The translations under genes and the position numbers were made by a program. Under the pieces are notes generated by a model. The model did no database searches. It saw only the letters and a list, made by a program, of their open reading frames with translations, and was not told where the DNA came from. From Halorubrum sp. 48-1-W (GTDB taxonomy: Archaea; Halobacteriota; Halobacteria; Halobacteriales; Haloferacaceae): DNA of 42,395 nt. This document shows, piece by piece, positions 1-42,395 of the stretch (position 1 is the stretch's first letter; each line of letters opens with the position of its first letter). The DNA lies in assembly GCF_003287355.1 (NCBI RefSeq), contig NZ_QMIM01000038.1, forward strand, positions 1-42,395, given 5' to 3'.

Positions 1-2
1 AC

Positions 3-50
3 GACACCCTCAAGCGCGAGGGCGTCAGCCCGAGCGGTAGGGTGGGGTAG
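3..50 (+). CDS. 3' end of an unidentified upstream gene (partial)
   Basis: Reading from base 3 gives an open frame DTLKREGVSPSGRVG ending in TAG at 48-50. Almost every codon ends in G or C, as in typical genes of this window, and this frame is more gene-like than the other two over the same bases. The 15 visible residues are too few to identify a family. The gene would start left of the window. It could also be chance, since the stretch is short. Confidence 0.35.
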   Translation, partial: DTLKREGVSPSGRVG

Positions 51-51
51 T

Positions 52-243
52 TCACTGGAAGAAGCCAGAATCGATCCACCAGTTCGATATGAGACGGATG
101 GAGAAGACGGTGAAAGCGCGTTTCCCCACGTGTATGGCCCGTTAACGCTGGACCCTGTCGCTGAGATCTTCCCCTTCGAACAGGACGAAACCGGGTTCCG
201 GCTTCCCGAAGCGCTGTTAAATACCGCTTCCACGAACGACTGA
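52..243 (+). pseudogene. DUF952-like C-terminal fragment
   Basis: The frame ending in TGA at 241-243 encodes a tail with VRYE, then FPHVYGPLTLDPV and IFPFE followed by GFRLPEAL. This matches my memory of the C-terminal half of DUF952 proteins, where an arginine-tyrosine-glutamate segment precedes the conserved FPHxYGPL motif. The frame stays open to base 1, but no ATG or GTG lies in it before the motif. Upstream of about base 52 it becomes DUF952-unlike while another frame looks coding. Codons here end in A or T far more often than in neighbouring genes. I read it as a decayed or transferred remnant; the alternative is a 5'-truncated gene running in from the left edge. Confidence 0.5.
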
Positions 244-399
244 CCGGATTCGGTATCGGTTGCTGACTCCGTCGTCCGTACTGACCGAGCCCGACGCGAT
301 CGTTTGGCGACTCCCGTACGAGACGTGCGCCGTCGGTTCGGACGGCACGCCCCCGCCTCCGGGTTCGATCTTTTGTATCCGGACCCCCAACCGTCGACC

Positions 400-978
400 A
401 TGCCGTACGATCCGACCGACACCGCGGTGGTCGTCGTGGACATGCAGAACGGCTTCTGTCACCCCGACGGGAGCCTCTACGCCGAGCCGAGCGAGGCGGC
501 GATCGGGCCCGTGAACGACCTCGTCGCTCGCGCGCGCGACGCCGGGGCGCGGGTCGTCTACACCCGCGACGTCCACCCCCCGGAGCAGTTCGAGGACGCC
601 CACTACTACGACGAGTTCGACCGCTGGGGCGAACACGTCGTCGAGGGGACGTGGGACGCCGAACTCGTCGCCGACCTCGACGTCCGCGAGGCGGACCACG
701 TCGTCGAGAAACACACCTACGACGCCTTCTATCGAACCGACCTCGAGGGGTTCCTCGAGGCACACGGGGTCCGCGACCTCCTGATCTGTGGGACGCTCGC
801 GAACGTCTGCGTGCTCCACACCGCCGGCAGCGCCGGGCTCCGCGACTACCGCCCGGTCGTCGTCGAGGACGCGCTCGGCTACATCACCGAGGAGCATCGC
901 GAGTACGCGGTCGACCACGCGGACTGGCTGTTCGGCGAGACGACGACGCGGGACGCGGTCGCGTTCGACGGCGGGTGA
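400..978 (+). CDS. Isochorismatase-family hydrolase, nicotinamidase-like
   Basis: This 192-residue protein belongs to the cysteine hydrolase (isochorismatase) superfamily, and nicotinamidase is the likeliest activity (nicotinamide to nicotinate in NAD salvage). The catalytic triad is visible as Asp14 (VVVVDMQNGF), Lys104 (VVEKHTYDAF) and Cys137 (GTLANVCVLHTA). A DxH metal site typical of nicotinamidases appears as Asp57 and His59 in TRDVHPPEQF, with another His at 68. WGEHVVEGTWDAEL resembles the WPxHCVxGTxGAE region of PncA proteins. The ATG at 400 is preferred over an upstream in-frame start at 304 because homology begins just after it and a TATA-like TTTTGTAT lies about 25 nt upstream. It is monocistronic. 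Other amidohydrolase substrates are possible. Confidence 0.85.
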   Translation: MPYDPTDTAVVVVDMQNGFCHPDGSLYAEPSEAAIGPVNDLVARARDAGARVVYTRDVHPPEQFEDAHYYDEFDRWGEHVVEGTWDAELVADLDVREADHVVEKHTYDAFYRTDLEGFLEAHGVRDLLICGTLANVCVLHTAGSAGLRDYRPVVVEDALGYITEEHREYAVDHADWLFGETTTRDAVAFDGG

Positions 979-1068
979 CGGGTCGGTCAGCTCCCGCCCG
1001 CCGTCCGCGATTATCAGCCGCGTGAATCGGCGTACAATCCTTTTTACGCACGACCGGGACGCGGGTAC

Positions 1069-1689
1069 ATGGAGCTCTCTCGACGCGGGGTGATCGGCGG
1101 GCTGGGGGTCGTCGGGCTCGGGGCCGTCGGCTTCGCCGGGGCAGTGGCGGTCGATGACGACGGCGACGGCGCGACGACCGAGGCAAGCGACGGCGACGGC
1201 CCGGGAGGCGACGGCGCGGGAAGCGACGGGTCCGGCGAGGACGCCGAGGGGTCGGACGCGACGTCGGTCGCCGTCGACCCGGACGCGCCGTTCGAGGCCC
1301 GACTGCTGTACGAGGACGGGTCGGACGACGGGTCGAGTGGGGACGGGTCGGGCGACGACGGGGAGTCCGGGGACCGGCTCTTCGACGCCGCGGGTCTCGA
1401 GTACGTTCAGGGGGTCCGCGAGGAGGACGGCGAACACCTCGTGTACGTCGCGCTCTCGGAGGCGGGACGGGAGTCGTTCCGCGACCGGCTCGAGACGTCG
1501 GGCGCGATCGACGATCCGGGACCGTTCGCGGTGTCGATGACGCTCGGCGGCGAGGAGGTCCGCCACGTCGACCTCGACGAACCGACCGTGACAGCGCTGT
1601 CGGACGAGGAGTGGAGCGGCGTGTTGACGCTACCGTTCGAGTCGGCGGGGACCGCGGAGTCGGTGTACGGCTCGCTGTCGGCGGAGTGA
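1069..1689 (+). CDS. Secreted or anchored protein with SecD P1-head-like domain
   Basis: The 206-residue product starts with a Tat-like signal (SRRGVIGGLG) and a hydrophobic stretch to about residue 27. An Asp/Gly/Ser-rich acidic linker with short DGSG repeats runs to about residue 105. The C-terminal ~95 residues (LVYVALSEAGRESFRDRLE, then VSMTLGGEEV, then VLTLPFESAGTAESVYGSL) follow the pattern of the SecD P1-head (SecDF P1) domain: a strand before a 'residue-as-substrate' helix, a blocked-site strand, and a final EAxxLAxxL-type helix. There are no SecD membrane segments, so it cannot be a full SecD. A TATA-like CCTTTTTACG lies about 28 nt upstream of the ATG. The domain call is by eye; the function is unknown. 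Confidence 0.65.
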   Translation: MELSRRGVIGGLGVVGLGAVGFAGAVAVDDDGDGATTEASDGDGPGGDGAGSDGSGEDAEGSDATSVAVDPDAPFEARLLYEDGSDDGSSGDGSGDDGESGDRLFDAAGLEYVQGVREEDGEHLVYVALSEAGRESFRDRLETSGAIDDPGPFAVSMTLGGEEVRHVDLDEPTVTALSDEEWSGVLTLPFESAGTAESVYGSLSAE

Positions 1690-1722
1690 CCGCGGCCGAA
1701 ACCCGGCCCTGCGGAGGGGGGC

Positions 1723-1730
1723 GATTTATC
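1723..1730 (+). promoter_or_regulatory. TATA-like box for the zinc-finger gene
   Basis: GATTTATC lies about 28 nt before the GTG at 1755, the expected archaeal TATA-to-transcript distance for a leaderless mRNA. It supports the GTG start. Confidence 0.5.
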
Positions 1731-1754
1731 ACCACTGCGTGCCTCGGTGCGGCC

Positions 1755-1919
1755 GTGAGCGAGACGCGCGACCGGACCGACGACGGCGCCGACCGGGCCA
1801 CCACGGACCACGGGGGACGCCCGTGTCCCCGCTGTGGGGAAGCGATGATCCACAGACACTGCAAGTACGTCTGTCCGGTCCACGGGGTCGTCTACGACTG
1901 TAGCGACACCTTCTATTGA
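1755..1919 (+). CDS. Small CPxCG zinc-finger protein (HVO_2523-like)
   Basis: A 54-residue protein with two zinc knuckles, CPRCGEAM and CKYVCPVHG, followed by VVYDCSDTFY. The N-terminal half is polar and disordered-looking. Haloarchaea encode many such one-domain zinc-finger miniproteins, and this pattern recalls the HVO_2523-type family; that name is from memory. I chose the GTG at 1755 because a TATA-like GATTTATC sits about 28 nt upstream, giving a leaderless transcript that begins at the start codon. An upstream in-frame ATG at 1611 lies inside the preceding gene. Function is not known; nucleic-acid binding or a regulatory role is inferred. Confidence 0.75.
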   Translation: MSETRDRTDDGADRATTDHGGRPCPRCGEAMIHRHCKYVCPVHGVVYDCSDTFY

Positions 1920-2007
1920 GAGGGATCGGCGGCGAGTCGCGGCCTCAGGAACTCTCCAGCGCCGAGACGAAAACGCGCCGTCGTGTCCGCAGTTTCCTGA
2001 GGGAACT

Positions 2008-2015
2008 GTTATACT
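2008..2015 (+). promoter_or_regulatory. TATA-like box ahead of the crtB leader ORF
   Basis: The TGTTATAC stretch lies about 28-30 nt upstream of the ATG at 2041. Transcription would begin at or just before that ATG, so the first codon on the mRNA would belong to the short leader ORF and not to crtB. Confidence 0.45.
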
Positions 2016-2040
2016 TCTGCGGACCGATCTGTTGGTATAC

Positions 2041-2097
2041 ATGATTGGCGACCCGCTCTCGACCCTCCCCAGCGAGTTACCGGGGTCGACATGGTAG
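2041..2097 (+). CDS. Putative 18-residue leader ORF overlapping the crtB start
   Basis: ATG at 2041 opens a frame encoding MIGDPLSTLPSELPGSTW, ending in TAG at 2095-2097. The crtB ATG at 2091 lies inside its last codons, a 7-nt overlap in a different frame. A TATA-like box about 28 nt upstream would make this ORF leaderless, and no clear Shine-Dalgarno sequence precedes crtB. The arrangement suggests translational coupling or a regulatory upstream ORF. It is equally possible that the ORF is fortuitous and crtB is translated from its own start. Confidence 0.35.
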   Translation: MIGDPLSTLPSELPGSTW

Positions 2098-3056
2098 AGA
2101 AACGCCAGGTTGCCCGGGGCAAACGGATCCAGCGTCGCACCGGGAAGACGTTCCACGTCGCCACCCGCCTGCTCCCCGAGGACATCCGGCACCCGACCTA
2201 CGTGTTGTACGGCTTCTTCCGGGTCGCTGACGAGGTGGTCGACGCCGAGGAGACCGCCCCGCCCGACGAGCAACGCGCGGAACTCGAACGCCTCCGCCGA
2301 GCCGCCCTCGGAGAGGAGCCGACCGACGACCCGGTGCTCGAGGCGTTCTCCACGGTTCGGGCCGAACGCGGCATCGACGACCGCGACGTCGACGCCTTCA
2401 TCGACGCGATGGAGAGCGACATCGACACCGACCGATACGAGACGTACGCCGACCTGGAGGCGTACATGGACGGCTCCGCGTCCGCGGTCGGGCGGATGAT
2501 GACCGCGATCATGGACCTCGATCCGGCGGCCGAGGCGACGGCGCTACCGCACGCGACCAGGCTCGGCGAGGCGTTCCAGATGACGAACTTCCTGCGGGAC
2601 GTCCGCGAGGACGTGATCGAGCGCGACCGGATCTACCTCCCGCTCGAGACGCTCCGGCGACACGGCGTGAGCGAGGAGCAGGTACTGGACCTGGAGTTCG
2701 ACGACGACGTGGCCACAGCGATCCGCGAGGAACTCGTCCGGACCGAGCGACTCTACGAGGAGGGCGTCGCCGGGATCAAGTACCTCCCGGAGGACTGCCA
2801 GCTCGCGGTGTTGCTGGCGGCGGTGTTGTACGCCGACCACCACCGGCTCATCAGGAAGCTCGGGTACGACACCGTCTCGACGACGCCGGAGCTCTCGCTC
2901 GTCCGGAAGCTCTCGCTTCTCGTCCGGACCCGCTGGAAGTGGCAGTGGAACCCCGACCCGGAGGCGGTCTTCTACGAGATGAGCCACGGGTTCGACCGCG
3001 ACCACGGTCGCCACGGCCACGGCCGGCACGATCACACGGCCCTCCGGACCGACTGA
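2091..3056 (+). CDS. crtB: Phytoene synthase
   Basis: This 321-residue trans-isoprenyl diphosphate synthase condenses two geranylgeranyl diphosphates to phytoene, the first committed step to C40 carotenoids and bacterioruberin in haloarchaea. Both aspartate-rich substrate and Mg2+ motifs are present: DEVVD at 47-51 after YGFFRVA, and DVRED at 170-174 in TNFLRDVRED, followed by RIYLP. Length and motif spacing fit the squalene/phytoene synthase family. The C-terminus is unusually histidine-rich (HGRHGHGRHDH), which might bind metal. Its start overlaps a short leader ORF. A squalene synthase role is less likely because the motif context matches phytoene synthases. Confidence 0.92.
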   Translation: MVEKRQVARGKRIQRRTGKTFHVATRLLPEDIRHPTYVLYGFFRVADEVVDAEETAPPDEQRAELERLRRAALGEEPTDDPVLEAFSTVRAERGIDDRDVDAFIDAMESDIDTDRYETYADLEAYMDGSASAVGRMMTAIMDLDPAAEATALPHATRLGEAFQMTNFLRDVREDVIERDRIYLPLETLRRHGVSEEQVLDLEFDDDVATAIREELVRTERLYEEGVAGIKYLPEDCQLAVLLAAVLYADHHRLIRKLGYDTVSTTPELSLVRKLSLLVRTRWKWQWNPDPEAVFYEMSHGFDRDHGRHGHGRHDHTALRTD

Positions 3057-3079
3057 ACGATGAACCGAACGCAGTCCCG

Positions 3080-3289
3080 ATGAACCGCGCACGGTTCGTC
3101 CAGCTCGCCGCCCTCGCGTTCGGCCTCGGGTTCGCCGGCTTCGTCGTCCGCGGGACGACGCGACTGCTCGCGTCCTACGAGGCCGCCGTCGCGCTCTCCG
3201 CGCCGCTACTTTTCGCCGCCGTCGGGCTCCTCGTGCTCCTCGTGGTGGTCGCGACGCTGGACGTGACCGGGATCCGCCCGGTGGAGTGA
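3080..3289 (+). CDS. Two-TM small membrane protein
   Basis: A 69-residue hydrophobic protein with two predicted membrane helices, roughly residues 5-23 (VQLAALAFGLGFAGFVV) and 37-61 (LSAPLLFAAVGLLVLLVVVA), joined by a short polar turn. The ATG at 3080 is 23 nt after crtB, so it is probably cotranscribed. A 7-codon ORF beginning at 3060 ends in TGA overlapping this ATG, repeating the overlap seen at crtB. It resembles the small conserved hypothetical membrane proteins common in haloarchaea. No function can be assigned; proximity to crtB may be incidental. Confidence 0.65.
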   Translation: MNRARFVQLAALAFGLGFAGFVVRGTTRLLASYEAAVALSAPLLFAAVGLLVLLVVVATLDVTGIRPVE

Positions 3290-3368
3290 CCGCTGCGGGC
3301 CGGAACGCCCCGTTCGTCGTGCTGGCGCGAGCCGGAACGCCCTTTTCCCGTCGTCCCGGAGCGGGGGT

Positions 3369-4646
3369 ATGAACGTACGAGCCGTCGCCGACCTCTCGCC
3401 CGCCGAGCGGCGCGCCCTCTTCGAGCGCGACGCGGGTATCGAGGCGGTCCGCGGGGACGTCGAGGGGATCGTCGACCGGGTGCGCGAGGAGGGCGACGTG
3501 GCGGTCCGCGAGTTCGCCGAGGAGTTCGACGGGGTGACGGTCGGGAACCTCGACATCACCGACGAGGTTGCCCGCGCACACGCCGAACTCGAGGACGCCG
3601 ACGACCCGGTGCTCGAAGCGGTCCGCGACGCCGCCGAGAACGTCCGCACGTTCCACGAGCGCCAGCGACCGACGGACTGGAACGAGTCGTTCGAGGGCCG
3701 CGAGCTGGGTCGCCGCTTCCGGCCGATCGACCGGGCGGGCGTGTACGTTCCCGGCGGCGCGGCGGCGTACCCCTCCAGCGCGCTGATGGGCGTGATCCCG
3801 GCGGTCGTGGCGGGCGTCGACCACGTCTCCGTCGTGACCCCGCCCGCGGACGATCCGAACCCGGTCACGCTCGCGGCGATCCACGAGGCGGGCGCGGACG
3901 CCGTGTACCAGGTCGGCGGCGCACAGGCGATCGCGGCGCTGGCGTACGGGACGGAGACGGTGACGACCGTACAGAAGGTGGTCGGTCCCGGAAACAAGTG
4001 GGTGACGGCAGCGAAGGCGATCGTCCAGGGCGACGTCGAGATCGACTTCCTCGCGGGACCGAGCGAGGTGCTGGTGCTCGCCGACGGGGACGCCGATCCC
4101 GCGCTCGTCGCGGCCGACCTGGTCGCACAAGCCGAACACGACCCGAACGCCTCCGTGGTCGCGGTCACCGACGACGCCGACCTCGCTGCGGCGGTCGCAG
4201 CCGCGGTCGACGAGCAGACTGCCGAGCGCGAGCGCGAGGAGACGGTCCGGGCCGCCCTCGACAACGACGCCTCGGGCGTCCTCCACGCGCGGTCGATGTC
4301 CGAGGCGGTGCTGTTCGCCGAGGAGTACGCCGCCGAACACCTCTCGATCGTGGCCGAGGACGACGAGGCGCTGCTCGACCGGATCTCGAACGCGGGCTCC
4401 GTCTTCCTCGGGGCACACTCGCCGGTGGCCGCGGGCGACTACGCGGCCGGCCCGAACCACGTCCTGCCGACGAACGGCGGCGCGAAGCGGTACGGCGGGC
4501 TCTCAGTCGACACGTTCCTGCGGTCGTCGACCGTCCAACGGCTCGACCGGGAGGCGCTCGCCGATCTCTCGGACACGATAACGACGCTGGCGGAGGCGGA
4601 GGGGTTGGAGGCACACGCCGAGAGCGTCCGGAAGCGGTTCGAGTAG
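3369..4646 (+). CDS. hisD: Histidinol dehydrogenase
   Basis: The 425-residue enzyme oxidises L-histidinol to L-histidine with two NAD+, the last step of histidine biosynthesis. The family core GPGNKWVTAAKA (207-218) and DFLAGPSEVLVLAD are intact. Expected zinc ligands are visible: Gln254 and His257 in AQAEHDP, Asp357 in GDYAAGPNH, and His415 in LEAHAES. The catalytic Glu-His pair is at 323-324 in AAEHLSIV. Length is normal. It stands alone rather than in a his operon, as is common in haloarchaea. A copy of its last ~65 nt recurs at 12765-12829. Confidence 0.96.
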   Translation: MNVRAVADLSPAERRALFERDAGIEAVRGDVEGIVDRVREEGDVAVREFAEEFDGVTVGNLDITDEVARAHAELEDADDPVLEAVRDAAENVRTFHERQRPTDWNESFEGRELGRRFRPIDRAGVYVPGGAAAYPSSALMGVIPAVVAGVDHVSVVTPPADDPNPVTLAAIHEAGADAVYQVGGAQAIAALAYGTETVTTVQKVVGPGNKWVTAAKAIVQGDVEIDFLAGPSEVLVLADGDADPALVAADLVAQAEHDPNASVVAVTDDADLAAAVAAAVDEQTAEREREETVRAALDNDASGVLHARSMSEAVLFAEEYAAEHLSIVAEDDEALLDRISNAGSVFLGAHSPVAAGDYAAGPNHVLPTNGGAKRYGGLSVDTFLRSSTVQRLDREALADLSDTITTLAEAEGLEAHAESVRKRFE

Positions 4647-4674
4647 CCGTCCCCTGGCAACGGCGCGCGTCCCG

Positions 4675-5010
4675 TCAGTCGGGCTCGGAACCGGGGCCGT
4701 CCGCGTGTACGGCGTCGACCCCATCGACCAGCCGGCATGCTCGACACCGCGTCGCGCCGGCGACGACCGTCGTTCCGCAGTCCGGACACCGGCACCCGCC
4801 CACACCCTCGGTCGCGGCCGCGAGGACGTCGGCAGGAGCGGGGTTCGGGGTCTCGACCGCGCCGCGCGCCGCGAGTCGGTCGACGAGCGCGTCGTCGCGG
4901 AGCCACGCGAGGAACCGCCACAGTCCGAGGTACAGGACCGTCGGCCCGGCGATCGCGACGGCGGCAACGCCGAGCCGCCAGGCGAGCGCGAGGCCGCCGA
5001 CCGTGTCCAT
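4675..5010 (-). CDS. Membrane-anchored zinc-ribbon protein
   Basis: A 111-residue protein with an N-terminal membrane helix (LALAWRLGVAAVAIAGPTVL and onward) and a C-terminal zinc ribbon CRCPDCGTTVVAG followed by TRCRACR. The ATG at 5010 is chosen because the hydrophobic anchor follows at once; the longer open frame to 5190 is arginine-rich and non-natural. It is convergent with hisD, leaving a 28-bp gap. No specific function is recognisable. A membrane-tethered zinc ribbon suggests a protein- or nucleic-acid-interaction role (inference). Confidence 0.7.
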   Translation of the reverse strand: MDTVGGLALAWRLGVAAVAIAGPTVLYLGLWRFLAWLRDDALVDRLAARGAVETPNPAPADVLAAATEGVGGCRCPDCGTTVVAGATRCRACRLVDGVDAVHADGPGSEPD

Positions 5011-5092
5011 GCGTATTGGTAGCACTCTTCGGTGGTATGTCTGTCGCCGTGCGGTCGCGGACGCCGCGTTCCGGAGGGACGGCCGCGGCGCC

Positions 5093-6079
5093 TCAGTCCG
5101 CGCTACGGTCGGTGAACACGACGGCGTCGCAGTCGGCACAGGCGCGAACCGCGCGCTCCGGGTTCCCGCTGACGCCGCCGGGGCCGCCACAGCAGTTCCG
5201 GAGGGTCGTATCGCGGATCGGCCCGCAGCAGGCCGGACAGGTCTCCAAGAACGCCCGAAGGGGACGGGCCGAAGCCCGCGCGACGGCGGCGTCGATATCG
5301 CGTTCGAGGAGGAGCTCGCCGAGCGCGGTCTCCGCGAGCGCGATCGGCCGGCTGAGCCACGCGTCCCGGCGCCCGTCGAGGAGGACCCGACCGTCGTGGA
5401 CCGCTCCGGTGACGTCCTCGCCGGCGATCGAGGCCGCGCGCTCGGCGAGCTCGCGATCGGTGCCGTCCCGGAGCGTCCCGATCCGCTCGCCGAGCGCCGT
5501 CCGGAAGTCGTCGGCGAGCCGGAGCGTTCCGGCGTCGTCGACGAGTACGCCGGCGTCGAGGAGCGACTCCATCACCACCGTCGGGCCGACGTCCGAGTCG
5601 GCTGGGCCGCCGTCGTCGATCCCGTCGGGGTCCTCCCGGCCGGCGTCGGGAGCGTCGACCGCGGTCTCGCCTTCGTTCCCCTCCACGTCGACTCGCCCGG
5701 CCGTCGCTTCGACGGTGCCCGCGCCCTCCGTGTCGTCCGTCGTGAACGACCCGGGACCGTCCGCGAGCGATCCGGAGCCGGCGCCGTCGTCGCGGTCGGG
5801 GCCGAACGAGACCGGGAGCGGTTCGACGAGCCGCGGCGCGAACCCCGGCGTTCCGGGGACGACGTACCCGCGAAGCCAGATGGCCGACGCGCCGCCGAGG
5901 GCTGTGAGGAGCCCGAGCGCGCGACGACGTCGGCCGAGGAGGACGGCGACGACCGCGACGCCGACCGCGTTGACCGCGGTACAGGGGAGACATCGGTTCT
6001 CGCCCGTGTGTTCCGGACGCGAGACGGCGGTCGTCGCGTCCCGAACGACGTCGATCGCCCGGCGGATCGCGTCGATCAC
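5093..6079 (-). CDS. Haloarchaeal membrane protein with C-terminal Cys cluster
   Basis: A 328-residue protein I do not recognise. An N-terminal amphipathic region is followed by CLPCTAVNAV and a hydrophobic segment (about residues 34-66). A long acidic linker runs to about 160, then a helical globular region (SLLDAGVLVDDAGTLRLADDF). A Cys-rich tail has CPACCGP, NCCGG and CADC, likely a zinc or other metal site. GTG at 6079 overlaps the stop of the upstream membrane gene as GTGA, so the two are translationally coupled and probably act together. The paired cysteines in CLPC near the membrane are suggestive of thiol chemistry but unproven. Confidence 0.72.
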   Translation of the reverse strand: MIDAIRRAIDVVRDATTAVSRPEHTGENRCLPCTAVNAVGVAVVAVLLGRRRRALGLLTALGGASAIWLRGYVVPGTPGFAPRLVEPLPVSFGPDRDDGAGSGSLADGPGSFTTDDTEGAGTVEATAGRVDVEGNEGETAVDAPDAGREDPDGIDDGGPADSDVGPTVVMESLLDAGVLVDDAGTLRLADDFRTALGERIGTLRDGTDRELAERAASIAGEDVTGAVHDGRVLLDGRRDAWLSRPIALAETALGELLLERDIDAAVARASARPLRAFLETCPACCGPIRDTTLRNCCGGPGGVSGNPERAVRACADCDAVVFTDRSAD

Positions 6080-6537
6080 GGTACCACCGCCGGACGTCGA
6101 ACCGGTTCGCCGTGGACGGCGCGATAGACCGTCGGGAACGCGGCCAGGCCGGCCGGCTGGACCACGCCGCCGAGGGACGCGACCCACAGGGATCCGACGA
6201 CCTCGATCGCGAGGATCCCGACCCCGACTGCCGCCGAAAGGAAGACCAGACTGAAGTACGCCGTCCGGAGCGGGAGCGTCATCAGCTCGCCGCGTCGAGG
6301 CCAGTCCCCGACGTCGACGACGCCCGCGCGGAACAGCGCGAGGCCGACGCTCCCGGTCGCGATCGCGAAGAGCCCGGCGATCGGGATCGCGTCCGGGTAC
6401 CGCCCCTGTACGAGGAGGACGGCGACGAACGCGGGCGTCGACAGCAGGGACAGCTCCGCGCCGCCGAAGAACACCCGTTCGAGCCACTGTACCACACCGT
6501 CACGGATCCGACCCACGACAGCCCCGGTGGTTCCCAT
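6076..6537 (-). CDS. Four-TM membrane protein
   Basis: A 153-residue integral membrane protein with about four helices (LLSTPAFVAVLLVQG, AIPIAGLFAIATGSVGLALF, TAYFSLVFLSAAVGVGILAI and LWVASLGGVVQPAGLAAFP). The ATG at 6537 is preferred because the extension to 6645 is arginine-rich and not protein-like. It is the first gene of a two-gene unit with the Cys-cluster protein downstream (4-nt overlap). It belongs to no family I can name; the pair may form one membrane complex. Confidence 0.68.
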   Translation of the reverse strand: MGTTGAVVGRIRDGVVQWLERVFFGGAELSLLSTPAFVAVLLVQGRYPDAIPIAGLFAIATGSVGLALFRAGVVDVGDWPRRGELMTLPLRTAYFSLVFLSAAVGVGILAIEVVGSLWVASLGGVVQPAGLAAFPTVYRAVHGEPVRRPAVVP

Positions 6538-6668
6538 CGTCGACCCACTCGGCGCTCGGGACTCAAAGCCGTTCCGTCGCGGTCGGAACGCGCCGGCCGC
6601 TCGGCGAGGCGCGACCGTGTCCGGCACGCCAGTCGGCCCCGTCACGCGCTGTCCTATCAGTTTTGGAG

Positions 6669-6686
6669 ACTATTAGCATCAATAGT
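6669..6686. promoter_or_regulatory. Candidate operator: inverted repeat at the sugar ABC promoter
   Basis: ACTATT-agcatc-AATAGT is a perfect 6-bp inverted repeat with a 6-bp spacer. It abuts the TATA-like box at 6686-6692, where a bound repressor would block TFB/TBP or an activator could recruit them. The TrmB-family gene downstream of the operon is the natural candidate to bind it. The repeat does not match the TACT-N7/8-GAGTA motif reported for Halobacterium TrmB. Confidence 0.4.
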
Positions 6687-6692
6687 TATATA
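6686..6692 (+). promoter_or_regulatory. TATA-like box of the sugar ABC operon
   Basis: TTATATA lies about 30 nt before the ATG at 6720 in an AT-rich pocket that stands out from the GC-rich surroundings. The spacing predicts a leaderless or nearly leaderless transcript and supports the 6720 start over the in-frame ATG at 6663. Confidence 0.6.
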
Positions 6693-6719
6693 CGAGTGTA
6701 TTTTGTAACAACACCTGTA

Positions 6720-8192
6720 ATGGTAGACAGTGGCTCCGACACGGACGGCGGACGCGTGGGGGTATCACGGCGGCGCTTCATGGAGGCGGCCGGCGCGACG
6801 GGCGCGGCGGTCGGGCTCGCCGGCTGTGGTGGCGGCGGCGGCGACGGCGGCGATCCGGTCCAGATCACCATGGACGGCGAGTGGGAGGGGATCAGCGACT
6901 CGGTGACCGAGAGCCTGTACGAGGCGGGGCTCGACGAGTCGATAGAGGTCGAGATCCTCCCCGGCGACTTCGAGTCGGGCGCTCGACGCTCGGAGTTCAC
7001 GTCGGCGCTGGACGCGGGGCGCGCGAGCCCGGACATCTTCATGATGGACTCCGGGTGGACGATCCCGTTCATCGCGCGCGGACAGCTGGTGAACCTGAGC
7101 GAGGAACTCTCCTCGGAGACGCTCGAGTACGTCCAGAACGACTACCTCGGGAGCGCCGTGGGCACGGCGAGCGACCCCGAGTCGGGCGACCTGTTCGGGC
7201 TCCCGCTGTTCCCGGACTACCCGGTGATGCACTACCGGAAGGACCTCGTCGAGGACGCCGGCTACGACCCGGAGGGGGAAAACTGGGCGACGGAGCCGCT
7301 GAGCTGGCAGGAGTTCGCCGAGGTGGCCGCCGACGTGTGGGAGCAGAACGGCGGCCCCGACGGCGACGAGATCGACTACGGGTTCACCACCCAGGCTGAC
7401 AACTACGTCGGGCTCGCCTGCTGTACGTTCAGCGAGACCATAACCTCCTTCGGCGGCGCCTACTTCGGCGACCACGAGAACCTCTTCGGGCCGATCGGCG
7501 ACCGACCGATCACCGTCGAGGAGGATCCCGTCTACGACACGATCCGCATGATGCGGTCGTTCATGGAGGGACCGGACGCGGAGTACGCCCATCCCGACTT
7601 CCCGCAGATCTCGACGACCGACCTGCTGTCGTTCACCGAGGAGCCGGCCCGCGAGCCGTTCACGGGCGGGAACGCGATCTTCCACCGCAACTGGCCGTAC
7701 GCGATCCCGATCAACCTCGACTCCGACGACTTCGACGCGGAGGACTACGACGTGATGCCGCTACCGTACGGCGTCGAGGCGGGCGAGGGCAACCACGAGG
7801 GCACCGGCGGCCCCGCCGCCGCCCTCGGCGGCTGGCACCTCACGATCAACCCGAACTCGGAACGGCTCGACGACGCCATCCAGGTGCTCGAGGCGTTCGC
7901 CAACGAGGACGTCATGCTGAACAACTTCGCCGAGGGGGGGTACCTGCCCCCGGACCCGTCGGTCACCGAGTCGGCCGATCCCGACGCGGTCGGCGCGCTG
8001 GGGGACTTCGTCGACACGCTCGCCATCTCCGGACAGAACACCGTCCCGCGCCCGGTCACCGTGGCCTGGCCCGACCAGGAGAGCCAGGTCGCCTCCGAGG
8101 TCTCGGCCGCCTACCAGGCCGAGAAGTCGCCGGAGGACGCGATGGCCGACCTCGCGGAGTCCATCGAATCCGTCGAGGAGGAACTCGCGTAA
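6720..8192 (+). CDS. ABC transporter sugar-type solute-binding lipoprotein
   Basis: The 490-residue binding protein has a Tat-type signal (SRRRFMEAAGATG) and a lipobox LAGC followed by a glycine-rich linker, so it is probably exported folded and lipid-anchored outside the membrane. The mature region reads as a family 1 (MalE/UgpB-type) binding protein: DIFMMDSGWTIPFIARGQL near the N-lobe and LGGWHLTINPNSERLDDA with VLEAFANEDVM in the C-lobe. The start at 6720 fits the TATA spacing and puts the twin arginine about 18 residues in. It heads a four-gene importer operon. Substrate is probably a mono- or oligosaccharide; the sequence does not say which. Confidence 0.9.
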   Translation: MVDSGSDTDGGRVGVSRRRFMEAAGATGAAVGLAGCGGGGGDGGDPVQITMDGEWEGISDSVTESLYEAGLDESIEVEILPGDFESGARRSEFTSALDAGRASPDIFMMDSGWTIPFIARGQLVNLSEELSSETLEYVQNDYLGSAVGTASDPESGDLFGLPLFPDYPVMHYRKDLVEDAGYDPEGENWATEPLSWQEFAEVAADVWEQNGGPDGDEIDYGFTTQADNYVGLACCTFSETITSFGGAYFGDHENLFGPIGDRPITVEEDPVYDTIRMMRSFMEGPDAEYAHPDFPQISTTDLLSFTEEPAREPFTGGNAIFHRNWPYAIPINLDSDDFDAEDYDVMPLPYGVEAGEGNHEGTGGPAAALGGWHLTINPNSERLDDAIQVLEAFANEDVMLNNFAEGGYLPPDPSVTESADPDAVGALGDFVDTLAISGQNTVPRPVTVAWPDQESQVASEVSAAYQAEKSPEDAMADLAESIESVEEELA

Positions 8193-8204
8193 GGGGGGTA
8201 TGAG

Positions 8205-9215
8205 ATGTCAACCGACACGCGAGCGGACGGGGGGGGCGGATCCCTGCTCGCCCGCCCGCTCAACTGGCTGGAGACCCAGAGCGAAGAGGTCTACGCGTAC
8301 GTCCTGTTAGCGCCCGCCTTCCTGCTGCTCGCTGTCGTCGCGTTCTACCCGCTGATCGAGACGTTCCGGTTCTCGCTTCTGGCCGACGCCGTCGCCTCCG
8401 CCGACCCGTTCGGCGAGTTCATCGGCCTCGACCACTACATCGCCCTGCTGACCGGCGACACGAACTTCACACAGCAGTTCATCTCCGTCTCGTTGTCGAG
8501 TTCGTTCCCCTTCGTCGACTTCGGCGCGCCGTTCCTCCAGCAGGCGATCTTCGTCACGCTGGCGTTCGCGATCATCAGCGTGTTCTTCGAGACGCTGATC
8601 GGCTTCGGACAGGCGCTGGTGCTCGACCAGGACTTCTACGGGCGCCGGTGGGTCCGGGTGGCGATCATCATCCCGTGGGCCATCCCCATCGTCATCCAGG
8701 GGATGATCTTCTTTTTGATATTCAATCCGACCATCGGGTTCGGCGCGGAGTTCATGCAGTGGCTCGGCGTCTTCGGGAGCAACCCGCTGTCGAGCAGCTC
8801 GGACTCGTTTCTCATCGTCCTCGTCGCCGACATCTGGAAGACGACGGCGTTCATGGCGCTGCTCATCCTCGCGGGGCTCCAGAGCATCGACCGCGGGCTC
8901 TACGACGTCGCGAAGGTCTCCGGTGCCTCGCCGTGGCAGCGGTTCAAGTACATCACGCTACCGCTCGTCGCGCCCGCGCTACTCGTCGCGATGCTGTTCC
9001 GGACGATGGACGCGATGCGGATCTACGGGCTCATCGACTCGACGGCGGGCTGTGAGACCGTCCCGTCGCTCACCTGTCTCGTGATCATCGCGCTCCAGGA
9101 GAGCCGCCGGTGGGCGACCGCCTCCGCGGTGGCGTTCCTGACCGCGGTCGTCATCAGCGGCTTCGTGGTGGTGTACCTGCTCGCGTTACGCAACAGTAGC
9201 GGAGGTGTCGCATGA
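8205..9215 (+). CDS. ABC transporter permease (MalF/UgpA type)
   Basis: A 336-residue inner-membrane permease with six or more helices beginning at YAYVLLAPAFLLLAVVAFYP, the usual first helix of MalF/UgpA permeases. The EAA loop that contacts the ATPase is recognisable as YDVAKVSGASPWQRFKYITL about two thirds along. It lies 12 nt after the binding-protein gene with a purine-rich GGGGGT before its ATG, and overlaps the next permease by 4 nt (ATGA). It forms the membrane channel with the following gene. Confidence 0.9.
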   Translation: MSTDTRADGGGGSLLARPLNWLETQSEEVYAYVLLAPAFLLLAVVAFYPLIETFRFSLLADAVASADPFGEFIGLDHYIALLTGDTNFTQQFISVSLSSSFPFVDFGAPFLQQAIFVTLAFAIISVFFETLIGFGQALVLDQDFYGRRWVRVAIIIPWAIPIVIQGMIFFLIFNPTIGFGAEFMQWLGVFGSNPLSSSSDSFLIVLVADIWKTTAFMALLILAGLQSIDRGLYDVAKVSGASPWQRFKYITLPLVAPALLVAMLFRTMDAMRIYGLIDSTAGCETVPSLTCLVIIALQESRRWATASAVAFLTAVVISGFVVVYLLALRNSSGGVA

Positions 9216-10288
9216 CCCGAGACGACCGCGTCGACGCGGCAGCGGAGAACGCGGCCGCGGGCGACGGGCCGACAGCGAGCGTCCCGGGCACTGCTCACGC
9301 CACGGACGGCGGCGTCACGGACCCGTCCGCAGGAGGGGCGACCGAGGAGGTCATCGACCCGACCGCCAACGAGCCGGACCTCGACCGGGGGATCATCGAG
9401 GCGTGGGCGGCGAAGATGATCACGAACCCCGAGCGCGCGTACCGCGCGACGTTCTACGTCGCGACGGTCTTCTTCCTCGTCACGACGTTGTTCCCGTTCT
9501 ACTGGCTGTTCGTCGTCGCGGTGACGCCCCGGAACAACCTCTCCGACGTCGGCGTCTTCATCCCGGCCGGCTTCAACCCGGGTGCGTTCGTCGAGATATT
9601 CACCACGCTACCGTTCCACCGGTACGTGTTCAACAGCTTCCTGATCGCGACGGTCGCGACCGTCGCGGTGCTTCTCGTCGGCAGCCTCGCGGGCTACGTG
9701 TTCGGGCGGCTCGACTTCCGCGGGCGCAGCCCGCTGTTGCTTCTGGTGTTGGTAACGTCCTTCTTCCCGCCCGCGGCCTTCTTCATCCCGCTGAACCGGC
9801 TGTTCAACACCAACGTCGACGTGTTGCGGCCGCTGCTATCGGCGGGGTCGCTGTACAACACGCCGTACGCGATCTTCATCCCGCTGTCGGCGATCTTCTT
9901 GCCGTTGTCCATCTTCATCCTGATGACGTTCTACTCGCAGATTCCCGACGGGCTCGAGGACGCCTCCCGCGTCGAGGGGACGACCCGGCTCGGGGCGCTG
10001 TTCCGCGTCATCGTGCCGCTTTCCGCGCCCGGTGTCGCGACCGCCGGCGTGCTGACGTTCATCTCGGTGTACAACGAGTACTTCTTCAGCTCGCTGATGA
10101 CCGACGGCCGCCCACAGAACTGGGCACCGATGCTGGAGGGGATCTTGCGGTTCCAGGGCGAGTTCGAGGTGTTGTACAACCTGATGGCGGCCGCCAGCAT
10201 CGTCGCGGTGTTGCCCGTCGCCATCCTCGTCGTCGTCGCACAGGAGAAGATCGTCAGCGGCCTCACCACGGGCGCGGTCAAGGAGTAA
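9212..10288 (+). CDS. ABC transporter permease (MalG/UgpE type)
   Basis: The 358-residue second permease has a long polar N-terminal extension of about 75 residues before the first helix (FYVATVFFLVTTLFPFYWLF), then five more helices. Its EAA loop is LEDASRVEGTTRLGALFRVI. The ATG overlaps the previous stop as ATGA, and GGAGGTG five bases upstream is a good Shine-Dalgarno site, unusual in haloarchaea except inside operons. The hydrophilic N-terminal extension is longer than in bacterial MalG proteins. Confidence 0.9.
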   Translation: MTRDDRVDAAAENAAAGDGPTASVPGTAHATDGGVTDPSAGGATEEVIDPTANEPDLDRGIIEAWAAKMITNPERAYRATFYVATVFFLVTTLFPFYWLFVVAVTPRNNLSDVGVFIPAGFNPGAFVEIFTTLPFHRYVFNSFLIATVATVAVLLVGSLAGYVFGRLDFRGRSPLLLLVLVTSFFPPAAFFIPLNRLFNTNVDVLRPLLSAGSLYNTPYAIFIPLSAIFLPLSIFILMTFYSQIPDGLEDASRVEGTTRLGALFRVIVPLSAPGVATAGVLTFISVYNEYFFSSLMTDGRPQNWAPMLEGILRFQGEFEVLYNLMAAASIVAVLPVAILVVVAQEKIVSGLTTGAVKE

Positions 10289-10290
10289 CC

Positions 10291-11418
10291 ATGGCATCAG
10301 TCAAACTATCTGGAATCACGAAACGGTACGAGGACGTAACGGCAGTCGACGACATGAACCTGGAGATAAACGACGGGGAGTTCGTCACCTTCGTCGGCCC
10401 CTCCGGGTGCGGGAAGTCGACCACGATGGAGACGATCGCCGGGCTCACACTCCCCACCGAGGGGACGATCGAGATCGGCGGCCGCGACGTGACGGACCTC
10501 CCGCCGAAGGACCGGGGGATCTCTATGGTGTTCCAGAACATCGCGCTGTTCCCCCACATGGACGTGTACGACAACATTTCCTTCGGGCTCCGGCTCCGGA
10601 AGTACGACCAGGAGGAGATAGACCGGCGCGTCGAGGAGGCGGCCGACGTCGTCCAGCTCGAGGGGATGATGGACCGGATGCCGAGCGAGATGTCCGGCGG
10701 GCAGCGCCAGCGCGTCGCCATCGCCCGCGCCATCGTCCGCAAGCCCGAGGCGTTCCTGATGGACGAGCCGCTGGCGAACCTCGACGCGGAGCTACGCGTC
10801 CACATGCGGACCCAGCTCCAGCGGCTCCACCGCGAGCTCGACACCACGATCGTCTACGTCACGCACGACCAGGCGCAGGCGATGACGATGTCGGACCGGA
10901 TCGTCGTCATCAACGGCGGCGTGCTCCAGCAGGTCGCGCCGCCACTCGAGTGCTACAACGAGCCGGCGAACCGCTTCGTCGCCGGCTTCATCGGGTCGCC
11001 GGCGATGAACTTCATCGAGGGCGAGGCCACCGAGGACGGGGTCGAGTCCACCTACACCCAGATCGACTTCGACCCGGACGCACACGGCGTCACCCCCGGC
11101 CAGGACGTCACCGTGGGGATCCGCCCCGAGGACGTCCACCTCGAGCGGAACGCCGACCAGGCGGACGCACCGACGAAGGCGTTCGACGCCGTCGTCGACG
11201 TCATCGAACCGATCGGCAAGGAGGTGAACGCGTACCTGCTTTTCGACCGCGACGTCGAGGCGAGCGCGGAGGGGCGCGGAGAGGGACAGCTCCTGATCAA
11301 CCTCGAACCAGACACGAGGATCGTCGAGGACGACGACGTCCGGGTCGTGCTGGACCGCGAGAACGTCCACCTGTTCGACCGCGAGAGCGGCGACGCGATC
11401 ACCCACTCGCTCGAGTAG
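10291..11418 (+). CDS. ABC transporter ATP-binding protein (UgpC/MalK/MsmX type)
   Basis: The 375-residue ATPase energises the preceding permeases. It shows Walker A GPSGCGKST, Q-loop VFQNIALFPHMDVYDNI, signature [14 protein letters not shown], Walker B AFLMDEPLANLDAE and the switch histidine in VYVTHDQAQA. Beyond residue ~240 comes an OB-fold (TOBE) regulatory domain with GIRPEDVHL, typical of carbohydrate importers. The ATG is 3 nt after the permease stop (TAACCATG). It is the last gene of the operon and converges on trmB. Confidence 0.93.
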   Translation: MASVKLSGITKRYEDVTAVDDMNLEINDGEFVTFVGPSGCGKSTTMETIAGLTLPTEGTIEIGGRDVTDLPPKDRGISMVFQNIALFPHMDVYDNISFGLRLRKYDQEEIDRRVEEAADVVQLEGMMDRMPSEMSGGQRQRVAIARAIVRKPEAFLMDEPLANLDAELRVHMRTQLQRLHRELDTTIVYVTHDQAQAMTMSDRIVVINGGVLQQVAPPLECYNEPANRFVAGFIGSPAMNFIEGEATEDGVESTYTQIDFDPDAHGVTPGQDVTVGIRPEDVHLERNADQADAPTKAFDAVVDVIEPIGKEVNAYLLFDRDVEASAEGRGEGQLLINLEPDTRIVEDDDVRVVLDRENVHLFDRESGDAITHSLE

Positions 11419-11450
11419 GATACCGGCCCGCGTCGGTCCTTTTCACGTGT

Positions 11451-11532
11451 ACGGAGCCGTCGCTTCGGCCGTTCCTGTGCCTACGGAGCCGTCGCTTCGG
11501 CCGTTCCTGTGCCTACGGAGCCGTCGCTTCGG
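11451..11532. repeat. 32-bp tandem repeat across the trmB stop codon
   Basis: Two identical 32-bp units (11451-11482 and 11483-11514) are followed by a third copy of the first 18 bp (11515-11532). The third copy is the trmB 3' coding end; the trmB stop complement CTA falls at 11513-11515 on the unit boundary. The extra copies fill the gap between the convergent ATPase and trmB genes. Confidence 0.9.
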
Positions 11533-12637
11533 TCACGTCGACGACGGCGATCCGGTGGGCCTCGACGGCCTCGACCATTGCCCCCCAGCCGCCGACCTCG
11601 ACCGGCCCGTCCGCGGTCTCGACGACGAGCGCGACCTGGCCGCCGAAGCTCGCGACGACTTCCGCGTCGGCGCCGTCGTCGAACCCCGTGACCACGACCT
11701 CCGAGATGGTCCCCTCGACCACGCGGTCGTCGCCGGTCTCCGTGTCGGTCCCCTCGATGCGTACCTCGACCGTCGCGCCGTCGCGAAGTAGCGGGGCGAC
11801 GTCGCGGACGCAGTAGCGGATGTCGATGTAGTCGATCGGTGGCTCGTCGTCGAGCGCGGCGTATATCGGCTCCCAGGTGTCCCACTGCGTGGTGAGGAAA
11901 AACCAGTGGAACACGTAGGTGTGGGTTCGGTCGTCGACGAGCACGCCGTACTCGTTCGTCGAGCCCGCGTGGGGCGCGAAACACGTCTTGGTTCGGTCGA
12001 TCGTTACCACGAACGGTGAGGGGAGGCGACGGTGGCGCGCCTCCGAGCAGACCTCGCTCAACACCGTGGCGTCGGGGAGCGCCGCCTCGGCGTCGTCAGG
12101 CGTGTGGATCGAGAGGTTGACGCGGACGCCGCGCGCCGTCGCCTCGCGGAGGGCGTCGCGGAGCTGGTCGAAGTGATCGACGCTGAGCGAGACGTTCACC
12201 TGCGAGTCCGCGTTACGGATGAAGTCGTCGGCGTTTTTGATCACCGTCTCGAACCGCGTGACGATGCTCACCGTGGACTGCTCGACGGAGGGTTCGTTCC
12301 AGCGTCGCTCGATCTCCTCCGTCGCCGCGGTGAAGCGGCTCGCCCGCGAACTGAGGTCGTCGAGGATCTCGTCGAGGCTGTTCGCGCGCGCGTACAGCGA
12401 CTCCTGTTCGTACGTCTCGATGTACCCGACGCGCTCTAAGTCCCGTAACACGTCGTAGATGCGCGGGTCGGGCACCCCGCTGGCGTCGGCGACCCGTGTC
12501 ACGGGCGCCGCGCCGAGTTCGAGGACGGTGACGTACGCGTCCGCCTGGTACGGCGAGAGGCCGGCGTCCTCGAGCGTCGCCGTGAGTTCGTCGCGGTCCA
12601 CGGTCACCACCACCCGCCGCGGACGCGCCGTCTCCAC
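11513..12637 (-). CDS. TrmB-family sugar-responsive transcription regulator
   Basis: The 374-residue regulator has an N-terminal winged helix-turn-helix (LSPYQADAYVTVLELG, then ADASGVPDPRIYDVLRDLE) and a helical linker. A phospholipase-D-like central domain follows (VNVSLSVDHFDQLRDALREA). The C-terminal beta-rich sugar-binding domain is TrmB type. Full-length TrmB proteins sense sugars and repress or activate ABC importers and central metabolism. Its position convergent with a sugar ABC operon implies local control. GTG codons just inside the frame (12599-12613) could be the true start, giving a slightly shorter protein. Confidence 0.88.
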   Translation of the reverse strand: METARPRRVVVTVDRDELTATLEDAGLSPYQADAYVTVLELGAAPVTRVADASGVPDPRIYDVLRDLERVGYIETYEQESLYARANSLDEILDDLSSRASRFTAATEEIERRWNEPSVEQSTVSIVTRFETVIKNADDFIRNADSQVNVSLSVDHFDQLRDALREATARGVRVNLSIHTPDDAEAALPDATVLSEVCSEARHRRLPSPFVVTIDRTKTCFAPHAGSTNEYGVLVDDRTHTYVFHWFFLTTQWDTWEPIYAALDDEPPIDYIDIRYCVRDVAPLLRDGATVEVRIEGTDTETGDDRVVEGTISEVVVTGFDDGADAEVVASFGGQVALVVETADGPVEVGGWGAMVEAVEAHRIAVVDVTEATAP

Positions 12638-12764
12638 ACGCCACTACATCGGATCCACACGCCATGACCCCGGATACGTCCGATACGTCGTTCGCCCATG
12701 ATTCTAACTACCACGGCTGTGATAAAACGGTTTGTTTCCGTCGTCGGTCGAACGCTACCGGTCA

Positions 12765-12829
12765 CGACGGTGGCGGGGGCGGAGGGCCGGAGGCACACGC
12801 GGAGAGCGTCCGGAACCCGAATCGAGTAG
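12765..12829 (+). pseudogene. Fragment of the hisD 3' end
   Basis: About 65 bp closely match the last 65 bp of the intact hisD, with one 1-nt gap. The shared run GGAGGCACACGC is followed by GGAGAGCGTCCGGAA, and both copies end in GAGTAG. The copy still reads PEAHAESVR, including the zinc-ligand histidine of the HisD C-terminus, but nothing upstream resembles HisD. It is a remnant left by rearrangement or recombination, about 8 kb from the intact gene and on the same strand. Confidence 0.8.
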
Positions 12830-12855
12830 ACGGGCGACCGACCCGCGGGCCAGCG

Positions 12856-13161
12856 TCAGGCCGCGTCCTCGCCCGGATCGACCTCCGCGTACCACGCCGG
12901 CGGAGCGGCGGCGGTGTCGCCGAGCCGGCCGTAGCGGAACGCGACCCGAACGCGCTCGTCGGTTGGCTCGTGGACGTACGTGGCCGTCGCGACGCGCCGG
13001 ACGTGGCCGTCGTGACGGGCGACGACGAGGTTCGGATCGCCCGCCTCGCGGGTCGTCTCCCAGCCGCGAGCCGCTCACAGCGCGGCGACGAAGTCGCGTC
13101 GCTCGGCGGGGGAGAGCCCCCGGTAGCGTCGGGCGAACCCACTCTCCGAGGGGACGGTCAT
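12856..13161 (-). pseudogene. Small gene interrupted by an in-frame TGA
   Basis: From ATG at 13161 the frame encodes MTVPSESGFA and then LSPAERRDFVAAL, and meets TGA at 13075-13077. Reading on in the same frame gives AARGWETTREAGDPNLVVAR, then RVAFRYGRLG and AWYAEVDPGEDAA before TGA at 12856-12858. Codon use is typical on both sides of the stop, so the two parts look like one ~101-residue gene with a single TGG-to-TGA change (FVAALW-AARGWE). The LWxxRGWE pattern recalls the start of Mrr/restriction-endonuclease-like domains in haloarchaea, at low confidence. A sequencing error is the main alternative. Confidence 0.7.
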
Positions 13162-13395
13162 GGGGCGAGGAGGACCGCGAGCCATACAAACGTATCGCGG
13201 ACGCCGATCCGGTACACTCCGATCCGTTCCGGTACCGTCCACTCCGGAGCGGTACGTACCGGTTCGATCCGTACGGGGGTCTCCCGCAGACTGCGGTCCG
13301 CTTCGGAGCGGTACGGAGCGGGTCGGATCGGCAGTACCCCCCATATACCCCTCATAGCAGGCTTCTTACGCCGAATAGCGAATACGTCGGACGTA
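13162..13395. other. Noncoding region upstream of phnD with repeated 12-mer
   Basis: No convincing gene lies here. The stretch is rich in partial inverted repeats built on GGTAC and contains CGGAGCGGTACG twice (13245-13256 and 13304-13315). A TATA-like CCATATAC (13341-13348) and the 16-bp shared element (13346-13361) lie just before phnD. Confidence 0.6.
13346..13361 (+). promoter_or_regulatory. Shared 16-bp element upstream of phnD
   Basis: TACCCCTCATAGCAGG lies 50 nt before the phnD start and matches TACCCCACATAGCAGG upstream of the AbrB-PhoU gene at 15 of 16 positions. It overlaps the 3' part of the TATA-like CATATAC, so a protein bound here would act at the promoter. Confidence 0.55.
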
Positions 13396-14649
13396 ATGGT
13401 GGAAGACACCGGCGGACCGACGGAGACGAGTTCGAGACGGAAGTTCATCCTGACCGGCAGTGCGCTCGGCGTGGCCGGATTGGCGGGCTGTTCCGGCGGG
13501 AGCGGCGAGAGCGGCGACGGGAGCGAGGAGGCCGGCGCGGGCCTCGAAAGCGATGACGACGGGAGCGGCGACGACGGGAGCGGCGACGACGGGAGCGGCA
13601 ACGACGGGAGCGACGGCGAGTCCGGCGATCCCATGCTCGCGGACGCCTCGGAGTTCGATCCCGCCGAGCCCAACTGGGAGGAGAACAACTACCTGATGAC
13701 GGCGGTCTCGGAGAACGACTACTTCCAGGGGAGCCAGACGGACCTGGAGAACATGCGGAACCAGAACGTCGACGAGATCGCCCACGGCGAACCGCCGAGG
13801 GAGCTCCCCGACGACGAGAGCGAGTGGGTCGACCCCGACCCGCTCATTTTCGTGGACAAGCCCGGCGAGTCCGGCCAGACGCAGTACCAGGAGACCATCC
13901 AGCCGCTACTGGACCGGCTTGAGGAGACGACGGGCCGGACGGTCGAGTGGCAGCCCGTCGACTCCAACGCAGCGACGGTCGAGTCGTTCCGGGCGGGGCG
14001 CGGACATCTGGGCGATATCTCGACCGGGACGTCCGCCTTCGGGGTCAACCTCGGCGGCGTCGTTCCGTTCGCGGTCCCGATAAGTCCCTCCGGACAGTTC
14101 GGCTACCGGCTACTGGCGATCACCCGCGACGACGAGCACGACATCCAGTCCGTCGACGACTTCGCGCGCGACGATGTCACAGTCACGCACTCCGAGCCGG
14201 CGTCGAACTCCGGTAATCAGGCGCCGTCGGCGCTTTTCGACCAGTCCTTCGACGTGACGGCCGGAGAGGACTACGAGAGGGAGTTCTCGGGCGGCCACGA
14301 CCAGACCGCCCGCGGCATCGCCGCCGGCGACTACGACGCCGGACCGATCTGTAGCACCTGCGTCGATGACCTCATCGGGTCGACAGAGGACATCGACTAC
14401 GACGACTTCAAGGTGGTCTGGGCGAGCAACCCGTTCCCGCCGGGTCCGATGGTCCACCGATACGACCTCCACCCGGACATCGTCGAAGGGATCAAGGAGG
14501 CGACCATCGGGACCGACTGGACGGACACCGAGTACGCCGAAAACACCGGTGAGGCCGAGTACGTCGAAATCGACTACAAGAACGTCTTCAACGACATCCT
14601 GATCATCCAGCGGTACAACGGCGTCGAGTACGAGAGCGGGAACCTGTAA
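13396..14649 (+). CDS. phnD: Phosphonate/phosphate-type ABC binding protein
   Basis: The 417-residue binding protein has a Tat signal ([14 protein letters not shown]) and lipobox LAGC. An acidic linker follows, with four DDGSG-like repeats encoded by a 15-bp tandem repeat at about 13555-13614. The mature part matches PhnD: a ligand-lobe start [29 protein letters not shown], a [19 protein letters not shown] loop contacting the ligand oxyanion, and [15 protein letters not shown]. It captures phosphonate, phosphite or phosphate outside the cell. The ATG at 13396 is chosen over the far upstream frame opening because the signal peptide starts there. It heads a five-gene operon. Confidence 0.9.
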
Positions 14650-14651
14650 CG

Positions 14652-15500
14652 ATGCTCGAAACGGAGAACCTCGGAAAGACGTATCCGACGGGCGACGAGG
14701 CGCTGTGTGACGTCTCCGTGAGGATCGACGGCCGCGAGGTCGTGGCGATGATCGGCCCGAGCGGGGCCGGCAAGAGCACGTTCGTCCGATGTATCAATCG
14801 CCTGGTCGAGCCGACGACGGGGAGCGTCCGCCTCGACGACACGGAGCTGACGGCGCTGGACGACGACGGGCTACGGGACGCGCGCCGGAACGTCGGCATG
14901 GTGTTCCAGGAGTATAACCTCGTCGAGCGGCTCACCGTGATGGAGAACGTGCTCTCCGGGCGGCTCGGCTACGTCTCGAACTGGGCCGCGCTCCGACGGA
15001 ACTTCCCGCCGGAGGACGTCGAGCGCGCATACGAGCTGCTCGATCTGGTCGGACTCGACGGCATGGAGGACAAGCGGGTCGACGAGCTCTCCGGCGGCCA
15101 GCGCCAGCGCGTCGGCATCGCGAGGGCGGTCGTCCAGGAGCCGAAGATCCTGCTGGCCGACGAGCCGACCTCGAGCCTCGACCCCGAGACCTCCCGCGAC
15201 GTGATGGAGCTGCTCACCGACATCGCCGAGGACCGCGATGTGCCCGTGCTGATCAACATCCACGAGGTCGACCTCGCGGAGGCGTACGCGGACCGAATCC
15301 TCGGGCTCCACGCCGGCGAGCTCGTCTTCGACGGGCCGGCGAGCGACCTCACCGACGAGTCGAAAGGCGTCATCTACCGCGGCGAGGAGCCGCCGGCGTC
15401 GGCCGCGACGGACCCGGACTGGCTGTCGGGTCCGGACGACGAGTCGAGCGCGCGGAACGGGCAGGACGCCGGTTCCGACCGCCTGCCCGCGGAGGACTGA
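14652..15500 (+). CDS. phnC: Phosphonate ABC transporter ATP-binding protein
   Basis: This 282-residue ATPase has Walker [11 protein letters not shown]-loop [20 protein letters not shown], signature [14 protein letters not shown] and Walker [15 protein letters not shown]. The Q-loop context with '[17 protein letters not shown]' is diagnostic of PhnC. A polar tail of about 35 residues follows the ATPase core. Its ATG is 2 nt after phnD and its stop is 3 nt before phnE, so the genes are tightly cotranscribed. Confidence 0.93.
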
Positions 15501-15503
15501 CCC

Positions 15504-16340
15504 ATGGCGACCGAGTCGTCCTCGCCGGCGGGGTCAACGGGCGCGGCCGACCGGCGGACGTGGCGGCGCCCGACCGCGTTCCGGAACCGGTACACGAAGT
15601 GGGCGGTGTACGGGGCCGTCCTCGCGCTGATCGCGTGGTCGGTCGCGAGCCTGCGGATCACGCCCAGCCGCTTCCTCTCCGGAATCGGGTACGGCTACGA
15701 GCTGATCGACTCGATGCTGCCACCCGAGACCGGCAGCGAATACACGCTCAGGCTGTTTGATCGCATGATCGAGACGATCGCGATGGCGATGGTCGCGACC
15801 GTCGCCGGGATCGCGATCAGCCTCCCGGTGGCGTTTGGGGCGGCCGAGAACATCTCGCCGAAGCCGACCTACTACCTCAGTCGGGGTATCATCAGCGCCA
15901 CGCGCGCCATCGACGGGCTGATCGTCGCGATCATCGCCGTCATCGCGCTCGGGTTCGGCCCGCTCGCGGGGATCGTCGCGATCAGTTTCAAGACGATCGG
16001 CTTCTTTTCGAAGCTGTTCGCCGAGGACTTGGAGGACATCGACATGGGAGGTGTCGAGGCAGTCCGGGCGACCGGCGCCTCTCGGTTCCAGAGCCTCGTC
16101 TACGGGGTCGTCCCGCAGGTCGTTCCGCGCTTCGCCGGGCTCGCCGTGTACCGCTGGGACATCAACATCCGGTCGTCGACGATCGTCGGGATCGTCGGCG
16201 CCGGCGGGATCGGCGTCCTCCTCCAGCGGGCCTACCAACGGTACGAGTACGACTACGTGGCGGCAATTCTCATCGCGATCATCGCCGTGGTCCTGGTCGC
16301 CGAGTTCGTGAGCGCCGTCGTCAGACGGAGGGTCCAGTGA
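15504..16340 (+). CDS. phnE: Phosphonate ABC transporter permease
   Basis: The 278-residue permease has about six helices after a polar N-terminal ~30 residues. The PhnE hallmarks are visible: MIETIAMAMVATVAGIAISL, the cytoplasmic EAA-type loop GGVEAVRATGASRFQSLVYG, and the YRWDINIRSSTIVGIVGAGG block near the C-terminus. It lies directly after phnC and its TGA overlaps the start of a second phnE-like gene. Two tandem PhnE proteins probably form a heterodimeric channel. Confidence 0.92.
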   Translation: MATESSSPAGSTGAADRRTWRRPTAFRNRYTKWAVYGAVLALIAWSVASLRITPSRFLSGIGYGYELIDSMLPPETGSEYTLRLFDRMIETIAMAMVATVAGIAISLPVAFGAAENISPKPTYYLSRGIISATRAIDGLIVAIIAVIALGFGPLAGIVAISFKTIGFFSKLFAEDLEDIDMGGVEAVRATGASRFQSLVYGVVPQVVPRFAGLAVYRWDINIRSSTIVGIVGAGGIGVLLQRAYQRYEYDYVAAILIAIIAVVLVAEFVSAVVRRRVQ

Positions 16341-17134
16341 TGGCGGGGGCCACGCGCGAGTGGAGCCGGTTCGACGCGCGGGAGCGGCTCTTCCGGGTCG
16401 GCAGTGTGCTCGTCGCCGTCGCCGTCGTGGTCGCCTCGTGGGAGTGGCTCGACATGAGCCTCCAGTACGTGACCACCGCGCCGGCGCAGGTCGGCGACCT
16501 CCTCGGACGGATGTACCCGCCCGACTGGGGGTACCTACCGAACGCGGTCGGCCCGCTCGCCGAGACGATACAGATCGCCGTCGTCGGCACGATCGCGGCG
16601 GTGGCGATGGCGGCCCCGGTCGCGTACATCGCCGCCGAGAACACGACGCCGAACCGGGGCACGTACGCGCTCGGGAAGCTCATCGTCACCGTCTCGCGGT
16701 CGGTCCACACGATCGTCTGGGCGCTACTCTTCGTCGTGATGTTCGGGCCGGGCGCGCTCGCCGGCACCGTCGCGACCGCGGTCCGGTCGATCGGGTTCCT
16801 GGCGAAGCTCCTCGGAGAAGAGATCGAAGAGATCGACTTCGGGCAGGTGGAGGGGGTCCGCGCGACCGGCGCGAGCCCCGTCCAACTGCTCGTGTACGGG
16901 ATCGTCCCGCAGATCAAGCCCGCCTTAGTCGGGCTCAGCGTGTATCGGTGGGACATCAACGTGCGGGCAGCGACGATCCTCGGGTTCGTCGGCGCGGGCG
17001 GGATCGGCGTCCAGCTGTTCGAGGCGATCGACTCGTTCGCCTGGCGGACGGTGTCCGCCCTGCTCGTTGCCATCCTCGGCGTCGTCCTCGTGAGCGAGGC
17101 CGTGTCCGCATACGCACGGAGGAAGGTCCGTTGA
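16340..17134 (+). CDS. phnE: Second phosphonate ABC permease
   Basis: A 264-residue paralogue of the preceding permease. It keeps EGVRATGASPVQLLVYG and YRWDINVRAATILGFVGAGG, and the two proteins plausibly arose by tandem duplication. The ATG at 16340 overlaps the previous stop (TGATG); a GTG at 16337 would add one residue. The N-terminal region carries SWEWLDMSLQYV before the first long helix. Its partner role in a heterodimeric channel is inferred from gene order. Confidence 0.9.
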   Translation: MAGATREWSRFDARERLFRVGSVLVAVAVVVASWEWLDMSLQYVTTAPAQVGDLLGRMYPPDWGYLPNAVGPLAETIQIAVVGTIAAVAMAAPVAYIAAENTTPNRGTYALGKLIVTVSRSVHTIVWALLFVVMFGPGALAGTVATAVRSIGFLAKLLGEEIEEIDFGQVEGVRATGASPVQLLVYGIVPQIKPALVGLSVYRWDINVRAATILGFVGAGGIGVQLFEAIDSFAWRTVSALLVAILGVVLVSEAVSAYARRKVR

Positions 17135-17175
17135 GCGGTTCGGGTAGCCGATCGGGGAACGGAGAGATACCACAC

Positions 17176-17943
17176 ATGACGACGACACACGACCCGAAGC
17201 GACGAACCGATCGGACGAACGACGAGGTCGTCCTCTTCGACATGGACGGCGTCATCCTCGAGGGATGGGGAACCGAGTCAGTCGTCCACGCCCGAGCCCT
17301 CGAGGACGTGCTCGACGACCGCGACATGGCGGTCGTCGAGGACGACCTCCGACGGGCGTTAGGAACCTACGAGTACGACGAGGACTTCAGGGCCGCCTGC
17401 GACCGGCTCGGCGTCGATCCCGCGGAGTTCTTCCGCGCACGGGAGGAGCGTAGCGCGAAGCGATCCGTCTCGCGGCTGGCGGCGGGCGTCCGAACGCTGT
17501 GTCCCGACGTCGACGCGCTCGAAGCGATCGGGGAGCACACGACCCTGGGACTGGTGAGCAACAACTACGACCCGACCGTCGAGTTCGTCGTCGACCACTT
17601 CCGGCTGACCGAGTTCGGGTACGCCCGCGGGCGCGACCTCGGGCCCGACGGCTTCGAGCGCCGAAAACCGGACCCGTACTACCTGAACGAGGCGCTCGAG
17701 GAGCTCGGCGCGTCGGGCGGGATCTACGTCGGCGACCGCGCGACCGACGTCGTCGCCGCCGAGAGGGCGGGTCTGGAGAGCGTCCTCCTCAGACGCGAGC
17801 ACAACGCCTCGCTGGATCTCGGCGTGGAGCCGACCGCCGAGATCGAAAGCCTCCACGAGCTCGTCGACGTACTCGCTCCCACCGAGACGCCGGACGGCCG
17901 TCGAGTTCGCGCGGAGACCGACCGGGACGGCGACGCGAACTGA
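17176..17943 (+). CDS. HAD-superfamily phosphatase in the phn operon
   Basis: A 255-residue haloacid dehalogenase-type hydrolase. Motif I is LFDMDGVILEG (Asp22 nucleophile, Asp24), motif II is the VSNN segment, motif III is RRKPDPYYL and motif IV is YVGDRATDVVAAERAG. The order fits subfamily IA phosphatases such as phosphoglycolate phosphatase. It starts 41 nt after the second phnE and is likely in the same transcript. It could release phosphate from an imported organophosphorus compound. It lacks clear features of phosphonoacetaldehyde hydrolase (PhnX), although PhnX is a distant HAD relative. Confidence 0.82.
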   Translation: MTTTHDPKRRTDRTNDEVVLFDMDGVILEGWGTESVVHARALEDVLDDRDMAVVEDDLRRALGTYEYDEDFRAACDRLGVDPAEFFRAREERSAKRSVSRLAAGVRTLCPDVDALEAIGEHTTLGLVSNNYDPTVEFVVDHFRLTEFGYARGRDLGPDGFERRKPDPYYLNEALEELGASGGIYVGDRATDVVAAERAGLESVLLRREHNASLDLGVEPTAEIESLHELVDVLAPTETPDGRRVRAETDRDGDAN

Positions 17944-18075
17944 TACCGCGTCGCCCCCGGCGGAGCCGCCAACCCTCGACTCGCCGCGGTTCCGGGCGTA
18001 GCTATATATCCCTATCGAGCGCTCCGGACGGATATGAGGTCACGGGAGCGTTCAATCGCGGAACGGACCGGCACG

Positions 18076-18091
18076 TACCCCACATAGCAGG
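18076..18091 (+). promoter_or_regulatory. Shared 16-bp element upstream of the AbrB-PhoU gene
   Basis: TACCCCACATAGCAGG differs at one position from the element before phnD. It sits 126 nt before the AbrB-PhoU start, in a 258-nt intergenic region that also holds GCTATATATCCC (18000-18011), a TATA-like stretch. The distance suggests either a longer leader or a promoter further upstream. Confidence 0.5.
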
Positions 18092-18201
18092 GTACATGAT
18101 CGTCGGTTCGGTATCGGACGACATGGTACCCGATCGGAATCGAGAACGGACGGGAACGGCGGGACGGAACGCCGATCGACTCGCGGCCGGATCGATCCGG
18201 G

Positions 18202-19224
18202 ATGAGTAACGGAACGGACCCGTTCGAGCGGAAGCTCCAACTCACCGGCGGGACGACGTACACGGTCTCGATCCCGAAGGGCTGGGCGAAGGATCGGTCG
18301 CTCGACACCGGCGACACCCTCCACCTGTATCCGAGGGGCGACCGGCTACTCCTCGCACGACCGGAGACGGGAGGGAATCGCCGGACGGTGTCGATCTCCG
18401 CGGCCCGACACGACCCGACCGGGATCGAGCGACTCGTCGCCGCTGGGTACGTCGCCGGCGCCGACGTCGTCCGCGTCGACGGCTCCCCGGAGCGTGCCGA
18501 GCGGGCGGCCGTCCGCGACGCGGTCGCCGGCCTGGTCGGGATCGAGATCGCCGAGGAGACGGCGGAGACGGTGGTCGCCCGGACGATGCTCGACGTGACG
18601 GACCTGCCGCCGTCGCGGACGCTCCGGCGGATGGCGGACCGGACCCTGACGATGCACGAGGAGGCCGTCACGGCCGCGCTCGCCGGCGACACGGAGGCCG
18701 GGAAGCGCGTTCGTGAACAGGACGACGACGTCGACCGGCTGTTCGGCCTCCTCTCGCGGGAGTTCCAGCGCTCCCTCGTCGAGGTCCCTCCGGCCGCCGA
18801 CGGTCTCACGCCGTTCGACCACTACGCCGTCGCCAGACAGCTGGAACGGGTCGCCGACCACGCCGAGAAGATAGCGGAGGCCGCGACTGCGATCGAGGAG
18901 CCGCCGTCGGAGGCGGTCGCTGTGGACGTAGACCGGCTCGCGAGCGAGGCGCGGACGGCCGTCGAGCGGGCGTTCGCGGAGACGGTCGGGGAGTGTGATC
19001 CGCGGGCGCTCGGTGCGACCGTCGCCGACACCGACGACCTCGTCGAGGAGATCCGCCGGGTCGACCGGGCGCTCTACGAGCGGGACCTCGCGGACGGGTA
19101 CGTGCTCGCGACGGTCCTCGACAGCATCAGGCGCACGGCCGAGTACGGGGTCAACGTCGCCGAAGCGGGGCTTCGTGCGGCCCTCCGCGGCGACCGGGAC
19201 GGGGGGGCCACCCGACCGGAGTAG
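18202..19224 (+). CDS. AbrB-PhoU family phosphate uptake regulator
   Basis: The 340-residue protein fuses an N-terminal SpoVT/AbrB swapped-hairpin DNA-binding domain (YTVSIPKGWAKDRSLDTGD, about residues 12-50) to PhoU-like helical repeats (MHEEAVTAALAGDTEAGKRV, then HYAVARQLERVADHAEKIAE). Fusions of this type regulate phosphate ABC transport in haloarchaea. It follows the phn operon after 258 nt and shares a promoter-region element with phnD. The likely role is control of phosphate or phosphonate uptake; direct evidence for which operon it controls is lacking. Confidence 0.88.
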   Translation: MSNGTDPFERKLQLTGGTTYTVSIPKGWAKDRSLDTGDTLHLYPRGDRLLLARPETGGNRRTVSISAARHDPTGIERLVAAGYVAGADVVRVDGSPERAERAAVRDAVAGLVGIEIAEETAETVVARTMLDVTDLPPSRTLRRMADRTLTMHEEAVTAALAGDTEAGKRVREQDDDVDRLFGLLSREFQRSLVEVPPAADGLTPFDHYAVARQLERVADHAEKIAEAATAIEEPPSEAVAVDVDRLASEARTAVERAFAETVGECDPRALGATVADTDDLVEEIRRVDRALYERDLADGYVLATVLDSIRRTAEYGVNVAEAGLRAALRGDRDGGATRPE

Positions 19225-19303
19225 GTCGAACGGACCGCCCGGGGAACGCGTGTCATTCGTTCACACCGTCAGGGTTTTCCTCCTGCGGCGGGTACGACGT
19301 CGT

Positions 19304-19672
19304 ATGAGCACCGAATCGGTTCAAGGGGGTGGCGACGATCCGGCGATCGAGGTGACGCCGGACGCCGCCGCGGAAGCGCTCTCGCTTCTGGAGGGCGAAG
19401 GGCTCGACACCGACGAAGCAGGGCTCCGACTGTTCGTCCAGCAGGGCGGCTGTGCGGGGCTCTCCTACGGGATGCGGTTCGACGACGAACCCGAACCGGA
19501 CGACCTCGTCGTCGAACACCACGGGCTTCGGGTGTTCGTCGACCCCGCCAGCCGGAACTACATCGGCGGGAGCAAACTCGACTACGAGAGCGGGCTTCAG
19601 GCCGCCGGCTTCCACGTCGAGAACCCGAACGTCGTCTCCGAGTGCGGTTGCGGGGAATCGTTCCGGACGTAG
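19304..19672 (+). CDS. A-type Fe-S carrier (IscA/ErpA family)
   Basis: The 122-residue A-type carrier binds and delivers Fe-S clusters. Its three conserved cysteines are present: Cys50 in GGCAGLSYGM and Cys114/Cys116 in SECGCGESF. The N-terminal ~13 residues are polar and variable. The start at 19304 is the first ATG giving a normal family length. A NifU-type scaffold at 22658 and two ferredoxins elsewhere in the window make Fe-S assembly a theme, but these genes are not one operon. Confidence 0.93.
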   Translation: MSTESVQGGGDDPAIEVTPDAAAEALSLLEGEGLDTDEAGLRLFVQQGGCAGLSYGMRFDDEPEPDDLVVEHHGLRVFVDPASRNYIGGSKLDYESGLQAAGFHVENPNVVSECGCGESFRT

Positions 19673-19722
19673 GACGTCCCCGAGTTCTCGTCCTTAAGTC
19701 GCTCGGCCGAGTAGCCGCCGGT

Positions 19723-19968
19723 ATGGAACTCGACGCGTCGACGACCGCGGACGGCGAGCGGGTGTACATCGACCGGAAACGCGCCGAACGCGGGGCGGAG
19801 GGACCGTTCTATCTCGTCTTTACGGACGCAGACGCCGACGAGCGGTGGGGTTTCGCCTGCGGGAACTGCGGTTCGCTCGACACCGCGATGGACACGATGG
19901 GGCGGATCCAGTGTACCGACTGCGGCAACCTCCGCAAGCCCGACGAGTGGGACGCCGCCCACGAGTGA
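19723..19968 (+). CDS. Zinc-ribbon protein (DUF5816-like)
   Basis: An 81-residue protein with a beta-rich N-terminus and a single zinc ribbon: FACGNCGS and IQCTDCGN. It ends KPDEWDAAHE. The pattern matches the haloarchaeal DUF5816 family from memory. It starts 50 nt after the A-type carrier gene and may share its transcript. A 22-bp tandem repeat begins 22 nt after its stop. No function is known. Confidence 0.75.
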   Translation: MELDASTTADGERVYIDRKRAERGAEGPFYLVFTDADADERWGFACGNCGSLDTAMDTMGRIQCTDCGNLRKPDEWDAAHE

Positions 19969-19990
19969 GACGGTGTATTCGAGCCCGGGG

Positions 19991-20078
19991 CGCGCAGTAT
20001 CTGACCCCAGACCGCGCAGTATCCGACCCCAGACCGCGCAGTATCCGACCCCAGACCGCGCGGTATCCGACCCCGAGA
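19991..20078. repeat. 22-bp tandem repeat, four copies
   Basis: Four head-to-tail units of 22 bp with core CGCGCAGTATCCGACCCCAG, starting at 19991, 20013, 20035 and 20057. Differences are limited to a T in unit 1 (ATCTGA) and a G in unit 4 (GCGGTATC), and the last unit ends in CCCCGAG. There is no spacer, so it is not a CRISPR array. It lies between the DUF5816-like gene and the promoter of the next gene. Confidence 0.95.
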
Positions 20079-20088
20079 ACCGTGAGAA

Positions 20089-20096
20089 ACTTTATC
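20089..20096 (+). promoter_or_regulatory. TATA-like box of the 20123 gene
   Basis: ACTTTATC lies about 28 nt before the ATG at 20123, immediately after the 22-bp tandem repeat. Spacing predicts a leaderless transcript. The repeat array occupies the position where regulators would bind. Confidence 0.55.
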
Positions 20097-20122
20097 ACGG
20101 ATCCCGATCAACGGTCGATCAG

Positions 20123-20461
20123 ATGGCCCCTGCGAGCATCCCACCGACGACGGAGGCCAGAGACGTCTTTCGTGAGCTCGGATACACTGTCTCCGAGGGC
20201 GGACGCGAGTTCGTCGCGGAGCGGAAGTGGCGACGCGTCCTCGTCACGGCGCTGTGTATGGACGACGAGGACCTCGATCCGTATCTCGCGGACGGTGGGG
20301 AGACGCCGCGACTCCGTTGTTTCGTCACGTGGCGGGAGCACGCGGACGACCTCCAACAGCACCTCACGTCGGTCAAACCCCCCTACGACTGGGCGGTGAT
20401 CGGTGTCGACTCCGACGGCGACGACTTCTCCGTGATGGAGGGTGCGCCGGGGAGTCCCTGA
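20123..20461 (+). CDS. Conserved haloarchaeal protein (DUF7116-like)
   Basis: A 112-residue soluble acidic protein: [19 protein letters not shown], then [34 protein letters not shown] and [18 protein letters not shown]. The layout recalls a small haloarchaeal family (DUF7116 from memory) of unknown function. The start at 20123 is set by the TATA-like box. It stands alone between the tandem repeat and dodecin. Confidence 0.72.
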
Positions 20462-20502
20462 CCCGTCCGAGCGCTCCGATCCGGCACGGATCCCGTGGGC
20501 GG

Positions 20503-20510
20503 TTTTATAA
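20503..20510 (+). promoter_or_regulatory. TATA-like box of dodecin
   Basis: TTTTATAA lies about 30 nt before the dodecin ATG at 20536 and predicts a leaderless or near-leaderless mRNA. Confidence 0.6.
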
Positions 20511-20535
20511 CGACGTGCGATCAACTATCACGTCC

Positions 20536-20736
20536 ATGGTGTTCAAGAAAATCACGCTGATCGGAACGAGCGAGGAGAACTTCGACGCCGCCGCCGACGA
20601 CGCGATCGACCGGGCCGAGGCCACTCTCGAGAACGTCTACTGGGCGGAGGTGAAGGAGTTCGGCGTGGAAATAAAGAACGCGCCGGAGCGGGAGTACCAG
20701 GCGGAAGTCGAGGTCGCGTTCGAACTGGAGGACTAA
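20536..20736 (+). CDS. Dodecin, flavin-binding
   Basis: The 66-residue protein matches archaeal dodecins, which assemble into dodecamers that store riboflavin or lumichrome and protect against flavin photochemistry. The diagnostic segments are [39 protein letters not shown] and [13 protein letters not shown]. Trp36, the residue that stacks on the flavin in Halobacterium dodecin, is present in VYWAEV. Its stop codon overlaps the stop of the convergent PUA gene by 3 bp, so the two mRNAs share antisense 3' ends. Confidence 0.95.
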
Positions 20737-21215
20737 GCCGAGAACTCGTACAGCTCGTCACCGACGTGGTGGATCGAGGAGACGACCTTGCCGCTGTCGC
20801 CGACCATCTCGTCGCCGTCGACGAGCGCGCGGCCGACCGCGAGCACCTTCCCGTGGGTCTCCTCGGCGATCACGACGAGGTCGCCCTCGCGGATCGCCGT
20901 ATCCGCCTCGACGATGCCCGGCCGCATCACGTCCGCGCCGTCGGAAACGAACGAGATAGCGCCCGCGTCCACGGTGACGACGCCGGTCTCGGGTTCGTAA
21001 TCGTTCGCGCCCCGGACAGTGAGGAACGGCTCGTCGTCGTCGACGTAGAAGACCGCCGGGTCGCCGTCGACGAGGACCAACTCGTAGTTCGCGTCGACGA
21101 ACTCGACGAACTCGAACGTCTCCCCGTCGATGTCGACGCCGAGGTGGTCGGCGATCGCCTCGCGGATCCCCGTGATATCGTCGCTTCGGAGGTGGTGGCG
21201 GGATTTGACTCGCAT
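20733..21215 (-). CDS. PUA-domain RNA-binding protein
   Basis: A 160-residue archaeal protein of the MCT-1/Tma20-like type. An N-terminal pre-PUA domain ([20 protein letters not shown]) is followed by a C-terminal PUA domain ([20 protein letters not shown], then [19 protein letters not shown]). PUA domains bind structured RNA; the eukaryotic relatives assist translation initiation and ribosome recycling. The ATG at 21215 gives the family start MRVKSRH; the longer frame to 21266 is not conserved-looking. It is convergent with dodecin with overlapping stop codons. Confidence 0.88.
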
Positions 21216-21376
21216 GACCGCCCGATCGGTCGGCACGCCGATAAAGGGCCCGCTCCACCACAGCAACCCGTCCGTCCCACCGACGCCACGCGTCGCGGAG
21301 TCGCCTCGCCGACCCGAATTCCCGGAGCGTTGGCCCGATCAAAACGGTATTAAACCACCTCTCCATAGTCGTCGGT

Positions 21377-21958
21377 ATGCTTGACCCACTGCCGATCGCG
21401 CTCGCAGCGATCGCGACGCTGACGGTCGTTCTCGTCAGTACGTTGAAGGGAACGGGGTGGGAGCCCACCGAGGACATCGCCGACGAGATCGTCGAACGAC
21501 GCGCCAACTCCCTCCCGGAGACTGGCTTTCCCGAGCCTGGCAACCGCGCGATCGGCGCCGGCGGCGGTGGCGGCGGCGCGATCCCGGCCGGCAGCGAGGG
21601 CGGCGAGGGCGAACTGGAGGAGGGCGGTTCGGGGGGGTCCGGCCCCGGCGACATCCCCGAAGACGAGGTCGAGTACTTCGAGGTCGAGTTCGCGAAGCAG
21701 GGCGAGACCGTCGAGCTCGCGAACAACGAGCCGATCCTCGACCAGGGCGAAGAGCAGGGGTGGGACCTCCCGTACGCCTGCCGACAGGGCCAGTGCGTCT
21801 CGTGTGCGGGCCGGATCACCGACGGCCCCTCCGAAGACTTCGTCGAACACGACAACCAGCAGATGCTCGAGGGGGCCGAACTCGACGACGGGTACACGCT
21901 CACCTGCGTCGCGTACCCCCGGGACTCGTTCACCATCGAGACGGGCGAGGCGCCGTAG
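21377..21958 (+). CDS. Membrane-anchored [2Fe-2S] ferredoxin
   Basis: A 193-residue plant-type ferredoxin with an unusual N-terminus. A membrane helix (about residues 5-22, PIALAAIATLTVVLVSTL) is followed by a Gly/Glu-rich linker to about residue 95. The C-terminal ferredoxin fold has the cluster cysteines Cys135, Cys140 and Cys143 in CRQGQCVSC plus Cys177 in LTCVAYP. The helix should tether the domain at the membrane, possibly next to a respiratory or desaturase partner. A TATA-like GTATTAAA about 28 nt upstream supports the ATG at 21377. No partner gene is adjacent. Confidence 0.9.
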   Translation: MLDPLPIALAAIATLTVVLVSTLKGTGWEPTEDIADEIVERRANSLPETGFPEPGNRAIGAGGGGGGAIPAGSEGGEGELEEGGSGGSGPGDIPEDEVEYFEVEFAKQGETVELANNEPILDQGEEQGWDLPYACRQGQCVSCAGRITDGPSEDFVEHDNQQMLEGAELDDGYTLTCVAYPRDSFTIETGEAP

Positions 21959-22141
21959 ACGGCGCGCGGTCCGACCCGTCGAGTCCGCTTTTCCGCGTGT
22001 GCGTTCCCGCGCCTTCGTCGTGACGGCCCAGCGAGGGGAGCTCGGACGCGTGGCACGCGCCCCGCGGACCGATCGACGCGCCCGCGCCGACGGCCGTCCG
22101 CGTCGCGACATCCTTTTTCGGGTCTCGCCCCAACCGTTCGT

Positions 22142-22540
22142 ATGACAGTCACCACGGGTCTCGTCGCCGGCGGCGCGGTCGTCGTCGCGCTCGCCGTCGC
22201 GTTCGTCTACCGCGACGCGGTCCGGGTCGGCGTCGACGTCGGATCGCCGGGGGCGTGGGCCGGACTCGTCGCCCTCACGGCCGGCGTCGGGGTGGCGACG
22301 GCGGTGCTCGTCCCCGACGCGCCGCTCCCGGGCGTCCTCGTGGTGGTCGCTCTGGGACCGCTCTTGTACCTGCTCGAGCGCGACGACTCGCTTCACGGCG
22401 ACGACGACCCGGACCCGACGCAGCTTCCGAGCGCGACGGCCGGGGCTGTCGAAGGGGACGCGCGCGAAGAGGGTGGAACGGAGGGCGGATCCGACGTGAC
22501 CGCCGAGGACCCGAACGCCGTTGCCGGCTCGGAGCGCTGA
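22142..22540 (+). CDS. Three-TM membrane protein with acidic tail
   Basis: A 132-residue protein with three membrane helices in the first ~80 residues (TGLVAGGAVVVALAVAFVY, AWAGLVALTAGVGVATAVLV and LPGVLVVVALGPLLYLLE) and an acidic hydrophilic C-terminus. I do not recognise a family. It is monocistronic on the plus strand between the membrane ferredoxin and the NifU-type gene, with a TTTTT-containing promoter-like stretch upstream. Confidence 0.68.
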   Translation: MTVTTGLVAGGAVVVALAVAFVYRDAVRVGVDVGSPGAWAGLVALTAGVGVATAVLVPDAPLPGVLVVVALGPLLYLLERDDSLHGDDDPDPTQLPSATAGAVEGDAREEGGTEGGSDVTAEDPNAVAGSER

Positions 22541-22623
22541 GGCGGGCGGACGACGGACGGGAGATCCCTCGTCATCGACGGTGACGTAGTTCCTTTCGGC
22601 GCTGGCAACGGGTCGCAAACCGC

Positions 22624-22648
22624 AACCTTCCAAAGGTTCGGGCCCGAA
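22624..22648. promoter_or_regulatory. Two abutting inverted repeats upstream of the NifU-type gene
   Basis: AACCTT-cca-AAGGTT (22624-22638) runs directly into the perfect 12-bp palindrome TTCGGGCCCGAA (22637-22648). They lie 10-34 nt before the ATG at 22658, inside the promoter or 5' leader. They could be an operator or an mRNA structure that controls access to the GGGGAGG ribosome-binding site. Confidence 0.45.
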
Positions 22649-22657
22649 GGGGAGGCT

Positions 22658-22984
22658 ATGAGCGACGAGAGCCTCGCGGAGGAGATCGAGACGTGGATGG
22701 TCGGCCAGATGCCGATCATCCAGATGCACGGCGGGACGAGCGTCGTGCGCGAGGCCGACCCGGAGACCGGCGAGGTCGTCGTCGAACTCGGCGGTGGCTG
22801 TGCGGGCTGTGGGATCTCGAACATCACCGCCGAGAACATCCGCCGCGACCTCATCACGGACTTCGAGGCGGTCACCGACGTCACGGTCCGGGTCCCCTCC
22901 GCCGGCGACCAGGGCGCCTCGACCGTCGAGGGCGGCCGTGGCGGGGAGCTACGCCACGAGACTGACCCCTCGAACCACTTCTGA
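22658..22984 (+). CDS. NifU-type Fe-S scaffold protein (C-terminal domain)
   Basis: A 108-residue stand-alone NifU C-terminal (Nfu) domain that carries or assembles Fe-S clusters. The Cys48-x2-Cys51 ligand pair sits in [17 protein letters not shown], preceded by the substrate-binding IIQMHGGT segment. GGGGAGG lies just before the ATG, a recognisable Shine-Dalgarno site. It is converging with fau-1. With the A-type carrier at 19304 it supplies two of the late Fe-S assembly functions. Confidence 0.92.
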
Positions 22985-23030
22985 ACGCGGACCGATCCGC
23001 GTCGCCGTCGACGCGGGACGATCCGCCCTC

Positions 23031-23092
23031 CGCTACAGCGCGTTCTCCAGCGCCGAGGCCACGCTACAGCGCGTTCTCCAGCGCCGAGGCCA
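23031..23092. repeat. 31-bp tandem duplication across the fau-1 stop codon
   Basis: Two identical 31-bp units (23031-23061 and 23062-23092) beginning CGCTACAGCGCG. The second unit contains the fau-1 stop (complement CTA at 23064-23066) plus its last nine codons; the first is an exact copy lying wholly beyond the stop. They lie between the convergent NifU-type and fau-1 genes. Confidence 0.97.
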
Positions 23093-24563
23093 CACTCCGG
23101 GCCTTCTCGGCGAGCGGCTCCGGGGTGTCGCCGGCCTCGACGGACGCGTCGAGGATCCCGTCGTCGACGCGCTCGACCGTCCCGTCGGCGTGTTTGATCA
23201 CGTCGACGTGGAGGTCGACGTAGCGGACAGCCGTCGGGAAGGCCTCGACGGGGGTACAGACGTTGACGTAGGTCCCCTTCACCGTCCCGTCGGCGGCCCG
23301 GTAGGTGGTGGGGTACCACCAGCGACCCTCCTTGAGGCTCGTCACCGCGACGTCGCCGGCCTCCCTGCGGGTGTCGAGCTCGTCGTACCGCCCGCCGGGC
23401 GTCATCTCCCGCTCGACGACCACGCTCCCGTCGTCGTCGACCGCGGTCACCGCCCCCTCGCCGAGGGTGATCAGCCGACCGTCGGGCTTGCCGTGTTCGA
23501 TCCGGAGCCGGTCGCCCTCGTTCGGACCGAAGGAGTCGCACACGGCGGGGAAGGGGAAGTCGGCGTCCGGGTCCGGGTCACAGATCGCCTCGGCGAAGTC
23601 AACGCCGGCCGACGCCGATTCGGAGCCGGCCTTGACCCGGTGGTGACCCGACATCGTCGCGGTCACGTCCCGCCGGATCGAATCGAGCGCGAAGCGCGAT
23701 TCGCGGCCGAACCAGACCCACACGCCGCCGTTCGGGCGCGCGAGCGGCCCGGTTCGCATCGTCGCCGAGTCCGAAAGGAGGCCGACCTCGCTGGCGTCGT
23801 GGTCACCTCCGGCGTCGGAGCCGACCGCCTCAGCGAGCCGGTCGGCGTCGGCCACGGCCCGTTCCAGCCCCGCCTCGAGTTCGTCCATGTCGGCGTCGAG
23901 CGCTGCGGGCCCCCAGACCGCGCGCCACCCGTCCGGCGGCTCGATCCCGAGGAGGTCGGTCATCCCGGCCAGCTCGCGGGCTGCCTCGTCGTCGCGGACG
24001 TCGACACGGGTCCCCGAGCCGGGCTCCAGCGTGACGAGACCGGCCCCGACCCGCAACTCCGTGTCCAGCTCCGGGCGACGCGACGCCCAGGGTGCGGCCG
24101 ACGCCGTCACCTGGGTTCGAACCCGGTCGCCGGTCTCGATCCGGGCGTCGACGTTTCCGTACGGGAGGTATCCCTCGACGGGGTCACCCGAGCCGGTTCC
24201 GGCGTCCGGAGAGCCGCCATCGTCGGCTCCGACGGCCAGATCGACGACCGCGCCGCCGCCGAGCGTCTCCGCGACCTCGCCGTCGAGGACGGCCCCGACC
24301 GGTGTCGGATCGGTCCAGGCGAGCGCGTCGATCCCGACGTCGACGAGCAGGTCCCGGAGCGTCCCGACCGCGTCGGGGTCGCCGGCGACGCCGACACCCT
24401 GGCGGTCGTCGGTCGTGGAGACGGTCGCGTCCGGCGGCGCGGTCGGGAAGCCGACGTCGAACCGTCTGCGGATCGGCAGCGAGGCGTCGACGACGTCGTG
24501 ATCGGCCCCGAGCAGGAGGCGCGTCACCGCGGTGGCGTATATCCCGCGGACCCGCACGTTCAC
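23064..24563 (-). CDS. fau-1: RNA-binding protein/ribonuclease FAU-1
   Basis: The 499-residue protein matches the archaeal FAU-1 family, AU-rich RNA-binding proteins described as ribonucleases involved in 5S rRNA processing. The N-terminus MNVRVRGIYATAVTRLL is characteristic. The C-terminal DUF402 domain shows WWYPTTYRAADGTVKGTYVN and RYVDLHVDVIKHADGTVE. Length fits the family. The start codon is clear and no upstream partner overlaps. Its 3' end is tandemly duplicated downstream. Confidence 0.9.
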   Translation of the reverse strand: MNVRVRGIYATAVTRLLLGADHDVVDASLPIRRRFDVGFPTAPPDATVSTTDDRQGVGVAGDPDAVGTLRDLLVDVGIDALAWTDPTPVGAVLDGEVAETLGGGAVVDLAVGADDGGSPDAGTGSGDPVEGYLPYGNVDARIETGDRVRTQVTASAAPWASRRPELDTELRVGAGLVTLEPGSGTRVDVRDDEAARELAGMTDLLGIEPPDGWRAVWGPAALDADMDELEAGLERAVADADRLAEAVGSDAGGDHDASEVGLLSDSATMRTGPLARPNGGVWVWFGRESRFALDSIRRDVTATMSGHHRVKAGSESASAGVDFAEAICDPDPDADFPFPAVCDSFGPNEGDRLRIEHGKPDGRLITLGEGAVTAVDDDGSVVVEREMTPGGRYDELDTRREAGDVAVTSLKEGRWWYPTTYRAADGTVKGTYVNVCTPVEAFPTAVRYVDLHVDVIKHADGTVERVDDGILDASVEAGDTPEPLAEKARSVASALENAL

Positions 24564-24790
24564 GCCGCCTCACCCCGGCTCGCTCGTGTCTCACCGACGC
24601 TCCCACGCCGTCCATCGTCGTCCATGCGGGGAGCTTTCGGCCCCGACCGCTTCAACCTCCGGTGTTCGTCGAGGGCGCAACTCGTCGAGGTGGCGAGCAC
24701 GCCCGGTCCGGGGGCGGTAGCGTCCGCATCCGGCGGCAACGAGCGCCACGACGGCGACCGCTTAAGTCGGATCGGGCCGAACTCGACCGC

Positions 24791-25831
24791 ATGGATTCAC
24801 GGTCGGACCCCATTCAGCGGGCCGACGACGAGGGTCGGGACCTCTATGACGTCGCCACATGGGAGGAACGCACCTCCCTCGACGGGCTCTCGGTCGCGCT
24901 GTACTGGCTTCTCACCCGCTCGGCGAAGGCGCTCGTCGTCCTCCTCGCCGGGATCATCCTCCTCGCCATCTTCGGGTCGTTCGGCGCGGGGCTCCTCGTC
25001 GATCGGACGATGGCCGCGCTCCTTGCGCTGTCCGCGATCCCGGCGTTCGGGCTCGCAGTGTACGTGTACGCCTCCGACGTCACGACGGGCGAGCCGCTCT
25101 CGCTTCTGGTCGCGACGTTCCTCCTCTCGGTGTTGACCGCGACGTTCGCGGCGGTCCTCAACGGTTTCGCCCGACCGTTCTTCGAGCCGCTCGGCTTCCT
25201 CGGGCTCGTGCTCTTCTTTTTCGTTATCGTCGGCCCGATAGAGGAGACGGTGAAGCTGCTCGCGGTGCGGCTGTACGCGTACAACGACGCGCGGTTCGAC
25301 GCCGTGATCGACGGCGCGGTGTACGGCGCGATCGCCGGGCTCGGGTTCGCCGTCATCGAGAACCTGCTGTACATCGCACAGAACGTCGACATCGGTGAGC
25401 TCGCGTTCGGGCTCGCAGCGCTCGGCGCCGGCGACGGGATCGCCGCGTTGCGCGCGCTTGCGGGCCCCGGCCACGTCGTCTACTCGGCGTTCGCGGGATA
25501 CTACCTCGGGCTCGCCAAGTTCAATCCGGAGAACCGTGGACCGATCGTGATCAAGGGGCTCGTGATCGCGGCGACGATCCACGCGTTGTACAACACGCTC
25601 GTCGGCCCCGCCACGGTCGTCATCTCCTCCGTCTCCGGACTCCCGCAGATCCCGGCGCTTTTCGTCTTCGTGGTCGTCTTTCAGGGCGCGTTCGGCTACC
25701 TCCTGGTGCGGAAGCTCCGACGCTACCGGGACGTGTATCTCGCGACGCGCGGGGACGGGAGCGGGGGCGGCGCGACGGGTGACGGACGCGGACCGGAGGC
25801 AGCCCCGGAGCGGGACGAGTTCGAGGAGTAG
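24791..25831 (+). CDS. PrsW-family intramembrane glutamic protease
   Basis: A 346-residue polytopic membrane protein of about eight helices. The PrsW signature is present: GPIEETVKLLAVRLYAY with Glu151-Glu152, then GLGFAVIENLLYIAQ and a later GHVVYSAFAGYYLGLA plus an IHALYN motif. These Glu and His residues form the active site in PrsW/CPBP-type proteases. In Bacillus, PrsW cuts the RsiW anti-sigma factor; haloarchaea lack that system, so the substrate is unknown. A TATA-like GCTTAAG lies about 28 nt before the ATG. Confidence 0.88.
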   Translation: MDSRSDPIQRADDEGRDLYDVATWEERTSLDGLSVALYWLLTRSAKALVVLLAGIILLAIFGSFGAGLLVDRTMAALLALSAIPAFGLAVYVYASDVTTGEPLSLLVATFLLSVLTATFAAVLNGFARPFFEPLGFLGLVLFFFVIVGPIEETVKLLAVRLYAYNDARFDAVIDGAVYGAIAGLGFAVIENLLYIAQNVDIGELAFGLAALGAGDGIAALRALAGPGHVVYSAFAGYYLGLAKFNPENRGPIVIKGLVIAATIHALYNTLVGPATVVISSVSGLPQIPALFVFVVVFQGAFGYLLVRKLRRYRDVYLATRGDGSGGGATGDGRGPEAAPERDEFEE

Positions 25832-25838
25832 CGGGTCC

Positions 25839-25851
25839 CCACCTAGGGTGG
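25839..25851. terminator. Small hairpin between convergent PrsW and ROK genes
   Basis: CCACC-tag-GGTGG forms a perfect 5-bp stem that includes the ROK stop codon, inside the 11-bp gap between two convergent genes. It may mark a bidirectional 3' end. There is no U-rich tract, so the terminator role is weakly supported. Confidence 0.3.
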
Positions 25852-26823
25852 CGACTCGACGTGGGACCGGTCGCCGGTCCCGCCGGTGAGCGCGCTCGCG
25901 AGCGCGCCCTTGACGACGACGTCGTCGCCGAGGCTGGTCAGGCGGATCTCGGGGACGTTGATGAACACCATGTCCGCGAGCTTCTCGCGGACCGGGTCGA
26001 GGATCCGGTCGGGGTTGTTGAGCGCGACCGCGCCGCCGACGCTCACGACGAGGGGCGCGTACGCGTGGATCACGTTCGCGATCCCCATCGCGTTCCAGTG
26101 GGCGAGCTGGTCTATCACGTGGTCGGCGAAGGTGTCCTCGCCGGCCGCCTCGAAGACGTCGACCGCGGAGAAGTCGGGGTCCTCGATCGGGAGCACCGTC
26201 TCGACCGGGTCCTCCTCGTGGAGCTCGCGGGCGTAAAGCGGGATGTTGTTGCCCGAACAGTAGCCCTCCCAGTGGCCGTCGAGCCCGCACCCGCAGGTCA
26301 TGAAGCCGTGGGGGTCGACGGTCATGTGGCCCACCTCGCCGGCGTTGCCGTCCCACCCCGAGAGCACGTTGCCGTCGACGGCGACGCCCGCGCCGATCCC
26401 CGAGGAGATCGTGAGATACACCATGTCGTCGGGGTTGCGCTCGGAGTGGAACCGCTCGCCGATGACGCCCGCGATGGTGTCGTTGTGGAGGTGGACCTCC
26501 TCGGTGTCGAGCAGTCGCGAGACCGGGCCGACGAGGGGGATCCGTTCGACGGTGTCCGGGAGGTTCGCCGGTCCCACCACGACCCCGGCTGCGAGGTCGA
26601 GCGGGCCGATCGAGCCGATGCCGACGGCGACGACAGCCGTCGGGTCGACGCCCGCCTCCGCACACGCGTTTCGGACGACGCTCAACACCGCCTCGGTGAC
26701 GGCGATGCCGGTCGGGCCACGGGGGGTCCCGCGCGCGTCGGAGCCGAGCACGGTCGCGGTCTCGTCGCCCACGACCGCGCGGACGTTCGTCGCGCCGAGG
26801 TCGACGCCCACGTAGTAAGCCAT
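25843..26823 (-). CDS. ROK-family sugar kinase (glucokinase-like)
   Basis: A 326-residue ROK protein without a DNA-binding domain, so an enzyme rather than a repressor. The phosphate loop is GVDLGATNVRAVVGD and the catalytic Asp is in HLHNDTIAG. TISSGIGAGVAVDG is the ATP-binding region and the ROK zinc motif reads GHMTVD with CGCGLDGHWEGYCSG. The best guess is glucose phosphorylation by ATP. A TATA-like GATTAAG at about 26845-26853 on the minus strand suggests a leaderless mRNA. Confidence 0.9.
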   Translation of the reverse strand: MAYYVGVDLGATNVRAVVGDETATVLGSDARGTPRGPTGIAVTEAVLSVVRNACAEAGVDPTAVVAVGIGSIGPLDLAAGVVVGPANLPDTVERIPLVGPVSRLLDTEEVHLHNDTIAGVIGERFHSERNPDDMVYLTISSGIGAGVAVDGNVLSGWDGNAGEVGHMTVDPHGFMTCGCGLDGHWEGYCSGNNIPLYARELHEEDPVETVLPIEDPDFSAVDVFEAAGEDTFADHVIDQLAHWNAMGIANVIHAYAPLVVSVGGAVALNNPDRILDPVREKLADMVFINVPEIRLTSLGDDVVVKGALASALTGGTGDRSHVESPP

Positions 26824-26937
26824 CGGCGGAAGGAGGTTCCCGTTACCACTTAATCGGGACGGTTCCGTCGGGTGTCGCGCTGGGCGGGGACGTTCGGCGG
26901 TTCGTCGCTGATTCGTCGCCGTATCCGCACGAGAAGA

Positions 26938-26987
26938 GCGCTACCGGGCGGGTCTCAGGGCGGCGCTACCGGGCGGGTCTCAGGGCG
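26938..26987. repeat. 25-bp tandem duplication across the UspA stop codon
   Basis: Two identical 25-bp units (26938-26962 and 26963-26987), each reading GCGCTACCGGGCGGGTCTCA plus GGGCG. The UspA stop (complement TCA at 26980-26982) falls in the second unit; the first is an exact copy beyond the gene end. Confidence 0.97.
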
Positions 26988-27462
26988 CGACGCGGCGTTT
27001 CGACTCGACCGGCTCCCCGCGAACGAACGTCACGGGACACGGCGCGGAGAGGATCACGTCCTGGGCGACGCTGCCGAAGACCGCCTTGCCGGTCGGCGAG
27101 CGGTGTCGACCGCCGACGACGACGCGGTCGGCGTCGGTCTCCTCGGCCAACCGGACGATCTCGTCGGCGTGGTCGCCGACCGCGCCGCGGATCGAGTGGT
27201 CGACGCCCGCCTCCGTGAGCGCCTTGGAGATGGCTCGGGTGGTCGTGTGGCGCTTCGCGACCGCGTCCGGCGTCGAGGCCTCGCTCTCGGGATCGACGCC
27301 GAGGTTCGATCGCACCTCGTCGAACTCCTCCCCGTCGAACACGTGCGCGAGGACGACCGTGGCCCCGGTGGGCTCCGCGACGCTCACAGCCTCCGCGGCG
27401 AGCCGTTCGGTTCGCTCCTCGTCTTCGGTTCCGACCGCTAACAGGATCGTTTCTATGCTCAT
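26980..27462 (-). CDS. Universal stress protein
   Basis: A 160-residue UspA-domain protein. The ATP-binding loop is VVVGGRHRSPTGKAVFGSVA (G-x2-G-x9-G-S pattern), and the strand-start MSIETILLAVGTEDEERTER is typical, with the ATP-contacting acidic residue in this first strand region. It probably binds ATP and responds to stress. Its upstream region is notably AT-rich with an inverted repeat, suggesting regulated expression. Confidence 0.92.
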   Translation of the reverse strand: MSIETILLAVGTEDEERTERLAAEAVSVAEPTGATVVLAHVFDGEEFDEVRSNLGVDPESEASTPDAVAKRHTTTRAISKALTEAGVDHSIRGAVGDHADEIVRLAEETDADRVVVGGRHRSPTGKAVFGSVAQDVILSAPCPVTFVRGEPVESKRRVAP

Positions 27463-27497
27463 ACCTTCCGTTGGCGCCCGGCGCTCTTAACCTTGCT

Positions 27498-27525
27498 GAT
27501 TTTTAACTCGATATTGAATTAATAT
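27498..27525 (-). promoter_or_regulatory. AT-rich promoter of uspA with an inverted repeat
   Basis: On the minus strand a TATA-like GAGTTAAAAA (about 27498-27508) lies some 35-45 nt before the UspA start. Just upstream, 27511-27525 is ATATT-GAATT-AATAT, an inverted repeat with 5-bp arms. It stands where an activator would bind upstream of BRE/TATA. Confidence 0.45.
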
Positions 27526-27668
27526 TCATGACAGGGGGAACCGGGCGAGCGTGACGGCGAGAACGGGGTTCGACGACGACGACGAGGAAGAAGGAAGTCG
27601 CGACTCCGCGGCGGTCGTATCGCTCGACGACGGGATATCGGGTGAACGGAAACGGGGAGGGGCCGGTA

Positions 27669-27740
27669 GTCGGGAATTCGGGAGTCGGGAACCCGGGAGT
27701 CCGGTGAGCTCGGCAGTCGGGAACTCAGTAGTCGGGCGCG
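27669..27740. repeat. Degenerate 15-bp tandem repeat across the DUF5611 stop codon
   Basis: Units begin GTCGGGAA at 27669, 27684 and 27716, with a diverged 17-bp unit at 27699 and a partial unit at 27731. The consensus is GTCGGGAA(T/C)(T/C)CGGGA. The DUF5611 stop (complement TCA at 27725-27727) lies in the unit at 27716, so the array starts in coding sequence and extends about 55 bp past the gene. Confidence 0.75.
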
Positions 27741-28108
27741 TCGTCCTCGACCTCGCGTTTCAGCGAATCGCGCCGTGACTTGGCGTCACGGCCGGTGGCT
27801 TCGAGCAGGAAGGAGTTCTTCGCGTCGACCGCGTCGGCGGCAGAGTCGGCGTTCCCCTCGGCGATGACGTCCTCGGCGGGGCGCTCCTCGAAGTGAACCG
27901 CGAGCTTGTCCTTCTTGCCGCTGTACTCGGCCGCGCCCGCGACGATCCGCTCGAAGACGGGGTTGTCGGGGTCCTCCACCACGTACAGCTCGTGGCCGTC
28001 GTACTCCTCGGTGCCGGTGACCGATCCGAAGTACTCCTCGATGGAGCCTTTGAGGTCCGGCATGCGCTCGTCGAGATGCTCACCGCGGCGCATCTTGTAC
28101 TGCTTCAT
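27725..28108 (-). CDS. DUF5611-family protein
   Basis: A 127-residue acidic protein matching the haloarchaeal DUF5611 family by memory: start MKQYKMRRGEHLDERMPDL, then GTEEYDGHELYVVEDPDNPV, AEYSGKKDKLAVHFEERPAE and EATGRDAKSRRDSLKREVE. The ATG at 28108 gives the family start; the frame extending to 28192 runs into intergenic palindromes. Function is unknown; strong conservation in this class suggests a housekeeping role. Confidence 0.82.
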   Translation of the reverse strand: MKQYKMRRGEHLDERMPDLKGSIEEYFGSVTGTEEYDGHELYVVEDPDNPVFERIVAGAAEYSGKKDKLAVHFEERPAEDVIAEGNADSAADAVDAKNSFLLEATGRDAKSRRDSLKREVEDDAPDY

Positions 28109-28160
28109 GCTGCGACCGTTCGACAGGGGCGCGTAAACCAGTTTCGTCACGGGGAATCGG

Positions 28161-28190
28161 CGCCACGTGGCGGGTTCGAGCCTCGAACCC
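28161..28190. promoter_or_regulatory. Abutting palindromes between DUF7093 and DUF5611 genes
   Basis: The perfect 12-bp palindrome CGCCACGTGGCG (28161-28172) is followed at once by GGGTTCGA-gcc-TCGAACCC (28172-28190), an 8-bp perfect stem. They lie 45 nt past the DUF7093 stop and 53 nt before the DUF5611 start on the minus strand. They may act as a terminator for the first gene or an operator for the second. Confidence 0.45.
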
Positions 28191-28234
28191 ACGAGAAAGG
28201 GAACGTCGATGAACTGGGCACGCTGACCCGGCGA

Positions 28235-29416
28235 CTATCGCGGCCGTTCCGCGACGTAGCCGCGTTTACACTCGGGACAGATGTCGCCCGCCCGCATGGA
28301 ACTCCCGCCGGAGTCGGCGGTCATCCCACACTCGGGACAGTAGTACTCCGTCGGCGTCTGCTGTGAGTCCGTAGTCTCGAGCGCCGACGCGTCCTCGCGG
28401 GTGAACCCTGAACCGGGGCCGGCCGACCCGTCGTCGGAGTCGCCGGTCGCGCCGCCGACGCCGGTCACCGGGGATCCGGACGACGACGACCGGTCCGCCG
28501 GCTCGACGTACTCCGCGTCCGGGGACTCCACAGCCGACCCGGCGGTGCCGGTGACGTCGCCGGCTTCGGGCGTGAGACCGCCGAACTCGACGCCGTCGTC
28601 GTCGCCGTCGATCTCGGCGTTGAATCCCTCGTCCTCGCCCCGCTGTTCGGGCCAGGGGGCCGCCTCGAACGTCGCGTCGTCGTCGGCCGCCTCGACCGTG
28701 GGCCACTCACCCCGGTGGCGATCGGCGTCGGACGCGGCGTCGCCGTCGTCGTCGAGGATCACGCCGTCGTCCGCCGCGGCGTCGCCGTCGGCGTCCTCGT
28801 CCGCGGGCTCGCGATCGGCGGCGGAGGCGTCGGCTGCGTCGACCGCTTCGTGGACGTCGGCCGCATCGGTCGTGTCCGAACCCCCGTCGATCAGCTCTGC
28901 CCCCTCGTCGTCCGCCGCGGACGTGGGACCGTCGGCGTCGACGGCCCCCTCGTCGGTCGGGTCGGGTCGCTCCGGGTCGGCGCTGACCGGGTCCGCTCCC
29001 CCCGGCTCCTCGCCTCCCGAACCCGCGCCCGCTGTGGGGGGTGTCCCGTCGAGGATCTCCGCGTCGTCCCCGTCGACGTCCGCGAAGTCGCCACCGACGG
29101 TTCCGCCGTAGTCGATGTCGGGACCCCGGTCCGAGACGTCGGCGTCGAGCGACGGTTCCGCGGACGCCACAGCGTCGTCGGACCCGTCCGCCGACCCGGT
29201 CGGCTCGGTCGACGACGCCCCAGTAGCCGTCGCCTGATCGGTCAGCTGTTCCATCGTCGTGACCTCGGTGTTCTCGCTCACGACCTGCGTCTCGCCGCAC
29301 CGAGCGCAGGTCTTCACCTCCCTGACGGTCGTGACGACTTCCTCGCCGTCCTCCTCGCGCTCGCGTTCTATTTCGGGCTCCGAGAAGTCGTGCCCGAGCA
29401 GACACCTGATTCCCAT
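28235..29416 (-). CDS. DUF7093-like acidic protein with two zinc ribbons
   Basis: A 393-residue protein with zinc-binding pairs at both ends. Near the N-terminus is MGIRCLLGHDFSEPEIERE, then KTCARCGETQ; the C-terminus carries YYCPECGMTADSGG and CPECKRGYVAE. Between them lie about 270 residues of Asp/Ala/Gly-rich low complexity, extreme even for a haloarchaeon. The layout recalls the DUF7093 family. ATG at 29416 is chosen from the conserved MGIRCLLGH start. A scaffold or nucleic-acid-associated role is a guess. Confidence 0.78.
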   Translation of the reverse strand: MGIRCLLGHDFSEPEIEREREEDGEEVVTTVREVKTCARCGETQVVSENTEVTTMEQLTDQATATGASSTEPTGSADGSDDAVASAEPSLDADVSDRGPDIDYGGTVGGDFADVDGDDAEILDGTPPTAGAGSGGEEPGGADPVSADPERPDPTDEGAVDADGPTSAADDEGAELIDGGSDTTDAADVHEAVDAADASAADREPADEDADGDAAADDGVILDDDGDAASDADRHRGEWPTVEAADDDATFEAAPWPEQRGEDEGFNAEIDGDDDGVEFGGLTPEAGDVTGTAGSAVESPDAEYVEPADRSSSSGSPVTGVGGATGDSDDGSAGPGSGFTREDASALETTDSQQTPTEYYCPECGMTADSGGSSMRAGDICPECKRGYVAERPR

Positions 29417-29578
29417 TACACCACCCTGCGGTGCCGAGGGTAAAAAACGCCCCGTCGGCGTCGGACGCCCGGCACACGACGCGATCGGCTCGGGGGAGAC
29501 GACGGTGGCTGACGACGTCGACCGTCGATCCGACACACCAGCACCTTTGAGGTTCGGCCACGTACGGGACCACGAGAC

Positions 29579-29893
29579 ATGCCGACCGTGTACTACCAAG
29601 GCGAGGAGATCGAGTGCGAGGAGGGTGACGTGCTACGCGACGTGTTGAAGGAGGCCGGCCTCTCGGTACACAACGGGTCCACCCGGACGTTCAACTGTCA
29701 CGGGCTGGGCCAGTGCGGCACCTGTGCCGTCCAGGTCGACGGCGAAGTCAGCGAGCCGAGCCGAAGGGAGGAGGCCAGACTCTGGCTCCCGCCACACCAC
29801 CCGAGCCACGACGTCCGGCTGGCGTGTCAGACCCGCGTCGAGGGCGACGTCGAGGTGACGAAGGGTAGCGGCCTCTGGGGCCAGCACATCTAG
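29579..29893 (+). CDS. [2Fe-2S] ferredoxin
   Basis: A 104-residue soluble plant-type ferredoxin. Cluster cysteines are Cys40, Cys46 and Cys49 in FNCHGLGQCGTCAVQV and Cys83 in LACQTRVEGD. The C6-C3 spacing (C-x5-C-x2-C) and a proline/histidine-rich insert (LPPHHPSHD) differ from the halobacterial electron-donor ferredoxin and suggest a distinct redox partner. It is monocistronic, divergent from the DUF7093 gene. Confidence 0.92.
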   Translation: MPTVYYQGEEIECEEGDVLRDVLKEAGLSVHNGSTRTFNCHGLGQCGTCAVQVDGEVSEPSRREEARLWLPPHHPSHDVRLACQTRVEGDVEVTKGSGLWGQHI

Positions 29894-30026
29894 GCCGTCG
29901 TAGCTGTCGCTGAACGGTCGATAACAGCCCGCGACGGACGTGAGTCCGCACCGCGGGAAAGAAACTCGTTTTCGCGTGTCAGAGCCGTGTTCGGCGTCAG
30001 CCGGACGACCCGCTTCGGTATCCGGT

Positions 30027-30221
30027 TTACTGCCGAACGACGTTGGTCGCGCGGGGACCCTTGGGCGAGGACTCGATGTCGAACTCGAGCTCCTGACCCT
30101 CTTCGAGGTCCGGACCGCCAACGTCCTCCATGTGGAAGAACACGTCGTCGTCCTCGTCCTCAGTCGAAATGAAACCGTAGCCGCCAGTGTCGTTGAAGAA
30201 ATCAACCTTTCCTGTCGCCAT
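30027..30221 (-). CDS. Cold-shock domain protein
   Basis: A 64-residue CspA-like RNA chaperone. RNP1 is GGYGFIS (residues 13-19) and RNP2 is DDVFFHMEDV; the start MATGKVDFFNDT is typical of haloarchaeal CspA. It should bind single-stranded RNA or DNA and help translation in the cold. ATG at 30221 follows a short leader, with a TATA-like CTTATC about 28 nt upstream on the minus strand. Confidence 0.95.
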   Translation of the reverse strand: MATGKVDFFNDTGGYGFISTEDEDDDVFFHMEDVGGPDLEEGQELEFDIESSPKGPRATNVVRQ

Positions 30222-30396
30222 TGCGAATAAACACACGCCGGTTGACGGGATAAGACTTTCGAGTGTACAGTTAACACGACCATCGATCGACGATCGTGTG
30301 AGTTATCGGCCTGAGTACCCGGATCCGGTGAACGTACGGTCGATCCTACCGGATCGAACCGACTGGACCGTCGGTTTCCGGCATGCCCGTCGATTT

Positions 30397-30939
30397 ATGT
30401 ACGAGCACCCCGAGCCGACGGCCGTGTTCCGACCCCTCCGCGAGAACGGCCCCGCACTGTTGGTTCCGGCCGCGTGGACCGTGGCTGCGAGCGCCGTCCT
30501 GGGCGTCGTCAGTACCCACGCACTGTTCGTCGCCCACGTCGTCATGAGCGTCCTGCTCGTCGCGTTCCTCGTCGGATCGTGGGGCGAGATGGGGTCGGGT
30601 GCCCTCCGCGTCTGGAAGCTCGTCATCCTCGCCGGCACGCCGGTGACGCTCGCGGGAGTTCTCGGGTTCCTCGCGCTCGACGGCGTGCTCGCGCTCCCCG
30701 CGAGGCCGTTGCTGTCGATCGCGTTGTACGGATGGATACTGCTCCCGGCAGTCGGGCTGGCGGACACCGGCCGGCGGGTCGGGCGATCGGCCCGCGCCTA
30801 CGACGTCGGCACAGCCTGCTGTGTCGTCGGGGCGGTCGGCGTCGCAGTCGCCGGCTCGCCGACCGCAACCGCCGTGGCCCTCGGCGTCGTCGGCGTCGGC
30901 CAGACCCTCGGGATCGTCGCTGCGACCGTCGCGGAGTGA
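30397..30939 (+). CDS. Six-TM YIP1-like membrane protein
   Basis: A 180-residue protein with about six hydrophobic segments, starting MYEHPEPTAVFRPLRENGPA then PAAWTVAASAVLGVVSTHAL. The last helix (ATAVALGVVGVGQTLGIVAA) reaches the C-terminus. A YIP1-type fold is possible by helix layout only. The ATG at 30397 is chosen over upstream in-frame starts because the membrane region begins soon after. No function can be given. Confidence 0.65.
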   Translation: MYEHPEPTAVFRPLRENGPALLVPAAWTVAASAVLGVVSTHALFVAHVVMSVLLVAFLVGSWGEMGSGALRVWKLVILAGTPVTLAGVLGFLALDGVLALPARPLLSIALYGWILLPAVGLADTGRRVGRSARAYDVGTACCVVGAVGVAVAGSPTATAVALGVVGVGQTLGIVAATVAE

Positions 30940-30952
30940 CCCCCGCGGGGTC
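30938..30952. terminator. Hairpin between convergent genes
   Basis: GACCCC-cgc-GGGGTC is a perfect 6-bp GC-rich stem that begins in the stop codon of the membrane-protein gene and ends just before the M20 gene's stop. It may separate the two convergent transcripts. No U-tract is seen. Confidence 0.35.
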
Positions 30953-30953
30953 C

Positions 30954-32414
30954 TCAGTCGTCGTCCGCGGTTCCGGCGGGCGTCCGCTCGACGTCAACGG
31001 AGGGTTCGAAGTCGGGCCGTTCGACGCCGAGCAGCTCGTAGGGGTCGGCGTCGTCGGGCATCGGCGACTCGTAGTCCGCACCGCCGCGCTCCTCGAACTC
31101 GGCGACGGCCTCCGCGCGTAGCTCCTCGTCGGTGAGCAGGCGGAGCAGGGTCCCGCCGATGGTCTTCGCGGCGTAGAGCATGCCCTCGGTTCCGGTCGAG
31201 CCGCTGGCGGCGACCGCCTGCCAGGAGTGCGGGGGCGTCCCGGCGGGCCACGTCGCCGTCGTCATCCGCCCCAGCGGGACGAGCTGGCTGACGTCGCCGG
31301 AGTCGGTCGAGTACGACCCCGTCTCGCCCGCGTCGAGCGCGTCGATCGGTTCGGTGAAGTAGGCGTTCTCGGCGGCGCGGTCGCGGTACTCCTCGGGTAG
31401 CTCGGCGATCTGGTCGGAGACGTCGCCGAGCGACGCCTTGAGCTCGTCGGCGATCGGGTCGTCGACCGAGAACGAGCCGAGTTCGGCCATCGTACTGCGG
31501 ATCGCGTCGCCGAGCGTCTCGTTCGGTCGGACACCGTAGATCCCGCTGGTCTGGGTGACCTCGACGTCGACGTCGGCCATCAGCGCCGCCCCCGCTGTGG
31601 CGTTCTCGAACCAGTCGCTCACCTCCTCGACGAGGTCGCGGCTCGGCGCGCGCACGAGGTACTCGCCGGTCGCCTCCGGCGGGACGACGTTGGCGGCGTC
31701 GCCGCCTCGGGTGATCACGTAGTGGAGTCGGACCGGGTCGGGAACGTGCTCGCGCATGTACTCGACGGCCGTGTTGAGGAGCTGGAGCCCGTCGAGCGCG
31801 CTCCGCCCCGCCTCGGGCGAGGCGGCGGCGTGGGACGACTCCCCCCGGACCGTCACCTCGTAGCTGTCCACGGCCAGACACGACCCCTTCGTGGGCGCGT
31901 TGTACCAGCCGGGGTGCCAGGAGACCACCGCGTCGACGTCGTCGAACGCGCCCGCGCGGGCCATGTACGTCTTCCCGGACCCCGCCTCCTCGGCGGGCGT
32001 GCCGACGTAGACGACCGACCCCTCGACGCCCGCGTCGATCGCGTCGGCGACCGCGAGCACAGCCCCGAGCGAGCCGACCCCGAAGAGGTTATGCCCACAG
32101 CCGTGGCCGTTTCCGCCCTCCTCGATCGGCTCTCTCGTCCCGCCCGCGCGCTGTGAGAGGCCGGGAAGCGCGTCGAACTCGCCCATCGTGCCGACGACCG
32201 GGTCGCCCTCGCCGTAGCGGGCGACGAAGCCGGTCTCGACGTCGCCGACGCCGACCTCGACGTCGAAGCCGCGCTCGGCGAGGACGCCGATCAGTCGATC
32301 CGCCGCGTACGTCTCCTCGAACGCCGTCTGCGGGTGTTCCCAGATGTCGCGTGCGAGGTCCGTGAGCTCGTCTCGCCGGGCCTCGACCGCCTCCGTCACC
32401 GCTTCGAGTTCCAT
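30954..32414 (-). CDS. M20-family amidohydrolase (AbgB-like)
   Basis: A 486-residue zinc amidohydrolase. Metal and catalytic residues show in GTMGEFDALPGLS, GGNGHGCGHNLFGVG, GTPAEEAGSGKTYM and SWHPGWYNAP. The dimerisation (lid) domain contains VTVRGESSHAAASPEAGRSA. The Gly-His-Gly-Cys-Gly-His motif is typical of the AbgB/p-aminobenzoyl-glutamate hydrolase branch, so it probably hydrolyses an N-acyl or aminobenzoyl amino acid. ATG at 32414 is supported by homology starting at once (MELEAVTEAVEARRDEL). Substrate unknown. Confidence 0.88.
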   Translation of the reverse strand: MELEAVTEAVEARRDELTDLARDIWEHPQTAFEETYAADRLIGVLAERGFDVEVGVGDVETGFVARYGEGDPVVGTMGEFDALPGLSQRAGGTREPIEEGGNGHGCGHNLFGVGSLGAVLAVADAIDAGVEGSVVYVGTPAEEAGSGKTYMARAGAFDDVDAVVSWHPGWYNAPTKGSCLAVDSYEVTVRGESSHAAASPEAGRSALDGLQLLNTAVEYMREHVPDPVRLHYVITRGGDAANVVPPEATGEYLVRAPSRDLVEEVSDWFENATAGAALMADVDVEVTQTSGIYGVRPNETLGDAIRSTMAELGSFSVDDPIADELKASLGDVSDQIAELPEEYRDRAAENAYFTEPIDALDAGETGSYSTDSGDVSQLVPLGRMTTATWPAGTPPHSWQAVAASGSTGTEGMLYAAKTIGGTLLRLLTDEELRAEAVAEFEERGGADYESPMPDDADPYELLGVERPDFEPSVDVERTPAGTADDD

Positions 32415-32593
32415 GACAACGGATGGCGAAGACCGGTGAAAAAGGGTTCGGACGCGGCGAGGCGACCGGACCGGTTGACGGGACGGGAACGCACGACTGC
32501 GGTCCCAACAAATATACATACCGTCTACGCCACGTTCCAGCCAGTCGGGCGGATCCCGTCGAGGCCCTCGACGGGTCCCCCACCCCACACCGA

Positions 32594-34291
32594 ATGCCGT
32601 CACGAGACTCCGCACCCGACGACGACCGCGACGCCGATCCGGAAGCGCCCGCCGTCGGCGACGACGTCGAATCGACCGGCGACGAGCCCGAAGGGTTCGT
32701 CGACAGCGACGACGCCGTCACCGCCGGAAGCGACGAGGCCACCGTCACCTCAGGAAACGGGCTCGAACGCGCGTGGGAACGGCTGTCGCCGGTTCTCGAC
32801 CGGGTTCGGAAGCGGTTCGAGGTCGACACCCGTTCGCTCGCCGCCGTCCGGATCGCGCTCGGACTCGTCATCCTGCTCGACCTCCTCCACCGCTCGCAGG
32901 ACCTCGCGCTGTTCTACACCGACGCGGGCGTGTACCCGGTGGCTGCCTACGAGGCGACGTACGGCCAGTACACCGGGATGTCGCTCCACGCGCTCTCGGG
33001 CGACCTCTGGTTCCAAGGGCTCCTGTTCGTCGTCGCCGGCGCGTTCGCGGTCGCGTTCCTCCTCGGCTACCGCACGCGGCTGGTCGGCGTCGTCTCGCTG
33101 CTGTTGTTGTTCTCGCTTCAGGCGCGCAACCCCGCACTCCTCAACGGCGGCGACCGGCTGTTCCGTGTCCTGTTGGCCGTCGCGCTCGTCACGCCGCTCG
33201 GCGAGCGGTGGTCCGTCGACGCGCTCCGGCGCGGGTCGGCCCGGACGGCCGTCGCGAGCTTCGGGACCGCAGCGCTTCTCGCCCAACCGGTGGTCGTGTT
33301 CACCTCGAACGCGATCGCGAAACACGCCGGCGAGGAGTGGTACGCCGGCGACGGCCTCACGATCGCCTTACACAACGAGGTGATGACGACCGCGCTCGGC
33401 AAGGTCCTCGCCGACTTCCCGACGCTCCTGACGCTCCTCAACTACGGCTGGGTGACGCTCCTGTCCGGCTCCGCGCTGTTCCTTTTGGCCACCGTCGGCC
33501 GCGTCCGAATGGTGGCCGCGCTCGTGTACACCAGCGCGTTCGTCGGGATGTTGCTCACGATGGCGGTCGGGCTGTTCCCGTTACTGTTGATGACGTCGAT
33601 GCTCCCCTTCATGCCGGCCGTCTTCTGGGAGACGTGCTCCCGCCGCGTGCCGTCGGCGTGGACGGAGCGACTCCCGTCGACGTCGGCGGTCGCGGCGGCA
33701 CTCGGTCCGCTCGGGCGACCCCCGATCGAGCGTCGGGTCCTCGACCCCGACCGGGAGGGCTGGTACGGGGAGGCGTCCGACTACACGATCGCGTACGGTC
33801 GGTCGCTGTTGACGGTGATCGGCTTCTGCGTGCTGGTCTGGATGCTGGTGTTCAGCGCGGCCACCGTCGGCGACTACGACGTGCCCGCCGAGATCGACTA
33901 CGACCACCTCGATCAACAGAAGTGGGGGCTGTACGCGCCAGACCCCAGCGAGTCGTACAGCTGGTACCCCTCGCGGGCGTACCTCGCGAACGGCTCGACG
34001 ACGAACGCGTTCGGCGGTGGGGAGCTCACCTTCGACCGGCCGCCGGACCCGGCCGCCGAGTATCCGAACTTCCGACACCGGAAATTCATGTCGGCGGTCG
34101 ACAGCTCCGGACCGGACGGGTCCATCGCGGAGAGCTACGCCGACTGGGTGTGCGAGCGAGCCCAGGAGTCCCACGACGCGCCAGTCGACAGCGTGACCGT
34201 CTACCAGGTGTACCAGTCGAGCCCGATCGACGGGGAGTACGAGGATCCCGGCCGACAGATCGTGATCGAACACGACTGTCCGGCCGGCTGA
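32594..34291 (+). CDS. HTTM-domain membrane protein (VKGC-like)
   Basis: A 565-residue integral membrane protein with an acidic N-terminal ~55 residues, then about eight helices typical of the HTTM domain shared with vitamin-K-dependent gamma-glutamyl carboxylase. Visible segments include AAVRIALGLVILLDLLHRSQ, YTDAGVYPVAAY, LLFVVAGAFAVAFLLGYRTR and LLNGGDRLFRVLLAVAL. A large extracellular C-terminal domain holds QQKWGLYAPDPSESYSWYP. HTTM proteins are often linked to DCC-type thiol oxidoreductases; one lies 7.5 kb away at 41851. ATG at 32594 starts the acidic region; an earlier in-frame ATG at 32423 is possible. Confidence 0.86.
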   Translation: MPSRDSAPDDDRDADPEAPAVGDDVESTGDEPEGFVDSDDAVTAGSDEATVTSGNGLERAWERLSPVLDRVRKRFEVDTRSLAAVRIALGLVILLDLLHRSQDLALFYTDAGVYPVAAYEATYGQYTGMSLHALSGDLWFQGLLFVVAGAFAVAFLLGYRTRLVGVVSLLLLFSLQARNPALLNGGDRLFRVLLAVALVTPLGERWSVDALRRGSARTAVASFGTAALLAQPVVVFTSNAIAKHAGEEWYAGDGLTIALHNEVMTTALGKVLADFPTLLTLLNYGWVTLLSGSALFLLATVGRVRMVAALVYTSAFVGMLLTMAVGLFPLLLMTSMLPFMPAVFWETCSRRVPSAWTERLPSTSAVAAALGPLGRPPIERRVLDPDREGWYGEASDYTIAYGRSLLTVIGFCVLVWMLVFSAATVGDYDVPAEIDYDHLDQQKWGLYAPDPSESYSWYPSRAYLANGSTTNAFGGGELTFDRPPDPAAEYPNFRHRKFMSAVDSSGPDGSIAESYADWVCERAQESHDAPVDSVTVYQVYQSSPIDGEYEDPGRQIVIEHDCPAG

Positions 34292-34330
34292 TCGGTCCGT
34301 CGACCCTCCAGCTGATCGGTCCGTCGACCC
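34287..34330. repeat. 24-bp tandem duplication across the HTTM gene stop codon
   Basis: GCTGATCGGTCCGTCGACCC occurs at 34287-34306 and again at 34311-34330, a 24-bp period with an identical 20-bp core. The HTTM stop TGA (34289-34291) lies in the first copy; the second copy is entirely downstream and carries the same GCTGATC. Confidence 0.95.
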
Positions 34331-34385
34331 CCCGGCCGACCACGACCGCGACAGGTTTTAGGACGCCACAGGCCTTCGATCGGGT

Positions 34386-34859
34386 ATGGTCTCGACCGGC
34401 GACACCGCACCGACGTTCACGGCGGCGTACAAGGGTTCCGACCACGAGACGTTCGACCTCGAGGATCACCTCGGCGACGGCCCTGTCGTCTTAGCGTTCT
34501 TCCCCGGCGCGTTCACGCCGCCGTGTAGCAACGAGATGGTGGCGCTCCAGGAACGGTACGACGACTTCGAGTCGGCCGGCGCGACTCTGTTCGGGATCAG
34601 CGCCGACTCCGCGTTCTCGCTCGGGGCCTTCGCCGAGGAGTACGACCTGGAGTTTGATCTCGTGAGCGACATGGACGGCGACACGATCGGGGCGTACGGG
34701 CTCTCGCTGGACATCGCCGACCTCGGCCTCTACGGCGTGGCCAACCGGGCGGTGTACGTCCTCGACGAGGAGGGGACGGTGACCTACGAGTGGGTTTCCG
34801 ACGACCCGACGAACGAACCCGACTACGACGCGTTGCTCGAGGCCGTCGAGGCAGCCTGA
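34386..34859 (+). CDS. 1-Cys peroxiredoxin (AhpC/TSA family)
   Basis: A 157-residue peroxiredoxin that reduces peroxides. The active site P-x3-T-x2-C reads FPGAFTPPCSNEM, with peroxidatic Cys47, Thr44 and Pro40. It is the only cysteine in the protein, so no resolving Cys exists and reduction must come from an external thiol. The order resembles the BCP/PrxQ type. A TATA-like GGTTTTAGG lies about 28 nt before the ATG. Confidence 0.9.
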   Translation: MVSTGDTAPTFTAAYKGSDHETFDLEDHLGDGPVVLAFFPGAFTPPCSNEMVALQERYDDFESAGATLFGISADSAFSLGAFAEEYDLEFDLVSDMDGDTIGAYGLSLDIADLGLYGVANRAVYVLDEEGTVTYEWVSDDPTNEPDYDALLEAVEAA

Positions 34860-34939
34860 TCTCGGGTTCCGAGCCCGTTCTCGCCCCGGACGACCGTCCT
34901 CGACACGTTTTTTCCCTGCGCAGAGAAACGGAGACCGAA

Positions 34940-35389
34940 ATGCGTTCACGAGCCACGGGAGAGAGCGGCGATCGGCCGAATCGAGTGCGGCTCCGCGTGC
35001 TCCGTCGCCCGCTCGTCGTCTGGGTCCTCATGGCGATCCTCGCCGTCCTCAACGGCGGCTTCAGGGAGACCGTTCTCGTGTCTCGGTTCGGCCATCGCGT
35101 CGCACACCTCCTCAGCACGGCTCTCCTCGTCGCTGTGATCCTCCTCGTCGCGTACGGCTTCTTCCGGTCGACGTCGACCGACTACCGGCCGAAGGAACTC
35201 GTAGCCGTCGGCGTCTGTTGGACCGTCCTGACCGTCGGTTTCGAGTTCCTCGTCGGATACGTGGAGGGAACGCCCGTTTCGGTGACGCTCGGACAGTACG
35301 ACGTGTTCGCGGGGCAGGTGTGGATCGTCGTCCCGGTGACCCTGCTCGTCGCGCCGATGCTGTTCGGACACGTCCTCCGTCGCCGGTAG
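34940..35389 (+). CDS. Four-TM membrane protein
   Basis: A 149-residue membrane protein with a basic N-terminus and four helices (LVVWVLMAILAVLNGGF, LLSTALLVAVILLVAYGFF, ELVAVGVCWTVLTVGFEFLV and VWIVVPVTLLVAPMLFGHVL). GGFRETVL after the first helix, with the second helix beginning near GHRVAHLLS, recalls haloarchaeal multispan proteins of unknown role. No family name can be given with certainty. It lies between the peroxiredoxin and the alpha/beta hydrolase on the same strand. Confidence 0.7.
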   Translation: MRSRATGESGDRPNRVRLRVLRRPLVVWVLMAILAVLNGGFRETVLVSRFGHRVAHLLSTALLVAVILLVAYGFFRSTSTDYRPKELVAVGVCWTVLTVGFEFLVGYVEGTPVSVTLGQYDVFAGQVWIVVPVTLLVAPMLFGHVLRRR

Positions 35390-35449
35390 CGGCCGACCGC
35401 GCGGCCGCCGGCCGCCAACGTATATCCCTCCGTACACACATCCATCGGC

Positions 35450-36283
35450 ATGGAGTCACACACGGTCGACGGCGGCGGGGGGACGGAGCTACGCGTCGAC
35501 GCCGCGGGACAGTCGGAGGCACCGACGATCCTGCTCGTTCACGGCTACTCGCAGTCGCGGCTCTGCTGGTACGAACAGTTCGACGGGGCGTTGGCCGACG
35601 AGTTCCGCCTGCTCGCGCCGGACCTCCGCGGTCACGGCGACTCGGGGAAGCCGGCCGGCAGTGACCGATACCGCGACCCGGAGCGCTGGGCTGCGGACCT
35701 GCGCGCCGTGATCGACGAGCTGGCGACCGACGATCCGGTCCTCGTCGGCTGGTCGTACGGCGGGCTGGTCGTCTCCGACTATCTCGCCGTCGACGGGACC
35801 GACGACGTGGCCGGGGTCGTCTTCGTGGGAGCGATCACGGAGAAGGGGACCGACGCCGCAGCCGAGATCGCCGGCGAGGAGTTCGCCGGGATGCTCGACG
35901 ACCTCGAGACCCGCGACGCCGAGGCCAGCGTGGACGCGCTCGGCCGGTTCCTCGACATCTGTACCGCCGAACCGGTGCCGCCGCGCGAGTACCACCTCAT
36001 GCTCGGGTACAACGCGCGGTGTCCGCCGCGGGTTCGGGAGGCGCTGCAAGCCCGGACCGGTTCGAACGCTGCGACGCTCCGCGAACTGGACGTCCCGGCG
36101 CTGTTCGTCCACGGATCCGCCGACCGGGTCGTCCGTCCACGGGCCGCCCGACAGCACGCCGACCTCGTACCCGACGGCGAGGTCTCCGTCTACGAGGGGG
36201 TCGGCCACTCGCCGTTCCTCGAGGACCCGGAGCGGTTCGACCGGGAGCTTCGCCAGTTCGCGACGCGGGTCACCGAGACGTGA
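35450..36283 (+). CDS. Alpha/beta hydrolase
   Basis: A 277-residue alpha/beta hydrolase. The oxyanion motif is LLVHGYSQS (HG at 31-32), the lid-turn is DLRGHGDSGKP and the nucleophile elbow is GWSYGG with Ser102. The acid is in FVHGSADRVVRP and the catalytic His in VGHSPFLEDP. This set fits non-heme haloperoxidase/epoxide-hydrolase-like esterases. Substrate is not predictable. A TATA-like TATATCC lies about 27 nt before the ATG. Confidence 0.88.
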   Translation: MESHTVDGGGGTELRVDAAGQSEAPTILLVHGYSQSRLCWYEQFDGALADEFRLLAPDLRGHGDSGKPAGSDRYRDPERWAADLRAVIDELATDDPVLVGWSYGGLVVSDYLAVDGTDDVAGVVFVGAITEKGTDAAAEIAGEEFAGMLDDLETRDAEASVDALGRFLDICTAEPVPPREYHLMLGYNARCPPRVREALQARTGSNAATLRELDVPALFVHGSADRVVRPRAARQHADLVPDGEVSVYEGVGHSPFLEDPERFDRELRQFATRVTET

Positions 36284-36333
36284 CGTGTACGGACGGACGG
36301 ATCCGCGTCAAAACGGGAACCGCCCGGAGACGA

Positions 36334-38043
36334 TCAAAAGTGGCGCTCCACGATCCTCTCGGCGGTCCGGGCTGCTAGCGCCTGTCCCGTGTTGGTCGGG
36401 TTCGGCCCGCCGACGCCGTTGGCGAGGGCGCTGTGGTCCGCGACGAACAGGCGGTCGACCGCGTAGGCCTCACACGCCTCGTCGACGACCTTTCCCATCC
36501 GCATCGTGCTGTGGAGATGGAGCGCCGTCGGCGGGGAATCGGCGCGGTGGACGTGGGACGCCCCCGCCTCGCGAAGGATCTCCGCCGCGATCTCCGCCAG
36601 TTCGTCGCGTCGCTTTCGGTCCGCCTCGCTCGGCGTGTAGTTGACGAGCGGGATGGGGCCGTGTTCGTCCTCCGCGCCGTTCTGGACGGTCACGCCGTTT
36701 CGTTTCAGGGGACGGTCGTCGCTGACGACGAGCACCGGGAGCATCCGGCGGTAGTCCGAGAGGAGTCGCTTGAGATCCGGTCCGGCGAGCCGACCCATCG
36801 TGTCCCAGGGCGCGTCCTCGGTGTCGTGCTGGAAGGCGAACCCCGACGCGCTGGCGCCGAACCCGAGGATCGCACCGACGCCCGGCGTCGTTCCGACCGT
36901 CTGGAGCATGCCGAGCCCCGGATAGTCGAACCGGGCCGCGATGTTCTGTCCCTCGTGTTGGTCGACCGTGGGCTTGCCGAGCGTCGTCTCCAGATCGTCG
37001 GCGTCCCACAGCCCCATCACGTTGTCCCCGAAGTGGATCGTCAGGCCGCGGCCGACCCACTCCTCGTCCGGGAGGTCGGCGTTCAACCAGAGCCGTGGCG
37101 TCTCGATGGCACCGGCCGCGAGGACGACCACCCCCGCCTCGACGGTCGTCGTCGCTCCCGACCAGGTGTCCCGGAACGTCACGCCCGTGGCGGTCGGGGT
37201 GTCGCCGAGGGGAGTCTCGGTCGTCACGTCGACGGCGAACGCGTTCGGGCGGACGGTGACGTTGCCGGTACGCATCGCGGCCGGGACGAAACTGACGTTG
37301 CTCGCGCGTTTGGCCTTCTCCTCGAAGGGTGCGCCCCGTGGATGCGGATTTCCGGCGATCTCGCCGAGCCCGAGGGTGTGACCCGTCACGTCCGGATACG
37401 TGAACTCCCCGTCGTAGTCGCCGTCGACGTGGAGGCGCTGGTCCGGGCGCCTGATCGCGTTGGGCTGGGGTCGGTAGCCGGGAGACGTGACGTTCATCTC
37501 GTCGATGAGCTCCCATCCCGCGGCCGCCGCACCCCGAAAGAACAGCTCCTCTTTGGCGGTGACAGGGGCCGGCTGTACGTCGCACAGTTCCTCTACGTCC
37601 CGGTAGTACGGTAGCAGGTCCGCGTAGTCGATCGGCCAGTGGCCCTGCTCGTCGATGGCCGCGGGATACGCCCGCGGGTGACAGCCGGTGTAGTGGAGTG
37701 TCGTGCCGCCGACGCCGGCACACTGGAGGATCGCGCCGTCGCCGGGGAACTTCCGCGTCCAGATGCCTCGATCCTCGTCGGCGGGCCCGAAGAAGAGCTG
37801 GTTTACCATCTCGAACTCGCGAGTCGTGAACTGCTCGTCGAGCAGTTCGCCGCTCAGGTCGTCGACGTCCGAGGAAGCCTCGGCCCCCGGGTCCCCGTGT
37901 GGGTCGGGCCACTTCTCGTTGCCGTGGAACGGCCCGGCCTCCAGGATCAGGACGGACAGCCCCGCCTCAGCGAGCTTCCAAGCCGCGACGGGTCCGTCCC
38001 CGCCCGCCCCCACGACGACGACGTCGTACTCGGGGTCGACCAT
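36334..38043 (-). CDS. GMC-family FAD oxidoreductase
   Basis: This ~569-residue glucose-methanol-choline oxidoreductase opens with a dinucleotide-binding fold (YDVVVVGAGGDGPVAAWKLA, then LILEAG). It has FAD-contacting GVGGTTLHYTG, and a C-terminal block HLHSTMRMGKVVDEA with LFVADHSALANGVGGPNPT. It resembles the catalytic subunit of gluconate 2-dehydrogenase-type sugar-acid dehydrogenases, consistent with the subunit-3-like gene immediately upstream. ATG at 38043 lies one base after the upstream stop (TGAGATG); a GTG at 38052 would add three residues and overlap. The likely substrate is a sugar, sugar acid or alcohol. Confidence 0.88.
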   Translation of the reverse strand: MVDPEYDVVVVGAGGDGPVAAWKLAEAGLSVLILEAGPFHGNEKWPDPHGDPGAEASSDVDDLSGELLDEQFTTREFEMVNQLFFGPADEDRGIWTRKFPGDGAILQCAGVGGTTLHYTGCHPRAYPAAIDEQGHWPIDYADLLPYYRDVEELCDVQPAPVTAKEELFFRGAAAAGWELIDEMNVTSPGYRPQPNAIRRPDQRLHVDGDYDGEFTYPDVTGHTLGLGEIAGNPHPRGAPFEEKAKRASNVSFVPAAMRTGNVTVRPNAFAVDVTTETPLGDTPTATGVTFRDTWSGATTTVEAGVVVLAAGAIETPRLWLNADLPDEEWVGRGLTIHFGDNVMGLWDADDLETTLGKPTVDQHEGQNIAARFDYPGLGMLQTVGTTPGVGAILGFGASASGFAFQHDTEDAPWDTMGRLAGPDLKRLLSDYRRMLPVLVVSDDRPLKRNGVTVQNGAEDEHGPIPLVNYTPSEADRKRRDELAEIAAEILREAGASHVHRADSPPTALHLHSTMRMGKVVDEACEAYAVDRLFVADHSALANGVGGPNPTNTGQALAARTAERIVERHF

Positions 38044-38044
38044 C

Positions 38045-38956
38045 TCACGCACCTCCCTCGGGGTACGGCTCGACGTAGCCGTCGGTGTCGTATTCGTTCT
38101 CCCGAAACCGGCCGGGCGACGCGAACAGGCCGACTGGCGGTCCGTCGTGGTCGTCGATCGTCGTCCACACGTCCTCGGAACCGAGCGTCCCGTCCTCCGT
38201 CCCGAGGTACCCGCGTAGACACGCGTAGCCGTTCGTGAACCCGGGGAACCCGGTCTGTTGCCACCCCTGAACTGACGCGGGGTCGTTCGGATGGTCCTGT
38301 CCGAACGGCATGCGTTCGGGATCCGGATACCCGTCCCACTCGCTGTAGTAGATCAGCTTCGGAAACCCGACGACGAGCTGACCGACCAGCCCCCCGTCGA
38401 ACTCCACGAACCGGCCGTCCGGAAGGGTGATCTTCGCCTCGATCTCGTCCAGCACGTGGATCGCCCGGAGCCGGTCCCGCGGCGACAGCCTGGCGAAGGG
38501 GCCGGCGACGTCCCGGATCCGATCGGCGGAGACGTCGGTTCCCTCGAAGAACGCCACGGGACGCTCCTCGTTCGGCTCGTCCTCGTTGTCGCCGCGCGCG
38601 ATGAGCTTGAGCGCCGCCGAGTCGAGGACGTTCGCGATCGGCTTCACGACGTCCACGTCGCGACGGATGTTGGGCAACCCGATCTGTACCCGATCGTCGA
38701 CGTAGACGCCGAGGAACTCCGCGACCTCCACGTCGTTGCCCCCGGGAACGTGCTCCGGACCCAGCTCGTCCGCCAACTCCGGCGTGGTCGGTATCACGGC
38801 GTCCACGCAGGCACGGAACGTCACGCGCGCGTGGAGATCCCCGGGCGAGGAGGCGCCGTGCGTGCGACCGAGGACGCGCCGGCCGACCGTGCGAAGCCAG
38901 CTCACCTTCGCCGTAAGGAACGTTCGCACCCTATGGATGACGCCACCACGAGTCAT
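38045..38956 (-). CDS. Gluconate 2-dehydrogenase subunit 3-like protein
   Basis: A 303-residue protein of the gluconate 2-dehydrogenase subunit 3 family, the small partner of GMC dehydrogenases. ARVTFRACVDAVIPTTPELA matches the family start and WDGYPDPERMPFGQDHPNDP lies near its end. The N-terminal ~45 residues are basic with a hydrophobic patch but no canonical Tat RR motif, unlike many homologues that carry one. It is coupled to the GMC gene by adjacent stop and start codons. The ATG at 38956 is preferred over the frame opening at 39301. Confidence 0.83.
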   Translation of the reverse strand: MTRGGVIHRVRTFLTAKVSWLRTVGRRVLGRTHGASSPGDLHARVTFRACVDAVIPTTPELADELGPEHVPGGNDVEVAEFLGVYVDDRVQIGLPNIRRDVDVVKPIANVLDSAALKLIARGDNEDEPNEERPVAFFEGTDVSADRIRDVAGPFARLSPRDRLRAIHVLDEIEAKITLPDGRFVEFDGGLVGQLVVGFPKLIYYSEWDGYPDPERMPFGQDHPNDPASVQGWQQTGFPGFTNGYACLRGYLGTEDGTLGSEDVWTTIDDHDGPPVGLFASPGRFRENEYDTDGYVEPYPEGGA

Positions 38957-38984
38957 GTTGTGTGTCAACAATGAGCAAATTGAT
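38956..38984 (-). promoter_or_regulatory. Promoter with inverted repeat for the dehydrogenase pair
   Basis: On the minus strand CTATCAATTT (38975-38984) is a TATA-like stretch about 25 nt before the ATG at 38956. TGTTG-tgtgt-CAACA (38956-38970) is an inverted repeat overlapping the start of the transcript. A repressor bound there would block initiation. Confidence 0.4.
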
Positions 38985-39059
38985 AGCTGTTTCGGACGAC
39001 CGGTCGAACGTCGGGTCACACGCCGGAAAACGACGGATAAGGGGTTTTCGCGACGGAGT

Positions 39060-39557
39060 TCACGGGGGCGAGTCCAGCACCCCGGACGTCGATCCCTCCG
39101 ATGTCGACTCCTCGAGGACCTCGATGCCGTTCGCCTCCCAGAGCTCCGCCGCCTTTCGCATCCCGATGGGGACGTCGAGCCCGACCTTGTCGAGGTGGCT
39201 GGCGGGCTGCTCGACCGGACACAGCTCGAAGTGTGGGCAGACGACGAACCCGTCCGGGTGCGAGAATCCGCGCACGTGGGTCTGCCAGAAGCGCCCCTCA
39301 CGGTCGAGCGACTCGATGCGCCGCATATTGAGCACCTCCTCGCCGAACGCGTCGTGGACGTAGTAGTACGAGATCACGTGCCACGTCGCGAAGTGATTCC
39401 GGGCGAGCACCTCCCTGACGTGCTGGCGATCCGAATCGAGGAGCTGGTACGGAGGGGCACCCTCGAGACGGAAGAATCGCCGACGGATCCGATGTTGGAA
39501 GCCGTGCTGGAGACGGGTCCACGGAAGCCGGGCCAGGACGCGACCGATGCGGCTCAT
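39060..39557 (-). CDS. Unrecognised soluble protein in the dehydrogenase cluster
   Basis: A 165-residue protein with a basic N-terminus (RLQHGFQHRIRRRFFRLEG), a central TWHVISYYYVHDAFGEEVLN, the Cys/His-containing VVCPHFELCPVEQPASHL and an acidic tail. The CPHFELCP segment could hold metal. The ATG overlaps the upstream membrane gene's stop as ATGA, so the two are cotranslated. I do not recognise its family. Its position 103 nt before the subunit-3 gene suggests a role in the same process. Confidence 0.7.
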   Translation of the reverse strand: MSRIGRVLARLPWTRLQHGFQHRIRRRFFRLEGAPPYQLLDSDRQHVREVLARNHFATWHVISYYYVHDAFGEEVLNMRRIESLDREGRFWQTHVRGFSHPDGFVVCPHFELCPVEQPASHLDKVGLDVPIGMRKAAELWEANGIEVLEESTSEGSTSGVLDSPP

Positions 39558-39856
39558 TTGCTCGCGACGGCTCCGTCGGTTCCGGGAGCCTCGAGGGGCG
39601 TGATCGTCTCGACGTTCGCCGTCCACGTCAGCTCCGCCGCCCGTCGGAAGCCCAGGAACAACAGGACGCTACCGGCCAGTCCGGTCGCGACGAAGTCCAG
39701 CGGCCAGTGCCACGGATACGGCGCGGGCGGGTCGCCGACGCTGTCGGGGAGACCCTTCAATACCGGGATGTACCAGAACAGGTACGCCACCAGGTAGAAC
39801 CCCCCGATGACCGTCCACAGCCAGTCCGTCTTGGTGAGCCAGTCAGTAACACGCAT
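39554..39856 (-). CDS. Two-TM protein in the dehydrogenase cluster
   Basis: A 100-residue membrane protein with two helices (WTVIGGFYLVAYLFWYIPVL and PLDFVATGLAGSVLLFLGF) and a polar C-terminus. ATG at 39856 is preceded by an AT-rich promoter-like region (TTTATATCC and GTTTAAG on the minus strand, about 39871-39890). It overlaps the next gene by 4 nt. No family is recognised. It could anchor the neighbouring soluble protein. Confidence 0.7.
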   Translation of the reverse strand: MRVTDWLTKTDWLWTVIGGFYLVAYLFWYIPVLKGLPDSVGDPPAPYPWHWPLDFVATGLAGSVLLFLGFRRAAELTWTANVETITPLEAPGTDGAVASK

Positions 39857-39870
39857 GGCCGCATATACGG

Positions 39871-39890
39871 ATATAAAGCTCTTAAACCCC
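39871..39890 (-). promoter_or_regulatory. TATA-like region for the 39856 gene
   Basis: On the minus strand GTTTAAGAG (39882-39890) and CTTTATATCC (39872-39881) give two overlapping TATA candidates 20-34 nt before the ATG at 39856. This suggests a new transcript starts here rather than continuing from the 40584 gene. Confidence 0.5.
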
Positions 39891-39906
39891 CATTCCTTGG
39901 GGACGG

Positions 39907-40584
39907 TTATCGATCCCTCTCGTCCGCGCGGCGTACCGCGAGGTAAACGACCACGACGACGAGCGCCAAGAACAGCAGACCGCCGCCGACCGCACGCCAC
40001 GTCCTCGAGCGTCTGGGTTCGTCCCCGTCGACGTCCGAACCAGCCTCCGGGTCGAGGTCCGTCCTCCCGTCGCGCCACGTCGTCGCCCGGGTGGCGACGT
40101 ACTCGTCGATGGAGTCGTCCGCGACGACCTCGAACGACGCCCGTCCCGCGAAGGCGAACGGTTCGAGCAGCGACCCGAGCACGTCCGCGAACAGCTCCGC
40201 GTCCTCGGCGGTCGCCCACTCGTACAGCTCGAGGAACTCGCCGGGTCGGTCGCCCGCGAGCCAGAGTTTCCGTCTGAACCCCGGCATGCCGGTAAAGAAG
40301 GGGGTCGCCACGTTCGCGAAGGGGTCGAAAAGCACCTCGCGGAGCGCCACACCCTTCGCCCGGTTCGGCACGTCGACCTCGAAGACGAGGATCACGCCGT
40401 CGTCCACTGCGTCCCCGTCGGGACGGTCGAGTTCCGTCTCGCGATAGACGACGAACGAGTCACCGTCCGGCGTCTCGAGGACGTGTCCGATCCGATCACC
40501 GGGGAACCGGACACGGCCGGTGAGGAGGTACTGTACGGAGCGGACCGCCGCCCGTGCGAAGGTGAGTGCGGTTCGAGGGTTCAT
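39907..40584 (-). CDS. Unrecognised protein with C-terminal TM anchor, ABM-like core
   Basis: A 225-residue protein. Residues about 60-170 (ILVFEVDVPNRAKGV, TPFFTGMPGFRRKLWLAG, GEFLELYEWATAEDAELFAD) resemble a dimeric alpha+beta barrel of the antibiotic-biosynthesis-monooxygenase type, where a 'PGFxxKLWL...G.F..xYEW' strand pattern is common. A single helix (LLFLALVVVVVYLAV) ends the protein, which should place the core on one face of the membrane. It lies 50 nt upstream of the two-TM gene. Fold assignment is tentative. Confidence 0.7.
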   Translation of the reverse strand: MNPRTALTFARAAVRSVQYLLTGRVRFPGDRIGHVLETPDGDSFVVYRETELDRPDGDAVDDGVILVFEVDVPNRAKGVALREVLFDPFANVATPFFTGMPGFRRKLWLAGDRPGEFLELYEWATAEDAELFADVLGSLLEPFAFAGRASFEVVADDSIDEYVATRATTWRDGRTDLDPEAGSDVDGDEPRRSRTWRAVGGGLLFLALVVVVVYLAVRRADERDR

Positions 40585-40741
40585 GTGTCATCACCGATCG
40601 ACGGGCACGGCACCCCACGAAGACGCGATTCGCGAGCCTCCTCGGGCCACCGCGCCCCTCGATCCAGTCCGTTCTACCGGACGGTTTTGCCGGTTGGGTA
40701 ATCAAACTGCCGGCGACCGCCTCGTCGATCGGTTCGCTCAC

Positions 40742-40774
40742 GGAGAGGAAGCCCACGACCTCAGTCGTGGGTAA
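40742..40774 (+). mobile_element. IS200/IS605-type right-end relic with TnpB tail GEEAHDLSRG
   Basis: The frame 40742-40774 reads GEEAHDLSRG and stops in TAA, the characteristic last residues of one group of haloarchaeal IS1341-type TnpB proteins. The same bases form a hairpin, CCCACGAC-ctca-GTCGTGGG (40752-40771), with an 8-bp perfect stem as found at IS200/IS605 right ends and at the 3' part of TnpB omega-RNAs. Nothing upstream looks like the TnpB catalytic domain, so this is a solo end or decayed copy. Confidence 0.75.
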
Positions 40775-40874
40775 CTGACGTGAGCTGTATCGCCTACATC
40801 GGTTCGAATGGATCGACGGGGAACCCGCCGAACGCCGGAACAGAGTCGAAGCCACGTCGGCGTTGTGGACCACA

Positions 40875-41492
40875 TCACTCCCGGTCTCGAAGCTGCTGCC
40901 ACGAGAGAACCGCCCGCTGGAGCGCGGTGGCGTTGCTCGCGATCATGAAGAAGACGATCAGCCATCCGACGATCGTCAATCCGAGGTACTCCGCCCGGAT
41001 CCACACGGCGGCGATGCTCACGCCGCCGACGAGGAGCAGTACCTCGACCCGCGTGATGAGCCCCTCGTACATCCGACCGAGCCCGACGGCCTGCGCCTGC
41101 GTGCCGACGTAGGCGTTCAACAGGATCCCGACGATCGCGACGAAGCCGATGTCGAAGCGTCCGATCCCCGCTACGAGCCCGCCGAGTATCACCACGTCGG
41201 CGTAGCGGTCGACCAGGTGATCTAGGAAATCCCCTTCCGGCGTCGCGCTGTCGGTTTGGCGGGCGAGGGCTCCGTCGAGCATATCCAGAAAGCCGTTGAA
41301 CAACACCAACACACCGCCCAGCAGGTACCACGACGGGTCGCCTCCGGCGATCGCCAGGACGACTGCGGCGGCGACGGCGACCCCCATGGACGCGACGGTC
41401 ACCGCGTTCGGCGACAGTCCGAGGCGGTCGGCGACGGAGACGAACGGCGTGATCGCCCGGTTCGATATCGTTCGAAACCTGTCGAGCGTCAT
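40875..41492 (-). CDS. CDP-alcohol phosphatidyltransferase family protein
   Basis: A 205-residue membrane enzyme with about six helices. The catalytic motif D-x2-DG-x2-AR-x8-G-x3-D-x3-D is complete: Asp70, Asp73-Gly74, Ala77-Arg78, Gly87, Asp91 and Asp95, in LDMLDGALAR and GDFLDHLVD. Such enzymes transfer a phosphoalcohol from a CDP-activated lipid to a hydroxyl acceptor; in haloarchaea this would make a polar archaeal lipid such as archaetidylglycerol or archaetidylinositol phosphate. The acceptor cannot be told from sequence. It is flanked by two IS right-end relics. Confidence 0.9.
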   Translation of the reverse strand: MTLDRFRTISNRAITPFVSVADRLGLSPNAVTVASMGVAVAAAVVLAIAGGDPSWYLLGGVLVLFNGFLDMLDGALARQTDSATPEGDFLDHLVDRYADVVILGGLVAGIGRFDIGFVAIVGILLNAYVGTQAQAVGLGRMYEGLITRVEVLLLVGGVSIAAVWIRAEYLGLTIVGWLIVFFMIASNATALQRAVLSWQQLRDRE

Positions 41493-41850
41493 CGTCGCGG
41501 ATACCTCGTTCCGCCCCCGCTGTCATCGTCTTTCGACCTCGCGATCGGAGCCAGAACCATGGGCAAGGGCTCTCGCGGGACCGATAAAAAGTGCTCCATC
41601 GGTCCGGGCCGCGGTCGCCAGTCGCCCTCGCACCGCTCACCGTCTCGAAATATGCCGCCTCGGCTTTGGTGATGGTTGTAAGCAATACGAACGCGCTCCT
41701 CCCCTCCCTACTCGCTCCCGATAGTCGCTCCTTGAGGAAGGGGACTCCGCGCTACCGCTTTAGTTGAACCCCGCAGGAGAACACCGACCGATCCACGTCA
41801 TGTCAGAAACCGCGTGTGAGCTCCGGAGGTGTACGGGGCAGAACGGCTTT
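41493..41850. other. Intergenic region with IS relic and no gene
   Basis: No convincing gene is seen in these 358 bases. A GATAAAAAG stretch (41583-41591) could serve as a TATA-like element. The minus-strand IS right-end relic occupies 41698-41752. The rest shows nothing I can interpret. Confidence 0.6.
41698..41752 (-). mobile_element. IS200/IS605-type right-end relic (minus strand)
   Basis: Read on the minus strand, GGAGTCCCCTTCCTCAAGGA followed by GCGAC and later GAGCGAGTAGGGAGGGGAGGA is the conserved tail of haloarchaeal IS1341-type tnpB genes, which commonly end in LKER-containing peptides (here FLKERLSGAS). TCCCCTTCCT and AGGGAGGGGA (41735-41744 and 41700-41709) form a 10-bp stem with one G-T wobble. 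It closely parallels the relic at 42316-42370 with different stem bases. No transposase body remains. Confidence 0.75.
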
Positions 41851-42237
41851 TCATTCGGATCGAGAACTGGAAAGACTCCCCTCGACGTGCTCGCAGGACC
41901 GAAACCGTCCCCAGATCGATCGGCGGTCGGCGACGAATCGGTAGCCACGTTCTCGAATCCATCCCGAATACGGAAGCAGACGCGCCGTGTGAACGAGATA
42001 TCGACCGACGATCCCACAGCGGCTGACACACTCTTCAAGCGCTCGACCGCAGGAGTACACGGCTTCGTCGGTCAACAGGTGCATACAGGTCTCGTATCCG
42101 TCCGGAAGCCGGGCCTTCTGATCCGCCGTGAGTTCGCTGAACCCCACGGGATCGAACCTGCCAAACCGCACCAACCACCGAATCATGTACATACAGAAAC
42201 CGCACTCATCGTCGTAAACGAGGCGTGGCACAGCCAT
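41851..42237 (-). CDS. DCC-family thiol-disulfide oxidoreductase (DUF393)
   Basis: A 128-residue thioredoxin-like protein. The family motif reads LVYDDECGFCMYMIRW: Asp10 with redox cysteines Cys12 and Cys15 (D-x-C-x2-C). LTADQKARLP and a later RALEECVSRCGIVGRYLV are consistent. Codons end in A or T more often than in neighbours, so it may be a recent arrival, and IS right-end relics pointing outward flank it. A TATA-like CATAAAATAG (about 42261-42270, minus strand) sits about 28 nt before its ATG. DCC proteins are commonly partners of HTTM proteins; the HTTM gene at 32594 is the only candidate here. Confidence 0.88.
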   Translation of the reverse strand: MAVPRLVYDDECGFCMYMIRWLVRFGRFDPVGFSELTADQKARLPDGYETCMHLLTDEAVYSCGRALEECVSRCGIVGRYLVHTARLLPYSGWIRERGYRFVADRRSIWGRFRSCEHVEGSLSSSRSE

Positions 42238-42260
42238 ACAGGTGATTTGGAGCGGTCACT

Positions 42261-42270
42261 ATTTTATGTT
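42261..42270 (-). promoter_or_regulatory. TATA-like box of the DCC gene
   Basis: CATAAAATAG on the minus strand is about 26-30 nt before the ATG at 42237 and predicts a nearly leaderless mRNA, as for other genes in the window. Confidence 0.55.
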
Positions 42271-42315
42271 CTCCCGAGCGGGTGACCGAGACGCAGTCTT
42301 CAGCATTTTCGAGGT

Positions 42316-42370
42316 GGAGCCCCCGACCTCAAGGAGCGAACGGAGTGAGCGAGTAGGTCGGGGAGGAAAC
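42316..42370 (+). mobile_element. IS200/IS605-type right-end relic (plus strand)
   Basis: GGAGCCCCCGACCTCAAGGA followed by GCGAACGGAGTGAGCGAGTA and GGTCGGGGAGG is the conserved 3' tail of haloarchaeal IS1341-type tnpB elements; one frame reads GAPDLKERTE then stop. CCCCGACCT (42321-42329) and AGGTCGGGG (42355-42363) form a perfect 9-bp stem. It aligns with the relic at 41698-41752 but in the opposite orientation. Nothing upstream encodes TnpB, so it is a solo end. The bases after it (from about 42371) would be the guide position if an omega-RNA were made. Confidence 0.75.
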
Positions 42371-42395
42371 CGACATGGGACGACACAACCACCAC

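Follow-up and report, generated by a model that had tools for sequence, protein, structure and literature searches.

Three short sequences in an archaeal contig, here called relics 1, 2 and 3, are very probably termini of IS1341-type (tnpB-only) elements of the IS200/IS605 group, each preserved in a different state: relic 1 a core-deleted fusion of both ends, relic 2 a stranded left end, and relic 3 the left end of what is probably an entire element, the rest of which would fall in an assembly gap. By the same interpretation, their hairpins would be read by a Y1 transposase (TnpA) acting in trans. The window analyzed (positions 1 to 42,395) is the entire contig C26 of the Halorubrum sp. 48-1-W assembly, which has 69 contigs. 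As mobile DNA the relics are ordinary remnants of a kind already known; what the analysis adds is a corrected orientation and the recognition of a probable assembly artefact. The sequence-only reading had traced them to haloarchaeal IS200/IS605-type tnpB elements, and this origin is borne out by full-length relatives with the same ends.

Orientation of the three termini

All three relics had been taken for right ends carrying the tail of tnpB. For relics 2 and 3 this orientation is wrong: both match left-end profiles over their whole length (LE2, 83.9 bits, and LE3, 95.3 bits, respectively), while right-end profiles give at most 12.7 bits for relic 2 and 8.3 bits for relic 3. Relic 1 does contain a right-end tip (RE1 profile, 34.7 bits at 40749–40779), but its left half is the tip of a left end (LE1 profile, 22.4 bits at 40741–40771).

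A profile search of the genome returned 11 matches to the TnpB family PF01385, 10 of the 11 above the family cut-off, and four to the Y1 transposase family PF01797, of which one is partial and one carries a stop codon.

Relic 1 joins two element tips through one palindrome

Relic 1 (40742–40779, forward strand) is a 38-bp terminal-only element in which a left tip is joined to a right tip via the palindrome that both ends have in common. The target tetranucleotide TCAC is kept at 40738–40741 (forward strand) and abuts its left edge; the hairpin (40751–40772, forward strand) has a 9-bp stem and a 4-nt loop, with a predicted DNA folding energy of −9.9 kcal/mol (z −4.18). Full elements of this family have a left end of the form TCAC-AGAGG...GGAAGCCCACGGC...GCCGTGGGAGGAATCCGAC and a right end ACTGACAAGCCCACGACTTCAGTCGTGGGTCACTGAC. 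Relic 1 consists of the left half of the former and the right half of the latter, and is too short to hold a gene.

Other copies show the same arrangement. Classification gave 29 fusions (relic 1 and 28 others from the genus), 27 tnpB-type right ends and eight copies with the right side of a left end; these copies were picked by similarity to relic 1, and the ratio of fusions to right ends is thus a biased count. In some fused copies the stem is a hybrid, the left arm carrying GGC (the left-end type) and the right arm GTC (the right-end type), which places the fusion junction inside the palindrome. The left and right palindromes are nearly identical, and recombination of one with the other would delete tnpB and leave 38 bp with both tips and a single hairpin.

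Terminal-only elements of 52 bp in Haloquadratum walsbyi have been ascribed to precisely such repeat-mediated deletion between near-terminal palindromes (Dyall-Smith and colleagues, 2011, PMC3119063), and relic 1 fits this route. Like the terminal-only PATEs that derive from core-deleted IS605-type elements (ISHwa23 and HqIRS46; PMC3119063), it retains one palindrome and both tips; the two types are also alike in their length of about 50 bp, their target sequence of four to five bases and their lack of target duplication. They differ in that the elements described here are from Halorubrum and measure 38–50 bp, the likeness being one of structure, and in that empty sites are available here for two copies in other genomes. 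These two fused copies (in G016 and G027) lie directly 3′ of TCAC with no duplication; the corresponding empty sites end in CTCAC and the right flank follows directly. For relic 1 itself no clean empty site was found among relatives: the best candidate, in G012, shares the left flank up to 40733 and then diverges. A synteny search for empty sites of relics 1 and 2 showed that, in relatives, the genes on either side do not lie next to each other. The earlier suggestion of a transposition end-product or a nonautonomous element suits relic 1; relics 2 and 3 are left ends from upstream of a tnpB promoter.

Relic 2 is a stranded left end

Relic 2 (41670–41768, reverse strand; hairpin at 41701–41743, reverse strand) is a left end of the VADDYVRRTAITRL tnpB family that lacks both promoter and gene. 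It matches left ends at approximately 30 loci of the genus at 81–94%, the homology ending near 41670, short of the TATA box. In 19 of the 29 other loci, a TnpB frame 250 aa or more in length (418 aa in most, VADDYVRRTAITRL) starts just downstream. In the same genome, no full-length copy of this left end came up when the genus was searched. That no TnpB body is near was a correct observation for this relic, as it was for relic 1.

Adjoining relic 2 is an att-like segment (41622–41661, reverse strand) made up of a tRNA 3′-end fragment (GAGGCGGCA, probably of tRNA-Phe) and the sequence that usually follows it. The segment matches the region at and after the tRNA 3′ end in relatives at 94–97.5%; ARAGORN detected no tRNA in the window. 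Synteny with relatives is broken on the tRNA-fragment side of relic 2, and the fragment may mark a former integration at this break. Relic 2, at the border of the fragment, is what was left over after loss of the promoter, tnpB and the right end.

Between relics 1 and 2 lies a CDP-alcohol phosphatidyltransferase gene (40875–41492, reverse strand). This second, paralogous copy shares no more than 54% identity with its closest matches within the genus, and was probably acquired.

Relic 3 and the paired contig breaks

Relic 3 (42304–42395, forward strand; hairpin at 42321–42363, forward strand) is a left end of the MGVRRTAVVKL tnpB family that runs off the end of the contig. At its left edge is the target site TTCAG (42299–42303, forward strand). 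The 96 bases from 42300 to 42395 are 97–100% identical in a dozen genomes of the genus, with 96/96 matches in three (G006, G011 and G020). In most of these copies a TATA box comes next downstream of the left end, and after it a TnpB of the M(G/D)VRRTAVVKL type, about 415 aa in length. Among the copies with full identity, that in G006 has an open tnpB frame of 276 aa, and those in G020 and G011 show the first 68 and 32 codons, respectively, before their contigs end; left ends that are 99% identical (in G026 and G028) precede a full tnpB of 415–420 aa. Overall, 18 of the 29 other loci have, just downstream, a TnpB frame that is 250 aa or longer.

The TnpB frames of the relic 2 and relic 3 families match both PF07282 and PF01385, and both families possess a second, separate right-end hairpin 3′ of the tnpB stop; the right end of the relic 3 family is a different sequence, ATCAAAGCCCTACCC...GTAGTTTAC. 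In a TnpB of 415–418 aa with both domains, in hairpins near both ends, and in insertion 3′ of a short target with no duplication, the relic 3 family resembles haloarchaeal IS1341-type elements, from which relic 3 shows no difference of substance; relic 2 is a broken copy.

C26 ends before the start of tnpB: no tnpB follows relic 3 on the contig, yet the gene is present behind left ends of 98–99% identity in relatives. An explanation is found in the assembly. C26 and a second contig, C8, stop at the same base (...ACAACCACCAC) inside the left end. Two further contigs, C65 and C14, likewise share their first base (CGGGGAGCGGAGACGCACC), which lies inside the 3′ end of tnpB, with the right end after it. 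These paired breaks are the pattern of two near-identical copies with a collapsed middle. With the first 30 residues of the TnpB of this family as query, only two other loci (on C35 and C7) were found in the genome.

When C8 is joined to C14 across the element that follows TTCAG, an uninterrupted TnpB frame results (SIGIDLGI-LNYIHTSDGT); joining C8 to C65 gives none. C8 thus pairs with C14 and, by elimination, C26 would continue into C65. By our reading, joining these two makes whole again the CTGAC tip of another, fused element just beyond. From elimination and the restored tip, adjacency of C26 and C65 appears most likely. A search for support via relatives of the DCC1-like gene gave no match for this adjacency; the best named relatives of this gene, which stands beside relic 2, are from Halorubrum species and Halalkalirubrum.

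The sister copy on C8 and C14 is inserted 3′ of the same TTCAG sequence with no duplication. This relic 3 type element (loci L009 and L253 of G000) sits inside another tnpB gene, after SIGIDLGI.

Given the paired breaks, the missing TnpB body of relic 3 is most likely an effect of assembly, and relic 3, put forward as a solo end like the other two, most likely is not one; it most likely continues across the gap into C65. The left end that it represents probably belongs to a complete element that inserted at TTCAG, its tnpB and right end falling in the assembly gap. Paired contig breaks can, in this manner, make a complete transposon resemble a solo end.

Hairpin stems covary upstream of the tnpB promoter

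The hairpins described in the sequence-only reading are present where they were placed: the relic 2 stem (TTCCT/AGGGA) pairs with one T-G wobble, and the relic 3 stem (GACCT/AGGTC) pairs as well. The covariation proposed from these two stems holds on a wider sample. In a set of 31 left-end hairpins drawn from the families of relics 2 and 3, 97.8% of cells are standard pairs, both sides change in six of 13 pairs, and the covariation score was reached by none of 500 shuffles. Hairpins of this size are in themselves close to (slightly above) background: nine-bp stems with a 4-nt loop number 16 in the window against 8–13 in ten sequences simulated by a Markov model with matching dinucleotide composition; for stems with a 25-nt loop the figures are 17 against 8–14. 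Relic 2 folds weakly (z 0.12). In this GC-rich window it is homology, and not the fold, that carries the observation.

The position of the left-end hairpin bears on what its structure is for. It lies 52–94 bases 5′ of the start codon, upstream of a TATA box. In nearly all left-end copies the distance from this box to the start codon is 29–30 nt, a spacing typical of leaderless genes in haloarchaea. A hairpin upstream of the TATA box is unlikely to be part of the tnpB transcript. The covariation most likely arises from selection acting on the folded DNA strand that Y1 transposase reads, and not on an omega-RNA: supplied in trans, TnpA would read the hairpins as folded single-stranded DNA.

A tempting reading, and one that had been put forward, is that the relics are free-standing, omega-RNA-like guides usable by a TnpB encoded elsewhere. 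The genome encodes 10–11 TnpB proteins, omega-RNAs of IS200/IS605 elements are expressed in haloarchaea (PMC12558985), and the right-end tip of relic 1 corresponds to the point at which such an RNA would terminate in a full element. Nonetheless we regard the idea as highly improbable, and none of the relics finds support as a guide. As left ends, relics 2 and 3 lie on the side of tnpB that is wrong for a guide, 5′ of the TATA box; relic 1 comprises only 38 bp of fused tips and lacks the scaffold region normally found ahead of the right end. The layout of an omega guide, with the scaffold 5′ of the right-end hairpin and the guide 3′ of it, is found in none of the relics. The 16 bases 3′ of relic 1, sought as a target with TCAC in front, have no other match in the genome at fewer than three mismatches, and no Rfam family matches in the window. 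The parent elements do resemble OMEGA systems in encoding TnpB and in having a right-end hairpin where the omega-RNA would end; the relics differ in that no scaffold is kept in any of them and two are left ends.

The hairpins might alternatively act as intrinsic terminators or other RNA regulators of adjacent genes, a role for which their intergenic location, with relic 2 preceding the CDP-alcohol phosphatidyltransferase gene, could be cited. This too seems very unlikely: the same sequences are transposon ends at unrelated sites in dozens of genomes, and the stems are without a T-tract after them and without an Rfam match.

Are fused elements mobile by themselves?

Fusions of the relic 1 type could be more than scars of locally deleted full elements: they could be mobile units of approximately 40–50 bp that have one hairpin and are moved in trans, an idea also voiced for the Haloquadratum elements by the authors who described them (PMC3119063). 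One fused subtype, TCACATTGATTKCGAGGGC, has four copies in the genome, each about 48 bp long and at a separate location (L261, L264, L266 and L267), and no tnpB-bearing copy with the left tip of this subtype was found in 52 genomes of the genus. Together these observations hint at self-standing movement, although the four copies could instead descend from a full element since lost. The clean insertions in G016 and G027, seen against the empty sites of relatives, also speak for mobility; they are, however, equally compatible with direct insertion and with insertion followed by later deletion, and the hybrid stems fit deletion from full-length elements. Moreover, Y1 transposition in IS608 and ISDra2 unites two hairpins, one at each end, and a fused element offers one.

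On balance we consider it possible, but not probable, that the fusions are mobile units and not scars. The more specific proposition, that single-hairpin elements of about 38–50 bp, derived from fused IS1341-type ends, are moved as such by TnpA in trans, is a little more doubtful still, and we think it unlikely. If true, few mobile elements would be smaller than the fused ones; whether a separate hairpin is needed at each end would come into question, and the fused ends would provide a test of the two-hairpin requirement of Y1 transposition.

A further terminus in the window

A terminus absent from the list of the sequence-only reading is found at the opposite edge of the contig. Positions 1–55 (forward strand) hold a tnpB element's right end, truncated where the contig begins, and then its flank. 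By eye these bases are identical to the final 55 bases of the tnpB element at L007, and they score 20.1 bits with the RE2 profile; judged by this match, the segment is a genuine tnpB right end. Both edges of C26 thus fall within transposon copies.
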